Shown: positions 1-64,000 of the stretch, piece after piece
How positions within the stretch are numbered: the first letter of the stretch is position 1
How the letters are laid out: each line of letters starts with the position of its first letter
Origin: Luteibacter yeojuensis
GTDB lineage: Bacteria; Pseudomonadota; Gammaproteobacteria; Xanthomonadales; Rhodanobacteraceae
NCBI RefSeq assembly: GCF_000964085.1
Contig: NZ_JZRB01000016.1
Span: forward strand, 62,001-126,000
DNA: 64,000 bases
Direction: 5' to 3'
The notes under the pieces: generated by a model
The model's database searches: none
Told to the model about the DNA's origin: nothing
The model's input: only the letters and a program-made list of their open reading frames with translations
Program-made: the position numbers and the translations under genes

Positions 1-1395
1 TACGAGCTGATCTGGAAGCGCACGGTCGCCTGCCAGATGCTCCACGCCACCATGAATACCGTCTCGGTCGAGTTCCCCGTGGGTGAGTCGGCGTTCCGCG
101 CCACCGGTACCACCATCGTCGACCCGGGCTTCCTTGCCGTGTACGAGGAGGGCAAGGACCAGAAAAACGAGGACGACGACGAGAACCGCCGCCTGCCGCG
201 CCTCGCCACGGGCGATCGCGTGCCCGTCGCCGCCATCGTCGCCGACCAGCACTTCACCGAGCCGCCGCCGCGTTACTCCGAGGCCAGCCTGGTGAAGGCG
301 CTCGAGGAATACGGCATCGGGCGCCCCTCCACGTACGCCAGCATCATCCAGGTGCTGATCAGCCGCGAGTACGTCATGCTCGACAGCCGCCGCTTCCGCC
401 CCACCGACGTGGGCCGCGCGGTCAGCCAGTTCCTGTCGGGCCACTTCACGCAATATGTCGATTACGACTTCACCGCGCGCCTCGAGGACGAGCTCGATGC
501 GGTGAGCCGCGGCGAGGAGCAGTGGGTGCCCCTGCTCGAGCGCTTCTGGCAGCCGTTCAAGACCCTGGTCGATGACAAGACCGAGAGCGTCGACCGCAGC
601 GAAGCCACCGGCGCGCGCGAACTCGGCGACGACCCGAAGACCGGCAAGCCCGTGTCCGTCCGCCTCGGCCGCTATGGCGCCTACGCGCAGATCGGCACCA
701 AGGACGACGAAGCCAAGCCCACGTACGCCAGCCTGCGCCCCGGCCAGAGCATGCACACCATCACGCTTGAAGAAGCCATGGAGCTCTTCAAGCTGCCGCG
801 CAACCTCGGCCAGTCCGAGGCGGGCGAGGATGTCACCGTCGGCATCGGCCGCTTCGGGCCGTTCGTGAAGCAGGGCAGCACCTACGCCTCGCTCAAGCCC
901 GAGGACGATCCGTACACCATCGAGCTGCCGCGCGCGCTGCAGCTCGTGCAGGAAAAGCTCGAGGCCATCGCCAACCGCACCATCCTCGATTTCGGCAACG
1001 GCATCCAGGTGCTCAATGGCCGCTATGGCCCGTACATCACCGACGGCGAGAAGAACGCACGCATCCCGAAGGATCGCGAGCCGAAGACCCTCACCGAAGC
1101 CGAATGCGTTGAGCTGCTCGCCGCGGCGCCGGTGAAGAAGCCGCGCGGTGGCAAGGCGGCGAAGAAGGCCGCGACGAAGAAGGCCGCGGTGAAGAAAGAG
1201 CCCGCCGCGAAGAAGGCGGCGGTGAAGAAGGCTGCCACCAAGAAAACGGCCACCAAGAAAGCGGCGACGAAGAAGGCCACCGCAAAGACATCCGCGACGA
1301 AGAAGGCGGCCACGACGAAGGCGGCGGCCAAGAAGGCCCCGGCGAAGAAAGCGGCCACGAAGAAGGCCGTGGCCAAGAAGACCCCGGCGGCCTGA
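1..1395 (+). CDS. topA: DNA topoisomerase I, C-terminal part (5' end outside window)
   Basis: Type IA topoisomerase that relaxes negatively supercoiled DNA. The frame is open from base 1 and the first codons read YELIWKRTVACQM, a conserved stretch downstream of the catalytic tyrosine, so the active-site half lies outside the window. The conserved GIGRPSTYASII helix is near 300-350. Three Toprim-C repeats follow (LGRYGAYAQIG, IGRFGPFVKQG, NGRYGPYITDG), and no zinc-finger cysteines replace them. The last ~90 residues are almost only Lys, Ala and Thr in a KKAATKKA-like pattern, similar to histone H1-like tails, and probably bind DNA. tsaC starts 1 nt after the stop. Confidence 0.97.
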   Translation, partial: YELIWKRTVACQMLHATMNTVSVEFPVGESAFRATGTTIVDPGFLAVYEEGKDQKNEDDDENRRLPRLATGDRVPVAAIVADQHFTEPPPRYSEASLVKALEEYGIGRPSTYASIIQVLISREYVMLDSRRFRPTDVGRAVSQFLSGHFTQYVDYDFTARLEDELDAVSRGEEQWVPLLERFWQPFKTLVDDKTESVDRSEATGARELGDDPKTGKPVSVRLGRYGAYAQIGTKDDEAKPTYASLRPGQSMHTITLEEAMELFKLPRNLGQSEAGEDVTVGIGRFGPFVKQGSTYASLKPEDDPYTIELPRALQLVQEKLEAIANRTILDFGNGIQVLNGRYGPYITDGEKNARIPKDREPKTLTEAECVELLAAAPVKKPRGGKAAKKAATKKAAVKKEPAAKKAAVKKAATKKTATKKAATKKATAKTSATKKAATTKAAAKKAPAKKAATKKAVAKKTPAA

Positions 1396-1396
1396 C

Positions 1397-1966
1397 GTGC
1401 ATCGGTTCGGGTTGCCCGACGTGGATGCCGCCGCCACGCTCCTGCGCGGCGGCGGCGTGCTCGCATACCCCACGGAGGCCGTCTACGGCCTCGGCTGCGA
1501 CCCGCACGATCGCGACGCCTTCGAGCGCCTGTTCGCCCTGAAGGAGCGCCCCGCCACGCAGGGCGTGCTGCTCATCGCGGCGGCGTTCGCCCAGGTGGAG
1601 CCGTACATCGACCGCGCCGCGGTGCCCGATACCGTCATGGAGCAGGTGCACGCCACATGGCCCGGCCCCAACACCTGGGTGTTCCCGCGCAGCGCGCGCG
1701 TGCCCGACTGGGTCGCCGGCGCGCACGCGGGCATCGCCCTGCGCGTGTCGGCGCACCCGCCCGTCGTCGCCCTGTGCCGGGCGTTCGGCGCGCCGCTGGT
1801 CTCCACCAGCGCCAACCCCCACGGGCAGCCGCCGGCGCGTGACGTGGGAACGCTGGCGCACTACTTCGGCGAGCGCCTCGAGGGAGCGCTCGAGGCACCG
1901 CTGGGTGGCCTCGACCGGCCCACCATCATCCGCGACGCCCTTACCGGCGCTATCATCCGCGCCTGA
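1397..1966 (+). CDS. tsaC: L-threonylcarbamoyladenylate synthase TsaC (Sua5/YrdC family)
   Basis: Makes threonylcarbamoyl-AMP from threonine, bicarbonate and ATP, the first step of t6A37 modification in ANN-decoding tRNAs. The 189-residue single YrdC domain has the length of TsaC, not of the longer Sua5. Visible signatures are AYPTEAVYGLGCDP near the N-terminus, the KERP basic motif (~residue 50) and STSAN near residue 135, which form the nucleotide cavity. The start is GTG, 1 nt after the topA stop, so translation is probably coupled. The next gene begins 16 nt downstream. Confidence 0.94.
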   Translation: MHRFGLPDVDAAATLLRGGGVLAYPTEAVYGLGCDPHDRDAFERLFALKERPATQGVLLIAAAFAQVEPYIDRAAVPDTVMEQVHATWPGPNTWVFPRSARVPDWVAGAHAGIALRVSAHPPVVALCRAFGAPLVSTSANPHGQPPARDVGTLAHYFGERLEGALEAPLGGLDRPTIIRDALTGAIIRA

Positions 1967-1982
1967 GGAAGGGGGGAACACC

Positions 1983-3344
1983 GTGGCGACTGTCCATGAA
2001 CGTGCCGGGCGCGAAAACGCGCCGTTGCTGCTGCCGCTGCTGGCGGGCGGCCCATCACGCGCCATCGCGTGGCGCGATCGCCAGGCCATCAGCGCCGCCA
2101 CGTTCCTCGCGCACGTGCGGCAGGTGGCGGCCTTGCTGCCCGAGGCCGTGGGCGCCGTGAACCTGTGCGAAGACCGCTACGCGTTCCTCGTCGCCTTCAC
2201 CGCGCTGGTGCTGCGTGGCCAGGTGAACCTGCTGCCGCCGTCGCGCGCGCCGCACGCCGTCGACGAAGTGATGGCGAACCACGCCGGCTGCTACGCCATC
2301 GGCGAGCTGGCGCTCGACCCCGCACCCGCGGGCTACCTGCGCATGCCGGCGCTCGACGCCGCCGCGCTGGCCCATGGCGAGGTGCCATCGATCGCCGCCG
2401 ACGCCATCGTCGCCATCGGCTATACCTCGGGTTCCACGGGCAAGCCCAAGCCCAACATCAAGACGTGGGGCAGCTTCCACGCCAGCAACACCGGCAATAT
2501 CCAGATGCTCAACGCCGCCATCGGCGGGCCGTTCGATATCGTGGCCACCGTGCCGCCGCAGCACATGTACGGCATGGAGATGTCGGTGGTGATGCCGCTG
2601 ATGTCCGAGGTCAGCGTCCACGCGGGGCGCCCGTTCTTCCCGGCCGACGTGGCCACCGCGCTGGCGTCGATGCCCGAGCCGCGCGTGCTTGTCACCACGC
2701 CGGTGCACCTGCGTGCCATGGTCGAGTCGGGGGTGCGCCTGCCTTCGCTGGCCGCCTTCGTTTCCGCGACGGCGCCGATGCCGGTGGAGCTGGCCCGCGA
2801 GGCCGAGGCGTGCTTCGACGCGCCGCTGCACGAAGTGTTCGGCTCGACCGAGACCTGCGTGTTCGCCAGCCGCCGCACGGCCGTCGAAGAGGAATGGTCG
2901 CTCTACGAGGGCACCACCCTGCATTCGCAGCCGGATGGCACCCTGGTCGATGCGCCACAGCTGGCGGAACCGATGGCCCTGGCCGACATCGTCACGTTGC
3001 ATGGGGGTGGCCGCCGCTTCCGGCTGTGTGGCCGCAACACCGACCTGCTCGAAATCGCGGGCAAGCGTGCGTCGCTGGGCGACCTCAACCGCCGCCTGCT
3101 CGCCATCGAGGGCGTGCGCGATGGCGTGTTGTTCCAGCTCGACGAGCCGGATACCGCCGGGGTCCGGCGCATCGCCGGCCTGGTGGTGGCCCCCGGCCTC
3201 ACGGCGGACACAGTCATGGCCGCCCTGCGCGCCGCCATCGATCCCGTCTTCCTGCCGCGCCCCCTTCGCCTCGTCGAGGCCCTGCCGCGCAACGAGACGG
3301 GCAAGCTGCCCCGTGGCGCCCTGCTGGCGCTGGTGCAGCGCTAG
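1983..3344 (+). CDS. AMP-binding aryl/acyl:ACP ligase of the XanA2/ApeH type
   Basis: Adenylate-forming enzyme of 453 residues. It has the ATP loop YTSGSTGKPKP at about residue 147, an FGSTET motif near 288, and the C-terminal catalytic lysine in NETGKLPRG near 440. The N-terminal words AIAWRD and NLCEDRYAF, and the short length, resemble ligases of aryl polyene and xanthomonadin clusters, which load hydroxybenzoate onto a dedicated ACP. I infer that role because a XanB2-like chorismatase and an ACP lie at 23.6-25.1 kb. The GTG start at 1983 follows GGAAGGGGGG and avoids a long overlap with tsaC. A fatty acyl-CoA ligase is the alternative. Confidence 0.8.
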   Translation: MATVHERAGRENAPLLLPLLAGGPSRAIAWRDRQAISAATFLAHVRQVAALLPEAVGAVNLCEDRYAFLVAFTALVLRGQVNLLPPSRAPHAVDEVMANHAGCYAIGELALDPAPAGYLRMPALDAAALAHGEVPSIAADAIVAIGYTSGSTGKPKPNIKTWGSFHASNTGNIQMLNAAIGGPFDIVATVPPQHMYGMEMSVVMPLMSEVSVHAGRPFFPADVATALASMPEPRVLVTTPVHLRAMVESGVRLPSLAAFVSATAPMPVELAREAEACFDAPLHEVFGSTETCVFASRRTAVEEEWSLYEGTTLHSQPDGTLVDAPQLAEPMALADIVTLHGGGRRFRLCGRNTDLLEIAGKRASLGDLNRRLLAIEGVRDGVLFQLDEPDTAGVRRIAGLVVAPGLTADTVMAALRAAIDPVFLPRPLRLVEALPRNETGKLPRGALLALVQR

Positions 3345-3383
3345 GGCAGGTTACAATCGCCGGTCCTCGAACCGGAGATCCCC

Positions 3384-4667
3384 ATGAAAGTCCTCGTCAT
3401 CGGTAGCGGCGGCCGCGAACACGCCCTGGCCTGGAAGCTCGGCCAGTCGCCGCGCGTCGACGAGGTGATCGTGGCCCCCGGCAACGCCGGCACGGCGATG
3501 GAACCCGGCCTGCGCAATGCCAGCGTGGCCGTCACCGATATCGACGGCCTGCTGGCGCTGGCGAAGGCCGAGGGCGTGGGCCTCACCGTGGTGGGCCCCG
3601 AAGTGCCCCTCGTGGCCGGGGTGGTCGACCGCTTCACCGCCGAGGGCCTGCGTTGCTTCGGCCCGCGCGCCGCCGCCGCGCAGCTCGAGGGCAGCAAGGC
3701 GTTCGCCAAGGCCTTCCTCGAGCGCCATGCCATCCCCACCGCGCACTACGCCGTGTTCACCGACCTCGAGCCGGCCCTGGCCCACGTGCGCGACAAGGGC
3801 GCGCCCATCGTCATCAAGGCCGACGGCCTGGCGGCGGGCAAGGGCGTGGTCGTGGCCATGACCCTGGGCGAGGCCGAGGCCGCGCTGGCGGACATGCTCG
3901 GCGGCAAGGCTTTCGGCGATGCCTCGTCGCGCGTCGTCATCGAGGAATTCCTCGACGGCGAGGAGGCCAGCTTCATCGTCATCGCCGACGGCACCCATGC
4001 CTTGCCGATGGCCACCAGCCAGGACCACAAGCGCCGCGACGACGGCGACCACGGCCCGAACACCGGTGGCATGGGCGCCTATTCGCCGGCACCGGTCGTC
4101 ACGGAGGAGGTGTCGGCCCGCGTCATGCGCGAGGTCATCGCCCCGACGCTCGCCGGCATGGCCGCCGATGGCGTGCCGTTCACCGGGTTCCTCTACGCGG
4201 GCCTGATGATCGACAAGGCAGGTACGCCCCGGGTCATCGAGTTCAATGTCCGCTTCGGCGACCCGGAGACGCAGCCGATCATGCTTCGCCTCCAGTCCGA
4301 CCTGGTCGACCTCGTGGAAGCGGCGCTTGATGGCGATGTGCGCCGCGTGCAGGCGGAATGGGACCCGCGCCCGTCGCTGGGCGTGGTGCTGGCGGCGGGT
4401 GGTTACCCCGGCAAGGTGCGTTCGGGCGATGTCATCACCGGTGCCGATGCGGATTTTGGCGCCGATGTGAAGGTGTTCCACGCGGGCACCGCGCTCGATG
4501 CGCAGGGCCAGCCCACCACGGCCGGTGGCCGCGTGCTCACCGTCTGCGCCCTGGGCAGCGATGTCGCGGCCGCGCGCGCGGCCGCCTACAAGGCCGTCGA
4601 GGGTATCCGGTTCGCCGACGTCTATTACCGCCACGACATCGCGCACCGCGCCCTCGCGAGGCGCTGA
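3384..4667 (+). CDS. purD: Phosphoribosylamine-glycine ligase
   Basis: GAR synthetase, the second step of de novo purine synthesis: phosphoribosylamine plus glycine plus ATP gives GAR. The 427-residue length is standard. The N-terminal Rossmann motif is VLVIGSGGREHALAW. The ATP-grasp lysine region KADGLAAGKGV is near residue 144, and HGPNTGGMGAYSP, the PurD signature, is near 222. FNVRFGDPETQ carries the metal-binding Glu/Asn. The gene sits alone among unrelated genes, as purD often does without purH in this order, 39 nt after the ligase gene. Confidence 0.97.
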   Translation: MKVLVIGSGGREHALAWKLGQSPRVDEVIVAPGNAGTAMEPGLRNASVAVTDIDGLLALAKAEGVGLTVVGPEVPLVAGVVDRFTAEGLRCFGPRAAAAQLEGSKAFAKAFLERHAIPTAHYAVFTDLEPALAHVRDKGAPIVIKADGLAAGKGVVVAMTLGEAEAALADMLGGKAFGDASSRVVIEEFLDGEEASFIVIADGTHALPMATSQDHKRRDDGDHGPNTGGMGAYSPAPVVTEEVSARVMREVIAPTLAGMAADGVPFTGFLYAGLMIDKAGTPRVIEFNVRFGDPETQPIMLRLQSDLVDLVEAALDGDVRRVQAEWDPRPSLGVVLAAGGYPGKVRSGDVITGADADFGADVKVFHAGTALDAQGQPTTAGGRVLTVCALGSDVAAARAAAYKAVEGIRFADVYYRHDIAHRALARR

Positions 4668-4729
4668 ACCCGCATCGCCTTGCCGGGCGGGTGGGCTACA
4701 CTTCGTCGAAACCTACAGGGTGACCACGG

Positions 4730-6604
4730 ATGTCCCAGTTTTCATTGCTCGGCAAGCGCCGTTTCGCGCCGTTCTTCTGGACGCAGGCGCTTGGCGCGTT
4801 CAACGACAACGCGTTCCGCAACGCCATGGTCATGCTCGTGGCGTTCCAGATGGCGCTGCCCGATAGCCAAGTGTCGCTCTACACGAACCTGGCCCCCGCG
4901 CTGTTCATCCTGCCGTACTTCCTGTTCTCCGCGACCGCCGGCCAGCTCGCGGAGAAGTTCGAGAAGACGCGGATCATCCGCTACGTGAAGCTGTTCGAGA
5001 TCGCCGCCATGGCCATCGCGGCCATCGGCTTCCATACGCACCACATCTCGCTGCTGTTGCTGGTGCTGTTCCTCATGGGCGTGCACTCCACGGTGTTCGG
5101 CCCCATCAAGTATTCGATCCTGCCGCAGGCGCTGGAGCGCAGCGAGCTGGTGGGCGGCAATGCGCTGGTGGAAACCGGCACGCAGCTGGCCATGCTCATC
5201 GGCATGATCGTCGGCAATTCGCTGATGCTGATCGAGGGCTACGGCACGCTGGCGGCGTCGCTCACCACCATCGCCATTGCGGTGGCGGGTTACCTCGTGT
5301 GCCGCGCCATCCCATCCGCGCCGGCCACGGCGCCCGAGCTGCGCTTCAACTGGAACCCCCTCTCCGAAACCTGGCGCGTGCTGAAGCTGACGCACGAGGA
5401 TCGCGCGGTGTTCAACGCGGTGCTGGGCATCTCGTGGTTCTGGTTCTTCGGCACGGTGATGATCGCGCAGCTGCCGAACTACACGCGGCACGTGCTGGGT
5501 GGCGATGGCTCGGTCAACACGCTGGTGCTCACGCTGTTCTCGCTGGGCACGGGCATCGGCTCGCTGCTGTGCGAGAAACTGTCGCGCAAGCGCGTCGAGA
5601 TCGGCCTCGTGCCCATGGGCGCGTTCGGCCTTACCGTGTTCGCCATCGACCTGTATTTCGCGCGGCCGGCGGTCGCGGCGGGTGCCTCGCTGACATGGCA
5701 CGCGTTCCTTGCCGTGCCCGGCGCCTGGCGCGCGGCCATGGATCTCACGCTCATTGGCGCGTTCGCCGGCTTCTACGTCGTGCCGCTGTTCGCATTCGTG
5801 CAGAGCCGCGCGCCGCGCGAGCGGCTGTCCCGCATCATCGCGGGCAACAACATCGTCAACGCGCTGCTGATCTGCATTGCGTCGGGTTTTGGCATCGGCC
5901 TCACGGCCATGGGCCTCGATACGCCCACCATCTTCCTCGTCACCGGGCTCGTGAACATCGCCGTGGCGGTGTACATCTTCACGCTGGTGCCCGAGTTCAT
6001 GATGCGGTTCATGACCTGGGTGCTGGTGAACACGCTATACCGGGTGCGCGTCGATGGCCTCGCGAACGTACCCGACGAAGGCGCGGCGGTGGTCGTCTGC
6101 AACCACGTGAGCTTCATGGATCCGCTGATCCTCATGGCGTGCGTGCGCCGGCCCATGCGTTTCGTCATGTACTACAAGATCTTCAACATCCCGGTGCTGA
6201 ATTTCATCTTCCGCACGGCCAGGGCGATCCCCATCGCCGGGCGCAACGAGGATCCCGCGCTGATGGAAAAAGCGTTCGAGGCCATCGATGCCGCGCTCGC
6301 CGGGGGCGAGGTGGTGTGCATCTTCCCGGAGGGTGGCCTCACGCGCGATGGCTCGATCCAGGCCTTCCGCCCGGGCATCGACCGCATCCTGGCCCGCCGG
6401 CAGGTGCCCGTCGTGCCGCTGGCGCTACGTGGCATGTGGGGCAGCATCTTCAGCCGTCGCGACGGCATGCTGCGCCGCGCGCGGCTGCCACGGCGGTTCT
6501 GGTCGCGCATCGAACTGGTGGGTGGCGCAGCCTACCCCGGGGGCGCCGCCAACGCGGCGGTGCTCGAGGCGCGCGTCAGCGAGTTGCGCGGCGACAAGGC
6601 CTGA
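4730..6604 (+). CDS. MFS transporter-PlsC acyltransferase fusion (LplT/Aas-like)
   Basis: Inner-membrane protein of 624 residues. Residues ~10-410 form an MFS permease of the lysophospholipid transporter type (opening FWTQALGAFNDNAFRN). Residues ~440-620 form a PlsC domain with NHVSFMDP (the HX4D catalytic motif, ~458) and FPEGG (~532). It probably flips lysophospholipids inward and re-acylates them. Many relatives add a third AMP-ligase domain to supply acyl-ACP. That domain is absent here, although a separate ligase gene lies two genes upstream. The gene is 62 nt downstream of purD. Confidence 0.88.
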   Translation: MSQFSLLGKRRFAPFFWTQALGAFNDNAFRNAMVMLVAFQMALPDSQVSLYTNLAPALFILPYFLFSATAGQLAEKFEKTRIIRYVKLFEIAAMAIAAIGFHTHHISLLLLVLFLMGVHSTVFGPIKYSILPQALERSELVGGNALVETGTQLAMLIGMIVGNSLMLIEGYGTLAASLTTIAIAVAGYLVCRAIPSAPATAPELRFNWNPLSETWRVLKLTHEDRAVFNAVLGISWFWFFGTVMIAQLPNYTRHVLGGDGSVNTLVLTLFSLGTGIGSLLCEKLSRKRVEIGLVPMGAFGLTVFAIDLYFARPAVAAGASLTWHAFLAVPGAWRAAMDLTLIGAFAGFYVVPLFAFVQSRAPRERLSRIIAGNNIVNALLICIASGFGIGLTAMGLDTPTIFLVTGLVNIAVAVYIFTLVPEFMMRFMTWVLVNTLYRVRVDGLANVPDEGAAVVVCNHVSFMDPLILMACVRRPMRFVMYYKIFNIPVLNFIFRTARAIPIAGRNEDPALMEKAFEAIDAALAGGEVVCIFPEGGLTRDGSIQAFRPGIDRILARRQVPVVPLALRGMWGSIFSRRDGMLRRARLPRRFWSRIELVGGAAYPGGAANAAVLEARVSELRGDKA

Positions 6605-6616
6605 GGCGGCGCGGCC

Positions 6617-7483
6617 TCAGGCGAACCACGCTGCCAGGTCCACCACGGCGACCACCGCCAGCCACACCACCAGCACGCGGCGGATGACGCGGCGCGCATC
6701 CTCGAGTTCAGTCACCGGGTCGCTCACGTCCTGCGCGTAGCCGTCACCGGCTTCCACGTCGGCATCGACGCCCGCGCGGGCCACGGCGCCGAGGAAACCA
6801 GGGTCGAGGTGCGAACGCGGGCTGCCGCTCTGGCGGTGCCATGTTTTCCAGGCGGTGATCACCGCGTCGAAATCCGAGACCAGCGCCATGGCGAACACCA
6901 TCAGGTGGGCGGGGAGCCAGTCCAGCGCATCGGCCACCCGGCGCGCCGCGGCACGCGTGGCGGTATCGAGCGCCAGCGCGGCGTCACGGCCCAGCACCTG
7001 GGCGAGGCGGTAGCCCAGTGCGCCGGCGGGCCCCAGGAGGAAAAACCACAGCAGCACGCCGAAGCGGCGGCGCAGCGCCGCGTAGAAGGTGGCTTCGACC
7101 AGCGCGGGCGCGAACCAGGGCAGCGGATCGGCGTCGACGCGCAGTGCCGCCACGGCCTCGTCGCGGCGGAGCACGTCGGGTGCGCGGGTGATGTTGTCGA
7201 TATCCGTTTCGATCTCGCGCGGCCCAAGGCTGTAGACGAGCACGAGCACGGCGAAGATGAGCCAGGCGAGGTCGAACAGGGGCAGGGCGCGGAACACGCC
7301 GGCGATGATGGCGCAGGCCACCACCGGCACCAGCAGCACGATGGCGACGCGGCCTGCGCCCGCCGTATCGCCCATGCGGCCCACCCAGCTGCGGAACCAG
7401 CGATCGTCGCGCCAGCGGGCCAGCTGCGGCACGCTCCAGGCGATGACGAGGGCAATGAGGACGGCGAGCAATCGTAAGGCCAT
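6617..7483 (-). CDS. ampE: AmpE-like inner-membrane regulatory protein
   Basis: Polytopic protein of 288 residues of the AmpE/CobD-like family, implicated elsewhere in beta-lactamase signalling through cell-wall recycling. Family signatures are the block LVEATFYAALRRRFGVLLW, the following LLGPAGALGYRL membrane segment, and DWLPAHLMVFAMALVSDFDA. Hydrophobic helices are visible at the N-terminus, near residues 50-85, 140-160 and at the extreme C-terminus. In enterobacteria ampE is paired with ampD; here no ampD is adjacent. It is convergent with the MFS-PlsC gene, with 12 nt between stops. Confidence 0.85.
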   Translation of the reverse strand: MALRLLAVLIALVIAWSVPQLARWRDDRWFRSWVGRMGDTAGAGRVAIVLLVPVVACAIIAGVFRALPLFDLAWLIFAVLVLVYSLGPREIETDIDNITRAPDVLRRDEAVAALRVDADPLPWFAPALVEATFYAALRRRFGVLLWFFLLGPAGALGYRLAQVLGRDAALALDTATRAAARRVADALDWLPAHLMVFAMALVSDFDAVITAWKTWHRQSGSPRSHLDPGFLGAVARAGVDADVEAGDGYAQDVSDPVTELEDARRVIRRVLVVWLAVVAVVDLAAWFA

Positions 7484-7527
7484 GGCGTGCGCATTCAGCG
7501 GGACATGGCCCGATTGTAGGCGAAGCC

Positions 7528-8514
7528 TTAGCGCTTCGGCGCGTTCGCCACCAGTTCGCCCAGGCTGACGCCGCGAAGCGCGAGCCAGTGCTCGATCAGG
7601 CGATACGACACGGAGAGCGGTGGCGGTACGCCCAGCGTGCCCGCTGCCATGCCGCTGACGATATCGTCGGCCGTGAACCAGCGGGCATCTTCCAGCTCGT
7701 CGTCGCGCAGGCGGATATCGCGCGACGCCGCCACGGCGGTGAAGCCGACCATGAGCGAGGCCGGCATGGGCCAGGGCTGCGACGAGTGGTAGGTGGCGTG
7801 GAGCACCTCCACGCCAGACTCCTCGCGGACCTCGCGTTTCACCGCGTCCTCGAGTGATTCACCGGGCTCGATGAAGCCGGCCAGCGTGGAGTACCGCCCT
7901 TGCGGCCAGCCGCGCTGGCGGCCGAGGAGGCAGGCGTCGCCGTGCTCGACGATGACGATGATGGCCGCGTCGGTGCGCGGGAAATGCAGGTGGGCGCCAT
8001 CGGGGTTCGTGCATTGCACGCGGTGCCCGGCAGCGACGACGACCGTGGGTGCGCCGCACAGCGTGCAGTAGCGCGTCTGGCGCTGCCAGTGCGTCACGCC
8101 CTTGGCGTAGGCGAAGAGGCCGGCCTCGAACGCGTCGAACAGGAGGCCGGCCTCGCGCAGCGACATGCGCCGCGCCCCGGTCAGGGTCTCGTAAAGTTCG
8201 CCGTGGGCTTCATCGAGCACCAGCGTGAACCACGCCCGGCCGTCGGCGAGGCCCAGCAGCGTGGCGACGACATCGCCGAAGCGCTCGTTGCGCATGCTGG
8301 GCGGCATCCAGCACGGCGTGTCGGCGTCACCCGCGACGAAGGCCTGGCCTTCGGTGTCGAGCACGAGGAAGCGGGTTTCCGCGCCGCGCTCGGTTTCTTC
8401 CACCCAGAGGCGATCGTCGCGGCGCTCGGCCATGCGATCGATGGCGATGCCGGCGAAGACGTTTTCCCTGGCGCGCGTGGCGGCAGCCTTGTCCCGCTCC
8501 TGCCCGGCGCTCAC
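7528..8514 (-). CDS. nudC: NAD(+)/NADH diphosphatase, Nudix family
   Basis: Hydrolyses NAD(H) to NMN(H) and AMP and can remove NAD caps from RNA. The 328-residue protein has the Nudix box beginning GFIEPGESLEDAVKREV, followed by the NudC-specific SQPWPMPASLM motif that separates it from other Nudix enzymes. The zinc ribbon is unusual: CTLC is intact, but the second knuckle reads QCTNPDGAHLHFPR, so the usual fourth cysteine is missing. A histidine may replace it. It is followed by ampE 44 nt downstream and preceded by erpA. Confidence 0.93.
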   Translation of the reverse strand: MSAGQERDKAAATRARENVFAGIAIDRMAERRDDRLWVEETERGAETRFLVLDTEGQAFVAGDADTPCWMPPSMRNERFGDVVATLLGLADGRAWFTLVLDEAHGELYETLTGARRMSLREAGLLFDAFEAGLFAYAKGVTHWQRQTRYCTLCGAPTVVVAAGHRVQCTNPDGAHLHFPRTDAAIIVIVEHGDACLLGRQRGWPQGRYSTLAGFIEPGESLEDAVKREVREESGVEVLHATYHSSQPWPMPASLMVGFTAVAASRDIRLRDDELEDARWFTADDIVSGMAAGTLGVPPPLSVSYRLIEHWLALRGVSLGELVANAPKR

Positions 8515-8527
8515 TCAGCCGGGCCGG

Positions 8528-8920
8528 TCAGGCGCTGAACGACGACCCGCAACCGCAGGTCGTTTTCGCGTTGGGGTTGCGGATGACGAACTGCGAGCCG
8601 CTGAACGATTCGGCGTAGTCGATCTCGGCGCCCGTGAGGTATTGCAGCGAGAGGGGATCGACCACCAGCGTGACGCCCTCGCGCGAGATGGCGAGGTCGT
8701 CCTCGGCCTGGTCCTCGTCGAACGTGAAGCCGTACTGGAAACCCGAGCAGCCGCCGCCACTGATATACACGCGCAGCTTGAGGCCGGGGTTGCCTTCCTC
8801 TTCGATCAGTTCGTGCACCTTGCGGGCGGCCGCCTCGGTGAAGACCAGCGGTGCGCCAGCCGACCGGTAATCCGGCGCGCCGGTAGGGGCCATGGGGAAT
8901 GGGTTGTTCATGCCGACCAT
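8528..8920 (-). CDS. erpA: Iron-sulfur cluster insertion protein ErpA
   Basis: A-type Fe-S carrier that delivers clusters to apoproteins, including those of isoprenoid synthesis and respiration. The HesB/IscA fold is clear. The three ligand cysteines lie in [11 protein letters not shown] and in the C-terminal CGCGSSFSA. The N-terminus is about 20 residues longer than in E. coli ErpA; an internal ATG at 8911 is an alternative start, and neither has a strong ribosome site. It lies directly downstream of the bactofilin gene, an order seen in related Xanthomonadales. Confidence 0.94.
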
Positions 8921-8949
8921 AATGGCGCCGTTCGCCGCGAGGTCAAGCC

Positions 8950-9378
8950 TCAGGAGAGGGCCGGGGCGGCGTCGATGGCCTGCTGGGCCAGCTGGCGCAC
9001 CGTCACCGGGGCACGGTGGATCATCTTGCCGTTCACCTGGGCGCCCGCGGCCATTTCCAGCACCTGGTAATGGACATCGCCCTCGACGCGGGCAAGGGCG
9101 GCCAGTTCGAGCCGCTCCGCCACGTCGATATCGCCGGTGACGCCACCATTGATGACCGCATGGGGCACCTCGACGCGGCCGATGACCCGGCCTGTCTCGC
9201 TGATGGTGAGAACGCCATCGCTGCCGGGATCGGCATGGACGGAGCCCTCGATGGTGCCGTCCAGATGCAGGGCCCCCGAGAAATGCACGTCACCGCGAAC
9301 GGTGACCCCGCGGGCGATGAGGCTGGTGGCGGCGGCCCCGACGGACGGGGTGGGGCTCTTACGGCTGCTGCTGAACAT
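8950..9378 (-). CDS. Bactofilin (polymer-forming cytoskeletal protein)
   Basis: Bactofilins self-assemble without nucleotides into filaments that position envelope enzymes. The protein (142 residues from ATG 9378) has a short flexible N-terminus and a beta-helical core of repeating glycine/valine turns ([50 protein letters not shown]), the DUF583 pattern. The chosen start MFSSSRK overlaps the end of the DUF6776 gene by 20 nt; the frame stays open further upstream but lacks conserved sequence. It probably shares an operon with DUF6776 and erpA. Confidence 0.9.
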
Positions 9379-10108
9379 TGGCGACCTCGTCGGTTCGGGC
9401 GGCGTCGGCCCAGGCCACGGTGGACGTGGCCGAATCGCCGCCATCGGCGCCGGCGACGACGCGCAGGCGGGTGGGCTTGAAGCCGGCGGGCACGGTGAAG
9501 CTACCCTGGACTTGTTGGAAGTACTTGAACGCGAAGGGCACGCCCTTCGAGGTATCGGACTGGCCCAGGGCGGCGCCCTCGAGCGTGGCGACCTTGTCGC
9601 CCTCGATGCCCTCGACGGCCACCTTCACGCTGCCCTTGACCAGGTCGCCGCGCCGCGCGTTCTGCGTCAGCGTGACCACGAGGTTCCAGGCATTCGGCGT
9701 GCCAGGCACGGTAGAAACCCGGGCGGCCTGGATCTTCAGGCCGTCGCGTTGCCCGCCGCCGCCGACCAGCCGCGCATAGAACGCCAGGTCGGTGCGGAGG
9801 CCGCTGATCTCCTCGTCGCGCTCGGAGAGGTTCCTCTTGAGTTCCTTCGTAGCAACGTCGGCCACCTGGCCCGCGCGCTGCAGGTTGGCCACCTGCTGGC
9901 GCAGCTCGTCATTCTCTGCCCGCAACTGGGTGGCGTGGCCCGCGGGCGCCCGTGCAAGCCCCGAGGGGCCTGCCGAAAACGCCCATGCCAGTGCGGCGGC
10001 CGCGGCGACGGAGGCCGCCCAGCCCGCGCCGAGCAGGAGCTTCATGCGGCGCTCGCGCGCTGCGTCGTGCGTGCGCACGACGAAACGTGGCGGTTGGCGT
10101 GGCGCCAT
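9359..10108 (-). CDS. DUF6776-type membrane-anchored coiled-coil protein
   Basis: A 249-residue protein with a short basic N-terminus, one transmembrane helix at about residues 23-45 (LLLGAGWAASVAAAAALAW), a coiled coil at ~60-105 rich in Leu, Glu, Arg and Gln, and a C-terminal beta-rich domain facing the periplasm. It matches the uncharacterised DUF6776 family that accompanies bactofilin genes in Xanthomonadales. No enzymatic motif is visible. The overlap with the bactofilin start suggests translational coupling and a joint role in envelope organisation, which is inference. Confidence 0.75.
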   Translation of the reverse strand: MAPRQPPRFVVRTHDAARERRMKLLLGAGWAASVAAAAALAWAFSAGPSGLARAPAGHATQLRAENDELRQQVANLQRAGQVADVATKELKRNLSERDEEISGLRTDLAFYARLVGGGGQRDGLKIQAARVSTVPGTPNAWNLVVTLTQNARRGDLVKGSVKVAVEGIEGDKVATLEGAALGQSDTSKGVPFAFKYFQQVQGSFTVPAGFKPTRLRVVAGADGGDSATSTVAWADAARTDEVANVQQQP

Positions 10109-10190
10109 GGGCGGGCTCGTGCAGGAGACGTGAAGGGGCGATGGTATAGCCCCTGCGTTTCGAAATGGTCAAGGACGCCGGCCGCGGATG

Positions 10191-10217
10191 AAAAAAGGCC
10201 GCCTTGCGGCGGCCTTT
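10191..10217 (-). terminator. Rho-independent terminator of bfr
   Basis: On the minus strand a GGCCGCC stem, a GCAA loop and GGCGGCC are followed by six T residues. It starts only a few bases after the bfr stop codon and ends that transcript before the DUF6776 gene. Confidence 0.88.
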
Positions 10218-10224
10218 GGTTGGG

Positions 10225-10704
10225 TCAATGCTCCAGGGAGCCGACCTTGCTGAGCATGTAGCGCTCGGGGCCGATATCCGAGATGAGGCTGAACTGCGTC
10301 TCGAGCCAGTCGATGTGCTCTTCTTCCTGGCCAAGGATGAACTTGAACAGGTCGCGGCTCACGAAATCATGGATGCCTTCGCTGTACGCGATGGCTTCGC
10401 GCAGATCCTTCGTGGCGACCATCTCGAGGTCGAGATCGCCCTGCAGGCATTCGACGACGTTCTCGCCGATGCGCAGCTTGCCCAGGTGCTGGAGGTTCGG
10501 CAGGCCATCGAGGAAGAGGATGCGCTCGATGAGCTTGTCCGCGTGCTTCATTTCCTCGATCGATTCTTCGTACTCGTGCTTGGCCAGCTCGTTGTAGCCC
10601 CAGTCCTTGAACATCCTGTAATGCAGGAAGTACTGGTTGATGGCGGCCAGCTCGTTGTAGAGGACCTTGTTGAGGTATTCGATGACCTTCGCGTCGCCCT
10701 TCAT
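10225..10704 (-). CDS. bfr: Bacterioferritin
   Basis: Iron-storage 24-mer with ferroxidase activity, haem-binding in most members. The 159 residues have the full four-helix ferritin-like fold. Ferroxidase ligands are visible in [34 protein letters not shown] and [12 protein letters not shown]. The haem-ligand methionine position falls in the EEMKHADKL helix. bfd, which lets iron out of bacterioferritin, lies 122 nt upstream on the same strand, separated by a REP-like palindrome. Confidence 0.97.
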
Positions 10705-10795
10705 GTGGCGTCTCCCTGGGAATGCAGGGCAAGACTATACGTGGACGCGAATCGACATGGCGTAACGAGAATGCGTCCGCTTCCCGGACGCATGC

Positions 10796-10824
10796 CCTGT
10801 GGGAGCGCGCTTGCGCGCGATGCC
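10796..10824. repeat. REP-like palindrome, GTGGGAGCGCGC family
   Basis: CCTGTGGGAGCGCGCTTGC followed by GCGCGATGCC forms a GCGCGC stem. Near-identical copies lie at 11084-11112, 34575-34600 and 63649-63696, always between genes. Confidence 0.75.
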
Positions 10825-10826
10825 CC

Positions 10827-11030
10827 TTAAGCCGTAACGGGAAGGAACCCAAGCACCGCCGGCTGCGAGGCCACCGCCTCGCGCAGGCACTGCCGGGCCT
10901 CGGGCTCGCATGCGCCGCAGCAATCGGAGCAGCCCGTGCGGGCCTGGAGCTCGGCAAAGGTGGCGACGCCCTCGGCCGCGTGGCGGCGGATGGCGTGGTC
11001 GGTGACGGCGTTGCACATGCAGATGTACAT
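10827..11030 (-). CDS. bfd: Bacterioferritin-associated ferredoxin
   Basis: Small [2Fe-2S] protein that binds bacterioferritin and donates electrons to release stored iron. The 67-residue protein from ATG 11030 (MYICMCNAVTDHAIR) has the four cluster cysteines as CMC near the N-terminus plus CSDCCGAC around residue 35. The frame is open 14 codons further upstream, but those codons lie in the promoter-like region and are not conserved in character. A TTGACA/TCGAAT pair ends just before the ATG, so a nearly leaderless message is possible. Confidence 0.92.
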   Translation of the reverse strand: MYICMCNAVTDHAIRRHAAEGVATFAELQARTGCSDCCGACEPEARQCLREAVASQPAVLGFLPVTA

Positions 11031-11037
11031 GGTGCGA

Positions 11038-11066
11038 ATTCGAACGCGAATGCGAACGATTGTCAA
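11038..11066 (-). promoter_or_regulatory. Candidate bfd promoter
   Basis: Minus-strand TTGACA (11066-11061), a 17-nt spacer and TCGAAT (11043-11038), which would start transcription almost at the bfd ATG. The spacer contains repeated GCGAA/TTCGC words. Confidence 0.45.
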
Positions 11067-11083
11067 CACCACAAATGTGAAGG

Positions 11084-11112
11084 CCTGTGGGAGCGCGCTC
11101 GCGCGCGATGCC
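11084..11112. repeat. REP-like palindrome, second copy
   Basis: CCTGTGGGAGCGCGCTCGC followed by GCGCGATGCC, between bfd and rppH. It differs from the copy at 10796 by one base in the loop. Confidence 0.72.
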
Positions 11113-11113
11113 T

Positions 11114-11659
11114 CTACTCGCCCGCCTCGCGCGCCTGGCGGAGCAGCTCGGCCTGCTGCGGGCAGGTGCCCACCTCGACACTGCAGACCGTCTCCACGGT
11201 GGGTGCGAACTGCCTCAGGGCACGCTCGTACACCTGCCGCTTGAAGTTCACCACGTGGTTGGCGGGGTACCAGAAATCGACCCAGCGCCAGATGTCGAAC
11301 TCGGGCTTCTCACAGTTATCCAGCTTGAGGGCATCCTCACCGCCGGTGAGACGGAGCAGGAACCACACCTGCTTCTGGCCGATGCAGGTGGGGCGCTGGT
11401 GGTGGCGGACAAAGCGGTTGGGCAGGCGGTAGCGCAGCCAGCCACGGGTCTCGGCCAGCACCTCGACGTGGTGCTCCTTCAGGCCGGTTTCTTCTTCCAG
11501 CTCGCGGAACATGGCCTCAAGCGGGGTTTCATCGCTGCGCATGCCGCCCTGGGGGAACTGCCAGCCATCACGATTGACCCGGCGCGCCCAGAACAGGCGG
11601 CCGTCCGCGTTAAGCAGGACGATCCCCACGTTCGGTCGATAGCCATCTGCGTCGATCAT
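11114..11659 (-). CDS. rppH: RNA pyrophosphohydrolase
   Basis: Nudix hydrolase that removes the 5' pyrophosphate from mRNA and so starts RNase E decay. The 181 residues begin [15 protein letters not shown], the usual RppH opening. The Nudix box starts [17 protein letters not shown] and continues [15 protein letters not shown] precedes it, and [13 protein letters not shown] near residue 140 is the family C-terminal helix. The last ~25 residues, with three cysteines, are lineage-specific. It reads away from the tRNA gene at 11800. Confidence 0.95.
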
Positions 11660-11799
11660 CAGCCCTCCGCGATACGCTCGCGTTGGGTCGATTCAACCAC
11701 GGCCCGACAAGTGGCTTCAAGGCGCCCCTTGATCGGCGAGCCAGCCCCGATTAAACTGCCCGGCCTTCGCGGGCCAGCCCGCGGACGACCAGGTTCCAT

Positions 11800-11876
11800 G
11801 GCTAGGTAGCTCAGCTGGTCAGAGCGCGGCACTCATAATGCTGAGGTCGGCGGTTCGAGCCCGCCTCTAGCCACCA
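11800..11876 (+). tRNA. tRNA-Met (CAU), elongator type
   Basis: A complete 77-nt cloverleaf with encoded CCA. The acceptor stem GGCTAGG pairs with TCTAGCC (one G-T wobble); the D arm is GCTC...GAGC; the anticodon loop is CTCATAA with anticodon CAT; the T arm is GGCGG-TTCGAGC-CCGCC. The pattern resembles elongator tRNA-Met more than initiator tRNA because base 1 pairs normally with base 72. A tRNA-Ile read after lysidine modification cannot be excluded from sequence alone. Confidence 0.93.
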
Positions 11877-11889
11877 TTTGAAACGAAGA

Positions 11890-11920
11890 AGCCGCCCCGG
11901 TCTCCCGGGGCGGCTTTTTT
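11890..11920 (+). terminator. Rho-independent terminator after tRNA-Met
   Basis: GCCGCCCCGG, a TCT loop and CCGGGGCGGC followed by six T. It begins 14 nt after the tRNA and stops read-through into the convergent LuxR gene. Confidence 0.93.
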
Positions 11921-11928
11921 CTTGCTCC

Positions 11929-12519
11929 CTAAAGCCGTGCCTCGAACTCAGGCGGGGCATCGAGCACGACGCGGGCCAACTCCACCACGTTATGTACGCG
12001 GAGCTTGGCCATCAGGTTCGAGCGGTGCAGTTCCACGGTCTTCGGGCTGATGCTGAGTTCGCTGGCGATCACCTTGTTCAGCTTGCCCAGCATGATGCCG
12101 TCCAGCACCTGCGATTCGCGCGGCGTGAGCGAGACGCCCGCGGGCAGGCTGGCCGTGCCTGCTGCATCGATGTCCGCTGCCTCGGGCTCCTCGCCCATCG
12201 GCACGAGGAATACCGCCTGGAACGCCGTCGCGGAAACTTCGATCGACTCACGGGTCACGCGGTAGCGCCGGCGCGCGGCGTGGCGCTCCGTGTAAAGGTA
12301 TTCATCGGGCCGGGTGGTGGCGACCAGGTGCGCCTCCAGCCACGCGGGGCCGGCGCGCCCCCGGCCAATGCCGAACTCACGCTGGAACGCGGCGTTGACC
12401 ATGACGGCCTTCGCCCCATCGCTTCGCCAGACCACGCAGGGCCAGGGCAACGCGGAAAACACTCCCTCGGCCAGCACGCACGGGCGCGGCTGGTCGGCGG
12501 TCTCACGGCCAAGGCACAT
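11929..12519 (-). CDS. LuxR-family transcriptional regulator with PAS-like sensor
   Basis: A 196-residue protein. The C-terminal HTH (residues ~135-190) starts at SLTPRESQVLDGIMLG and contains ISPKTVELHRSNLMAKL, a typical LuxR/FixJ recognition helix. The N-terminal ~110 residues look like a PAS domain (VVWRSDGAKAVMVNAAFQREFG). No phosphorylatable receiver aspartate pattern is seen, so it is not a standard response regulator. The ATG at 12519 follows GAAGGAGGCAT, a strong ribosome site. It is divergent from queD; its target genes are unknown. Confidence 0.85.
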   Translation of the reverse strand: MCLGRETADQPRPCVLAEGVFSALPWPCVVWRSDGAKAVMVNAAFQREFGIGRGRAGPAWLEAHLVATTRPDEYLYTERHAARRRYRVTRESIEVSATAFQAVFLVPMGEEPEAADIDAAGTASLPAGVSLTPRESQVLDGIMLGKLNKVIASELSISPKTVELHRSNLMAKLRVHNVVELARVVLDAPPEFEARL

Positions 12520-12705
12520 CGATGCCTCCTTCTGTGAACCTTCCGGTTTGGGCGGTGCCCCCTCGCGCCGCCAGCTAGTTACCACTGCAACCGTTGCGTC
12601 ATGAAAGGTCAATGAACCCGGCGGCCGGATCGGCCAAACTGCGATGGCCGTCGTGAAGCGGCCACGGCCCCGGTCACGCCGCCGCCATTCGCTACAATGC
12701 GCGCC

Positions 12706-13059
12706 ATGCGTATCTTCAAGACGTTCAATATCGAAGCGGCCCACCGGCTGCCCAACGTGCCCGAGGGCCACAAGTGCGCCCGTCTCCATGGCCATTCGTT
12801 CCATGTCGAGCTGCACGTGGAAGGGCCCATCGACCCGGTTTTTGGCTGGGTCATGGATTTCGGCGACCTCAAGGCGGCGTTCAAGCCGCTGTATGAGCGG
12901 CTCGACCACAACTACCTCAACGACATCGCGGGGCTCGAAAACCCCACCAGCGAGAACCTTGCCCGCTGGATCTTCGACCACCTCAGGCCGGACGTGCCGC
13001 TGCTTTGCAAGGTGGTGGTCCACGAAACCTGCACTTCGGGCGCCGAGTACGCTCCGTAA
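12706..13059 (+). CDS. queD: 6-carboxytetrahydropterin synthase QueD
   Basis: Converts dihydroneopterin triphosphate to 6-carboxytetrahydropterin on the way to queuosine. The 117-residue protein has the PTPS fold. The zinc histidines are in FNIEAAHRL and CARLHGHSF, where the Cys is the catalytic nucleophile, and the pterin-binding Glu is in [11 protein letters not shown]. The start ATG 12706 is preferred; an ATG three codons upstream (12697) is also in frame. A TACAAT box ends 8 nt before the start, so the leader is very short or absent. Confidence 0.93.
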
Positions 13060-13173
13060 GGCCGGGCGCGTGTTCGCCACCTGAAACCTGTCATCGCAAT
13101 AAAATGTGGTTGCTGCCCTGCAACAGGCGGGACTACACTCCGGCACCTCCCCGTTTCCCCGACGGTTATCCCG

Positions 13174-13500
13174 ATGGTGCATGTAAACGCTTACGCCGAC
13201 CTTGCCCGGTTCGTGGAACAGGCCGCCGCCGCGCAGGCGCTTGCCTGGCGCGGCATGGAGCGCGTGGCCGATCTCCAGCTGCAGGCCCTCGAGGGGCATG
13301 CGCGCGCGGCCACGGGCCTCATGGCGGATGCGATGCAGGCGCAGGATGCCGACGCACTGCGCGCCGTGATGGCGCGAGGCGGCGAACTGCAGCGGGAGGG
13401 CGTCGAGCGGGCCGCAACGGCCGCCGGCGACATCATGGGCGTGGCCGTGCAGACGGCCACCTCCCTCGGCGCATTGGTGGGCCAGCCCGCCAGGGCCTGA
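13174..13500 (+). CDS. Phasin-like small helical protein
   Basis: A 108-residue protein, almost entirely Ala-rich amphipathic helix with few aromatic residues (YADLARFVEQAAAAQALAW at the start, AATAAGDIMGVAVQTA at the end). The composition, length and heptad pattern resemble the Phasin_2 family that coats polyhydroxyalkanoate granules. No PHA synthase is in the window, so the link to granules is unproven. The gene is monocistronic between queD and the ATP synthase promoter. Confidence 0.55.
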   Translation: MVHVNAYADLARFVEQAAAAQALAWRGMERVADLQLQALEGHARAATGLMADAMQAQDADALRAVMARGGELQREGVERAATAAGDIMGVAVQTATSLGALVGQPARA

Positions 13501-13570
13501 CCCACCGCCGCTCCCTCGCCAACGACGCGACGGATCGTCGCGCCGGCGGGTGGTTATGCACTTTCGTCGC

Positions 13571-13600
13571 TTGTCCGGCCGTTTAGGCCACTGGTATACT
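13571..13600 (+). promoter_or_regulatory. Candidate sigma-70 promoter of the atp operon
   Basis: TTGTCC, an 18-nt spacer containing GGCCGTTTAGGCC, and TATACT. The first gene, atpI, starts 71 nt downstream of the -10 box, and no other good promoter-like pair is seen in the 170-nt gap. Confidence 0.6.
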
Positions 13601-13670
13601 TTTCCAGATTAAACCGTGGCCCGTTGAACCATCTGGTGCCGCCTTCGAGCGAAACCACGGGAGCCTCGCG

Positions 13671-14036
13671 TTGCTGAACAGTCTTGTCGCCGGTCGTCAC
13701 CTTGCCATGCGCGTGGTTTCCACGCAGCTCGCGGTGGCTGTCGTCGCGGGGCTCGCTTTCTGCCTGCAAGGGCGTGCCGCTGGCGTGGCCGCGTTCGCAG
13801 GTGCGCTCATCGTCGCGTTCGCCACCGCGCTGCTAGCTGCGCGAGCGTTCAGCACGCTGGGCGGGGCAGGGGCAACGTTCATGCGGTTCCTCGTGGGCAT
13901 GATCCTTCGCTGGATCATCCTCATTGGTGGACTGCTGCTCATCCTGGTTCAGTGGAAGCTGCCATTCTTGCCAACATTGGTTGGCCTGGTGGCGGCTTAC
14001 GCGGTCAACGTATTCGCATTCAGATTCAAGGGTTGA
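13671..14036 (+). CDS. atpI: ATP synthase protein I
   Basis: Small membrane protein that helps c-ring assembly and may affect Mg2+ uptake; it is the usual first gene of atp operons. The 121 residues give four hydrophobic helices and end in VNVFAFRFKG, typical of AtpI. The start used here is TTG at 13671, preceded by GGGAG at a good distance; ATG 13707 would remove the first 12 residues. The stop is 3 nt before atpB. Confidence 0.88.
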   Translation: MLNSLVAGRHLAMRVVSTQLAVAVVAGLAFCLQGRAAGVAAFAGALIVAFATALLAARAFSTLGGAGATFMRFLVGMILRWIILIGGLLLILVQWKLPFLPTLVGLVAAYAVNVFAFRFKG

Positions 14037-14879
<843 letters not shown>

Positions 14880-14942
14880 CTCACCGCACCGACGTTAGAC
14901 CCAGTCCAGTTTCGTTTCGCTTCCACCCTTTCGTCATCTTAG

Positions 14943-15248
<306 letters not shown>

Positions 15249-15329
15249 GCACCTGTTCGTGTTTGTCGCCGTGGCCCTGGTGCCACGGCGACCGTCAGTA
15301 CCCCAGCGTTCGGAGTCTTTGGAGAGATC

Positions 15330-15800
15330 ATGGAAATCAACATGACCTTCCTGGGCCAGATGATCTCGTTTGCGATCCTGGTCTGGTTCACCACCAAGTT
15401 CATCTGGCCCCAGCTCAACGGTGCCATCGAAGAACGCCAGAAGAAGGTGGCCGAGGGGCTCGCCGCGGCGGAGCGCGCCCGCGCCGAGCTGAAGGACGCC
15501 GACGCCAAGGTCGCGGCCGAGATCAAGCAGGCCCGCCAGCAGTCCACCGACATCATCGACAAGGCGCAGGCCCAGGCCAACGCCATCATCGAGAAGGCTC
15601 GCGTCGAGGCCACCGAAGAGATCAACCGCCTCAAGGCCCAGGCCCAGGACGAGATCGCTTCCATGGCGCAGCGCGCGCGTGAACAGCTGCGCGAGCAGGT
15701 GGGCACGCTCGCCATCAAGGGTGCGGAAAAGATCGTCCAGCGTGAAATCGATCCGGCGGCCCACAAGGCGCTGCTCGACCAGCTCGCTGCCGAGATCTGA
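15330..15800 (+). CDS. atpF: ATP synthase F0 subunit b
   Basis: Peripheral stalk. A single N-terminal membrane helix ([20 protein letters not shown]) is followed by ~120 residues of Ala/Lys/Glu-rich right-handed coiled coil that dimerises and contacts delta. The length of 156 matches E. coli. The stop is 2 nt before the atpH ATG. Confidence 0.98.
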
Positions 15801-15802
15801 CC

Positions 15803-16336
15803 ATGGCCCAGGCGCTCACCCTCGCCCGTCCGTATGCGCGTGCCGCCTTCGAGGTGGCACACGCAGCCGGTGCGCTCGCCGACTGGTCGGCGGCGCTCAA
15901 TTTCGCCGCCGCGGTCGCGGTCGACCCCCAGGTCGCCGGCCTCGGCAACGATCCGCGCGTGCAGCCGGCGCAGCTGGTCGCGATCCACCTCCCGCAAGGC
16001 ATGGCCGCCGATGCGCCGTTCGCCCGTTTCCTCGAGGAACTGGCTGAAAACGGCCGCCTGCACCTGTTGCCGGAAATCGCCGCGCTCTACGACCAGTACA
16101 AGCTGGAGTCGGAGTCGACCCTGAAAGTCACGGTCACCAGCGCGCTGGATCTCGACAACGCCCAGGCCGAGGCGCTGCGCGCCTCGCTCAAGCGCCGCTT
16201 CAAGCGCGAGATCGAACTGGATACGCACGTCGACCCGGCGCTGCTCGGTGGTGTCGTCATCGACACGGGCGAACAGGTCATCGACGGTTCGGCGCGCGGC
16301 CGCCTGCAGCGGCTGGCCAGCGTGCTGACGCACTGA
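15803..16336 (+). CDS. atpH: ATP synthase F1 subunit delta
   Basis: Links the b-dimer to the top of the alpha3beta3 hexamer. The 177 residues show the OSCP/delta opening [16 protein letters not shown] and the C-terminal signature [25 protein letters not shown]. It starts 2 nt after atpF, so translation is coupled. Confidence 0.98.
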
Positions 16337-16394
16337 TTACGAGCTTCTCATACCACCGGGTGCCGCTGAAGCGGCGCAGCCCAAGGAACCGACC

Positions 16395-17945
<1,551 letters not shown>

Positions 17946-17948
17946 GGG

Positions 17949-18056
17949 CGTAAAGAGTGAAGCGCCAGTCGTCAGTTGCACGGTGTAACTGACGATTGAG
18001 CCGGCAACGCCGGCGCACGCTTGACGATTTACCCTCCTCAGTTTTCACGCTTTACG
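17949..18056. repeat. Nested inverted repeats in the atpA-atpG gap
   Basis: Three stems fill the 126-nt spacer. The outer arms CGTAAAGAGTGAA (17949-17961) and TTCACGCTTTACG (18044-18056) pair with one mismatch. Inside, TCGTCAGTT/AACTGACGA (17969-17977 with 17987-17995) forms a long hairpin, and GCCGGC-AAC-GCCGGC (18000-18014) a short one. The transcript could fold as a three-way cruciform. Its function is unknown; mRNA processing or tuning of subunit ratio is possible. Confidence 0.7.
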
Positions 18057-18071
18057 TAACGGCGAGTACCC

Positions 18072-18980
18072 ATGGCTAGCGGCCGCGAAATCAAAACCAA
18101 GATCAAGAGCACGCAGAACATGCGCAAGGTGACGCGTGCGCTCGAAATGGTCTCGGCGTCGAAGATCCGCAAGGCGCAGGACCTGATGAAGGCCTCGCGC
18201 CCGTATGCGCGCCTGATGCGCAAGGTCATCGCGCACGTCGCCCAGGCCAGCACCGACTTCACCCACCCGTTCCTCACCGAGCGCGAAAACGTCGCCCGCG
18301 TCGCCTTCATCGTGGTGTCGACCGATCGCGGCCTCGCCGGTGGCCTCAACTCGAACCTGTTCCGCCGCATGCTCACGGCCATCCGCGAGTGGCAGGGCAA
18401 GGGCGTCGAGGTCGATATCGTGGCCGTGGGCCAGAAGGCCGTGCAGTTCTTCCGCCGCATCAAGGGCGTGAACCTCATCGGCACCGCCACGCACCTCGGC
18501 GAGAAGCCCAAGGTCGAAGACCTCGTCGGCGTCATCAAGGTGGTCCTCGACGCCTACACCGACAACAAGCTCGATCGCGTTTTCCTGGCCTACAACGATT
18601 TCGTGAACACCATCGTGCAGAAGCCGGCCGTCGAGGCCCTACTGCCCGTGTCGCTGGTCGCGAAGGAGCTGGAAGACGCCAAGGGCGCCGCGGCCGAGGG
18701 CGTCAAGGTCGAGCAGACCCACGACTGGGATTACATCTACGAGCCGGATGCGCGCACGGTGCTCGAGCACCTGATGACGCGTTACATCGAGTCGGTGGTG
18801 TACCAGGCGGCGCTTGAGAACCTGGCCTCCGAGCATGCCGCGCGCATGGTCGCCATGAAGGCCGCGTCCGATAACGCCACCAAGGTCATCGGCGAGCTCA
18901 CGCTCAGCTACAACAAGGCCCGCCAGGCCGCGATTACCCAGGAAATCTCGGAAATCGTGGGCGGCGCCGCCGCGGTTTAA
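18072..18980 (+). CDS. atpG: ATP synthase F1 subunit gamma
   Basis: Central rotating shaft (302 residues, slightly longer than the ~287 of E. coli). The N-terminal helix [23 protein letters not shown] and the C-terminal helix ending [19 protein letters not shown] are the two coiled-coil strands. [15 protein letters not shown] marks the globular domain. The extra residues lie in a charged loop around 210-225 ([16 protein letters not shown]). Confidence 0.98.
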
Positions 18981-19028
18981 ACGAACACGCCATGGCGACG
19001 CAACCTGCGGCGCCGCTACAGAACCTAA

Positions 19029-20465
<1,437 letters not shown>

Positions 20466-20506
20466 GCGCCTGCTTTCCCCATCACCTACGCACTGGATAA
20501 AAGCCC

Positions 20507-20932
20507 ATGACCCACACCATCCGCGTCGACATCGTCAGCGCCGAAGCCGAGATCTTCTCCGGCGAAGCCACGCTCGTGGTCGCCACCGGTGAGCTTGGCG
20601 AGCTGGGCATCGCGCCGCGCCACGCACCGCTCATCACCCGCCTGAAGCCGGGCCATGTCGACGTGGTCGGCACCAACGGCGAGCGCCAGCAGTTCTACGT
20701 TTCCGGCGGCATCCTCGAGGTGCAGCCGCAGGTGGTCACCATCCTCGCCGACACGGCCGCCCGCGCGGCCGACCTCGACGAGGCCGCGGCCCTCAAGGCG
20801 AAGGAAGAAGCGGAGGCCGCCCTGGCCAACCGCGGTGAGCAGCTCGACGTGGCGGAGGCCCAGGCCAAGCTCGCCGAAGCCCTTGCCCAACTGCAGGCGC
20901 TGGAGCGCCTGCGCAAGACGCTGAAGCACTAG
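20507..20932 (+). CDS. atpC: ATP synthase F1 subunit epsilon
   Basis: Rotor subunit that couples gamma to the c-ring and inhibits ATP hydrolysis. The 141 residues give the N-terminal beta-sandwich ([34 protein letters not shown]) and two C-terminal helices rich in Ala/Glu. It is the last gene of the operon, followed by a strong terminator. Confidence 0.97.
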
Positions 20933-20962
20933 CCGAATCGCGCAAGCGCCCATGGCTAATTG

Positions 20963-20990
20963 AAAAAACCCCGCCCCGGCGGGGTTTTTT
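20963..20990 (+). terminator. Rho-independent terminator of the atp operon
   Basis: AAAAAACCCCGC, a short CCCG loop and GCGGGGTTTTTT. The A and T runs extend the stem. It lies 30 nt after atpC and before the DUF748-like gene. Confidence 0.93.
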
Positions 20991-21040
20991 CTTGCCCGTC
21001 TTCATCGCGCGAAGACCTCGTGCACGCCACACTGCCCGCC

Positions 21041-22123
21041 ATGCACGTCCGTTACCGCCGCAGCCTGTGGGTCATCCTTGCCATCGCGCTCGTCCTGCTG
21101 GCGGCGCGCATCGCCATGCCGTGGGTGGTGCTGAACCAGCTCAACAGCCGCTTGGCGCACATGGGCTCATATGCGGGCCACATCGACGACATCGACATCC
21201 ACCTGTGGCGTGGCGCGTATTCGCTCGATGGCCTGCGCATCACCAAGGTGGACGGGAAGCTGCCCGTCCCGCTATTCGACGCCCAGCGCACCGATATCTC
21301 CCTGAGCTGGCCCGCGCTTACCCGCGGGCACCTGCGCGGCAAGGTGGAGTTCGATGAGCCAACGCTCAACTTCGTCGACGGCAAGGGCGAGGGCGATACG
21401 CAGACGGGCAAAGGCGTGGATTGGCGCGAGCAGCTGCGTGCCATCGTGCCCACCCGCATCGACGAGCTTCACGTGGTGAACGGCACCGTGACCTTCCACA
21501 ACTTCGTGTCCAGCCCGAAGGTGGACCTGAAGATGACCGACGTGAACGGCACGGTCACCAACCTCACCAACGTGCAGCGCCAGGGCGGCTCGCGCGTGGC
21601 GCACCTCGATGCCACGGCGCACATTCTTGGCGATGCCCCACTGCAAACGAAGGCCGAATTCGATCCGCTCGAGAAGGCCGGCGATTTCAGCTACGAACTC
21701 ACCGTGCGCAACATCAAGCTGGTGCGCGCCAACGACCTTGTCCGCGCGTACTCCGGCCTGGACTTCGCCGGTGGCGAGGGCGAGTTCGTAATGGAGCTGC
21801 AGGCCAGGGACCGCAAGCTCAACGGTTACGCCAAGCCGCTGTTCCGCAACCTGCAGATCTTCAGCTGGAAGCAGGATGTGCAGCAGGAAAAGAAGAACCC
21901 GCTCAAGCTGGCGTACGAGGCCGTGGCCGAGGGCGTCACGAAGGTGTTCAAGAACCAGTCGAAGGACCAGTTCGCCACGCGCGTGCCCATCTCCGGCACG
22001 ATCGACGACCGCAGCATGTCCACCTCGCAGGCCATCGTGGGCATTCTCCGCAACGCCTTCGTCGAGGCGTACAAGCCCAACCTCGAGCACCTCACCGCCC
22101 GGCCGGACGACGAGAAGAACTAG
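21041..22123 (+). CDS. DUF748/AsmA-like membrane-anchored periplasmic protein
   Basis: A 360-residue protein from ATG 21041 with one N-terminal membrane helix ([19 protein letters not shown]), followed by beta-strand repeats such as [20 protein letters not shown] and [17 protein letters not shown]. This is the pattern of AsmA/DUF748 proteins thought to span the periplasm and take part in lipid transport or outer-membrane homeostasis. The frame is open back to 20960 inside the atp terminator, so the upstream codons are not coding. It lies 89 nt before glmU. Confidence 0.75.
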
Positions 22124-22212
22124 CCGGCGAACCGGCTAGTGCGGACGAAGGACTTGGCATCGCCGCCCCAAACGCGCGAAAGTGCGCCCCTGATGAACTG
22201 GCAGGCACGCCC

Positions 22213-23586
22213 ATGTCCCAACCGCTGCACGTCCTGATCCTCGCCGCCGGCGAGGGCAAGCGGATGAAATCCGCCTCGGCCAAGGTCCTGATGCCGCTTG
22301 CCGGCCGGCCCCTCCTCACCCACGTGATCGACGCCGCCCGCGCCCTGGGGCCCACGGGCGTCCACGTGGTGTACGGCCATAACGGCGACCAGGTGCGCAA
22401 GGCCTACGAGGCGGATGCCGCGCTGGGCTGGATCGAGCAGCGCGAGCGGCTCGGCACGGGCCACGCGGTGCGCACGGCTCTTGAAGCCCTGCAGGCCAGC
22501 GGCAACCTGGCGGGTCGCGTGCTCGTGCTCTACGGCGACGTGCCGCTGATCCGCAGCGAGGTGCTCGCCGAGCTGGTCTCGGGCGACGACGGCCTGGCCA
22601 TGCTGGCGACGCGCCTTGCGAATCCCACCGGCTACGGCCGCGTGGTGCTCGACGCGGCGGGCAAGGTGCGCCAGATCGTGGAAGAAAAGGATGCCAGCGC
22701 GGCGCAGCGCGCCATCGACGTGGTCAACACCGGCATCGTCGCCGGCGATGCCGCGAAGCTGCTTGCATGGACACAGCGCCTCGGCAACAGCAACGCGCAG
22801 CGCGAGTACTACCTCACCGACGTTTTCGAGATGGCAGCCGCCGAAGGCACGCCCGCGGCATGTGTCGACTGCGACCGGGTCGATGCCTCCGGCGCCAACG
22901 ATCCCTGGCAGCTCGCTGGGCTGGAGGCGATGTACCGTGAGCGCATGGCGCGGCAGCTCGCGCTCGCCGGGGTGCGCCTCGCCGACCCGGCGCGGATCGA
23001 CGTGCGCGGCAAGGTCACGGCGGGGCGTGATGTCGAGATCGACGTGAACGTGGTATTCGAAGGCGAGGTGGAGCTCGGCGACGATGCCCGCATCGGGCCT
23101 TTCACCCGCGTGCGCAACGCAAAGCTTGCCGCGGGAACCGTGGTGCTCGCGCACTGCGACCTCGATGGCGTGGTCACGCATGGCCCCTGCATCATCGGCC
23201 CCTTCGCGCGCCTGCGCCCGGGAACCGACCTTGCCGAGGGCGTGCACATCGGCAATTTCGTGGAGACGAAGAACGCCGTGATCGCCGCAGGCTCCAAGGC
23301 CAACCACCTCACCTACCTGGGTGATGCGGTGATCGGCAGCAAGGTGAACATCGGTGCCGGCACCATCACGTGCAACTACGATGGCGTCAACAAGAGCCGC
23401 ACCACCATCGAGGATGGGGTGTTCGTGGGCTCGAACAGCTCCCTCGTGGCGCCCGTGACACTGGGGGCCGGTTCCACCATCGGCGCCGGCAGCGTCATCA
23501 ATCGCGATGCGCCGGCGAACGAACTGACACTGTCGCGCGCCCGCCAGACGACGATCGCCGGCTGGCATCGCCCGACGAAGAAATAA
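22213..23586 (+). CDS. glmU: Bifunctional UDP-GlcNAc pyrophosphorylase / GlcN-1-P acetyltransferase
   Basis: Makes UDP-GlcNAc for peptidoglycan and LPS. The N-terminal uridylyltransferase has [19 protein letters not shown]; the C-terminal half is a left-handed beta-helix acetyltransferase with hexapeptide repeats and [17 protein letters not shown]. The 457-residue length is typical. The start ATG 22213 gives [13 protein letters not shown]; upstream codons in the same frame overlap the previous gene and are not conserved. In enterobacteria glmU also follows the atp operon. Confidence 0.97.
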
Positions 23587-23622
23587 GCCGCGGTTCTCTT
23601 TGCTTCAACAGGGATTAGCGGA

Positions 23623-24621
23623 TCAGCGGTAACGCCACCCGTCGATTTCCACCAGCAGCTCTTCACGGCAGATATCGCCGTGGACCATGAGCAGCGGCGC
23701 CGTGGGCCAGTGCGCATCGGCGAAGGCCTTCACCGTGGCGGCATCCCCGGCATGGCGAACGTAGGCTTTCAGGGGCGCGCGGGCGTCGAAGCCCGCCGGC
23801 ACGCCACCGTTCGCCAGCAACGCATCGAGGTTGCGGCCGGTTTCGGCCAACTGGGCGGCGAGATCGCCCGTGTGCGCGGAGGCATGCCCCACCACGGCCG
23901 CGGTGCCCGAGATGGCCAGCACATCGTCGGCGGGCAACAGCGTGCCGCGGGCGAAGCTGGGGGGCGTGCGGCCGTACTGGCGCGGGTACTGCCAGGCGCT
24001 GACCTGGCGCGGGTTCTCCACGCGGCTGCCCGGGCGGTCGGTGGCCAGCAGGTACACCTGCAGCAGCCCCTTCGCCCCGTGGTGGCCAATGGCGGAGGCG
24101 GCCGGGAAGCCCTTGGCGAAGACCTCGCCCATGCCCGCGATGCGGCCCGTGCAGAACTGCTTGTAGCGCTCGTCGTCGCCGGCGCCGACGTTGATGTCGC
24201 CGAGGTAGTTCCAGATGCGCTGGACGTGGCACTCCGGTGCGGCGGCGACAAAGGCCGACAGCAGGCGGTAGGCGTATGCGGCAGCGCCTTCGGGGCCGGC
24301 GTGGTCGGCTTCGAAGCATTCCACGGCGGCGTAGAGCCAGCCGCCACCGCGCGCCCAGCGCAGGTCGCCGTCACTGCCGGCCACCACGTCGCCATCGACC
24401 GTCCACAGCTCGACCGGGGCCTCGCCCAGGGGCTCCAGCGCCACGCGCAGCCAGCGCGGGTCGTTGCTGACCGCGGCCGCCGACCCGAAGCCGAACGCGG
24501 CCAGCGTGCCGGGCGGCAGGGCGCCCGCCGGCGGTTCGCGGTACGTGACCGTGGGGGCGTTGGGGGCGGCGAGCGGGGATCGCTCGCGCATTTCGCTACC
24601 AGTGCGCATCGAGGCTTCCAT
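23623..24621 (-). CDS. xanB2: Chorismatase of the XanB2 type (hydroxybenzoate synthase)
   Basis: Chorismatases of the FkbO/Hyg5/XanB2 group hydrolyse chorismate; XanB2 of Xanthomonas gives 3- and 4-hydroxybenzoate for xanthomonadin and ubiquinone. The 332-residue protein shows the family words RIWNYLGDINVGAGDDERYKQ (positions ~140-160), QVSAWQYPRQYGRTPPSFARG (~225-245) and the active-site tail ICREELLVEIDGW. It is divergent from the ACP gene at 24786 and probably shares the control region at 24622-24785. Possible starts are residues 1, 5 or 11. The 3- versus 4-isomer cannot be told from sequence by eye. Confidence 0.9.
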   Translation of the reverse strand: MEASMRTGSEMRERSPLAAPNAPTVTYREPPAGALPPGTLAAFGFGSAAAVSNDPRWLRVALEPLGEAPVELWTVDGDVVAGSDGDLRWARGGGWLYAAVECFEADHAGPEGAAAYAYRLLSAFVAAAPECHVQRIWNYLGDINVGAGDDERYKQFCTGRIAGMGEVFAKGFPAASAIGHHGAKGLLQVYLLATDRPGSRVENPRQVSAWQYPRQYGRTPPSFARGTLLPADDVLAISGTAAVVGHASAHTGDLAAQLAETGRNLDALLANGGVPAGFDARAPLKAYVRHAGDAATVKAFADAHWPTAPLLMVHGDICREELLVEIDGWRYR

Positions 24622-24785
24622 AAAGACGCTGGCCCCATCATATCCTGCGCCCGCCCCCGGCGTTCACGGCGGGCCCTTCACGTGGCTGAATACAGGCCCG
24701 GCAGCCGGTGAAAAGCCCTGTGTTACACTCCGCCGCCGCTGCCATCCGGGGGGAGGCAGGCATCATCCGGGGAACACAGAGCACC

Positions 24786-25058
24786 ATGGCAACGCAAACC
24801 GAAGCACAAAAAGAACTCGCTGAACTGATCGTCACCAGCCTCAACCTGGAGACGGTGAAGCCTGCCGACATCGACCCCGAAGCGCCCCTGTTCGGCGGCG
24901 ACCTCGGCCTGGATTCGATCGACGCGCTGGAAATCGCCCTCGCGGTGTCCAAGCGCTACGGCTTCCAGCTGAAGTCCGACAACCCGGATAACCGCACCAT
25001 CTTCACCAGCCTGCGCACGCTGTCCGAGCACATCGAACAGAACCGCGCGGCCGCCTGA
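24786..25058 (+). CDS. Acyl carrier protein (XanC-like)
   Basis: A 90-residue carrier with the phosphopantetheine serine in GGDLGLDSIDALEIAL (Ser44). Elongated upstream codons do not resemble an ACP, so the ATG at 24786 is the start. It carries the aryl starter and growing polyene chain if the locus works like the xanthomonadin pathway. It is the first gene of a + strand run (ACP, hot-dog, acyltransferase, hot-dog) and lies head to head with the chorismatase gene. Confidence 0.92.
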   Translation: MATQTEAQKELAELIVTSLNLETVKPADIDPEAPLFGGDLGLDSIDALEIALAVSKRYGFQLKSDNPDNRTIFTSLRTLSEHIEQNRAAA

Positions 25059-25122
25059 CGGCCGTTCAGGCCGCACTGAGGTCCGCCATGGTTTGCTTCG
25101 GGCAAGCCGGGGCCCCACGACC

Positions 25123-25428
25123 ATGACCGACGCCAGCACGTATACCCACGCCTTCCGCTTCGGCGCAGGCCACCCCAGCCTGGCCGGGCATTTCCCCGGG
25201 CGGCCCATCGTCGCGGGCGTGCTCATCCTCGAACAGGCCGCGCTGGCACTGGGCGCGTGGCGCGGCGTGGCGGTGCGCCAGGTGGTGGACGCCAAGTTCC
25301 TCGCCCCCCTGCTACCGGAACAGGATGCCGTGCTGGAGCTCGCCGACGCCGGCGAGCACCGCTACCGGCTGCTCGTGCGGCGCGGCGATGACGTGCTGCT
25401 GCGTGGCACGCTCGAGGGCACGGCGTGA
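25123..25428 (+). CDS. FabZ-like hot-dog dehydratase (ApeI-like)
   Basis: A 101-residue single hot-dog domain with the dehydratase motif GHFPGRPIVAGVLILEQA near residue 22, as in FabZ-type 3-hydroxyacyl-ACP dehydratases of aryl polyene clusters. It would dehydrate the beta-hydroxy intermediate to the conjugated double bond. Shorter than FabZ (~150), it may need a partner such as the second hot-dog protein at 26365. It overlaps the acyltransferase start by the GTGA junction. Confidence 0.82.
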   Translation: MTDASTYTHAFRFGAGHPSLAGHFPGRPIVAGVLILEQAALALGAWRGVAVRQVVDAKFLAPLLPEQDAVLELADAGEHRYRLLVRRGDDVLLRGTLEGTA

Positions 25429-26378
25429 GCAGCCACTTCCAGCAGCGCGAGGGCGGCGGCTTCTTCGCCATCTGGCTCATCCGCACCATTGGCCTGCGGC
25501 TCGGCCGGCGCGTGGCGCGCGTGCTGCTGTGGCCCATCGCACTGTATTTTTTCCTGCGCCGGCCGGCCGAGCGCCTCGCGTCGCGCCTTTACCTCGCACG
25601 CGTGCTGGGCCGCGCGCCCACGAACCGCGATGTGTTCCACCACATCCACATGTTCTCGGCGACGCTGCTCGATCGCATGTTCTTCCTCTCCCGCGGCGAG
25701 CGCGATTTCAATGTCGACGTCGAGGGGCTGCAGGCCCTGGACGATTGCCTTGACGAGGGGCGTGGCGTGTTGCTGCTGGGCTCGCACCAGGGCAGCTTCG
25801 AATCGCTGCGTGCGCTCGGCCAGCGCCGGCCCGACGTGCCGCTGCGGGTGGTGCTCGACAAGCAGAAGACGCCCGCGCTCACCGCGCTGCTCGAGGCCCT
25901 TGCGCCGGACGTGGGGGCGGCGGTGATCGACGCATCCCGTGGCGGCACCTCGGTGGCGCTGGCCATGGGCGAAGGGGCGGCGGAAGGCGGCATGGTGGCG
26001 CTGCTGGCCGACCGCGGCCACGAGAAAGAAGCGTCGCGCGTGGTGTCCTTCCTCGGTACGCCCGCGCCGTTCCCGGCGGGCCCGTGGCTGCTGGCGTCGG
26101 CGCTAAAGATCCCGGTGGTGCTGTGCTTCGGTATCTACCTGGGCGGCAACCGCTACCGCCTCATCTTCGAGCACTTCTCCGACGGCATCGATATCCCGCG
26201 TGCCAACCGTGCACAGGCGCTGGATGCGCTGGTGGCGCGCTTCGCCTCGCGCATCGAGCACTACTGCCGCCTGTACCCGTTCAACTGGTTCAACTTCTAC
26301 GATTTCTGGCAGGAAACCAGCACGGCACGCGTGCCCACGGCCCCCGCGCCCCCACCAGTGCAGCATGCTGATGCCTGA
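25425..26378 (+). CDS. LpxL/HtrB-like acyltransferase of the pigment locus
   Basis: A 317-residue member of the lipid A late acyltransferase superfamily. There is an N-terminal hydrophobic segment (LWPIALYFFLRR), the catalytic HX4E motif in LLGSHQGSFESLRALG, and a C-terminal NWFNFYDFW typical of the family. In xanthomonadin and aryl polyene clusters a relative is thought to esterify the polyene to a lipid or glycerol carrier. The start is GTG at 25425, overlapping the previous stop. Confidence 0.88.
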   Translation: MSSHFQQREGGGFFAIWLIRTIGLRLGRRVARVLLWPIALYFFLRRPAERLASRLYLARVLGRAPTNRDVFHHIHMFSATLLDRMFFLSRGERDFNVDVEGLQALDDCLDEGRGVLLLGSHQGSFESLRALGQRRPDVPLRVVLDKQKTPALTALLEALAPDVGAAVIDASRGGTSVALAMGEGAAEGGMVALLADRGHEKEASRVVSFLGTPAPFPAGPWLLASALKIPVVLCFGIYLGGNRYRLIFEHFSDGIDIPRANRAQALDALVARFASRIEHYCRLYPFNWFNFYDFWQETSTARVPTAPAPPPVQHADA

Positions 26379-26832
26379 TAGCCCCACGCCCCCGACGATC
26401 GACAAGGCCGGCTTCGCCAGCCTGGTGCCGCACGCCGGCGACATGTGCCTGCTCGATGGCGTGGTCGCGTTCGACGACAACACCATCCACGCGATCAGCA
26501 CCACCCACGTGGCCGCCAACCACCCGCTGCGCGGGCCGCGAGGCCTGCACGCGGTGCACCTGGCGGAGTACGGCGCCCAGGCCACGGCCGTGCACGGCGC
26601 GCTGCGGGCCAGGGCCAGCGGCGCGACACAACCGCGCCCGGGCATGCTGGTGAGCCTGCGCGGCGTGAAGCTCGCCGTCGACCGCATCGACGACCTGGCC
26701 GGCCGCCTGGATGTCTTCGCCGAGTGCCTGCTCGCGGACGATGCCGGCGCGCAGTACACCTTCCGCATCGAGCACGCGGGCCGCGAGATCGCGAGCGGCC
26801 GGGCGGCGGTGATCCACCCGGCGGCGCCGTAA
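26365..26832 (+). CDS. ApeP-like hot-dog dehydratase
   Basis: A 155-residue hot-dog protein. LVPHAGDMCLLDGVVAFDD and the downstream HPLRGPRGLHAVHLAEYGAQ match the ApeP type of dehydratase subunits in aryl polyene pathways. It overlaps the acyltransferase stop; ATG 26365 or 26371 may be used. It probably pairs with the small FabZ-like protein. The stop is only 5 nt from the stop of the convergent halogenase gene. Confidence 0.8.
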   Translation: MLMPDSPTPPTIDKAGFASLVPHAGDMCLLDGVVAFDDNTIHAISTTHVAANHPLRGPRGLHAVHLAEYGAQATAVHGALRARASGATQPRPGMLVSLRGVKLAVDRIDDLAGRLDVFAECLLADDAGAQYTFRIEHAGREIASGRAAVIHPAAP

Positions 26833-26837
26833 CGCGT

Positions 26838-28433
26838 TTACGCCACGAGATCGAACAGCTTCGTGCGCGCGCCTTCGATATCCACCATATCTTCGTAGCC
26901 GTCCATCAGCGACGGGTACAGCGCGGCCGAGCGCTCGATGATGCCGGCGGCGAGCAGGCGCATCATGTTGACGTTATTGCGCAGGCGTGCGGCCAGCGCA
27001 TCGTCGTCGAGCACGTCGTGCAGCGTGCGGTTCATATCGGCGAACCAGGTGAGGTCGCGCTGGTCCATCATGTGCTTGCGGTTCACCTTGGCCGACACGG
27101 CATGCCAGCGCTGGAAGAACGCCTGCATGCGGATGTTCAGCTCCTGGCTGGCCGTGAGCTCCGGGCTCATGTGCGCGATGAACCCGGCATCGCCCAGTCG
27201 GTTCTGGAAGACGATCTGGCAGAGCACGCCCCAGTAGTAGGCGTAATCCCAGATGACCTTGATCGGTAGCACCTCCGGGTCGCCGAACAGGTTGTACTGC
27301 CCCTGGTACATACGCAGCGTGCCGTCGTAGAACGAGAAGAACAGGCGCTCGTACAGGCGCGCGTGCGGCGCCAGCGCCGTGCCTTCGCGGTCAAGGCCCA
27401 CCAGCAGCGTGATGTACGTGTTGGTGATGGCGATGAAGTCGCTGCCGGGCGAGTAGAACGGATCGAGGAACGCGCCGGCCTCGCCGGTGAGCGCCCAGCG
27501 ATCGGACGAGAACATGCGCGCGCAGCCATACGAGAAATGGCGGAAGAACGCGAAGTCGAGGAGCTTGTCCTTGCGCGCTTCGATTTCCTTCGCCAGCACG
27601 GGCTGGTGTTCCCACAACCACACCATGGCCTTGTCGAAGGTGTTCATGTCGCTGAGTGGGTGCGTGGCCGCGTCGGCGACGATGCCGACCGAATGCGCGC
27701 CCGACGACAGCGGGATCAGCCATACCCAGTAACCGGGGCCCACCAGGTGGTTGGTGGAGCGCCAGCGCTCCGGCGGGTGGCAGCGATCCTTCCATTCGCT
27801 GTCGTCGCACCAGCCATCGATCTCGAGGCGGTCGTCCACGCGGAACCACACGGCATTGGCGTGGTGCCCGTTATCACGCGTGAGGTCGAGCTTGCGCCGC
27901 ATCAGGCCGGCGCGGCCGCTGGCGTCGAGCAGCCAGCGCGCCTGCAGTGCGCCATCGCCCGCCTCGCTGCTGTAGCGCACGGTGTGGGGTGCGTCGCCGC
28001 TGCCGATGTCGAAGCCGCGCACGGTGATGCCTTCGCGGAAATCGATGCCGCGGCGGGCGGCTTCGTCGCCCATGAAGTTTTCGAGCTTGCCGCGGTCGAT
28101 CTGGTAGCTGGGCGTGGGCAGCACGGCGCTGACGCCCAGTTCCTGCACGTCGGCCAGGTCGTCGCGGCCATCGGAGAAGAAGAAGCGGAAGCCGAACTTG
28201 CGGATCTGTTCGGTCTCGAGGTGGTCGAGCAGGCCCAGCGTATCGGCGAAATAGTGCGCGGCGATCTCCACCGTGGATTCGCCGACCTTGAACGCTGCTT
28301 CTGGCAGCGGCCGCGTGTGCCGCTCGAGCACCACGATATCCATGTCGGGGTAGGCCCGCTTGAGCTGCATGGCGAGCGACAGGCCGGCCAGGCCTCCCCC
28401 GAGGATGACGGCGTCGTGCGTGGTCTGGTCCAT
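26838..28433 (-). CDS. FAD-dependent halogenase of the pigment locus
   Basis: A 531-residue flavin enzyme. GGGLAG at residues 12-17 binds FAD. FKVGES at 48-53 carries the catalytic lysine (Lys49) that forms the halogenating species. WVWLIP at 236-241 is the WxWxIP halogenase hallmark that separates these enzymes from monooxygenases. Xanthomonadins are brominated aryl polyenes, so this enzyme is the likely ring brominase; the halide and timing are inference. It follows the GT2 gene by 23 nt on the same strand and is convergent with the hot-dog gene. Confidence 0.9.
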   Translation of the reverse strand: MDQTTHDAVILGGGLAGLSLAMQLKRAYPDMDIVVLERHTRPLPEAAFKVGESTVEIAAHYFADTLGLLDHLETEQIRKFGFRFFFSDGRDDLADVQELGVSAVLPTPSYQIDRGKLENFMGDEAARRGIDFREGITVRGFDIGSGDAPHTVRYSSEAGDGALQARWLLDASGRAGLMRRKLDLTRDNGHHANAVWFRVDDRLEIDGWCDDSEWKDRCHPPERWRSTNHLVGPGYWVWLIPLSSGAHSVGIVADAATHPLSDMNTFDKAMVWLWEHQPVLAKEIEARKDKLLDFAFFRHFSYGCARMFSSDRWALTGEAGAFLDPFYSPGSDFIAITNTYITLLVGLDREGTALAPHARLYERLFFSFYDGTLRMYQGQYNLFGDPEVLPIKVIWDYAYYWGVLCQIVFQNRLGDAGFIAHMSPELTASQELNIRMQAFFQRWHAVSAKVNRKHMMDQRDLTWFADMNRTLHDVLDDDALAARLRNNVNMMRLLAAGIIERSAALYPSLMDGYEDMVDIEGARTKLFDLVA

Positions 28434-28456
28434 CCCTTGTACCCCTTGCGGTTGGT

Positions 28457-29215
28457 TCAGTGCGTGGTGGCGTCGCCGATGATCGTTGGCGTGGCGCGCG
28501 AACGTCGGTAACTGGACACGATGTGGCCGTAGTGGATCAACCGGCCGATCGTGTACGTGGTGATGCGTGTCACGTCACGCACCGGGCTGAAATGGCTGAT
28601 GCGCAGGTCGCCCGCGTAACGCGAGGCGATGGGCACCGAGACCACGCCGATGCCGCGCTCGCGGCAGGCGGTGATCAGCACGGCGGCTTCGAAGACGAAG
28701 TTTTGCGCAGGCAGGTCGACCAGGTCGAGCGCGGCGCGCGGGTAGAGGCGCTGGCCGCTCTGCGTATCGGCGATGGGGCGGCCGCAGGCCCACGAGATGC
28801 CCCAATCGGCGACGGCATTGGCGCGCCGGCGCCCGGTCGGCTGCTGTTCGCGCGCGAGCAGGCGCGCGCCGATGACGATGGCACCCGGGTGCATGCGGCT
28901 GGCCTCGAGCATGGCCGGGATATCGCAGGCCAGGTGTTGGCCGTCGCCGTCCATGGTGATGACGCCGTCGAACCCCTGGCGAAGGGCCTCGCGGAACCCC
29001 GCGCGCAGTGCCTCGCCCTTGCCCAGGCGTGCGTCGTGACGGAGCAGGGTGACGGGCAGGGCGGCGACGATCTCGGCCGTGTGGTCGTCCGAGCCGTCGT
29101 CCACCACGATCACCGGCATGCCAAGCGACAACGCGCCCCTGACCACGCTTTCGATCGCCCGCTCCTCGTTGAGGCAGGGGATCAGCACGCAGTAGCGGTT
29201 GCCGCGGGCATTCAC
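28457..29215 (-). CDS. GT2 family glycosyltransferase
   Basis: A 252-residue DPM1-like glycosyltransferase. VDDGSDDHT (residues 38-46) and DGDGQH (89-94) bind nucleotide and metal, and TQSGQRLYPR follows. No C-terminal membrane domain is present. The GTG start overlaps the preceding stop as GTGA, so it is translated in the same operon as the ketosynthase genes. It may glycosylate the polyene or a carrier lipid. Confidence 0.88.
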   Translation of the reverse strand: MNARGNRYCVLIPCLNEERAIESVVRGALSLGMPVIVVDDGSDDHTAEIVAALPVTLLRHDARLGKGEALRAGFREALRQGFDGVITMDGDGQHLACDIPAMLEASRMHPGAIVIGARLLAREQQPTGRRRANAVADWGISWACGRPIADTQSGQRLYPRAALDLVDLPAQNFVFEAAVLITACRERGIGVVSVPIASRYAGDLRISHFSPVRDVTRITTYTIGRLIHYGHIVSSYRRSRATPTIIGDATTH

Positions 29216-30012
29216 GGGATGCCGCCGATATCGATGTGTAGGTCGAGGCCTTGGGCGGCGCCCACCCGCAGGGCCGCGGGGCGGGCGGCGGCCAGCGCGC
29301 GGAACAGCGGCACGCCCTTCGCGGACGGATTGCTCGCGGCCACGCCATCCATCCACGCATCGCCCGTCGCGGCGCCGGCGCTGTTGCCCGGTTCCGGCGA
29401 GATATCGAGGCGGATGGCCGCGCCGTCGGCGCGCGGCGACAGCACCAGCGCCGCCGCGAATGGGCCCGTGGTGCCGGTCATGCCGCCGAGCGGGCCCGTG
29501 CCGGCGATGTCGTAGCTGGCAAGCAGCACGTCGCGGTCGTCGGCCACGGCCAGGGTGGCCGCCTCGAGCAAGCCCGCACCGAAGCTTTCCTCGCCACCGC
29601 TGATGGCGCTGGAGGCGGCATGGCAGTGCGTCGCGATGGTCCAGTAACCCGCCGGCGCGTTGTGCACCGAGTTATGGAACTTCGTGGGTGAAAGCTCGGC
29701 CGGTACGGTGGCCAGCGTCGCGCACATGTAGTCGGTGATGGTCTGGTCGCCGTGCGCCGAGGCGAATACGCATGGCAAGGTGGCGGCATCGAGCCCGCTC
29801 ATCGCCACGGCCTGCCCGGCGGCCGCGGCGGCCAACAGCACGCTCTCGGGCGCGCGGCGGCGCTCGTTCGGCGGCAGGGTGTCGGCCACGGGGCGCTCGT
29901 GGCCACCCGGCATGGCGCCCCCCATGGCCACCTCGCGGAAGGCCTGCCACGTCGGCGTCCCCGGTGCCCACAGGCCGATGCCCTTCACCCACACGGTAAG
30001 CGCGGCGCTCAT
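29212..30012 (-). CDS. Beta-ketoacyl synthase chain-length-factor-like protein
   Basis: A 266-residue protein of the short ketoacyl-synthase-like group (Pfam Ketoacyl-synt_2). It lacks the TACSSS catalytic motif; the equivalent region reads THCHAASSAISGG. FASAHGDQTITDY and KFHNSVHNAPAGYW are characteristic. Such proteins pair with a true ketosynthase and set chain length, as in ApeC and type II polyketide CLFs. It begins at an ATGA overlap with the upstream ketosynthase. Confidence 0.85.
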   Translation of the reverse strand: MSAALTVWVKGIGLWAPGTPTWQAFREVAMGGAMPGGHERPVADTLPPNERRRAPESVLLAAAAAGQAVAMSGLDAATLPCVFASAHGDQTITDYMCATLATVPAELSPTKFHNSVHNAPAGYWTIATHCHAASSAISGGEESFGAGLLEAATLAVADDRDVLLASYDIAGTGPLGGMTGTTGPFAAALVLSPRADGAAIRLDISPEPGNSAGAATGDAWMDGVAASNPSAKGVPLFRALAAARPAALRVGAAQGLDLHIDIGGIP

Positions 30013-31211
30013 GCGGGCACCCCCTGGCGGGCGAAGGCCAGGCAGGCATTGTTTCCACCGAAGCCAAAGGAGTTGCTGAGCGCGATGCGCACGTCGGCGT
30101 GTTCCACCTGCCACGCCATCTGCGGGCCGCAGAGCGGATCGGGCGTGGTGGCGCCAAGGTTCGCGGGCACGACGCCATCGCGCATCGCCAGCAGGGTCAG
30201 CGTCGCCTCGAGGATGCCGGCGGCGCCGAGCGTGTGGCCGGTGAAGCCCTTGGTGGAACTGGCGCGCGTGGTGGCCGGGAAACTGCGCGCGACAAGCGCG
30301 GCTTCCACCTCGTCGTTCTTCTGGCTGGCCGTGCCGTGCAGGTTGATGTAGTCGACATCGCCCGCCTCGATGCCCGCACGCGCCAGCGCATCGCGCAGCG
30401 CGAGCTCGGCGCCAAGGCCCTCCGGGTGCGGCGTGGACATGTGGTGGGCGTCGCTCGCTTCGCCGTAGCCGATGAACAGCGGTGCCTGCTCCCCTTCGCC
30501 CGCGCGCTCGAGCAGCGCGAACCCCGCCGCCTCGCCGATGCTGATGCCCTTGCGGTTGGCGTCGAACGGCTGGCACGGCTCGGCAGATACCAGCTCCAGC
30601 GAGTTGAAGCCGAACAGCACGCTATCGCACAGCGAATCGACCCCGCCGACCACGGCCGCGTCGATGAGGCCGAGGCGGATCATGCGCTCGGCATTGGCGA
30701 ACACCTTGGCGCTGGAAGAGCATGCGGTGGCCACGGTGATGCAGGGGCCCTCGAGGTCGAACACGCGGGTGACGAAGCCGGCGAGCGAATGCGGCGTGTG
30801 GATGGCGGGCCGCAGCAGGTCGCGCGGCACCACGCCGTGGTCGAGGCGGCGGTAGGCTTCCTCGGTGGCGCCGATGCTCGCGGTGGAGGTGCCAAGCAGC
30901 ACGGCCACGCGGGAGGCGCCGTAGCGCCCACGGGCGGCGCGAACGGCGTCGATGAAGCCATCCTGGCGCAGCGCCAGCCAGGCGAGCCGGTTGTTGCGGC
31001 ACTCCCATTCGGCATGCTCGCGCGGCAGGGGCTCGTCTTCGACGCCCGCGACGCGGCCGATCCAGCAGGGTAGCGGCGAGGTGCTGAAATCGTTGGCCAC
31101 GAGGCCGCCGGCGGAGGCGGCGATGGCGCGTGAGTGGGCTTCGAGGCCGCGTCCAAGCGCCGAAGTGGCGGTGAACGCGCGGATGGCTAGGGGAGGCATG
31201 AGGTGCGGCAT
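30009..31211 (-). CDS. Beta-ketoacyl-ACP synthase of the pigment locus
   Basis: FabF-like condensing enzyme, 400 residues from ATG 31211. The catalytic triad is complete: Cys164 in VATACSSSAK, His292 in LHGTASQKND, and His326 in STKGFTGHTLGAAG; GFGGNN closes the fold. It would elongate the aryl starter with malonyl-ACP together with the CLF partner. The start follows AAAGGATAGG; ATG 31199 is an alternative. The 77-nt gap to the divergent YdcF gene must hold both promoters. Confidence 0.92.
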   Translation of the reverse strand: MPHLMPPLAIRAFTATSALGRGLEAHSRAIAASAGGLVANDFSTSPLPCWIGRVAGVEDEPLPREHAEWECRNNRLAWLALRQDGFIDAVRAARGRYGASRVAVLLGTSTASIGATEEAYRRLDHGVVPRDLLRPAIHTPHSLAGFVTRVFDLEGPCITVATACSSSAKVFANAERMIRLGLIDAAVVGGVDSLCDSVLFGFNSLELVSAEPCQPFDANRKGISIGEAAGFALLERAGEGEQAPLFIGYGEASDAHHMSTPHPEGLGAELALRDALARAGIEAGDVDYINLHGTASQKNDEVEAALVARSFPATTRASSTKGFTGHTLGAAGILEATLTLLAMRDGVVPANLGATTPDPLCGPQMAWQVEHADVRIALSNSFGFGGNNACLAFARQGVPA

Positions 31212-31288
31212 GCCCGGGAGCCTATCCTTTTTGCACGAAATCGTCGCGTGGGGCGTGTGACGACGGTTCATGCCGCTAGACTGCGGCG

Positions 31289-31990
31289 ATGCCAGGGCTT
31301 CCCTCCACCATGCGCCGCGGCCCCTGGCGTTACCTGGGCGACCGCGACATCCTGCAGGCCGCGGTCGTGACGCTGGTCGCCCTGGCGGCCAGCCTGGGCA
31401 CCCTCTACATCGCGCACTTCATCCGCGTCTGGCGCATCGCCCGGCTTAGCCCCACGCGGCTGGCGGCGCCGCGTACCTTGCTGGTGTTCGGCCGCCGCCT
31501 TGTGCATGGCGAGCCCGAGGCCGACTTCATCAGCCGGCTGGGCCGCGCCCGCGCCAATGCGTTCGACGGCATGGCCGACCGCGTGCTGGTGCTGGGCGGC
31601 GTCAGCGACGGCGGCCGCCGCAGCGAGGCCGAGGCCGGGCTGCAATGGCTGGATGAAGCAGGCTGGCCGCCGGGCGTGCCGTTGTTGCTCGAGCAGCATT
31701 CGATCGACTCGCTGGAGAACCTGCACCATGCGCGCGACATGCTGCGTGGGGAGGGGGTACTCCCACCCGTGGCGCTCGTCACAAGCCGCTACCATCTCGC
31801 GCGTTGCGCTTACCTGGCGCGGCGGCTCGCCTTCCATGCCACGCCCGTGGCCGCGGAGCCGGCCCTGGCGCTTACCACGCGTTACCTGGCCCGCCTCATC
31901 CTCGAGGCCGGCTACCTGATGTGGATCGATACCGGTTTCCGTTGGGCCAGGCTCACCGGCAACCAGCGCGTGGTGTCGCGGCTTTCCTGA
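31289..31990 (+). CDS. YdcF/SanA-like DUF218 membrane protein
   Basis: A 233-residue protein with an N-terminal membrane helix (LQAAVVTLVALAASLGTLYIAHFI) and a DUF218 domain. TLLVFGRRL, DRVLVLGGVSDGG and SLENLHHARDML plus VTSRYHLARCAYLARR are the family motifs; members are linked to envelope polysaccharide or vancomycin sensitivity. Its reaction is not established. It is divergent from the ketosynthase operon and followed by hemF. Confidence 0.82.
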   Translation: MPGLPSTMRRGPWRYLGDRDILQAAVVTLVALAASLGTLYIAHFIRVWRIARLSPTRLAAPRTLLVFGRRLVHGEPEADFISRLGRARANAFDGMADRVLVLGGVSDGGRRSEAEAGLQWLDEAGWPPGVPLLLEQHSIDSLENLHHARDMLRGEGVLPPVALVTSRYHLARCAYLARRLAFHATPVAAEPALALTTRYLARLILEAGYLMWIDTGFRWARLTGNQRVVSRLS

Positions 31991-32067
31991 GCATCAGCAC
32001 CGCGCGGCGGCGTGCCGCAGCGGCCACGCCGTGCGCGCTTGCTAAGCTTGGCGTCATCCATACGTGA

Positions 32068-32982
<915 letters not shown>

Positions 32983-32985
32983 CGC

Positions 32986-33639
32986 TTACGGGGCGCTGCC
33001 GCTGAATTTCTTCGGCGTGGCGCCCTCGATCTTGCCGACCTTCGCCGTGTCGCTGACATAGAGCTCCACCTCGCGCTCGAACGTCATGGTGCCGGCCACC
33101 ACGGCGTGCGGGCCGATGATGATGGTCGGCGGCCGGCTGTCGCTGCTGTGCCAGCCCATGCGTGGCTTCTTCACCAGGATGCCGCCTTCCACCTGCGAGC
33201 CCTCGCCCACGGTCAGGTTCGCGTTGACCGTCTCGATGCCGCCGCCGACGTGCGCACGGTCGAGCGAGATATCGCCGTTGACGTTGGAAAGGCGGCCCGC
33301 CACGTTGGCGCCCTGCTCGAGCTTGATGCGGCCGTTGACGTTGTCGAGTTCGCCCTTGACCTGTGCATGGTCGTTGAGGGTGACGCTGCCGTTGACGGTA
33401 TGCACCTCTTCAGCCGTGGCGCCCTTGCCGAGGTCGACCGAACCGTTGACCGAGTGCGCCTTCTGCACCACGGCCTGGTCGCCGATGCGGACGGAGCCGT
33501 TCACGGTGCTGACGTCGCCGGCATGCTGGCCGGCGTCGACGCTGGCGGTGCCATTGACCTTGCTGACGTCGTCGGCGCCAGCGATGGCGGCACCGGCGAA
33601 CGAGAGGGCGATGAGGACGGAAAACAGGGTACGGCGCAT
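32986..33639 (-). CDS. Exported protein with tandem VNG beta-helix repeats
   Basis: A 217-residue protein with a cleavable signal peptide (MRRTLFSVLIALSFAGAAIAGA). After it come seven copies of a ~20-residue unit beginning VNG (VNGTASVD, VNGSVRIG, VNGSVDLG, VNGSVTLN, VNGRIKLE, VNGDISLD, VNANLTVG), which should stack as a right-handed beta-solenoid like bactofilins but in the periplasm. The C-terminal ~60 residues (GILVKKPRMGW, EVELYVSDTAKVGKIEG) form a cap. The ATG 33639 follows a GGAG site. Function unknown. Confidence 0.75.
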   Translation of the reverse strand: MRRTLFSVLIALSFAGAAIAGADDVSKVNGTASVDAGQHAGDVSTVNGSVRIGDQAVVQKAHSVNGSVDLGKGATAEEVHTVNGSVTLNDHAQVKGELDNVNGRIKLEQGANVAGRLSNVNGDISLDRAHVGGGIETVNANLTVGEGSQVEGGILVKKPRMGWHSSDSRPPTIIIGPHAVVAGTMTFEREVELYVSDTAKVGKIEGATPKKFSGSAP

Positions 33640-33785
33640 GGTGTGCTGCTCCACGGGTGGACTGGACCCCTAGGATGCGCCGCGCCATGGCAAGGTTTAG
33701 CGTGACTCTCGGCAGGGGTACCCGGAGTTGACGCCCCCGGGCGGGCGTTCCACCATCGGATTTTCCCCTCGCATCGTTGGACGCC

Positions 33786-34526
33786 ATGTACAAGCTTGTG
33801 ATGATCCGCCACGGCCAGTCGGCCTGGAACCTCGAGAACCGCTTCAGCGGCTGGGCCGACGTGGACCTCAGCGAGCAGGGCGTGGCCGAGGCCCGCGAGG
33901 CCGGCCGCCTGCTCAAGGAAGCCGGCTTCACCTTCAACTTGGCCCACACCTCGTACCTCAAGCGCGCCGTCCGCACCCTGTGGCACGTCCAGGACGAGAT
34001 GGACCTGATGTGGATCCCCGTGGTGACCGACTGGCGCCTCAACGAGCGCCACTACGGCGCCCTTACCGGCCTCAACAAGGCCGAGACGGCCGCGAAGTAC
34101 GGCGAGGACCAGGTGAAGATCTGGCGCCGCAGCTACGACACCCCGCCGCCGGCCCTGAAGCCGGGCGAGATGTCCTTCGCCGACGACGCCCGCTACGCGG
34201 CCATCGCCGACGTGCCCCTCACCGAGTGCCTGAAGGACACCGTGGCCCGCGTGCTGCCGTACTGGCACGACGTGCTCGCCCCGGCCATCAAGGCCGGGCA
34301 CAACGTGCTCATGGCCGCCCACGGCAACTCCATGCGCGCCCTGGTGAAGTACTTCGACAACATCTCGGACGACGACATCGCCGAGCTCAACATCCCCAAC
34401 GGCATCCCGCTGGTGTACGAGTTCGACGAGAACCTGAAGCCGGTGAAGCACTACTACCTTGGCGACGAGGCCGAGATCGCCGCGAAGATGGCCGCGGTGG
34501 CCAACCAGGGCAAGGCCAAGGCCTGA
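33786..34526 (+). CDS. gpmA: 2,3-bisphosphoglycerate-dependent phosphoglycerate mutase
   Basis: Interconverts 3- and 2-phosphoglycerate in glycolysis. The 246-residue protein opens [15 protein letters not shown] with the phospho-histidine in [15 protein letters not shown] and [16 protein letters not shown], and the second histidine in [13 protein letters not shown], match GpmA. ATG 33786 is used; the TTG three codons upstream is not needed. REP-like repeats follow the gene. Confidence 0.97.
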
Positions 34527-34546
34527 CAAGCCCCCCACCCTGTGAG

Positions 34547-34600
34547 AGCCCAGCCCACCCTGTGGGAGTGCACCCTGTGGGAGCGCGCTCGCGCGCGACA
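34547..34600. repeat. Three tandem CACCCTGTGGGAG units, the last a REP palindrome
   Basis: CACCCTGTGAGAG, CACCCTGTGGGAG and CACCCTGTGGGAG follow one another, and only the last continues into the GCGCGCTCGCGCGC stem. It looks like partial duplication of the head of the REP element seen at 10796 and 11084. Confidence 0.7.
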
Positions 34601-34610
34601 AGGCACCTGA

Positions 34611-34639
34611 CAGTCGTCACCCCAGAAGGGTGGCGACTG
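34611..34639. repeat. 12-bp inverted repeat after gpmA
   Basis: CAGTCGTCACCC, a CAGAA loop and GGGTGGCGACTG. There is one G-T wobble. No T run follows, so it may be an mRNA-end structure rather than a classic terminator. Confidence 0.5.
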
Positions 34640-34703
34640 CGCCTGATCGATCGACTGCTCCACCGATAAGGTACCCCCACACCCCACGACACGAGACTCC
34701 GCC

Positions 34704-35249
34704 ATGCTCGCCCAGGCCGCCGCCCAGTCCACGTCCGCCCTCATCCCCGTCGCCATGGGCGGCCTCATGGTGTGGGTGGTCTACCGGCGCATCCGCCGCA
34801 ACTTTGGTCGCCAGGTCATCCACACCCGCAAGATGACGGTGCGCACGGGCCTGTTCGCCCTGTTCGCCTGCCTGTTGCTCACGGTGGGTTTCGCCGGCCT
34901 GCCGCTGGCGGAGGGCGCCCTGGCCGGCCTCATCATTGGCGGCGCGATGGGCATGGTGGGCCTGCGGCTCACCCGGTTCGAGCTGGGAACCGGGGAAACC
35001 GACTGCTACATCCCCAATCCCTGGCTCGGCGCGGCCCTGACGGCACTGCTGGTGGGCCGCATGGTCTACCGCTTCGTCATCCTTGGCGCCGCCATGCACG
35101 GCGGCCCGGCCCCGGCCCATGGCCCCGGCGACAGCCCGCTGACCATGGCCATCGTAGGCCTCACCCTGGGTTACTACCTTTCGTACTACGCCGGCATCCT
35201 GGTGCACCACCGCCGCTTTAAGCGGCAGGCCCTGGCCCAGGCGGCCTGA
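34704..35249 (+). CDS. CcdC-like multi-spanning membrane protein
   Basis: A 181-residue protein with five hydrophobic helices (around residues 8-25, 47-62, 66-85, 106-125 and 147-167). VWVVYRRIRRNFGRQ between the first two and the overall layout resemble CcdC/DUF1453 proteins. No catalytic residues can be pointed out. It is monocistronic and convergent with the PII gene. Confidence 0.55.
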   Translation: MLAQAAAQSTSALIPVAMGGLMVWVVYRRIRRNFGRQVIHTRKMTVRTGLFALFACLLLTVGFAGLPLAEGALAGLIIGGAMGMVGLRLTRFELGTGETDCYIPNPWLGAALTALLVGRMVYRFVILGAAMHGGPAPAHGPGDSPLTMAIVGLTLGYYLSYYAGILVHHRRFKRQALAQAA

Positions 35250-35268
35250 CCCGCGGCCGGCGCCCTCG

Positions 35269-36037
<769 letters not shown>

Positions 36038-36077
36038 CCACGGAAGGTTGACTCAAGGACGGCCGCAAGGTCCCGGG

Positions 36078-36130
36078 ACCGCCCCCGATCCGTCACCCTC
36101 ACCCCGAGAGCGGTCGGGGGCGGTTATTTT
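36078..36130 (+). terminator. Terminator-like stem after ubiK
   Basis: ACCGCCCCCGA (36078-36088) pairs perfectly with TCGGGGGCGGT (36114-36124), followed by TATTTT. The loop of 25 nt is long, so this is a plausible rather than certain terminator. Confidence 0.5.
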
Positions 36131-36210
36131 CCGCCCCGCCACAGCCGCGCAAAGGAGTGCGACATGGGTACACCGCCACGGATCCGTAAGCGGTTACGAT
36201 ACGTCTCGTC

Positions 36211-37710
36211 ATGAGCCTCGCCGTCACACTCTCGCGCGCGCAGGAAGGTGCCGCCGCGCCACAGGTCGTCGTCGAGGTGCACCTTTCGGGCGGCCTGCCG
36301 TCCACGTCCATCGTTGGCCTGCCCGAAGCGGCGGTGCGCGAAGCGCGCGACCGCGTCCGCGTGGCCATCCAGAACACCGCCTTCGAATACCCCAGCCGCC
36401 GCATCACGGTGAACCTGGCGCCCGCCGAGCTGCCGAAGGATGGCGGCCGCTTCGACCTTGCCATCGCGCTGGGCATCCTCGCCGCCGGCTCGCAGGTACC
36501 GCGCGAGCGCCTGGACGATTGCGAATTCCTCGGCGAGCTGGCGCTGTCGGGCGAGCTGCGCCCGGTCCCCGGCATCCTCCCGGCCCTTATCCGCGCCCGC
36601 CGCTGCGGGCGCCGCATCGTCGTGCCACGAGCCAACGCCGCCGAAGCCGCCCTGGTCGGCGAGGGCGATATCCTCTTGGCCGATAGCCTGGCCGAGGTGT
36701 GTGCCTGGCTCCGGGGCCAGGGCGAGCTGGCAAGCCCGGCCACGGCGGACCTCGACACCCCGCCCCACGGCGGCCCCGACATGCGCGACGTGCGCGGCCA
36801 GCACCAGGCGCGCCGGGCGCTCGAGATCGCCGCCGCGGGCGGGCACCACATCCTGCTCATCGGGCCACCCGGCACCGGCAAGACCATGCTGGCCGAGCGC
36901 CTGCCGGGCATCATGCCGGCCATGACCGAATCCGAGGCGCTGGAGAGCTGCGCCATCCGTTCGCTCGCCGGCGAACCGGTCGACCCCGCCGACTGGCGCC
37001 GGCGCCCCTTCCGGGCGCCGCACCACACCGCGTCGGGTGTCGCCTTGGTCGGGGGCGGGTCATTGCCCCGGCCGGGTGAGATCTCGCTCGCCCACAACGG
37101 CGTGCTGTTCCTCGACGAGCTGCCCGAATTCAGCCGCCACGTGCTCGAAGTGCTGCGCGAACCGCTGGAATCGGGGCAGATCGCCATCTCCCGGGCCGCC
37201 CGCCAGGCCACGTTCCCTGCCGAGTTCCAGTTGGTCGCCGCCATGAACCCGTGCCCGTGCGGCTACCAGGGCGATCCGTTGCACGAGTGCCGCTGCACGC
37301 CCGACCAGGTGGCGCGTTACCGCACGAAGATCTCGGGGCCCTTGCTCGATCGCATCGACCTTTGCGTGGAAGTGCCGCGGGTGCCTATCGCCGACCTTTC
37401 CGCCCCGCGCGGGCCGCACGACGATGACACGGCCACCGTGCGCAAGCGCGTCGTCGCCGCCCGCGAGAAAGCCCTGATGCGCGCCGGCCAGCCGAACGCC
37501 GAGCTCAGCGTCGTCAACCTCGAGCGCGATTGCGCGCTGCCCTCCGCCGAGCGCGAGTGGCTCGAGGGCGTGCTGGACAAGAAGGGTGCTTCGGCCCGTG
37601 CCTACCACCGCATATTGCGGGTGGCGCGCACCATCGCCGATATCGAAGGCGGGCCCGGGTGCGTGGAGCAGGTGCACCTGGCCGAGGCGATGCACTACCG
37701 GCGGTTCTGA
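36211..37710 (+). CDS. comM: ComM/YifB-like Mg-chelatase-type AAA+ ATPase
   Basis: Hexameric helicase that helps branch migration during natural transformation. The 499-residue protein has the ChlI N-terminal domain (QVVVEVHLSGGLPSTSIVGL, RRITVNLAPAELPKDGGRFD), the Walker A GPPGTGKTMLAERLPGI near residue 220, the arginine-rich middle, and a C-terminal Mg_chelatase_C domain with RAYHRILRVARTIADIEG. FLDELPEF is Walker B. It is followed by the candidate sRNA region. Confidence 0.93.
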   Translation: MSLAVTLSRAQEGAAAPQVVVEVHLSGGLPSTSIVGLPEAAVREARDRVRVAIQNTAFEYPSRRITVNLAPAELPKDGGRFDLAIALGILAAGSQVPRERLDDCEFLGELALSGELRPVPGILPALIRARRCGRRIVVPRANAAEAALVGEGDILLADSLAEVCAWLRGQGELASPATADLDTPPHGGPDMRDVRGQHQARRALEIAAAGGHHILLIGPPGTGKTMLAERLPGIMPAMTESEALESCAIRSLAGEPVDPADWRRRPFRAPHHTASGVALVGGGSLPRPGEISLAHNGVLFLDELPEFSRHVLEVLREPLESGQIAISRAARQATFPAEFQLVAAMNPCPCGYQGDPLHECRCTPDQVARYRTKISGPLLDRIDLCVEVPRVPIADLSAPRGPHDDDTATVRKRVVAAREKALMRAGQPNAELSVVNLERDCALPSAEREWLEGVLDKKGASARAYHRILRVARTIADIEGGPGCVEQVHLAEAMHYRRF

Positions 37711-37740
37711 TCTTTAAGACTTATTTCATGTACTGGGTAG

Positions 37741-37770
37741 TTGACAAATAGGGGGAGGGCGTGGAAAATT
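37741..37770 (+). promoter_or_regulatory. Candidate sRNA promoter downstream of comM
   Basis: A perfect TTGACA at 37741-37746, a 17-nt spacer and GAAAAT (four of six matches) at 37764-37769. Transcription would begin near 37776, just ahead of the first hairpin of the structured region, and not from comM. Confidence 0.55.
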
Positions 37771-37775
37771 CTGTA

Positions 37776-37927
37776 CCAGGCGGTTCGCTAATGGCCGCCT
37801 GCCCCGTCCCGGTGCTGGATACCCCTCCCTCCCCCCGCTTCAGCACCGGGACCGGCCTTTTACCATCCCCTTCGATACACGCTTTCTCTTAGTCGGCCCA
37901 CCCCAGCGGTGCAGGCCGATTTTTTTT
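37776..37927 (+). ncRNA. Candidate small RNA with C-rich loops
   Basis: About 150 nt with a promoter and three stems. Stem 1 is CAGGCGG/CCGCCTG (37777-37801). Stem 2 is GTCCCGGTGCTG/CAGCACCGGGAC (37806-37852), with a loop of GATACCCCTCCCTCCCCCC, a pyrimidine-rich sequence able to pair with Shine-Dalgarno regions. Stem 3 is the terminator TCGGCC/GGCCGA plus eight T. The layout resembles the C-rich-loop sRNAs of Xanthomonadaceae (sX13 type); identity is not shown. No reading frame is supported here. Confidence 0.6.
37893..37927 (+). terminator. Rho-independent terminator, + strand
   Basis: TCGGCC and GGCCGA enclose a loop that includes ACCCCAGCGG, followed by eight T residues. It sits 15 nt before the end of aceA on the other strand and is the 3' end of the sRNA candidate. 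Confidence 0.85.
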
Positions 37928-37941
37928 GTGCGTACCGGGGA

Positions 37942-39231
37942 TCAGGCCGCCGAGGCCGGGTGGAACTGGCTTTCCTCAGTGGAGCCGGACAGGGCCGACA
38001 GCGAGCTTAGCGAGCCGGCGATCACCTGGTTCACCCGGTCGAAGTAGCCCGTGCCCACCTCGCGCTGGTGCTTGGCGGCGGTATAGCCATCCTTCTCGGC
38101 CGCGAACTCGGCCTCCTGCAGGGCCACGTAGGCTTCCATCTGGTGGTCGCGGTAGCCGCGGGCAAGCTGGAACATCGAGTAGTTGAGGGCGTGGAAACCG
38201 GCCAGGGTGATGAACTGGAAGGCGTAGCCGAGCTTGCCCAGCTCATTCTGGAAGCTGGCGATGGTCTTCTCGTCGAGGTTCTTCTTCCAGTTGAAGCTCG
38301 GCGAGCAGTTATAGGCCAGCTTCTTCCCCGGGTACTGCGCGTGGATGGCTTCGGCGAAGCGGCGCGCCTCGGCCATGTCGGGTGTCGAGGTCTCGCACCA
38401 GATGAGGTCGGCGTAGGGCGCATAGGCCAGGCCACGGCTGATCGCCTGCTCGATGCCCTGCTCGGTTTCGTAGAAGCCTTCCACCGTGCGCTTGCCGGTG
38501 AGGAAGGGCTTGTCGTTGTCGTCGATGTCCGACGTGACCAGGCCGGCACCCATCGCGTCGGTGCGGGCGACGATCAGCGTCGGCACGCCAGTGACATCCG
38601 CGGCAAGGCGCGCGGCAACCAGCTTCTGCACGGCCTCCTGCGTCGGGACGAGCACCTTGCCGCCCATGTGGCCGCATTTCTTCGCGCTGGCCAGCTGGTC
38701 TTCGAAGTGCACGCCCGCGGCGCCCGCTTCGATCATGTGCATCATCAACTCGTAGGCGTTGAGCACGCCGCCGAACCCGGCCTCGGCATCCGCGACGATC
38801 GGCACCAGCCAGTCCAGTTGATCCTTGCCTTCGGCGTGGTGGATCTGGTCGGCGCGCAGCAGCGTCTTGTTGATCTTGCGCACCACGTTCGGCACGGAAT
38901 CGACCGGGTATAGCGACTGGTCGGGGTACATCGCGCCCGCTGTGTTCGCATCGGCTGCCACCTGCCAGCCGGAGAGATAGATGGCCTGCAGGCCCGCTTT
39001 CACCTGTTGCATGGCCTGGTTGCCGGTGAGCGCGCCAAGCGCATTGACGTAGGGGCGCTCGTGGATCGAGCGCCACAGGCGTTCGGCGCCTCGGCGAGCG
39101 AGCGTGTGCTCGACCTGCACGGTGCCACGCAGGCGCACCACGTCGTCGGCGGTGTAGGGGCGCTCGACGCTGTTCCAGCGGTCGTTGTTCTTCCAGTCGA
39201 GCGTGATCTGTTCAGCGGTATGCGTCTTCAT
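37942..39231 (-). CDS. aceA: Isocitrate lyase
   Basis: Splits isocitrate into succinate and glyoxylate in the glyoxylate shunt, for growth on acetate or fatty acids. The 429 residues contain the catalytic loop [14 protein letters not shown] near 190 and the conserved [16 protein letters not shown] and YNCSPSFNW motifs. It lies 27 nt downstream of aceB, in the same operon. Confidence 0.98.
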
Positions 39232-39258
39232 CGTCGGTGCTCCTTGGAGGGTGTGAGG

Positions 39259-40857
39259 TCAGGCCAGCTGTTCGTAGGCGGGCAGGGTGAGGAAGTCGCG
39301 CAGTTCGCTTGCGTGGGTTAGTGCGCTGATGAGGGCGGCCGCTTCGTCGGCACGCTTCGCGCCCGGGTGCGACGACTCGCGAAGCCGGTGCGTATGCGAA
39401 GCCAGCGCGTGGTCGAAAAGTGGGAAGGTGATAGGCGCGTGGTCGCTGAATTCCACCGGGCCGTGGTGTAGCCACTGCCACAGCTGTGCGCGGGCGATCT
39501 CGGCGGTGGCGGCGTCTTCCATCAGTTGGTGGATGGGCACGCAGCCCTGGCCATCGAGCCATGCCGCGGTGTAGCGAAGGCACACCTCCACGTTGTTGTC
39601 GAAGCCGGCGCGCGTGACGGTGCCGATCGCGGGTGCGACCAGCGCATCGCGGCTTGCGACGATGTCGTCGCGCATCACGTGCAGCTGGTTCGGCGTGGGC
39701 ATGTGCTCATCGAAGACGGCCTGGGCCACCGGCACGAGGGCCGGGTGCGCCACCCAGGTGCCGTCGTGGCCCGCGGTCACTTCGCGCAGTTTGTCGGCGC
39801 GCACCTTCGCCAGCGCGGCATGGTTCGCCTCGTCATCGCCCTTGATGGGGATCTGCGCCGCCATGCCGCCCATGGCGAACGCGCCACGGCGGTGGCAGGT
39901 CTTGATCAGCAGCTCGGAATAGGCCTTCAGGAACGGCACGGTCATCGCCACCTGGCCGCGTTCCGGCAGCAGCCGGTCGGCGTGTGCGCGGAATGTTTTC
40001 AGGTACGAGAAGATGTAGTCCCACCGCCCACAGTTGAGACCGACCACGCGCGTGCGCAGCGCATGCAGTATCTCGTCCATCTGGAACACGGCCGGCAGCG
40101 TCTCGATGAGCACGGTGGCTTTCATGCAGCCGCGTGGCAGGCCGAGTGTGTCTTCGGCGTGCGCCATGACGTCGTCCCACAGCGCGGCTTCTTCCATCGA
40201 TTGCAGCTTGGGCAGGTAGAAGTAGGGGCCGCGGTCGTTGCCGTGCAGCGCCTTCGCGTTGTGGAAGGCGAACAGGCCGAAGTCGAGCAGGGCGCCGGCG
40301 AGCACGTCGCCGTCGATCTCCACGTGCCGCTCCGGCAAGTGCCACCCGCGGGGGCGGACGACGAGCACGGCGGGCGAATCCGACAGCGCGTAGTGCTTGC
40401 CTTCGGGGCTGGTGAAGTCGATGGTGCCGTCCACGGCGTCGCGCAGGTTGCGCTGCCCTTGCACCTGGTTCGCCCAGGTCGGCGCGCTCGAGTCCTCGAA
40501 GTCGGCCATGAACACCTTCGCGCCGGAATTCAGGGCATTGATGATCATCTTGCGTTCGACGGGGCCGGTGATTTCGACGCGGCGATCCTGAAGTGCGGCC
40601 GGGATGGGCGCGACAGTCCAGTTCCCCTCGCGGACGGCTGCCGTGTCGGTGCGGAAATCGGGCAGGTCGCCGGCGTCGTAGCGAAGCTGGCGCGCGGTGC
40701 GCTCGGCCAGCAGGGCCAGGCGTCGGGCATCGAAGCGGCGGTGCAGGCCGGCCACGAAAGCGAGGGCGGCCGGGGTCAGTACATCGGCAAAGGCATCGGT
40801 GCCGCCATACAGGCGGACGCCAGCCAGCGGGTCGATCTCGCTCTTGGGAACTGCCAT
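39259..40857 (-). CDS. aceB: Malate synthase A
   Basis: Condenses glyoxylate with acetyl-CoA to malate. The 532 residues show MADFEDSSAPTWANQVQGQ and the active-site block LNCGRWDYIFSYLKTFR, plus GMAAQIPIKGD, all of the AceB family rather than GlcB. ATG 40857 follows GGAGGCAGG. The divergent LysR gene at 40998 is its probable regulator. Confidence 0.97.
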   Translation of the reverse strand: MAVPKSEIDPLAGVRLYGGTDAFADVLTPAALAFVAGLHRRFDARRLALLAERTARQLRYDAGDLPDFRTDTAAVREGNWTVAPIPAALQDRRVEITGPVERKMIINALNSGAKVFMADFEDSSAPTWANQVQGQRNLRDAVDGTIDFTSPEGKHYALSDSPAVLVVRPRGWHLPERHVEIDGDVLAGALLDFGLFAFHNAKALHGNDRGPYFYLPKLQSMEEAALWDDVMAHAEDTLGLPRGCMKATVLIETLPAVFQMDEILHALRTRVVGLNCGRWDYIFSYLKTFRAHADRLLPERGQVAMTVPFLKAYSELLIKTCHRRGAFAMGGMAAQIPIKGDDEANHAALAKVRADKLREVTAGHDGTWVAHPALVPVAQAVFDEHMPTPNQLHVMRDDIVASRDALVAPAIGTVTRAGFDNNVEVCLRYTAAWLDGQGCVPIHQLMEDAATAEIARAQLWQWLHHGPVEFSDHAPITFPLFDHALASHTHRLRESSHPGAKRADEAAALISALTHASELRDFLTLPAYEQLA

Positions 40858-40915
40858 GGGGCCTGCCTCCAGTGGTTTCGGGTCTGGAGGCCACGCTACG
40901 TCCCGCCGCATGGCG

Positions 40916-40957
40916 TTGACAAAGCATATGTTTCAATTCATAACATTGACTTTGTTA
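40916..40957. promoter_or_regulatory. Candidate LysR binding sites and promoter in the aceB/LysR gap
   Basis: AT-rich patch with two dyads: ATGTT-N9-AACAT (40928-40946) and TAACA-N7-TGTTA (40941-40957), the second fitting the T-N11-A LysR rule. TTGACA lies at 40916-40921. Both dyads share AACA, so two dimers could bind side by side. Confidence 0.55.
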
Positions 40958-40997
40958 ATGGCAAATGCAAGCTACCGTTTTTATTTAGGAAAAAACG

Positions 40998-42029
40998 ATG
41001 CCTCGGAAGCTGAATCCACCGAAGAAGGCTCCCGCGAAGACGTCGAAGGCGCGTGCACGCGTCAGCGGCGCCGATGATCCTTCGGGCCGTTTCTACTACA
41101 AGGGGAACCGCCTGAAGCAGCTCCGGGCGTTCGTCTACATCACCCGCCTGGGCACCCTTAGCCGCGCGGCCGAGGCACTCTTCCTGTCGCAGCCATCTGT
41201 GAGCCTGCAGTTGCAGGCGCTGGAACGCGAAATGGGCATGCCGCTCGTGGAGCGGACGCGCCGGCGCATCACCCTCACGGATGCCGGCGAGGCGCTTTAC
41301 GAGATGGCCCGGCCCCTGGTCGAGGGCTTCGAGAACCTCGACCGCGAGTTCCAAGCGAAGACGCGGGGCAAGCAGTCGGGACGGCTCACCGTCGCCGCTG
41401 GTGCATCGACGATCCAGTACCTGCTGCCGGACCTGGTGAAGGCCTACCGCGAGCGCTACCCCGACGTGCAACTGCAACTCGCCAATGTCACCGGCAAGGA
41501 CGGCATGGCGCTGCTACGTGCCGACGAAGCCGACATCGCCATCGGCTCGATGCTCGACGTGCCCAACGACATCGCGTGGGCGCCGGTGTACCACTACGAC
41601 CCGATGCTGATCATGCCGCCCGACCATCCGCTGGCAGAGAAAGAGGCGATCCGTCTGGAAGACCTCTCACCTTACGGCCTGATCCTTCCCCCGCAACGCC
41701 TCACCACCTTCCGCCTCGTCGACATGGTGTTCCAGCAGCGCCGCGTGCCCTACACGGTGGCGATCGAGGTGGGCGGCTGGGATGTGATCAAGCAATACGT
41801 GGCGATGGGGCTGGGCATCTCGATCGTGACGGGCATCTGCATCACTGATGCCGATCGCGAGCGGCTGGTGGTGCGAAACCTGCGGCAGTATTTCCCGCAG
41901 CGCAGTTACGGTGTCGTCATGCGCAAGGGCAAGTTCCTCAGCCCCGAAGCGCGCGCGTTCATCGACTTGATCAAGCCAGGGTTGTTGACCCATCGCGACT
42001 ATGATGAGCCGGGGCATTCGGAGCGCTAG
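40998..42029 (+). CDS. LysR-family regulator, probable glyoxylate-shunt regulator
   Basis: A 343-residue regulator. A basic Lys/Ala-rich N-terminal extension of ~35 residues precedes the HTH (LKQLRAFVYITRLGTLSRAAEALFLSQPSVSLQLQALE). The ligand domain begins GRLTVAAGASTIQYLLPDLV and resembles the CysB/Cbl side of the family. Divergence from aceBA with dyads in the gap suggests it controls that operon; the ligand is unknown. It could also repress itself. Confidence 0.85.
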   Translation: MPRKLNPPKKAPAKTSKARARVSGADDPSGRFYYKGNRLKQLRAFVYITRLGTLSRAAEALFLSQPSVSLQLQALEREMGMPLVERTRRRITLTDAGEALYEMARPLVEGFENLDREFQAKTRGKQSGRLTVAAGASTIQYLLPDLVKAYRERYPDVQLQLANVTGKDGMALLRADEADIAIGSMLDVPNDIAWAPVYHYDPMLIMPPDHPLAEKEAIRLEDLSPYGLILPPQRLTTFRLVDMVFQQRRVPYTVAIEVGGWDVIKQYVAMGLGISIVTGICITDADRERLVVRNLRQYFPQRSYGVVMRKGKFLSPEARAFIDLIKPGLLTHRDYDEPGHSER

Positions 42030-42037
42030 AACACAGG

Positions 42038-42487
42038 CTATGCCTCGGCGTCGAAGTTCGTGCCGGTCTTGAGCGCATTGATCACCGTCGTCAGTCCTTT
42101 GGCGCAATACAGTGCGCTCGTGTACCCGCCTTGCTGCCCAGCGGCGGCATGCATGGGCGAAAGCGCTCCGACCATGCGCGCGACGCGTTTCGTTGCTTCA
42201 ATGAGATTGAATGGCCTGTTGTCCGTGAGGCCCCTGGCGCCCGGTGCCCTGAGCAGCATCAGCTTGGATGCAACATCCTCCGTGATCTTACCTTCCTCGC
42301 ACAGGCGTGCAGCGATGGGGTTGAGTTCGCTGGGCCGGACGTTCGTCAGATCCAGTTTGCCGACATCGTTCTTTAGCGGCCCGGATATGCCACGCACCGT
42401 TCGTCTGACCTGATCGTCGGTGCCGTGCGATGAGCCAAGCTGATCGATTCTGAGGAGGGGCAGGGGACGCTTCGGGGGAATGTACAT
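42038..42487 (-). CDS. Uncharacterised protein
   Basis: A 149-residue protein from ATG 42487 (MYIPPKRPLPLLRIDQLG). It is mostly helical, with no signal peptide, membrane segment or motif. The region LTDNRPFNLIEATKRVARMVG and a Gly/Ala-rich C-terminal half could be a dimerisation surface. No family was recognised. It lies in the small accessory patch at 42-44.7 kb, next to a gene remnant, and its base usage is slightly less GC-rich than its neighbours. Confidence 0.6.
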   Translation of the reverse strand: MYIPPKRPLPLLRIDQLGSSHGTDDQVRRTVRGISGPLKNDVGKLDLTNVRPSELNPIAARLCEEGKITEDVASKLMLLRAPGARGLTDNRPFNLIEATKRVARMVGALSPMHAAAGQQGGYTSALYCAKGLTTVINALKTGTNFDAEA

Positions 42488-42507
42488 GGGCGGCTCCGTC
42501 AACAGAG

Positions 42508-42748
42508 CCACCTTGTGGGAGTGCGCGACGATTCGCTGTAGGCGATTACCGACTCACGCTGTCGGAAAACGGCGTGATGTTTGGTCCTGCAGGTGAAGGC
42601 GGGCGGAGAATGGATCGACATCGCGACGGGTGCATTCATCCATAAGCCGCAACTCGGCCCCGGCAGCTACCGGCTTGTGCTGCAGAACATTTCCGCTGCC
42701 GTCGGGACCATCACCTACACCGTCCGCTACCGAATCTCGGGCGGCTAA
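42508..42748 (+). pseudogene. Frameshifted remnant of a beta-rich protein gene
   Basis: The codons around 42541-42600 read DYRLTLSENGVMFGPAG in one frame, then the sense continues in another frame as VKAGGEWIDIATGAF and GPGSYRLVLQNISAAVGTITYTVRYRISGG up to TAA at 42748. Both parts contain a GxYRLxL strand, so they may once have been one protein. No start with a ribosome site is seen. The left edge is TTGTGGGAGTGCGCGA, a degenerate piece of the REP element. Confidence 0.4.
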
Positions 42749-42757
42749 CGCCTGAAA

Positions 42758-43345
42758 TCAGGCGTCCCGATGCTTCCCGTGGTAACCCACGAACATGGCG
42801 CGGATACGCGCCATGTCGGCCTCGGTGTCGTCGGTTGCATGGACGAGCGGACCCAGCGTGAAGGTCTTCGTCGGGTAATCGATGAACACGGTCTGGATCG
42901 GCACGCCCGCGGCACGCGCAATGCGCAGGAAGCCCGACTTCCAATGCTTCACTGGCTTTCGGGTGCCCTCGGGCATGATGCCCAGCCACAGCGTATCGGC
43001 TGCGGCGAAGCGGGCCACCATCTGGTCGACCACATTGGTCGCTGCCTTCCGGTCGATGGGGATGAGGCGTAGCCCGCGCACGATCGGGCCGAGGGGGCCA
43101 TTGAGCACTTCGCGCTTGATCATCACGCCGAGATCGAGGCGGATGGCCTGGCGCATGAGCAGGCCGTACACGCCATCCCAGTACGACGAATGCGGGGCGC
43201 CAATGAGAATCAGTTTCTTCTCATTCGGCATGGTGCCGACGATGCGCCAACCCGTGAGCTTGATGGCCCAGAGGCAAAGGCGCTTGAACCACGAGTCGGG
43301 CAGCCGCGGTGCGTTCGGAGGGAGCTCGGCGGAGACGCTGCTCAA
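42758..43345 (-). CDS. PlsC-like 1-acylglycerol-phosphate acyltransferase
   Basis: A 195-residue PlsC domain. GAPHSSYWDGVYG carries the HX4D catalytic motif, and GIMPEGTRK the PEGTR substrate motif. No strong membrane anchor precedes them. It starts at an ATGA overlap with arfB, so it is translated together with it. The exact lipid substrate cannot be told; this group also includes ornithine-lipid enzymes. Confidence 0.88.
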   Translation of the reverse strand: MSSVSAELPPNAPRLPDSWFKRLCLWAIKLTGWRIVGTMPNEKKLILIGAPHSSYWDGVYGLLMRQAIRLDLGVMIKREVLNGPLGPIVRGLRLIPIDRKAATNVVDQMVARFAAADTLWLGIMPEGTRKPVKHWKSGFLRIARAAGVPIQTVFIDYPTKTFTLGPLVHATDDTEADMARIRAMFVGYHGKHRDA

Positions 43346-43764
43346 TCGTTGCTCCAGTCGCGCGAGCGCGAGCGCTTGGTCTGGCCGCGCTGGGCCTTGC
43401 CAGCGAGGCGGCGTTCCTTCGAAGCACGCGTGGGCTTCGAGGGCACGCGCTTCTTGGCCACGAGCGTGGCGGCGTGGATGATCTCCACGAGTCGCTCGCG
43501 GGCGTCATCGCGGTTGCGGGCTTGCTCGCGGAAACGGCGGGCCTGGATCACCAGGACGCCCGCATCGGTCATGCGACGGTCGCGCCGCATCAGCAGCCGC
43601 TCACGCACTTCCTCCGGAAGCGAGGGCGAGCTGGCGACATCGAAGCGCAGCTCGACGGCACTTTCCGTGCGGTTCACGTGCTGGCCCCCCGGGCCATCGG
43701 CGCGCGTGAAGCGCTCGATCAGCTCGGACTCGGGGATGGCGATGGTGGCGGTGACGATAAGCAT
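43342..43764 (-). CDS. arfB: Alternative ribosome-rescue factor ArfB
   Basis: Peptidyl-tRNA hydrolase that rescues ribosomes stalled without a stop codon. The 140-residue protein has the GGQ loop in RADGPGGQHVNRTESAVEL and the basic C-terminal tail (KKRVPSKPTRASKERRLAGK, then QRGQTKRSRSRDW) that enters the empty mRNA channel. The length and the lack of stop-codon recognition domains separate it from RF1/RF2. Confidence 0.95.
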   Translation of the reverse strand: MLIVTATIAIPESELIERFTRADGPGGQHVNRTESAVELRFDVASSPSLPEEVRERLLMRRDRRMTDAGVLVIQARRFREQARNRDDARERLVEIIHAATLVAKKRVPSKPTRASKERRLAGKAQRGQTKRSRSRDWSND

Positions 43765-43918
43765 GTTGGCGTGGATTCTAGCAGCGTCGCGGCTGGCGTC
43801 ATGACGCGACGCAATCAGCGTGGGCGACGCCTACACGCGGTGTCGGAAAACGCCGATTGGCGGCCTCATTCCGATTCGTAACCATGGCACTCCTCATTCA
43901 TTCGATGGAGCGCCCCCT

Positions 43919-44401
43919 ATGCTTAACGCTAGACTCGCTGCGGAGCCGGCATTCGACCCGGCCTTTGGTTACGACATGGAAGATACGATCACACTCGCCC
44001 GTCTTCAGGAGTTCCTTGAGGCGGACATCATCGGCGACATCGACGTTGTCGGCCGCGTCGGTGGTTGGGTGATCCGCGTGCACACCGGCGATCCCTCGCC
44101 ACCGATCCTGGCGGCGCCCAGCGGTGCCATTCGCCTGTTCACTTCGGCGGACAGCGTCATTCAGCAGCTTTTGGAGTTGGGGGTCACCCGCATGCAGTTT
44201 GATGCGGACGATCTCGACCTGAAGGGCATGCGTGCTCCGCGAGTCGATCGCGCGGCGCTTGCCAGGCAGCAGGCCGAGCACGATGCAAGGATTACGGCTA
44301 AGGCGTGCGCCGTGCGGGACCGGCTCAGGGCGGGCACGGAGCAGGCGATCTCGTCTGAGGAGATTCTTGCGCGGTACGGCAAGCATCGTCGCAAGGACTG
44401 A
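43919..44401 (+). CDS. Putative antitoxin of a ParE-type pair
   Basis: A 160-residue protein from ATG 43919. Its N-terminal half (EFLEADIIGDIDVVGRVGGWVIRVHTG) is compact and beta-rich, and its C-terminal ~50 residues are a charged helix (ARQQAEHDARITAKACAV) ending LARYGKHRRKD. No known antitoxin fold was recognised and it is longer than most. The antitoxin role is inferred only from its position, 7 nt before a ParE-like toxin gene. The GGAG at 43907 supports the start. Confidence 0.55.
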   Translation: MLNARLAAEPAFDPAFGYDMEDTITLARLQEFLEADIIGDIDVVGRVGGWVIRVHTGDPSPPILAAPSGAIRLFTSADSVIQQLLELGVTRMQFDADDLDLKGMRAPRVDRAALARQQAEHDARITAKACAVRDRLRAGTEQAISSEEILARYGKHRRKD

Positions 44402-44408
44402 CACCGCC

Positions 44409-44702
44409 ATGGCTTCCTGGTCTTTCTCCCAGGCGGCTGAGCAGGAATTCGAAAGTATCAAGTTGTTTTATGCCTGGCACCGAGCAACGCCCACCGGTGA
44501 CAGCGTCATCAGCGCTCTTCTTGATCGAATTCAGCTCGTGGCCGCCCATCCACTTGTCTTGCCCGTCGATGCACGCGGCATTCGAAGGAGTCCGCTGTCC
44601 CGATTGCCTTACTGCATCAGCTACGAATACGAGCAGGCGTGTGATTGGGTACACGTTCTATCGGTTTCGCATTCGCGTCGCGAGCAGCCATCGCTACGCT
44701 AG
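44409..44702 (+). CDS. ParE/RelE-family toxin
   Basis: A 97-residue protein with the RelE/ParE fold pattern: AAEQEFESIKLFYAW helix, LLDRIQLVAAHPLVLP, then GIRRSPLSRLPYCISYEYE and a C-terminal strand VHVLSVSHSRRE. ParE toxins act on gyrase and RelE toxins on ribosomes; which applies cannot be told here. It is the second gene of the pair, with the upstream partner presumed to neutralise it. Confidence 0.78.
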   Translation: MASWSFSQAAEQEFESIKLFYAWHRATPTGDSVISALLDRIQLVAAHPLVLPVDARGIRRSPLSRLPYCISYEYEQACDWVHVLSVSHSRREQPSLR

Positions 44703-44710
44703 GCAGCGCT

Positions 44711-45418
44711 TCAGGAAAGCGGAAACGCATCCTGCCACCCGAAGCGCTCAACAAGCCGCGCCCACGTCTCATCCAGCGATGCCGAAATCGCCATCGGCTG
44801 CCCCGAGACCGGGTGCGTGAACATCAGCCGCTCCGCATGCAACAGCAACCGATGCGAGTTGAAGTGCTGCTTGTACAACCGGTTATGATCGCCACGCCCA
44901 TGCTGGCTGTCGCCTACGATGGGGTGGTGAATATGCGCGAAGTGCTTGCGGATCTGCCGGAAGCGCCCCGTGCGGGGTTCGGCCACGACCAGCGCGTAGC
45001 GCTGCTTCTCGTAGCGGCCCAGCGGGATATCCACTTCCACCGTGGCGAGCTGGCGGTAGTCCGTCGTCGCATCGCGGCGCGGCCCCGTGTCGCGCGAGCC
45101 GGGCAGCGGGTAGTCGATCGTGCCCTCTGCAGGGTCGGGCCAGCCGCGCACCACGGCGAGGTAGCGCTTGCTCACCGTGCGGCCCATGAACTGCTCGCCC
45201 ATCAAGCCAGCGACTTCCGGCGAACGTGCCACGAGCAGCACGCCCGACGTGGCGCGGTCCAGGCGGTGGGCGAGGTGCAGGCGCCCTTCCACCTGCTCGC
45301 GGAGCAGGTCGATCAGGAAAGCATCGTCCGGCCCTACGAAGGTCGAGCGGTGCACCGCCAGGTTCGCGGGTTTGTTGACGGCGACAAGATCGTCGTCCTG
45401 GTAGAGGATCTCAAGCAT
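44711..45418 (-). CDS. truC: tRNA pseudouridine(65) synthase TruC
   Basis: RluA-family pseudouridine synthase of 235 residues. MLEILYQDDDLVAVNKPANLAVHRS is the TruC opening, and the catalytic aspartate lies in AHRLDRATSGVLL. GRFRQIRKHFAHI and HNRLYKQHFNSHRLLLHA complete the fold. The absence of an S4 domain separates it from RluC/RluD. It ends 8 nt from the toxin gene on the other strand. Confidence 0.92.
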   Translation of the reverse strand: MLEILYQDDDLVAVNKPANLAVHRSTFVGPDDAFLIDLLREQVEGRLHLAHRLDRATSGVLLVARSPEVAGLMGEQFMGRTVSKRYLAVVRGWPDPAEGTIDYPLPGSRDTGPRRDATTDYRQLATVEVDIPLGRYEKQRYALVVAEPRTGRFRQIRKHFAHIHHPIVGDSQHGRGDHNRLYKQHFNSHRLLLHAERLMFTHPVSGQPMAISASLDETWARLVERFGWQDAFPLS

Positions 45419-45426
45419 AGCTCGGC

Positions 45427-47076
45427 TCACGCGTGGCGGCGGGGCCAGCCGGCGATGAATGCCACCACGCCCAGCACAGCGGCAGCCACGGCCGGCCACA
45501 CGCCGTGCGGCGCCAGCGTGCCGACCAGGGCGGCGCAGATCAGCAGCGACGAACCCAGCATGCCGCACGCCAGCAGGCGCCGCGTACGGCGCGCCTCGTC
45601 CTGGGCCAGCAGCAGTGTCCGCGGATCAGCCACCTCGCGGCGCTCGCCGCTGGCCACCTGGCGCAGCGCGTCGCGCACCAGTTCGGGTACGCGCGGCGCG
45701 GTGTGGATCCACTCCGGCAGCCGGCGGCGCACATCGCGCAGCGTGGCGCGGACGCTGTAGCGCTCGCGCAGGATGCGCCGGAGCACCGGGTGCGCTACCG
45801 CCCAGATGTCGATCTCCGGGTCGAGCATGCGGCCCACACCCTCGATGTTCAGCAGCGTCTTCTGCAGCAGGATGAGCTGCGGCTGCAGGGTCAACTCGAA
45901 ACGGCGTGCGGTCTGGAACAGCTTCACCACCAGCTCGGCGATGGATATCTGCGACAGCGGGCGGGTGAAGTAGGGCTCGCACACCGTGCGCACCGCGGCT
46001 TCGAGTTCGTCGAGGCGGATGGTCGAGGGCATCCAGCCAGCGGCAACGTGCAACTGCGCGATGCGGGCGTAATCGCGCTCGAACAGCGCGATGAAGTTCT
46101 CGGCCAGCCAGTACTGGTCGGCCTCGGGCAGCGAGCCCATGATGCCGAAATCGAGCGCGATGAAGCGCGGCTCGTCGATGCGCGAGGTATCGACCCAGAT
46201 GTTGCCAGGATGCGCATCGGCATGGAAAAAGTTATCGCGGAACACCTGCTCGTAGAACAGGCGCACGCCCTTCTCGGCAAGTTGCTTGCGGTCGAGGCCG
46301 GCGGCATCGATGGCGGCGATGTCGTCGGCGCTCACGCCGCGCACGCGTTCAAGCGTGAGCGCGCCTTCGCTGCTCAGGTCCCAGATCACCTCGGGCACGT
46401 ACAGGTCGATGCCGCTGGCGAAGTTGCGCCGCAGCAGGCTGGCGCTGGCGCCTTCGCGCTGCAGGTCGAGCTCGTTGTCGAGCATCTTCTCGACCTCGGC
46501 CACCACTTCGAGCGGGCGGATCTTGTCGGCATTGGGGTGCCAGCGCTGGGCCAGCGCGCCGAGCGAGTGCAGTAGCGACACGTCGCGTGCGATGCGCTGG
46601 TCGATGCCCGGGCGCAGCACCTTCACCACCACCTCGCGGCCGCCGTGCAGCGTCGCCGCGTGCACCTGGGCGATGGAGGCGGACGCGAGCGGCACTTCAT
46701 CGAACGAGGCATACAGCGTCGACACCGGCGCCTTGAGTTCGCGCTCAACGATGGCGCGGGCCTCGGCACCGGGGAACGGCGGGACCTGGTCTTGCAGCAG
46801 CGCGAGTTCGTCGGCCACGTCGGCCGGCACCAGGTCGCGGCGGGTGGACAGCACCTGGCCCGCCTTGACGAAGATGGGGCCCAGTTCGGTCAGCGCGAGG
46901 CGCAGGCGCGCGCCCCGCGGCAGGCCGCGCACATCGGCGGCCGGCTTCGGGAAGAAGGCGCGGAGGAGCTTGAGCGGGCGGTAGAGGTGGGCGCCCTCGA
47001 CGAGTTCGTCGAGCTGGTATTTGAGCAGGATGGCGGCGACGCGCAGCAGGCGCGGGGCAAGGCGCAACGGCGTCAT
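45427..47076 (-). CDS. ubiB: UbiB, atypical ABC1-type kinase for ubiquinone synthesis
   Basis: ATPase needed for coenzyme Q synthesis, probably extracting lipid intermediates. The 549-residue protein contains the KxGQ motif in [14 protein letters not shown], the Ala-rich loop [13 protein letters not shown], the HADAHPGN catalytic loop and the DFGIMGSL metal-binding motif. Two C-terminal membrane helices are present ([19 protein letters not shown]). It starts at an ATGA overlap with ubiJ. Confidence 0.97.
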
Positions 47077-47714
47077 GCGCCAGCCCCCTTGCGGGCGCGC
47101 TCAAGGCGGGCAAGGCGTGCGTCGAGGCGCTCGGTGCGTTCGCGCACGGCATCGACGCCATCGAGGTAGCCCTCCAGTTCACCCGGCGCGACGGCGACGC
47201 GGCCTTCGTCGCGCAGCCAGTCGGCACCATCGTCGACAAGGTGGCGGCCGGTTTCGCGGGCGTGGGCCAGGCCCTCGCGCAGGGCTTTCGCCAGCGCCAC
47301 GCCGAGCGTGTCGCCGAACGTCCTGGCGAAGGCTTCTTCCACGTCCGGCGCGTACTGCCGCGCGAGACGCTCGAGCCGGCGGGCCAGCTCGGCATCGCCG
47401 GCGATATCGACCTTGCCCGGCGCCACGCCGTCGTCGTCGCCGCGCAGCGCCATGGCAAGCAGGCTGCCCGGGGTGGCGGTGACGCGGAGGCTGCCGCCGT
47501 CCTCGGGCGGCCCCACGCGCAGGCGGCCCTTCTCCACGGTTATACGCAGCGCCAGGTCCGGCCCCGTGAGGTGCACCTGCACGCTGCGGCCGTCGAGCAC
47601 GTCGAGGCGGCTGCGGGTATCGGGGTCGAGGTCGACGGTGCGATTGAGCGCGGCCTCCATGGCGCGGCCGGCGAGGACGCGCAAGGGGCGGGGCAGGAAG
47701 GCGTTCTGGGTCAT
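47073..47714 (-). CDS. ubiJ: UbiJ, ubiquinone biosynthesis accessory factor
   Basis: SCP2-domain lipid-binding protein that scaffolds the Ubi complex with UbiK. The 213 residues have the SCP2 core ([41 protein letters not shown]) and a C-terminal coiled coil ([21 protein letters not shown]). It is translationally coupled to ubiB. The usual first gene, ubiE, is absent from this cluster. Confidence 0.92.
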
Positions 47715-47735
47715 GCCCTCGATTGTAGCCGCTGG

Positions 47736-48200
47736 CTAGGCCGCGCCGTCGAACCCGGCCTGGCGCCAGGCCTCGAAAACCGCCACGGCCACGGCGTTGG
47801 AGAGGTTGAGGCTGCGGTTGCCCGGGCGCATCGGCAGGCGGATGCGCTGCGGCTCCGGGATCGCATCGAGCACCTCATCCGGCAGGCCGGCGGTTTCGCA
47901 GCCGAACAGCAGCGCATCGCCGTCGGCGTAGGCCACGTCCGTATGCAGGTGCCTGCCGCGGGTGGAGAAGGCGAACACGCGTGGCTGGCCGAGGGTGGCA
48001 AGGCAATCGTCGAGGCTGTCGTGGACGGCCACGCTGGCGAACTCGTGGTAGTCCAGGCCCGCCCGCTTCAGCCGGGCATCGTCCAGCGTGAAGCCCAGGG
48101 GGCGGATGAGGTGGAGCGTCGCACCGGTGTTGGCGCAGAGGCGGATCACATTGCCGGTGTTCGGCGGGATCTCGGGTCGGAACAGGATGACGTGGGGCAT
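47736..48200 (-). CDS. trmL: tRNA (cytidine/uridine 34-2'-O)-methyltransferase TrmL
   Basis: SPOUT methyltransferase acting on the wobble base of some leucine tRNAs. The 154-residue protein has the opening MPHVILFRPEIPPNTGNVIRLCANTGA, FGCETAGLPDEV, and the knot motif RPGNRSLNLSNAVAVAVFEAWRQ. It starts at ATG 48200; the codons before it are not conserved. It is the first gene of a probable trmL-ubiJ-ubiB-truC transcript. Confidence 0.95.
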   Translation of the reverse strand: MPHVILFRPEIPPNTGNVIRLCANTGATLHLIRPLGFTLDDARLKRAGLDYHEFASVAVHDSLDDCLATLGQPRVFAFSTRGRHLHTDVAYADGDALLFGCETAGLPDEVLDAIPEPQRIRLPMRPGNRSLNLSNAVAVAVFEAWRQAGFDGAA

Positions 48201-48207
48201 GCCGCCA

Positions 48208-48417
48208 TTATGAGGCCGAGAGCGGGCAAACGATGCCATCGGGCGGCAGGGCGCAGGCCGGGGCCGTCACCATGCCCAGGGCGTTTGGCGCCGGCTGGGC
48301 CGCGTGGGCCAGCTGCACCGGCGCGCCCTTGTAGGTGAGCATGTTGCCGAGGATCAGGCCGCACACCAGCAGCGAGGCGACCAGCAGGCTACGCAGGACG
48401 AGAAGTTCGTGTTTCAT
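48208..48417 (-). CDS. Small exported or membrane-anchored protein
   Basis: A 69-residue protein with one N-terminal hydrophobic segment (LRSLLVASLLVCGLILGNML) and a short Pro/Ala-rich tail with two cysteines (TAPACALPPDGIVCPLSAS). It could be a signal anchor or a secreted peptide with a disulfide. The ATG 48417 follows CTGAAGGAGTACG, a strong ribosome site. No family was recognised. The 268-nt gap upstream of it holds no other gene. Confidence 0.55.
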   Translation of the reverse strand: MKHELLVLRSLLVASLLVCGLILGNMLTYKGAPVQLAHAAQPAPNALGMVTAPACALPPDGIVCPLSAS

Positions 48418-48685
48418 GGCGTACTCCTTCAGGGGATCAGGGGTGGGGCGGTTGCCCCGGGGCATGGGTAGTAACGCAAACCGCGTGCCATCTTTTCAGG
48501 GGCGCCAATCAGCTGATTCGCATGAGGTTTGTCAGGTTGCCTGGCCGCGCTTGAGTGTCCGCGGACACGCACGTGGCCATGGCGGACACCGTCCGCCCCC
48601 CTGCCGGGCGGCTCATTGCGGAAACCGCGGCGCACGGCTAGCCTCCGGGAGACAACGGGCCAAGAAGGCCCCATAGGAGCCGTGC

Positions 48686-51562
48686 ATGAAGAAGCGCCTC
48701 ACCCTGCTCGCCGCAGGCCTCATGGGCGTCGTTGGCGCCGCCTACGCGGCAGCGCCGTCCACCGACACCATCCCGGACATCCCCTACACCCGCTTCCAGC
48801 TGCCCAACGGCCTTACCGTGGTCGTCCACGAAGACCACAAGGCACCGGTCGTTGCCGTCAGCATCTGGTACCACGTCGGCTCGGCCGATGAGCCGGCACG
48901 CAAGACGGGCTTCGCCCACCTCTTCGAGCACCTCATGTTCTCGGGCTCCGAGAACCACAAGGGCACGTATTTCCAGCCGTTCGAGCTGGCGGGTGCCACC
49001 GACATGAACGGCACCACCTGGTTCGACCGTACCAATTACTTCGAGACCGTGCCCACCACCGCCGTGGACATGGCGCTGTGGATGGAATCCGATCGCATGG
49101 GCCACCTGCTCGGCGCCATCGGCCAGAAGGAGCTCGATACCCAGCGTGGCGTGGTGCAGAACGAAAAGCGCCAGGGCGAGAACCGCCCCTACGGCCGCGT
49201 CGACGAGAACATCCTCGTCAACACCTACCCGGCCAACCACCCGTACCACCACGACACCATCGGCTCCATGGCCGACCTCGACGCGGCATCGCTCGATGAC
49301 GTCAAGAAGTGGTTCCACGACTACTACGGCGCCGCCAACACCACCCTGGTGATGGCCGGCGACATCACCGTGGCCCAGGCGAAGGAAAAGGCCGAAAAAT
49401 ACTTCGGCGACATCCCCGCCGGGCCGCCGGTGCCGCGCCAGCAGGCGTGGATCACGCCGCTGCAGAAAGACACCACGGGCGTGCAGCACGACCAGGTGGC
49501 GCAGCCGCGCATCGTGCGCACGTGGATCGTGCCGCAACTGGGCACCGACGACGCCGTCAACCTCGACCTCGCCACCACCGCGCTCGGCGGCGGCAAGACA
49601 TCGCGCCTGTACCAGCGCCTGGTCTACCAGGACAAGCTGGCTGACGACGTCAGCGTGGGCATCTCGCCGTTCGCGCTGGCCAGCCAGGTGCAGCTCTCGG
49701 TCGACGTGAAGCAGGGCGTGGACCAGAAGAAGGTCGAGGCGGCCATTGCGGACGTGTGGAACGATTTCCTCGCGAAGGGCCCCACGGACGACGAGCTTGC
49801 CCGCGCCAAGGTCACCAACCGCGCCAGCTTCGTGCGCGGGCTCGAGAAGGTGGGTGGTTTTGGTGGCAAGGCCGTCATCCTGGCCGAGGGCCAGGTCTAC
49901 CGGAACGACCCCGAGGCCTATAAGAAGGACCTGCAGCGCGCGCAGTCGGCCACCGTGGCCTCGGTGCTTGCCGCATCGAAGGAATGGCTGGGCAAGGGCA
50001 GCTACACGCTGACGGTGCTGCCGGCCAAGCCGGGCTTCGACCCGGCCGCCGAGGACAAGGCCGTGAAGGGCCTGGCCGATGCGTCGGGCCGCCCCGCGGC
50101 CGTCATGCCGCCGGCCGCCACCTACAAGGTCGATAAGTCGACGGTTGATCGTGCCGGTGGCGTGCCCGCCGTCACCCGCTTCCCCGACCTCACCTTCCCC
50201 AAACTGCAGCGCGGCAAGCTGAAGAACGGCATCGAAGTGGTGCTGGCCGAGCGCCACACCATCCCGGTCACCCAGGTGCAGTTGCTGTTCAACGCGGGCT
50301 ACGCCGCCGACCAGGGCCACAAGCTCGGCACGGCCGCGTTCACCGCCGCCATGATGAACGAGAGCACCAAGGCGCTCGATTCGGTGGAGGTCGCCCGCCG
50401 CAAGGAGCGCCTCGGCGCCAGCATCGGTGCCGGCTGCGCACTGGATTCCTGCAGTGTCTCGCTCAATGCGCTGAACACCGACCTCGACCCGTCGATCAAG
50501 CTGTTCGCCGACATCACGCGCACGCCGGCCTTCAATGCGGACGACATCGAGCGCGTGCGCGGCCAGTGGATCGCCGGCATCGCCCAGGAGAAGACCGAGC
50601 CGGAGGCCATCGCGCTGCGTTCGCTGCCGCCGCTGATGTTCGGCAAAAACCACGCGTACGGCATCCCGTTCACCGGCAGTGGTACCGAGAAGGCCATCGC
50701 TTCGCTCACCGCGGCCGACCTCGCCACCTTCCAGCGCGATTACCTGCGCCCGGATAACGTCCGCATCCTCGTCGCGGGCGACACCACGCTGGCCGAGATC
50801 CTGCCGAAGCTCGACGCGGCGTTCGGCGACTGGGCCCCGCCCGCCAGCGCCATCCCGAAGCGCAACGTGGGCCAGGTGGCCGCGCAGCCCAAGCCGCGCG
50901 TCTACCTCTGCAACCGCACCGATGCCCCGCAGTCGCTCGTGCTCGCTGGCCTGCTCGCGCCGTCGACCAAGGCCAAAGACGCGCTCGACCTCGGCATCGC
51001 CAACGGTGCCTTCGGTGGCAGCTTCACGTCGCGCCTCAACATGAACCTGCGCGAGGACAAGCGCTGGGCCTACGGCGCCGGCAGCTTCCTGACCGATGCC
51101 CAGGGCCAGCGTCCGTTCCTGCTGTATGCGCCGGTGCAGACCGACAAAACCGCCGAGTCGGCTGCGGAAATCCTTAAAGAAGCACGCGACGTCATCGGCA
51201 ACCGCCCGCTCACCGCCGACGAAATCGCCAAGGTGCGCTCGCAGCGCGTCCGCGCGCTGCCGGGCAGCTACGAGACCACGGGTTCGGTCATGGGCGCGAT
51301 GAACGGCATCCTCATGTACGACCGCCCGGATGATTACGTGCAGACGCTCAAGGCACGCATCGACGGGGTCGACCAGAAGGATGCCGAAGCCGCGATTTCC
51401 GCGGTGGTGAAGCCGGATGCGCTGACCTGGGTCATCGTCGGCGACCTGCGCAAGATCGAAGCGCCGGTGCGCGCGTTGAACCTCGGCGAGGTGCACGTCA
51501 TCGATGCCGACGGCAACCCGGTGAAGGCCGCCGCGAAGCCGGCCAAACCGGCTGGCAAGTGA
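48686..51562 (+). CDS. Periplasmic M16 zinc metalloprotease
   Basis: A 958-residue pitrilysin-family peptidase with a signal peptide (residues 1-22). The inverted zinc motif HLFEH is at 78-82 with a downstream Glu in ENIL. The C-terminal half is the inactive M16 partner domain, so one chain makes the full clamshell. NRPYGRVDENILVNTYPANHPY follows the active site. It degrades peptides in the periplasm; its substrate is unknown. Confidence 0.93.
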   Translation: MKKRLTLLAAGLMGVVGAAYAAAPSTDTIPDIPYTRFQLPNGLTVVVHEDHKAPVVAVSIWYHVGSADEPARKTGFAHLFEHLMFSGSENHKGTYFQPFELAGATDMNGTTWFDRTNYFETVPTTAVDMALWMESDRMGHLLGAIGQKELDTQRGVVQNEKRQGENRPYGRVDENILVNTYPANHPYHHDTIGSMADLDAASLDDVKKWFHDYYGAANTTLVMAGDITVAQAKEKAEKYFGDIPAGPPVPRQQAWITPLQKDTTGVQHDQVAQPRIVRTWIVPQLGTDDAVNLDLATTALGGGKTSRLYQRLVYQDKLADDVSVGISPFALASQVQLSVDVKQGVDQKKVEAAIADVWNDFLAKGPTDDELARAKVTNRASFVRGLEKVGGFGGKAVILAEGQVYRNDPEAYKKDLQRAQSATVASVLAASKEWLGKGSYTLTVLPAKPGFDPAAEDKAVKGLADASGRPAAVMPPAATYKVDKSTVDRAGGVPAVTRFPDLTFPKLQRGKLKNGIEVVLAERHTIPVTQVQLLFNAGYAADQGHKLGTAAFTAAMMNESTKALDSVEVARRKERLGASIGAGCALDSCSVSLNALNTDLDPSIKLFADITRTPAFNADDIERVRGQWIAGIAQEKTEPEAIALRSLPPLMFGKNHAYGIPFTGSGTEKAIASLTAADLATFQRDYLRPDNVRILVAGDTTLAEILPKLDAAFGDWAPPASAIPKRNVGQVAAQPKPRVYLCNRTDAPQSLVLAGLLAPSTKAKDALDLGIANGAFGGSFTSRLNMNLREDKRWAYGAGSFLTDAQGQRPFLLYAPVQTDKTAESAAEILKEARDVIGNRPLTADEIAKVRSQRVRALPGSYETTGSVMGAMNGILMYDRPDDYVQTLKARIDGVDQKDAEAAISAVVKPDALTWVIVGDLRKIEAPVRALNLGEVHVIDADGNPVKAAAKPAKPAGK

Positions 51563-51654
51563 CTGACGGCGACGGCGCGGTGGGCTTGCTCATCGCGTCG
51601 TCGCTTCCATCGGGCTAGCATTGGCCCCGAACGCGTTACCTTCCGGAGCCACCC

Positions 51655-52074
51655 ATGCGCAAAGCCGTCCTCCTCCTCATCCCCCTCGCCACCTTCGCGC
51701 TCAGCGCCTGTGACTGGGGCATCAAGCTCGACGACAGGGCACGCAACGTGCGCACCGCATGGAACGGTGATGTCGGCAGCTGCAAGGAGCAGGGCAAGGT
51801 CAGCGTCTCGGTCACCAGCCGCGTCGGCCCGGTCGATCGCAGCGACCTCAAGGTGCGCGACGAGCTCGAGGTGCTCGCCCGCAACGAGGCAGCCAAGCTG
51901 GGCGCCGATACCGTCAAGCCGCTGGGCGAGCCCAACAATGGCTCGCAGGATTGGGGCGCCTACACCTGCGGCACCCGTGCCCTCGGCCAGCAGGGTGTCA
52001 ACAACCCGCCGCCCCCGCCGCCGCAGAACACCACGCCACAGGGCGGCTTCGAAACCGTCCCGCTCAAGAACTGA
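51655..52074 (+). CDS. DUF4156-like lipoprotein
   Basis: A 139-residue lipoprotein. The lipobox LSAC places the lipid-modified Cys at residue 19. GSCKEQGKVSVSVTSRVG and ARNEAAKLGADTVKPL resemble the DUF4156/RcsF-like core, with a second cysteine pair (GSCK, TCGT) that may form a disulfide. The C-terminal tail is Pro-rich (NPPPPPPQ). Function unknown. It is convergent with the LysR gene at 52076. Confidence 0.75.
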   Translation: MRKAVLLLIPLATFALSACDWGIKLDDRARNVRTAWNGDVGSCKEQGKVSVSVTSRVGPVDRSDLKVRDELEVLARNEAAKLGADTVKPLGEPNNGSQDWGAYTCGTRALGQQGVNNPPPPPPQNTTPQGGFETVPLKN

Positions 52075-52075
52075 T

Positions 52076-52987
52076 TCAAAGCATGCGCACGCCTTCGTCC
52101 GCCCGCGCGGCGAAGGTGGCCATCACCCAGTCGATGAACACGCGCACCCGCGGCGAGAGCTGCCGGTTGTGCGGGTACAGCAGCGACACGGGCGTTTCCG
52201 TCGGCGGGTAACCGGGCAGCACCTCCACCAGCCGGCCCTCGGCCAGGTCGGCCACCGCGTTGTACAGCGGCACCTGGATCAACCCGAGGCCCAGCCGCGC
52301 CAGTTCCTTGTTCGTTTCCGCCCCGGTCACCGTGACGACCGATGGCAACTGCACGTGGCGCACCTCGCCATCGACGACGAATTCCAGCGGCAGCGTGCCA
52401 CCCGTGGCGGTTGAGAAAAAACCGATGGCCTGGTGGCCGTCGAGGTCATCGGGCGTGCGCGGTACGCCGTGCCGTTCGAGGTACGCGGGGCTCGCCAGGG
52501 TCACCTCGCGCAGCATCGCGATGCGCCGCCCCGCCATGCTGCTGTCGGCCAGGTCGCCGGCGCGCAGCACGCAATCCACGCCCTCGCGCACCAGGTCCAC
52601 CCAGCGGTCGCCCTCGCCGACATGCACGCGCAAACCGGGGTAGCGCGCGAGGAAATCCGGCAGTGCCGGCAGCACGAAGGTGCGGGCGAGTACCCCGTGC
52701 ATGTCCACGCGCAACAGGCCGCTGGGCCGTGCATCGGTGAACGTCGCTTCCGCATCTTCCACATCGGCCAGGATCGCGACGCAGCGGCGGTGGTAGGCCT
52801 CGCCATCGAGCGTGGGGCTCACCTGGCGGGTGGTGCGCTGGAGCAGGCGGACCCCCAGCCTCGCTTCCAGCCGCTTGATCGCCTGGGTGACGGTGGAGCG
52901 GGGCAGGTCGAGGTCCGCCGCGGCGGCCGTGAAGCTGCGCCGCTCCACGATCCGCACGAACAGCCGCATGGTGTCGAAACGGTCCAT
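52076..52987 (-). CDS. LysR-family regulator of the divergent SDR genes
   Basis: A 303-residue regulator with the HTH MRLFVRIVERRSFTAAAADLDLPRSTVTQAIKRLE and a LysR substrate domain (LLRVDMHGVLARTFVLPALPDFL). It belongs to the group typically encoded next to SDR oxidoreductases, and is divergent from the SDR gene at 53108. Only 120 nt separate them, so a shared operator is likely. Confidence 0.9.
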   Translation of the reverse strand: MDRFDTMRLFVRIVERRSFTAAAADLDLPRSTVTQAIKRLEARLGVRLLQRTTRQVSPTLDGEAYHRRCVAILADVEDAEATFTDARPSGLLRVDMHGVLARTFVLPALPDFLARYPGLRVHVGEGDRWVDLVREGVDCVLRAGDLADSSMAGRRIAMLREVTLASPAYLERHGVPRTPDDLDGHQAIGFFSTATGGTLPLEFVVDGEVRHVQLPSVVTVTGAETNKELARLGLGLIQVPLYNAVADLAEGRLVEVLPGYPPTETPVSLLYPHNRQLSPRVRVFIDWVMATFAARADEGVRML

Positions 52988-53107
52988 GGCCACGGCGATT
53001 GTTCCATCGCAAGGAATAGTGAAGCCTAATCTAGCCGGATTATCCGAGCGCCGACAACGTCCATCCTTCTTCCTCCCCGGCAATGGCGCCGGTTCCGGAG
53101 AATCAAG

Positions 53108-53851
53108 ATGAACAAGCAAGCGAATAACAAGGTTGCGATCGTCACGGGTGCCTCGCGGGGTATCGGCGCGGCGGTGGCCAGGCGGCTGGCCGACGACGGC
53201 TTCACTGTCGTCGTCAACTACGCGGGCAGCGCCAAGGCAGCCGAAGAAGTGGTCGGCGACATCACCGCCGCGGGCGGCACGGCCATCAGTGCCCAGGCCG
53301 ACGTGGCCAAGGCCGCCGACGTACGCCGGCTGTTCGATACCACCGAGCAGGTATATGGCGGCGTCGACGTGCTGGTGAACAACGCAGGCGTGATGGCTCT
53401 CGCCAACGTGGCCGACCTGACGGAGGAAGATTTCGACCGCCTCTTCGACATCAACGTGAAGGGTAGCTACAACACCATGCGCGAAGCGGCGAAGCGCCTC
53501 CGCCACGGTGGCCGCATCATCAACTTCTCGTCCAGCGTCGTGGGCCTGCTGCAGCCGGGCTATGCCCCTTACGCCGCGACCAAGGCCGCTATCGAGGCGA
53601 CGACCATGGTGCTGGCGCGCGAACTGCGCGGCCGCGAGGTGACGGTGAACGCGGTGGCCCCCGGCCCGACCGCCACCGAACTCTTCCTCAACGGCAAGTC
53701 GGATGAGCTCGTCGATCGCCTCGCCAAGCTGGCGCCCCTGGAGCGGCTGGGTACGCCCGAGGACATCGCCGCCACCGTCGCCTTCCTCGCCGGCCCCGAT
53801 GGCGCATGGGTGAATGGCCAGGTGCTCCGCGCCAACGGCGGCATTGTCTGA
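53108..53851 (+). CDS. SDR-family oxidoreductase
   Basis: A 247-residue classical short-chain dehydrogenase. The cofactor motif is VTGASRGIGAAVARRL; NNAG is present; the catalytic Ser is in NFSSSVVG and Tyr/Lys in YAPYAATKAA. The segment VVNYAG after beta2, with no acidic residue at its end, suggests NADP(H) use. Closest in shape to 3-oxoacyl-ACP reductase-like enzymes, but whether it serves fatty acids or xenobiotics is unknown. Confidence 0.9.
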   Translation: MNKQANNKVAIVTGASRGIGAAVARRLADDGFTVVVNYAGSAKAAEEVVGDITAAGGTAISAQADVAKAADVRRLFDTTEQVYGGVDVLVNNAGVMALANVADLTEEDFDRLFDINVKGSYNTMREAAKRLRHGGRIINFSSSVVGLLQPGYAPYAATKAAIEATTMVLARELRGREVTVNAVAPGPTATELFLNGKSDELVDRLAKLAPLERLGTPEDIAATVAFLAGPDGAWVNGQVLRANGGIV

Positions 53852-53869
53852 GCCCACGGGAGCATCGCC

Positions 53870-54760
53870 ATGAAACAGACCATCCTGATCACCGGCGCCT
53901 CCAGCGGGTTCGGCCTGCTCACCGCGCGAGCCCTGGCCGAGGCCGGCCACACCGTCTACGCCAGCATGCGTGACATCGCAGGCCGCAATAAGGCGCAAGC
54001 CGCCGCCGTGCTGGCGGAAGCCCGCGAGCGGAACGTCGACCTGCGCGTCGTCGAACTCGACGTGTTGTCGGATGCCTCCGCGAAAGCCGCCATCGACACC
54101 GTGGTAGGCGAGGCGGGCAGCCTCGACGTGCTGATCCACAACGCCGGGCACATGGTGTTCGGCCCGGCCGAGGCGTTCACCGCCGAGCAGTACGCACAGC
54201 TGTACGACGTGAACGTGCTCGGCACGCAGCGGGTGAACCGCGCCGCATTGCCAGCCATGCGCAAGCGGGGCAAGGGCCTGCTGCTGTGGGTATCGTCGAG
54301 CAGCACCCGCGGCGGCACGCCGCCCTTCCTGGCGCCGTATTTCGCGGCGAAGGCGGCCATGGATTCGCTCGCCGTCAGCTACGCCGGCGAGCTCACCCGC
54401 TGGGGTATCGAGACCTCGATCATGGTGCCGGGCGCGTTCACGAAGGGCACGAACCACTTCCGGCACGCGGGCAAGCCCGCCGATTCGGCGACCGAGGCGG
54501 CTTACCTGGAAGGCCCGTACGCGGGCATGCCGGACAGGATCCTGCAGGGGCTGGCTTCGCTGGAACCCGCCGACGCCGATGCCGCCGAGGTGGCGGTGAA
54601 GATCGTCGAGGTGGTGGGCATGCCGCATGGCAAGCGCCCGTTTCGTATCCATGTCGACCCCTCGCAGGATGGCGCGGAAATCGTGAACGGCATGGCCGAC
54701 CGTGTCCGCCGCGAGCTGTTCTTCCGCGCCGGCTTTGATGATTTGCTGTCTCTCTCTTAG
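53870..54760 (+). CDS. SDR-family oxidoreductase, long variant
   Basis: A 296-residue short-chain dehydrogenase with TGASSGFGLLTARALAEAG, HNAG (in place of NNAG), and the catalytic YFAAKAAMD. The longer C-terminal part, including FTKGTNHFRHAGKP, places it with the larger oxidoreductases of this group. It lies 18 nt after the preceding SDR gene, in the same operon under the divergent LysR regulator. Confidence 0.9.
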   Translation: MKQTILITGASSGFGLLTARALAEAGHTVYASMRDIAGRNKAQAAAVLAEARERNVDLRVVELDVLSDASAKAAIDTVVGEAGSLDVLIHNAGHMVFGPAEAFTAEQYAQLYDVNVLGTQRVNRAALPAMRKRGKGLLLWVSSSSTRGGTPPFLAPYFAAKAAMDSLAVSYAGELTRWGIETSIMVPGAFTKGTNHFRHAGKPADSATEAAYLEGPYAGMPDRILQGLASLEPADADAAEVAVKIVEVVGMPHGKRPFRIHVDPSQDGAEIVNGMADRVRRELFFRAGFDDLLSLS

Positions 54761-54767
54761 TGAGATT

Positions 54768-54807
54768 GCCGCTTGCAGGGCCGCGGGGGCAGGTTCCTGC
54801 AAGCGGC
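54768..54807. repeat. 12-bp inverted repeat after the SDR operon
   Basis: GCCGCTTGCAGG and CCTGCAAGCGGC pair perfectly across a 16-nt GC-rich loop. The following bases are GATACTATTT, so it may be a weak terminator or a REP-like element between the SDR operon and the MarR promoter. Confidence 0.5.
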
Positions 54808-54819
54808 GATACTATTTGG

Positions 54820-54850
54820 ATATTGAATATACAGAAATGAACTATATACT
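54820..54850 (+). promoter_or_regulatory. MarR-operon promoter with an overlapping palindrome
   Basis: TTGAAT (54823-54828), a 16-nt spacer and TATACT (54845-54850). The palindrome ATATTGAATAT (54820-54830) covers the -35 box, a suitable MarR-family operator for autorepression. The AT-rich composition contrasts with the surroundings. Confidence 0.65.
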
Positions 54851-54880
54851 TATGAGGTAACCAGCCGAAGGCCCCGCCTC

Positions 54881-55372
54881 ATGAGTGATTTCGCCCCCAC
54901 CGAAGCACGGCTCCGCAACACGATTCAGAAGTACCCCGCGTTCCCGCGCGAACCGGCGGTGCTCGTGCGCCTGGTAAAGCACCTCTACAAGGAGGTGCAC
55001 GACGAGGCGAACGCCGTCATGCGGCCCTACGGCCTGAACCACCCCGAGTACAACATCCTCATGATGCTGTACGGCGCACCGGGCAACGCCATGAACCCCT
55101 CGCAGCTGGCCGACGCCGCCGGGGAGAAGTCCGCCAATGTCACCCGCCTCACCACCCGCCTCAGCGAGATGGGCTTCATCACCCGTGCCGCCAGCGAGGA
55201 CGACCGTCGCAAGGTCGAGCTCACGCTCACGCCGGCGGGCGTGGAACTCATCGAGACGTTCCTCCCCGACATCGTCACGCTGCTGCACCGCCAGACGCGC
55301 AACCTGAGCATGCTGGAGCAGGCCCAGCTCGAGGGCTTGCTGAAGAAGATGCTGGCCGGGTTCGGGGGCTGA
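54881..55372 (+). CDS. MarR-family transcriptional regulator
   Basis: A 163-residue winged-helix regulator. LNHPEYNILMMLYGAPGN, PSQLADAAGEKSANVTRLTTRL (recognition helix) and EDDRRKVELTLTPAG (wing) are the MarR motifs; the N-terminal extension and dimer helix resemble EmrR/MprA. It heads the operon with the aromatic-acid efflux genes, which start 12 nt after its stop, and probably represses them until an aromatic acid binds. Confidence 0.92.
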   Translation: MSDFAPTEARLRNTIQKYPAFPREPAVLVRLVKHLYKEVHDEANAVMRPYGLNHPEYNILMMLYGAPGNAMNPSQLADAAGEKSANVTRLTTRLSEMGFITRAASEDDRRKVELTLTPAGVELIETFLPDIVTLLHRQTRNLSMLEQAQLEGLLKKMLAGFGG

Positions 55373-55383
55373 GCGGGCACGCC

Positions 55384-57510
55384 ATGGCCGCCGTGAACCC
55401 CACCGCCAACGCCCAGGGCACCCGCGAGGTCGTCGTCGAGACGCTGCGCGAGGAAGCCTCGACGTGGCTGTTCGTCGCGAAGACGCTCATCGCGTTTTTC
55501 GCCACGGGCTGGCTGGCCATGCGCTTCGACCTGCCGGCGCCATCCACCGCCATGCTCACCACCATCATCGTGGCGAACCGGCAATCGGGCATGGTGCTGG
55601 CGAAAAGCTTCTACCGCGGCATCGGCACCGTCGCCGGTGCCACGGCGGCCGTAGGCATCGTCGCGGCGTTCCCGCAGCAACGCGATCTTTTCCTGCTGGC
55701 GCTGTCGCTGTGGATCGGTATCTGCGCGGGCGGTGCCACGCTGTACCGCAACTTCAAGTCGTATGCGTTCGTGCTGGGCGGCTACACGGCGGCCATCGTC
55801 GCCATCCCGGTCATCGAGAACCCGCCGGGGGTGTTCGATTCCGCGGTGGCACGCCTTTCCGAAGTGCTGCTGGGCCTGCTGGTCAGCGGCATGGTCAACG
55901 ACGTGGTCTTCCCCAGCCGCATGCGCGACGTGCTGCGCCGGGCGGCGCGCGACCAGTTCGCGCACTTCCTCGGTTTCGTGCGCGGTGCCACGGGTGGCAG
56001 CATCCCGCGCGAGGCCATGGAGAACGCGCACCTGCGTTTCGTTCGTGATGCCGTGACGCTGGAGGACCTGCGCAGCTCGGTCATCTTCGAGGATGCCGAA
56101 GCACGCGCCCGCAGCAACCACATGCGCCTGTTCAACCAGCGCTTCATGGCGGCATCGACGAGCTTCCAGTCTTTGCACCACCTGGTGAACCGCCTGAAGC
56201 GGGCAAAGCGCGACCTGGCGGCGTCGACGCTCATCCGCCTCTACGCGCCGATAGGCGACGCACTGGACATGCCCATCGAGGCCGGCACAGGCGCGCGCCT
56301 GCTGCTGCCGCGCCTGGCCGCCGCCCGCGACACCATGCGCGGCAACGTGGCCACGCTCCGCGCCACGCTGGCCGATACCCAGGATATCCGCGACTTCGAC
56401 ACCGGCGCCTCGCTGCTCCTGCGTTTCGTCGACGAGCTGCACGCGTACGTGGATGCGGCAGCCTCGTTGCAGGCGCCGCGCGTGCTTGGTGGCTCGGCCG
56501 AGAAAGTCCGCTTCGACCGCGGTAACGACTGGCTGGGCGCGGGCATCGCCACGTTCCGCACCACGCTCACCATGCTGGTGCTTGGCCTGTTCTGGATCGA
56601 CAGCGCGTGGCCGCTGGGCTCCAGCGCCATGCTGCTGGCCACCGTGTTCGCCGGGTTGTTCGCCACCACGCCGAACCCCACGCGCGTGACATGGGTGGTG
56701 ATGCTCGGCTACCTCTCCGGCATGGCCGCGGGCTTCATCTGCGAGTTCTTCCTGCTGACGCAGGTGGATGGTTACGGCCTGCTGGTGTTTGCCGTGGCGC
56801 CGTTCCTGGCCATCGGCCTTGTCATGATGATGAGCCGCAAGCTCGCGTTCTACGGCCTGGGCTGGGCCATGGGCTTCGCTTACATCCTCGCGCTGAAGAA
56901 CGTGCAGGTGTACGACCCCGCCCACTTCATCAACGATGCCATCGCGCAGGTCGTTGGCCTGGGCGCCGCGGCCGTGTCGTTCGTCGTCATCCCGCCCGCC
57001 ATTGGCAGTGCCTGGTTGCGCCGCCGCCAGCTTGCGCGGTTGCGTGGCCAGGTGGCGCTCGCGGCCGAGGCGCCGCTGCCGGGCCTGCGCCACCGCTTCG
57101 AAAGCGTGAACCACGACCTGGTCAGCCAGGTGGTGGCGCAGACGCAGCCGGGCAGTGCCGATTCGCGCGCGCTTATCGCGTGGGCGCTGGCGGTACACGA
57201 GACCGGCCGTGCCCTGATCGAGATGCGCCACGACATGGCGCGCCGCGACGTGCCGCCGACGCTCAGCCCGTACCTGCAGGCGGCCCTGCACACGCTGGCC
57301 CGCTTCTACGAGAAGCCCGATGCGCATGGCTACCAGCTCGCCCGCGACGCGGTGGCCACCGCCATCGCCAGCGTCGGCGAGCACGCGGGCCAGGCCCACT
57401 TGCTCGAACACCTGCACCTTGTCCGCATGGCGCTGCTGGATGGTGAATCCGTCCTCGCCGCGTACATGCCCTCCGCCCCCCTTGCCAAGGAGATCACGCA
57501 TGCCCCGTGA
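55384..57510 (+). CDS. aaeB: FUSC-family efflux permease (AaeB-like)
   Basis: Inner-membrane part of a hydroxybenzoate-type efflux pump, 708 residues. Two sets of about five to six membrane helices (ISTWLFVAKTLIAFF-like segment near 30-50, and LVLGLFWIDSAWPLG near 400-420) flank a large cytosolic region, the FUSC/AaeB layout. FPSRMRDVLRRAARDQFAHF follows the first membrane set. Its stop overlaps the next ATG. Confidence 0.9.
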   Translation: MAAVNPTANAQGTREVVVETLREEASTWLFVAKTLIAFFATGWLAMRFDLPAPSTAMLTTIIVANRQSGMVLAKSFYRGIGTVAGATAAVGIVAAFPQQRDLFLLALSLWIGICAGGATLYRNFKSYAFVLGGYTAAIVAIPVIENPPGVFDSAVARLSEVLLGLLVSGMVNDVVFPSRMRDVLRRAARDQFAHFLGFVRGATGGSIPREAMENAHLRFVRDAVTLEDLRSSVIFEDAEARARSNHMRLFNQRFMAASTSFQSLHHLVNRLKRAKRDLAASTLIRLYAPIGDALDMPIEAGTGARLLLPRLAAARDTMRGNVATLRATLADTQDIRDFDTGASLLLRFVDELHAYVDAAASLQAPRVLGGSAEKVRFDRGNDWLGAGIATFRTTLTMLVLGLFWIDSAWPLGSSAMLLATVFAGLFATTPNPTRVTWVVMLGYLSGMAAGFICEFFLLTQVDGYGLLVFAVAPFLAIGLVMMMSRKLAFYGLGWAMGFAYILALKNVQVYDPAHFINDAIAQVVGLGAAAVSFVVIPPAIGSAWLRRRQLARLRGQVALAAEAPLPGLRHRFESVNHDLVSQVVAQTQPGSADSRALIAWALAVHETGRALIEMRHDMARRDVPPTLSPYLQAALHTLARFYEKPDAHGYQLARDAVATAIASVGEHAGQAHLLEHLHLVRMALLDGESVLAAYMPSAPLAKEITHAP

Positions 57511-57697
57511 GATCGCCCTCGGCGACGCCCTGGTCCCCGGGCTGCTCGTCATGTTCGTCCTGGCGCTGCTGGCGCTGTGGCTGCTCGATTGGGTGGCGGG
57601 CCGCGTCGGGCTCTACCGCCTGGTGTGGCACCCGCCGCTGTTCCGCCTCGCCGTGTTCGTCTGTGTCTTCGGCGCGTTCGCGCTGTTCCTTAACTGA
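57500..57697 (+). CDS. aaeX: DUF1656 (AaeX-like) small membrane protein
   Basis: A 65-residue protein with two hydrophobic helices (LVPGLLVMFVLALLALWLLD and LFRLAVFVCVFGAFALFLN) joined by GLYRLVWHPP, a DUF1656 mark. It is encoded between the FUSC permease and the membrane fusion protein in most such operons. The start overlaps the aaeB stop. Confidence 0.9.
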   Translation: MPREIALGDALVPGLLVMFVLALLALWLLDWVAGRVGLYRLVWHPPLFRLAVFVCVFGAFALFLN

Positions 57698-57708
57698 GTG
57701 ATGCCGTC

Positions 57709-58731
57709 ATGAAACTCGCCACCGTAATCCGTTTCCTCGTCACTGCCGCCGTCGTCGTGGTCGCGGCGCTGGTCGGCCACGCGCTGTGGAAGCACTACAT
57801 GTATTCGCCGTGGACGCGCGACGGCCGCGTACGTGCCGAGATCGTGCGCATCGCGCCCGACGTGGCCGGCCTGGTCACCGATGTACGCGTCATCGACAAC
57901 CAGACGGTTAAGAAGGGCGACCTGCTCTTCGTCGTCGACAAGGCGCGCTACCTCAATGCGCTGAACCAGGCCAAGGCCAACCTGCATGCGGCCGAGGCCG
58001 CGGCACGCGCATCGGGCGCCAACATCAACGCCGCCTTCGCCAGCGCGCAGCAAAGCCGCTCGAACTACGAGATGTACGAGGCGCAGTCCGATCGCCGGCA
58101 GAAGCTCATCAACAATGTCATCTCGGCGGAAGACAAGGCCAACGCGCTGGCGGCGGCCAATGCCGCGAAGGCCGGCTGGCAGGCCGCGCAGGCGAGCACG
58201 AAGCAGGCCTCGGCATCGCAGGAGCAGGCGCTGGCCGCCGTGGCGCAGGCGGAGGTGGAAGTGGCCTCCGCACAGCTCAACCTCGACCGCACCGACGTGC
58301 GCGCGCCGGTCGATGGCTACGTCACCAACCTCGATGTCCGCGTCGGTGATTACGCCAGCGCGGGCACCGCGCGCCTCGCGCTCATCGACAGCCACTCGTA
58401 CTGGGTGTACGGCTACTTCGAGGAAACCAAGCTGCCGGGCCTGCGCATCGGCGACCCGGTGGATATCCGGCTCATGAGCGGCGGCGCGCGCCTGCAAGGC
58501 CACGTGGAAAGCATTGCCCGCGGCATCACCGACGCCGACAACCCGACAGGCAGCGACCTGCTCGCCGACGTGAACCCCACATTCAACTGGGTGCGCCTGG
58601 CCCGGCGCGTGCCGGTACGCGTCCGTATCGACGCCGACCACCTGCCGCAAGGCACGATGCTGGCAGCCGGTATGACCGCCACGCTCATCGTGCGGCCGTC
58701 GCACCCCGAGCAGGCCGTAGCCTCGCGTTGA
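57709..58731 (+). CDS. aaeA: HlyD-type membrane fusion protein (AaeA-like)
   Basis: Periplasmic adaptor of 340 residues. N-terminal membrane anchor (residues 5-25), barrel-sandwich halves YSPWTRDGRVRAEIVRIAPDV and DVRAPVDGYVTNLDVRVGDY, and a long Ala/Gln-rich helical hairpin between. It joins AaeB to an outer-membrane TolC-like channel, which is not in the window. Confidence 0.93.
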   Translation: MKLATVIRFLVTAAVVVVAALVGHALWKHYMYSPWTRDGRVRAEIVRIAPDVAGLVTDVRVIDNQTVKKGDLLFVVDKARYLNALNQAKANLHAAEAAARASGANINAAFASAQQSRSNYEMYEAQSDRRQKLINNVISAEDKANALAAANAAKAGWQAAQASTKQASASQEQALAAVAQAEVEVASAQLNLDRTDVRAPVDGYVTNLDVRVGDYASAGTARLALIDSHSYWVYGYFEETKLPGLRIGDPVDIRLMSGGARLQGHVESIARGITDADNPTGSDLLADVNPTFNWVRLARRVPVRVRIDADHLPQGTMLAAGMTATLIVRPSHPEQAVASR

Positions 58732-58740
58732 CTGCCCTAA

Positions 58741-58836
58741 TGTAGGAGCCCACTCGTGGGCGACATCCTTTCTCGGAAGAGCCCGAGGGCCTGTTGCGTT
58801 GTCGCGAAAGATGTCGCCCACAAGTGGGCTCCTACA
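58741..58836. repeat. REP doublet, TGTAGGAGCCCAC family
   Basis: TGTAGGAGCCCACTCGTGGG plus CGACATC (58741-58767) faces an almost perfect inverted copy (58810-58836). Each arm also contains its own short palindrome CCCAC-N-GTGGG. This is the head-to-head pair arrangement typical of REP elements moved by RAYT transposases; none is encoded in the window. It lies between aaeA and the convergent GNAT gene. Confidence 0.85.
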
Positions 58837-58843
58837 GGAAGGC

Positions 58844-59428
58844 TCAGCCGGCCAGGCGCTTCAGGCGCAGCTGCAGCCACTTGTCCACGTCGGGCCATTC
58901 GGTGGCGAGGATGCTGTAGCAGACCGTATCGCGCAGCGAGCCATCCTCCCGGCGCTTGTGCGCCCGGAGCACGCCCTCGCGCTTCGCGCCCAGGCGCTCG
59001 ATGGCGCGCTGGGAATCCTGGTTGTAGGCGTCGGTGTGGAATTCGACGGCCACCACGCCCAGGTTCTGGAAGGCGTTGTCGAGCAGCAGGTGCTTGCAGG
59101 CGGAATTGAGGTGGCTGCGCTGCCAGCGCTTCGCGTACCAGGTGTAGCCGATGGCGACGCGGTGGGGATCGGGCGTGATGTCGTAATAGCGCGTGGTGCC
59201 GACGATATCGCCGCTGGTGTTCTCCCGCACCACCCAGGGCGCCATGCGGCCCTCGGCCTGGCCGCGCAGCGCCTTTTCCACATAGGCGGCCATGCTGCCG
59301 GGGCGGGGCACGCTGGTGAACCACAGGTCCCATAGATCGCCGTCCGCGGCGGCCTGCTCAAGGGCGGGCACGTGGGCCAGGGCCATGGGCTCGAGGGTCA
59401 CCCAGGCGTTTTCGAGGCGATCGGCCAT
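58844..59428 (-). CDS. GNAT-family N-acetyltransferase (RimJ-like)
   Basis: A 194-residue acetyltransferase of the RimJ/RimL type. Motif pieces are AIGYTWYAKRWQRSHLNSACK (acetyl-CoA loop, ~100-120) and AVEFHTDAYNQDSQRAIERLGAKREGVLR (~130-155). It probably acetylates an amine on a protein or amino-acid substrate. It starts 13 nt downstream of the DUF465 gene on the same strand. Confidence 0.88.
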   Translation of the reverse strand: MADRLENAWVTLEPMALAHVPALEQAAADGDLWDLWFTSVPRPGSMAAYVEKALRGQAEGRMAPWVVRENTSGDIVGTTRYYDITPDPHRVAIGYTWYAKRWQRSHLNSACKHLLLDNAFQNLGVVAVEFHTDAYNQDSQRAIERLGAKREGVLRAHKRREDGSLRDTVCYSILATEWPDVDKWLQLRLKRLAG

Positions 59429-59441
59429 GCACGGGGCTCCT

Positions 59442-59648
59442 TCAGGCGTCCAGGTCGGGGATGAGGCGGCTTTCGATGCGGCTGATGGCGTCTTTCAGCT
59501 GCAGCTTCCGTTTCTTCAACCGGGTGAGCTGCAGCTCGTCGCGGCTGATGGCCTGGGCCAGGTGGTCGATGGCGGTGTCGAGGTCGCGGTGCTCCACCTT
59601 GAGCTCCGCGAGGCGCTGGGACAGCTGGGTCGGATCCTGAACCTGCAT
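59442..59648 (-). CDS. YdcH/DUF465 family small coiled-coil protein
   Basis: A 68-residue protein, nearly all helix ([20 protein letters not shown], then [21 protein letters not shown] in two heptad blocks). The KKRKLQLKD end is the DUF465 mark. Function unknown. It is divergent from ttcA, sharing a 103-nt gap. Confidence 0.85.
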
Positions 59649-59751
59649 GGCGACGGGCCGGCGGGGAGGGAAGCGGCAAGTTTACCCTCCGGCGGGGCGG
59701 CCCGCAGCGGCTACAATAGGAGGCTCGCCCCTTGGCCACCCCCGAAACACC

Positions 59752-60624
59752 ATGTCCGCGACCCCCGACGCCACCCGCAAGCACACCTACGAGGCCGGCA
59801 AGCTGGCCAAGCGCCTGCGCCGCCAGGTGGGCCAGGCCATTGCCGACTTCGGCATGATCGAAGACGGCGACAAGGTCATGGTGTGCCTCTCGGGTGGCAA
59901 GGATTCCTACACCATGCTCGATATCCTGCTCTCGCTGCAGGCCAAGGCGCCCGTGCGCTTCGAGCTCATCGCGGTGAACCTCGACCAGAAGCAGCCGGAT
60001 TTCCCCGGGCACGTGCTGCCGGGGTACCTCACCGGGCGCGGTATCCCGTTCCACATCATCGAGCAGGACACCTACAGCGTCGTCACCCGCGTCATCCCGC
60101 AGGGCAAGACCATGTGCAGCCTGTGCTCGCGCATGCGCCGCGGCGCGCTATACCAGTGGGCGGCCGGGAACGGCATCACGAAGATCGCCCTTGGCCACCA
60201 CCGCGACGACATCCTGGGTACGTTCTTCCTCAACATGTTCTACCAGGGCAGCCTGAAAGCCATGCCGCCCAAGTTGCGCTCCGACGACGGCAAGCACGTC
60301 GTCATCCGCCCGCTGGCGTACTGCCGCGAGGACGACATCGCCGAGTACGCCGACGCGAAGGCCTTCCCCATCATCCCCTGCAACCTCTGCGGCTCGCAGG
60401 AGAACATGCAGCGCAAGGTGGTGAAGCGCATGCTGGCCGATTGGGAGAAAGCCCACCCGGGCCGCAGCGAAACGATGTTCCGCGCCATGGGCAACATCGC
60501 CCCCTCCCAGCTGATGGATCGCAACCTGTTCGACTTCGCGGGCCTTGGCGCACGCGAGGGCGCGGTACGCGCCGACGCGCATGCGTGGCTTGGTGGCAGC
60601 GACACCGCCGACGACAACGATTGA
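59752..60624 (+). CDS. ttcA: tRNA 2-thiocytidine(32) synthetase TtcA
   Basis: Fe-S dependent thiolase for C32 of some tRNAs. The 290-residue protein has the PP-loop [12 protein letters not shown] near residue 45 and the cluster CxxC pairs in CSLC (~122) and CNLC (~212). [20 protein letters not shown] is conserved. ATG 59752 is chosen; upstream codons are in the promoter. A TACAAT box at 59711 suggests a short leader. Confidence 0.95.
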
Positions 60625-60659
60625 CCCTTTCCCTTCCACCGCTTCAAGGCCAGACGATC

Positions 60660-61847
60660 ATGACCCTGTTCTCCGCTGTCGAACTCGCCCCGCGCGATCC
60701 GATCCTTGGCCTCAACGAAGCCTTCGGCGCCGATACGCGCGCTGACAAGGTGAACCTCGGCGTGGGCGTCTATTACGACGCGAAAGGCCACGTGCCCCTG
60801 CTGCGCGCCGTGCGCGAGGCCGAGAAGGCACGCCTCGAAGCCCAGCTGCCGCGCGGCTACCTGCCCATCGACGGCATCGCGCTGTACGACAGCGCCGTAC
60901 AGAAGCTGCTGTTCGGCGCATCGTCGCCGCTGCTAGCCGAGCGCCGCGTCGTCACGGCGCAGGCCCTCGGCGGCACCGGCGCGCTGAAAGTCGGCGCTGA
61001 TTTCCTCAAGCGCCTCAACCCCGACGTGCCGGTGGCCATCAGCAACCCGAGCTGGGAGAACCACCGCGCCCTGTTCGAGAACGCCGGCTTCAACGTCGTC
61101 GATTACCCGTACTACGACGCCGCCACGCACGGCGTGGACGACGAAGGCATGCTGGCCGGCCTGGCCAAGCTGCCGAAGGGCGCCGTGGTGGTGCTGCACG
61201 CGTGCTGCCACAACCCCACCGGCGTCGACCTCGGCGAGGCCGAATGGAAGCGCGTCATCGAGGTGGTGCGCGAGCACGGCCTGGTGCCGTTCCTCGACAT
61301 CGCCTACCAGGGCTTCGGCGATGGCATCGGGGCCGATGCGGTCGCCGTGCGCCTGTTCGCGCAGGCCGACGTGCCGTTCTTCGTCGCCAGCTCGTTCTCG
61401 AAGTCGTTCTCGCTGTACGGCGAACGCGTCGGTGCATTGTCCATCGTCACCGGCTCGCATGACGAGGCCGTTCGCGTGCAATCCCAGCTGAAGCGCGTCA
61501 TCCGCACCAATTACTCCAACCCGCCGACGCATGGCGCCGCCGTGGTCTCCGCCGTGCTCAACCACGACGACCTGCGCGCCACGTGGGAAACCGAACTGGG
61601 CGAGATGCGCGAGCGTATCCGTGCCATGCGCCGCGGCCTCGTGCAGCGCCTGGCGGGGGCCGGCGATTTCGGCTTCATCGAACGCCAGCGCGGCATGTTC
61701 TCGTACTCCGGCCTCACCAGCGCGCAGGTCGACCGGCTGCGCGAAGAGTTCGGCATCTACGCCGTCGGCACGGGCCGCATCTGCGTGGCCGCGCTCAACG
61801 ACACCAATATCGATCGCGTCGCCGAGGCGATCACGAAGGTCGTCTGA
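60660..61847 (+). CDS. Aspartate/aromatic amino acid aminotransferase
   Basis: PLP enzyme of class I, 395 residues. LGVGVYYDAKG at the N-terminus and the PLP lysine in SSFSKSFSLYGERVGAL near residue 245 mark AspC/TyrB; HACCHNPTGVD, DIAYQGFGDG and NYSNPPTHGA are conserved. The substrate (Asp or Tyr/Phe) is not decided by sequence by eye. It follows ttcA by 35 nt. Confidence 0.95.
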   Translation: MTLFSAVELAPRDPILGLNEAFGADTRADKVNLGVGVYYDAKGHVPLLRAVREAEKARLEAQLPRGYLPIDGIALYDSAVQKLLFGASSPLLAERRVVTAQALGGTGALKVGADFLKRLNPDVPVAISNPSWENHRALFENAGFNVVDYPYYDAATHGVDDEGMLAGLAKLPKGAVVVLHACCHNPTGVDLGEAEWKRVIEVVREHGLVPFLDIAYQGFGDGIGADAVAVRLFAQADVPFFVASSFSKSFSLYGERVGALSIVTGSHDEAVRVQSQLKRVIRTNYSNPPTHGAAVVSAVLNHDDLRATWETELGEMRERIRAMRRGLVQRLAGAGDFGFIERQRGMFSYSGLTSAQVDRLREEFGIYAVGTGRICVAALNDTNIDRVAEAITKVV

Positions 61848-61881
61848 CCTTCCATCCACTTATCACGAGAAGCCCTGATAC

Positions 61882-62790
61882 ATGTTCTTTCGCAACCTGA
61901 CGCTGTTCCGTTTCTCCGAATCCGTCGCCACCGATCTCGACCGCCTGGACGAAGCCCTGCCCGAACACCGCCTGCGCCCGGTCGGCCCCATGGAGCTTTC
62001 CGCCCGCGGCTTCGTTTCGCCGCTGGGCCGCAATGAAGAAGGCCTCACCCATAGCGTGGCCCGCAACACGATGGTCACCGTGGGCAGCGAAGATAAGCTC
62101 CTGCCGTCCTCGGTCATCAACGACGAGGTGGCCAACCGCGTGCAGAAGATCGCCGAGGAAGAAGGCCGCAAGGTCGGCGGCCGCGAGCGCAAGAAGATCA
62201 AGGACGACGTGCTGAACGAACTGGTGCCGCGTGCCTTCGTGCGCAGCTCGCGCATGCGGGCCTATGCGGACAAGAAGAACGGCTGGTTCATCCTGGATAC
62301 GTCCAGTCGCAAGTCCGCTGAGAACACCCTCAGCCAGGTCCGCGAGGCCCTGGGCAGCTTCCCGGCCGTGCCACTGGCGCCGGAAGAATCGCCCCGCATC
62401 CTCATGACCCACTGGGTGGCCACGGGCGAGTTGCCGGGGGGGCTGGCCTTGGGCGACGAGTGCGAGCTGCGTGACCCGGCCACGGCCTCGGGCGCCATCG
62501 CCCGCTGCCGCCGCCAGGATCTCGATACCGATGAGATCCGGGAGCACCTCCGCACCGGCAAGCAGGTGTTCCAGCTTGGTTTGGTCTTCGACGACCGCAT
62601 CTCTTTCGTACTAGGCGAAGACCTCATCCTGCGTAAAATCAAGTTCACGGACGTGGTGCTCGACGAACAGGCCGATAGCCACGAGAGCGCCGCCGCCGAG
62701 CTGGACGCCAACTTCGCCCTCATGGCCCTCGAGTACGAGCGCCTGCTGGGCAAACTTGGCGAATGGTTCAAGCTGCCGCGCCCGGAGTAA
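61882..62790 (+). CDS. rdgC: Recombination-associated protein RdgC
   Basis: Ring-shaped DNA-binding dimer that modulates RecA. The 302 residues open MFFRNLTLFRFSE, the family start, with SARGFVSPLGRNEE and ELVPRAFVRSSRMRAYADKK following. The second half carries LVFDDRISFVLGEDLILRKIKFTDVV. It is 34 nt after the aminotransferase gene. Confidence 0.96.
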   Translation: MFFRNLTLFRFSESVATDLDRLDEALPEHRLRPVGPMELSARGFVSPLGRNEEGLTHSVARNTMVTVGSEDKLLPSSVINDEVANRVQKIAEEEGRKVGGRERKKIKDDVLNELVPRAFVRSSRMRAYADKKNGWFILDTSSRKSAENTLSQVREALGSFPAVPLAPEESPRILMTHWVATGELPGGLALGDECELRDPATASGAIARCRRQDLDTDEIREHLRTGKQVFQLGLVFDDRISFVLGEDLILRKIKFTDVVLDEQADSHESAAAELDANFALMALEYERLLGKLGEWFKLPRPE

Positions 62791-62862
62791 CCGGCCGGGC
62801 CGGTCGCAGTGGTTGATACAGCAGGGTGGGATGTTTGTCGGGATCGCTCCGGGACTGGCAAC

Positions 62863-63630
62863 ATGGCATCAGAACAAGGCGACTGGCTCGAACTGTCGAC
62901 CCCGACCGGGGGCACCATCCGCGTGCTCAAGTCGGCGCACCCGCGTGCGCGCCGGCTGCGTCTCACCGTCACGCCCAAGGGGGCGCGGCTCACGTACCCC
63001 AACGGCACGCACGTGGCGCAGATGACCGCCTTCCTGCGCCACCACGCCGACTGGCTCGAGCAGAAGCTCGGCGAGTTCCACATGGACGCCGAGCCGCTGC
63101 CGGGCCTCAAGGTCGGCGTGCCCACGTCGTTCCCCTTCCGCGGCGAAGAAACCACCCTGCACTGGGCCGAAGGGCCCTACCCACGGGTGCAGCACGACGA
63201 GAACGGCATCACCCTTGTCATCCCGGGCCCGCACCACCGCGAGTTGCTGGTGGCGCGTGGTTTGCTGGCCACGTTCTTCGAGGCGCAGATCCGCCGCGAC
63301 GTCTCGCGCTGGCTGCCGGGGTACATCCCGCAGATCAATGCCGCGCCCACCGCGTTGCGCATCAGGCCGCTGAAAAGCCTGTGGGGCAGCCTCGACACGC
63401 GCGACCGCATCAACCTCGACCTGGCCCTCGCGCTGGCGCCGCCCGCGGCGCTTCGCTATGTGCTGGTACACGAGCTGTGCCACCTCAAGGTACGTAACCA
63501 CTCGCCGCGCTTCTGGCACTGGGTCGAAAGCATCCTGCCCGAGCACAAGGCGCAGCGTACTTGGCTGCGCGCGCACGGCAGCGGCCTGAAGGCGCAGCTC
63601 GACCGGCTCATCGCCGACGTGGCTGACTAA
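62863..63630 (+). CDS. YgjP-like metallopeptidase domain protein (M48-like)
   Basis: A 255-residue protein of the DUF45/SprT-like group with the zinc motif HELCH (~202) followed by NHSPRFW, where the third ligand His lies in H-S-P-R. The N-terminal half is a beta-rich domain (RRLRLTVTPKGARLTYPNGT). Its role is unknown; relatives are near restriction or phage genes in other species, but none is here. ATG 62863 gives the compact protein. Confidence 0.88.
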   Translation: MASEQGDWLELSTPTGGTIRVLKSAHPRARRLRLTVTPKGARLTYPNGTHVAQMTAFLRHHADWLEQKLGEFHMDAEPLPGLKVGVPTSFPFRGEETTLHWAEGPYPRVQHDENGITLVIPGPHHRELLVARGLLATFFEAQIRRDVSRWLPGYIPQINAAPTALRIRPLKSLWGSLDTRDRINLDLALALAPPAALRYVLVHELCHLKVRNHSPRFWHWVESILPEHKAQRTWLRAHGSGLKAQLDRLIADVAD

Positions 63631-63648
63631 AAAGCACCCCACCATGAA

Positions 63649-63696
63649 CCTGTGGGAGCGCGCTTGCGCGCGATCGCGTGCAAGCGCGCTCCCACA
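63649..63696. repeat. REP inverted pair, GTGGGAGCGCGC family
   Basis: TGTGGGAGCGCGCTTGC (63651-63667) and its exact inverse GCAAGCGCGCTCCCACA (63680-63696) flank a 12-nt loop, CGGCGATCGCGTG-like in composition. It is the head-to-head form of the element at 10796 and 11084. Confidence 0.82.
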
Positions 63697-63717
63697 TCGG
63701 GTAGCAGGCGCGAACGC

Positions 63718-64000
63718 CTACATCGGCGTTTCGACGACCCGGAACTCGCCGGGCGCGAGGACAAGCGGCTGCCCCGGCGGCGTGCGCAGGATGAAGTCGG
63801 GGCCGCTGCTGCCCAGTGCCGTCACCAGGTCGACAGGCCCCGCGCCCGACATACGCGCGGCGACGATGTCGCGCACGGCAAGCTCCACGGCGAAGTCGTG
63901 CGGGGATGACGGCGCGCCCGGCGGCACCGCGGTGAGCCGGATCCCCACGACATCCCTTGCCTGGTAGGCGGTGCCCATCGCCGCCCACTCGCCACCACTG
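63718..64000 (-). CDS. Uncharacterised protein, 5' end outside window
   Basis: The frame is open from the window edge and ends at 63718. The visible 94 residues read ...SGGEWAAMGTAYQARDVVG, LTAVPPGAPSSPHDFAVELAVRDI and LRTPPGQPLVLAPGEFRVVETPM. The ATG at 63978 is unlikely to be the true start because the sense continues upstream. No domain was recognised. Confidence 0.5.
   Translation of the reverse strand, partial: SGGEWAAMGTAYQARDVVGIRLTAVPPGAPSSPHDFAVELAVRDIVAARMSGAGPVDLVTALGSSGPDFILRTPPGQPLVLAPGEFRVVETPM

Follow-up and report, generated by a model that had tools for sequence, protein, structure and literature searches.

The nine-gene locus and its gene families

The window, that is, the whole stretch of 64,000 nucleotides of Luteibacter yeojuensis DNA that was analysed, contains a compact nine-gene locus and, 20 kb from it, an AMP-ligase gene, with the features listed below.

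1983-3344, plus strand: XanA2/ArcT-like AMP-ligase, 453 aa, GTG start (PF00501), between sua5/yrdC and purD
23623-24621, minus strand: XanB2-like chorismatase of the FkbO/Hyg5 type, 332 aa (PF21168, 107 bits; TIGR04444, 168 bits)
24786-25058, plus strand: acyl carrier protein (ACP), 90 aa, with a DSID attachment motif (PF00550; NF006617)
25059-25122, no strand: ACP/DH1 junction, holding an ApeG-like membrane protein (HYP) in many relatives and none here
25123-25428, plus strand: DH1, small FabA/FabZ-like hot-dog dehydratase in an ApeI-like place (PF07977, 21.5 bits)
25425-26378, plus strand: LpxL-like acyltransferase (AT; ApeD-like) with an HQGSFE stretch (PF03279, 45 bits)
26371-26378, no strand: AT/DH2 junction, an 8-base overlap, site of LolA and the MMPL exporter in relatives, with none here
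26371-26832, plus strand: DH2, ApeP-like hot-dog dehydratase, 153 aa (PF22817, 34 bits, cut-off 27)
26833-26837, no strand: convergent gap of 5 bases; the ketoreductase (KR) site after DH2 in other genera, with none here
26838-28433, minus strand: flavin-dependent halogenase, 531 aa, with a WVWLIP motif (PF04820, 50 bits)
28457-29215, minus strand: GT2 glycosyltransferase, GTG start (PF00535, 68 bits)
29212-30012, minus strand: half-length CLF-like partner of the ApeC / Lysobacter ORF16 type (PF13723, 89.5 bits)
30009-31211, minus strand: elongating ketosynthase (KS) of the ApeO / Lysobacter ORF17 type (NF006618, 502 bits)

The nine genes and domains named in the first-pass annotation are all intact open reading frames in their claimed places, and eight of the nine proteins exceed their curated Pfam cut-offs; DH1 falls just below its own (23 bits), and scores 28 bits against NF000582, whose cut-off is 113. 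The divergent and convergent layout described there was also borne out, with the XanB2 and ACP genes diverging and the ACP and KS runs converging on the 5-base gap. The KS is a PRK09185-family member (NF006618, cut-off 407), carries the motifs TACSS, HGT, and GHT, and adjoins its half-length CLF-like partner, from which the CSS motif is absent, while the dedicated ACP belongs to the PRK09184 family (NF006617, 137 bits, cut-off 70) and carries GLDSID. The chorismatase stays under the subfamily cut-off of TIGR04444 (325 bits), matches PDB 5ag3 (E 2e-36) and 5a3k (E 5e-35), and conserves Cys318 and Glu325; given that the position of Hyg5 Gly173 is occupied by Ala in an alignment read by eye, its product class is not fixed. 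The halogenase carries GGGLAG besides WVWLIP, its nearest structures by sequence being 3nix, PltA 5dbj, and CmlS 3i3l. With its two hot-dog dehydratases, LpxL-like acyltransferase, GT2 enzyme, and flavin halogenase, the locus is by gene content a cluster of the xanthomonadin aryl polyene (APE) type in a Luteibacter-like genome, and its product may be a brominated yellow aryl octaene.

The same locus is found in named Luteibacter, Rhodanobacter, Dyella, and Frateuria, and a chance origin of the nine-gene block is far-fetched, since many members of the family carry it too, flanked by hemF and glmU. The gene order, taken at first as differing from that of Xanthomonas, turned out not to be unusual: the layout is shared within the Rhodanobacteraceae, its convergent part recurs at seven of nine loci outside this family but within the order, and the ORF order of Lysobacter enzymogenes is equal in the part of the source considered here (PMC3691225). 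We therefore dropped the Xanthomonas-unlike order as a point of interest.

Genes lost from the cluster and the unlinked starter ligase

The compactness of this locus is derived, given that the ApeG-like protein, LolA, the MMPL exporter, and the KR occupy these sites in relatives and are gone here. LolA and the MMPL exporter lie at the AT/DH2 junction in 13 of the 22 Luteibacter-genus genomes laid out, and also in other genera, and neither was found inside the window's cluster; at the corresponding junction, genome G006 has a 42-residue LolA remnant, which is not a gene and which we read as a trace of loss. An in-cluster KR is absent from the window and from all 22 Luteibacter-genus loci laid out, and it is not universal in the family. 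Of the xanthomonadin scheme first proposed, the gene set stands, with its KS, ACP, and chorismatase families. The cluster is not self-sufficient: genes for a KR, an exporter, LolA, and an ApeG-like protein are all missing from it.

We also dropped the idea of a cluster without a starter ligase once the AMP-ligase at 1983-3344, absent from the first-pass list, was found in the window. A motif-based probe for AMP-ligases had the window gene as its sole match among the loci scanned. The protein is 57% identical to the AMP-ligase beside XanB2 in another genome (locus L167 of G082) and has a counterpart, as one match, in 64 of the 65 family genomes with a xan-type KS; in G041, it was not found among the 14 of 54 candidates scored. 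It is the proposed aryl-ACP starter ligase, with hydroxybenzoate as its predicted substrate, though lying outside the cluster.

A second aryl polyene locus in the same genome

A second APE locus lies on contig C86, at about 33.9-44.0 kb. With E values up to 1e-3 admitted, the genome yielded MMPL and LolA relatives at this locus alone (28-34% and 27%, respectively); the best KR match (43%; 33880-34608) also lies here, in a genome with 41 SDR matches. The C86 locus carries ApeM-, ApeL-, ApeQ-, ApeI-, ApeP-, and ApeK-like genes (the DH by similarity to the copy at locus L160) and keeps an APE-type LolA, MMPL, and ApeG-ApeI fusion, and it is without the elongating KS, CLF, ACP2, LpxL-like acyltransferase, and methyltransferase that its siblings have. 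Its own KS-CLF pair (ApeO-ApeC) is absent in this genome and in G001, G003, G008, and G011; siblings, G010 and G018 among them, have one. All five genomes of the window's clade lack the same set of five second-locus genes, and so does G032, where the ApeG-ApeI fusion is short of its ApeG half only and the xan ApeG-like gene is kept; in G043, the second locus is reduced to LolA, MMPL, ApeG-ApeI, and DH. In the window's clade, DH, GT2, and an ACP are kept at both loci, and its two-locus set is not fully non-redundant.

The loss of the KR, exporter, LolA, and ApeG-like genes could suggest a cluster decaying into a remnant, a reading to which we give hardly any credence: its nine genes are open, with dN/dS of 0.06-0.16 among the five clade members, comparable to seven siblings, and the losses are clean and local. 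Purifying selection acts on the genes that the clade has kept at the two loci (dN/dS 0.055-0.185, no internal stops; the KS3 rows for this clade, being cross-matches with other KS genes, were left out).

Co-distribution of the exporters and reciprocal loss

Among the 65 family genomes with a xan KS, with at most eight candidates scored per genome, the xan-type exporter occurs alone in 36, the second-locus type alone in 19, and the two together in 10; no genome is without both, where 10.5 such genomes would be expected if kinship is disregarded. Family genomes outside these 65 are G007, G024, G026, G038, G044, and G049; the first of them (80% complete) was excluded, as no xan KS turned up in it, and both exporter types are there in pieces. 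When the 10 second-only genomes from outside the genus were re-searched with all candidates scored, the xan-type exporter appeared in none of the 10, and it was recovered in all 4 both-type genomes used as positive controls. Modelled as a Markov process along the KS tree, the data favour loss of the xan exporter that is tied to the exporter of the second locus (LRT 16.6, 1 df, p 4.7e-5), and likewise dependence in both directions (LRT 29.3, 2 df, p 4e-7). The stricter, conservative independent-pairs tests, with 4 or 5 exporter pairs and 2 to 4 KR pairs on well-supported branches, gave a median p of 0.5 to 1; none contradicts dependence, the pairs being too few to reach significance.

It is quite improbable, in our judgement, that the second locus of the clade now serves a different lipid or fatty-acid pathway making no aryl polyene, the window pigment being non-exported or differently exported. 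Its retained KS1, KS2, KR, DH, TE, acyltransferase, GT2, and ACP could plausibly make up an acyl-assembly set complete in itself, and they are under purifying selection, with FUSC-family and acyl-CoA dehydrogenase genes adjoining, but the APE-type export genes and fusion are kept on C86, and not one of the 65 genomes lacks both exporter types.

Loss also runs in reverse: LolA-MMPL is gone from the second locus and kept at the xan locus in G004, G009, G012, G013, G022, and G032, the last belonging to another genus. In the 35 two-locus genomes, nine of the ten shared functions are never absent from both loci, a count that includes the LolA of G006, in fact the remnant mentioned above, and the second-locus CLF, ACP, and DH-I in G036, which fall at contig ends. 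The tenth function, the KR, is absent from both loci in G043 alone, still counting the G042 KR, a 32% match that lies well away from the cluster, and the G034 KR, two pieces without residues 152-231 and probably broken. Since G015 and G017, and likewise G025 and G028, have neither an in-cluster KR nor a second locus, another FabG can probably serve; we accordingly lowered KR sharing, at first held equally strong, to a weaker claim than exporter sharing.

A proposed composite pathway

On the best reading, which is more likely right than not, the two partial loci work as one pathway or at least share an export module, with the KR and the ApeG-, LolA-, and MMPL-type export functions supplied in trans by C86; the window cluster apparently could lose its own copies because this second, related cluster still supplies them. 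XanB2 would convert chorismate into a 3- or 4-hydroxybenzoate starter, which the AMP-ligase at 1983-3344 would load onto the ACP; the KS-CLF pair would elongate it by malonyl units, both hot-dog enzymes would dehydrate the chain, the LpxL-like and GT2 enzymes would join it to a lipid, and the halogenase would add a halogen, probably bromine, to the ring, while the KR and the export module of C86 would act in trans. More tentatively, we suggest that reciprocal loss, several times in the Rhodanobacteraceae, may have whittled two once-complete APE loci into one machine making one hybrid halogenated aryl polyene lipid. In the window's clade, starter synthesis, the ACP, KS-CLF, lipid acyltransferase, and halogenase would then be the share of the xan-type locus, while the KR, the helper KS enzymes, and ApeG-L-M export as a whole would come from the second locus. 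Counted against a composite pathway is the report that a Lysobacter LolA deletion is still yellow, according to the part of PMC3691225 considered.

Two separate pigment pathways sharing the exporter only, with the second locus making its own lipid, a promiscuous MMPL-LolA, and a separate xan product using housekeeping FabG, seem to us unlikely, though worth serious consideration. The second-locus core set is kept in many second-exporter-only genomes (G005, G006, G018, G019, G029, G041, G042, G050, G061, and G065), and G015 and G017 manage without a KR or any second locus, as such a separation would allow. However, the second locus of the window's clade and of G032, missing its KS-CLF pair, should not elongate a full polyene alone by the ApeO-ApeC logic, and that of G043 has only LolA, MMPL, ApeG-ApeI, and DH.

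The losses would likewise be allowed if the exporters were simply redundant and no single merged product were made.

If two clusters can lose complementary parts and yet act as a single pathway, a prediction made one cluster at a time misses the product as well as its exporter. These natural losses suggest which APE parts are interchangeable (KR, DH, and ApeG-L-M export) and which go together (KS-CLF-ACP-LpxL), and the window's clade offers a ready genetic test of polyene-lipid exporter specificity.

Comparison with known systems

The presence of two APE clusters in Luteibacter is already published: for five strains of L. mycovicinus, a xanthomonadin-like cluster and a further aryl polyene cluster are given, and the parts of these species descriptions considered list or predict the clusters from genomes without discussing gene loss or sharing (PMC11165876, PMC9965599). 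The literature searches, narrow-term ones among them, found no published account of complementary loss.

A close counterpart is the yellow-pigment (xanthomonadin-like) cluster ORF1-17 of Lysobacter enzymogenes, as far as the part of the source considered describes it, with XanB2, ACP, DH, acyltransferase, DH, GT2-type ORF15, CLF-like ORF16, and KS ORF17 in the window's order and a KS-CLF pair of the same kind. It differs in holding the KR ORF13, the deletion of which is white, exporter ORF11, LolA ORF10, and hypothetical ORF7, four genes that the window cluster is without, and in having no halogenase, which the window cluster has (PMC3691225). The APE clusters of E. coli, Xenorhabdus, and Acinetobacter, in the portions of the sources at hand, share ApeO-ApeC-like KS-CLF and ApeD-, ApeI-, and ApeP-like enzymes with the window, the missing export part of which is the counterpart of ApeG, ApeL, and ApeM. 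In E. coli, in contrast, the ape genes all run in one direction in a single cluster that includes a KR, a ligase, and an exporter, and the 4-HBA starter comes from UbiC, encoded elsewhere (PMC8253772, PMC8358021); the corresponding ApeH ligase, ApeQ KR, and ApeLM export are all three absent in place at the window cluster.

A division between unlinked loci is known from the arcuflavin of Azoarcus BH72, where, in the part of PMC3949708 considered, the XanB2-type chorismatase, halogenase, glycosyltransferase, and KS are at one locus and the AMP-ligase, exporter, LolA, and ACP at another, both being needed. There, the reductase is in the KS locus and the polyene is coupled to a dialkylresorcinol; one gene set is divided in Azoarcus, whereas here two formerly complete APE loci apparently lost different genes.

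Gene Content and Arrangement of the xan Locus

All nine genes that the first-pass annotation had named at 23623-31211 were found, and found intact, by domain searches and ORF reading, with start codons read directly from the sequence and 4-base overlaps at GT2/CLF and CLF/KS. The KS and the ACP score above the cut-offs of the PRK09185 (502 bits) and PRK09184 (137 bits) families, respectively. For the chorismatase, matches came from the FkbO/Hyg5 Pfam domain and from PDB chorismatase structures; the protein retains both the characteristic Cys318 and the catalytic Glu325 described in PMC7170507, whose numbering is the same here by residue count. Because the third CH-II residue reads as Ala in the alignment, sequence does not settle between 3-HBA alone and 3- plus 4-HBA. 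The halogenase has PltA and CmlS among its matches and carries the WxWxIP signature. This gene is patchy among relatives: the xan regions of G015, G017 and many Dyella and Rhodanobacter loci lack it, and the remaining 20 Luteibacter-genus xan loci laid out have it. Several relatives (G015, G020, G035, G047, G056, G064, G069 and locus L048) have a Na+/H+ exchanger-like gene between GT2 and the halogenase, or the position that the halogenase would occupy; the window xan locus has none.

The gene order had been described as unfamiliar, a claim that did not survive comparison, given that the layout is common to Luteibacter, Rhodanobacter, Dyella and Frateuria, where hemF and gpmA flank the KS end of the block and glmU is a frequent neighbour at its XanB2 end. 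The KS run also faces the dehydratase/acyltransferase run in seven of nine loci from other families of the order (G118, G082, G071, G084, G083, G072 and G077), with the XanB2/ACP divergence in view in G082 and G077, while G104 has a different order and G073 shows the KS run alone, so that the arrangement is, on these comparisons, old and ordinary. The window KS is 82-85% identical to the KS of nine named Luteibacter loci and 77-90% identical to that of 21 genomes of its own genus. In PMC3691225, the Lysobacter enzymogenes ORFs are numbered XanB2, ACP, hypothetical, DH, acyltransferase, LolA, exporter, DH, KR, hypothetical, GT2-type, CLF and KS; against this the window has the same order minus five genes, plus the halogenase.

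A candidate for starter activation lies elsewhere in the window:

1983-3344: starter AMP-ligase, between sua5 and purD

It was the single match of its search and was found in 64 of the 65 family (Rhodanobacteraceae) genomes with a xan KS; the one exception is G041, with no match among the 14 of 54 candidates scored. One gene away and adjoining purD, 4730-6604 encodes a 624-aa protein in which an MFS transporter is fused to a PlsC-type acyltransferase, resembling LplT-Aas without its ligase domain. A single RNA gene was detected in the window, a tRNA-Met (CAT) at 11800-11876.

Genes Missing from the xan Locus and Present in a Second Locus

Relatives carry four extra xan genes at fixed junctions:

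between DH1 and ACP: ApeG-like membrane protein
between acyltransferase and DH2: LolA and MMPL exporter
after DH2: FabG-like ketoreductase (KR)

In the window, 64 bases separate ACP from DH1 (ATG start), the acyltransferase and DH2 overlap by 8 bases, and 5 bases lie between DH2 and the halogenase. None of the 22 Luteibacter-genus xan loci laid out has a KR, and 9 of the 22 have no LolA-MMPL pair. In one of these nine, G006, 42 residues at the acyltransferase/DH2 junction (L179:7086-7211) are 60% identical to a LolA start and, by this likeness, represent a relic of a lost exporter module. Xan loci without dehydratases, KR and exporter also occur in two genera (L194 of G061 and L195 of G029), whose second loci retain their own.

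With the relatives' exporter and LolA as queries, the own genome gave matches at contig C86 only, and its best KR match (43%) is also there, in a second aryl polyene locus of this order:

C86: ACP1, GT2, LolA, MMPL, two KS, PlsC-type acyltransferase, ApeG-ApeI fusion, thioesterase, ApeP-like DH, KR, FUSC protein

The relatives' ApeG-like protein aligns with the N-terminal half of an ApeG-ApeI fusion at 28% identity (E 1e-10). Siblings such as G010 and G018 add CLF, ACP2, an LpxL-like enzyme, a methyltransferase and a KS that is 41-42% identical to the window KS; these five genes (four operon places) are absent in the own genome, G001, G003, G008 and G011, the last four being single-contig assemblies. 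Upstream of ACP1 lies a tryptophan-dehydrogenase ScyB-like gene (L148:16103-17266; C86:45102-46265), with 398 bits, below the 600 cut-off, and 93-97% identity in four siblings. G038, a genome without xan KS, has a reduced second locus (L247) with LolA, MMPL, CLF, an ApeG-ApeI match, KS3 and KR; for the rest of the second-locus set, no match passed the cut-off applied.

Across the five genomes of the window's clade (the own genome, G001, G003, G008 and G011), pairwise NG86 dN/dS spans 0.06-0.16 in the nine xan genes and 0.055-0.185 in the eleven retained second-locus genes; in seven siblings, the same genes give 0.08-0.19 and 0.06-0.25, respectively. The two stop flags are read-overs past the gene end.

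Complementarity and Exporter Co-Distribution

Genes of the two loci in 35 genomes with both laid out, as numbers of genomes with the gene in both / xan only / second only / neither. Five cells (G042 KR, G036 CLF/ACP/DH-I and G006 LolA) reflect artefacts, remnants or contig gaps
KS: 28/7/0/0
CLF: 27/8/0/0
ACP: 27/8/0/0
LpxL: 28/7/0/0
DH-I (ApeI-like): 31/1/3/0
DH-P (ApeP-like): 32/0/3/0
KR: 2/0/32/1
LolA: 11/6/18/0
MMPL: 10/6/19/0
GT2: 34/1/0/0

The zero for second-only KS follows from selection, since the set was chosen for xan KS. G032, of another genus, has a second locus without the same five genes and LolA-MMPL and retains the xan exporter; its fusion, alone among 34 genomes with a fusion match, lacks the ApeG half and keeps the ApeI half, and the ApeG-like gene is retained in its xan locus. 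Transfer of this reduced locus from the window's clade is spoken against by the second-locus marker KS, which is 83% identical to that of the own genome in G032, 91-94% in the four clade members and 85-90% in other Luteibacter-genus genomes. In G043, the second locus retains only LolA, MMPL, ApeG-ApeI and DH, and KS, CLF, GT2, acyltransferase and ACP lie near hemF.

KS (presence at ≥50% identity) and the second-locus exporter were searched in 119 relatives and the own genome, and the xan-type exporter also in the window's genus. Among the 65 of 71 family genomes with a xan KS, 36 have only the xan-type exporter, 19 only the second-locus one, 10 both and none neither, with exporters scored genome-wide and the xan locus of some xan-only genomes split or on a contig end. 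Because at most eight candidates per genome had been scored for the second-locus exporter, the ten second-only genomes outside the genus were re-searched for the xan-type exporter with all candidates scored; none had it, four of four both-type controls were positive, and the counts are upheld. Genomes with neither would number 10.5 by expectation (hypergeometric 1.6e-9, kinship ignored). A KS tree of 68 rows, built by a quick method and weakly supported at many nodes, requires a minimum of 8 changes for the xan exporter and 11 for the second-locus one. In independent-pairs tests, the well-supported pairs numbered 4 and 5 for the exporters and 2 to 4 for KR against the second locus; none was contrary, and the median p of 0.5 to 1 is non-significant. 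A Markov model prefers dependence (LRT 16.6, 1 df; 29.3, 2 df), with the caveats of tree error and of the chi-square approximation.

Most likely, we infer, the two loci constitute one composite pathway in the window's clade. That they share the exporter only is the weaker reading; KR sharing is the least certain element of the composite account.

Comparison with Known Systems

In PMC8253772, ApeG, ApeL, ApeM and ApeN are proposed as dedicated export machinery in E. coli, ApeO-ApeC as the elongating KS-CLF and ApeQ as the KR, and in PMC8358021, the full polyene was made in vitro by ApeO-ApeC, with ApeR assisting. Set against this scheme, the window locus has lost KR together with its export genes; what the second locus has lost is the KS-CLF part. 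L. mycovicinus is listed with two aryl polyene clusters (PMC11165876) and L. flocculans with a predicted xanthomonadin cluster (PMC9965599); no report of complementary gene loss between such clusters was found in the open-licence literature. Given that in Azoarcus unlinked aryl polyene loci are each required, according to PMC3949708, the mechanism proposed here would be a variant of a known theme.
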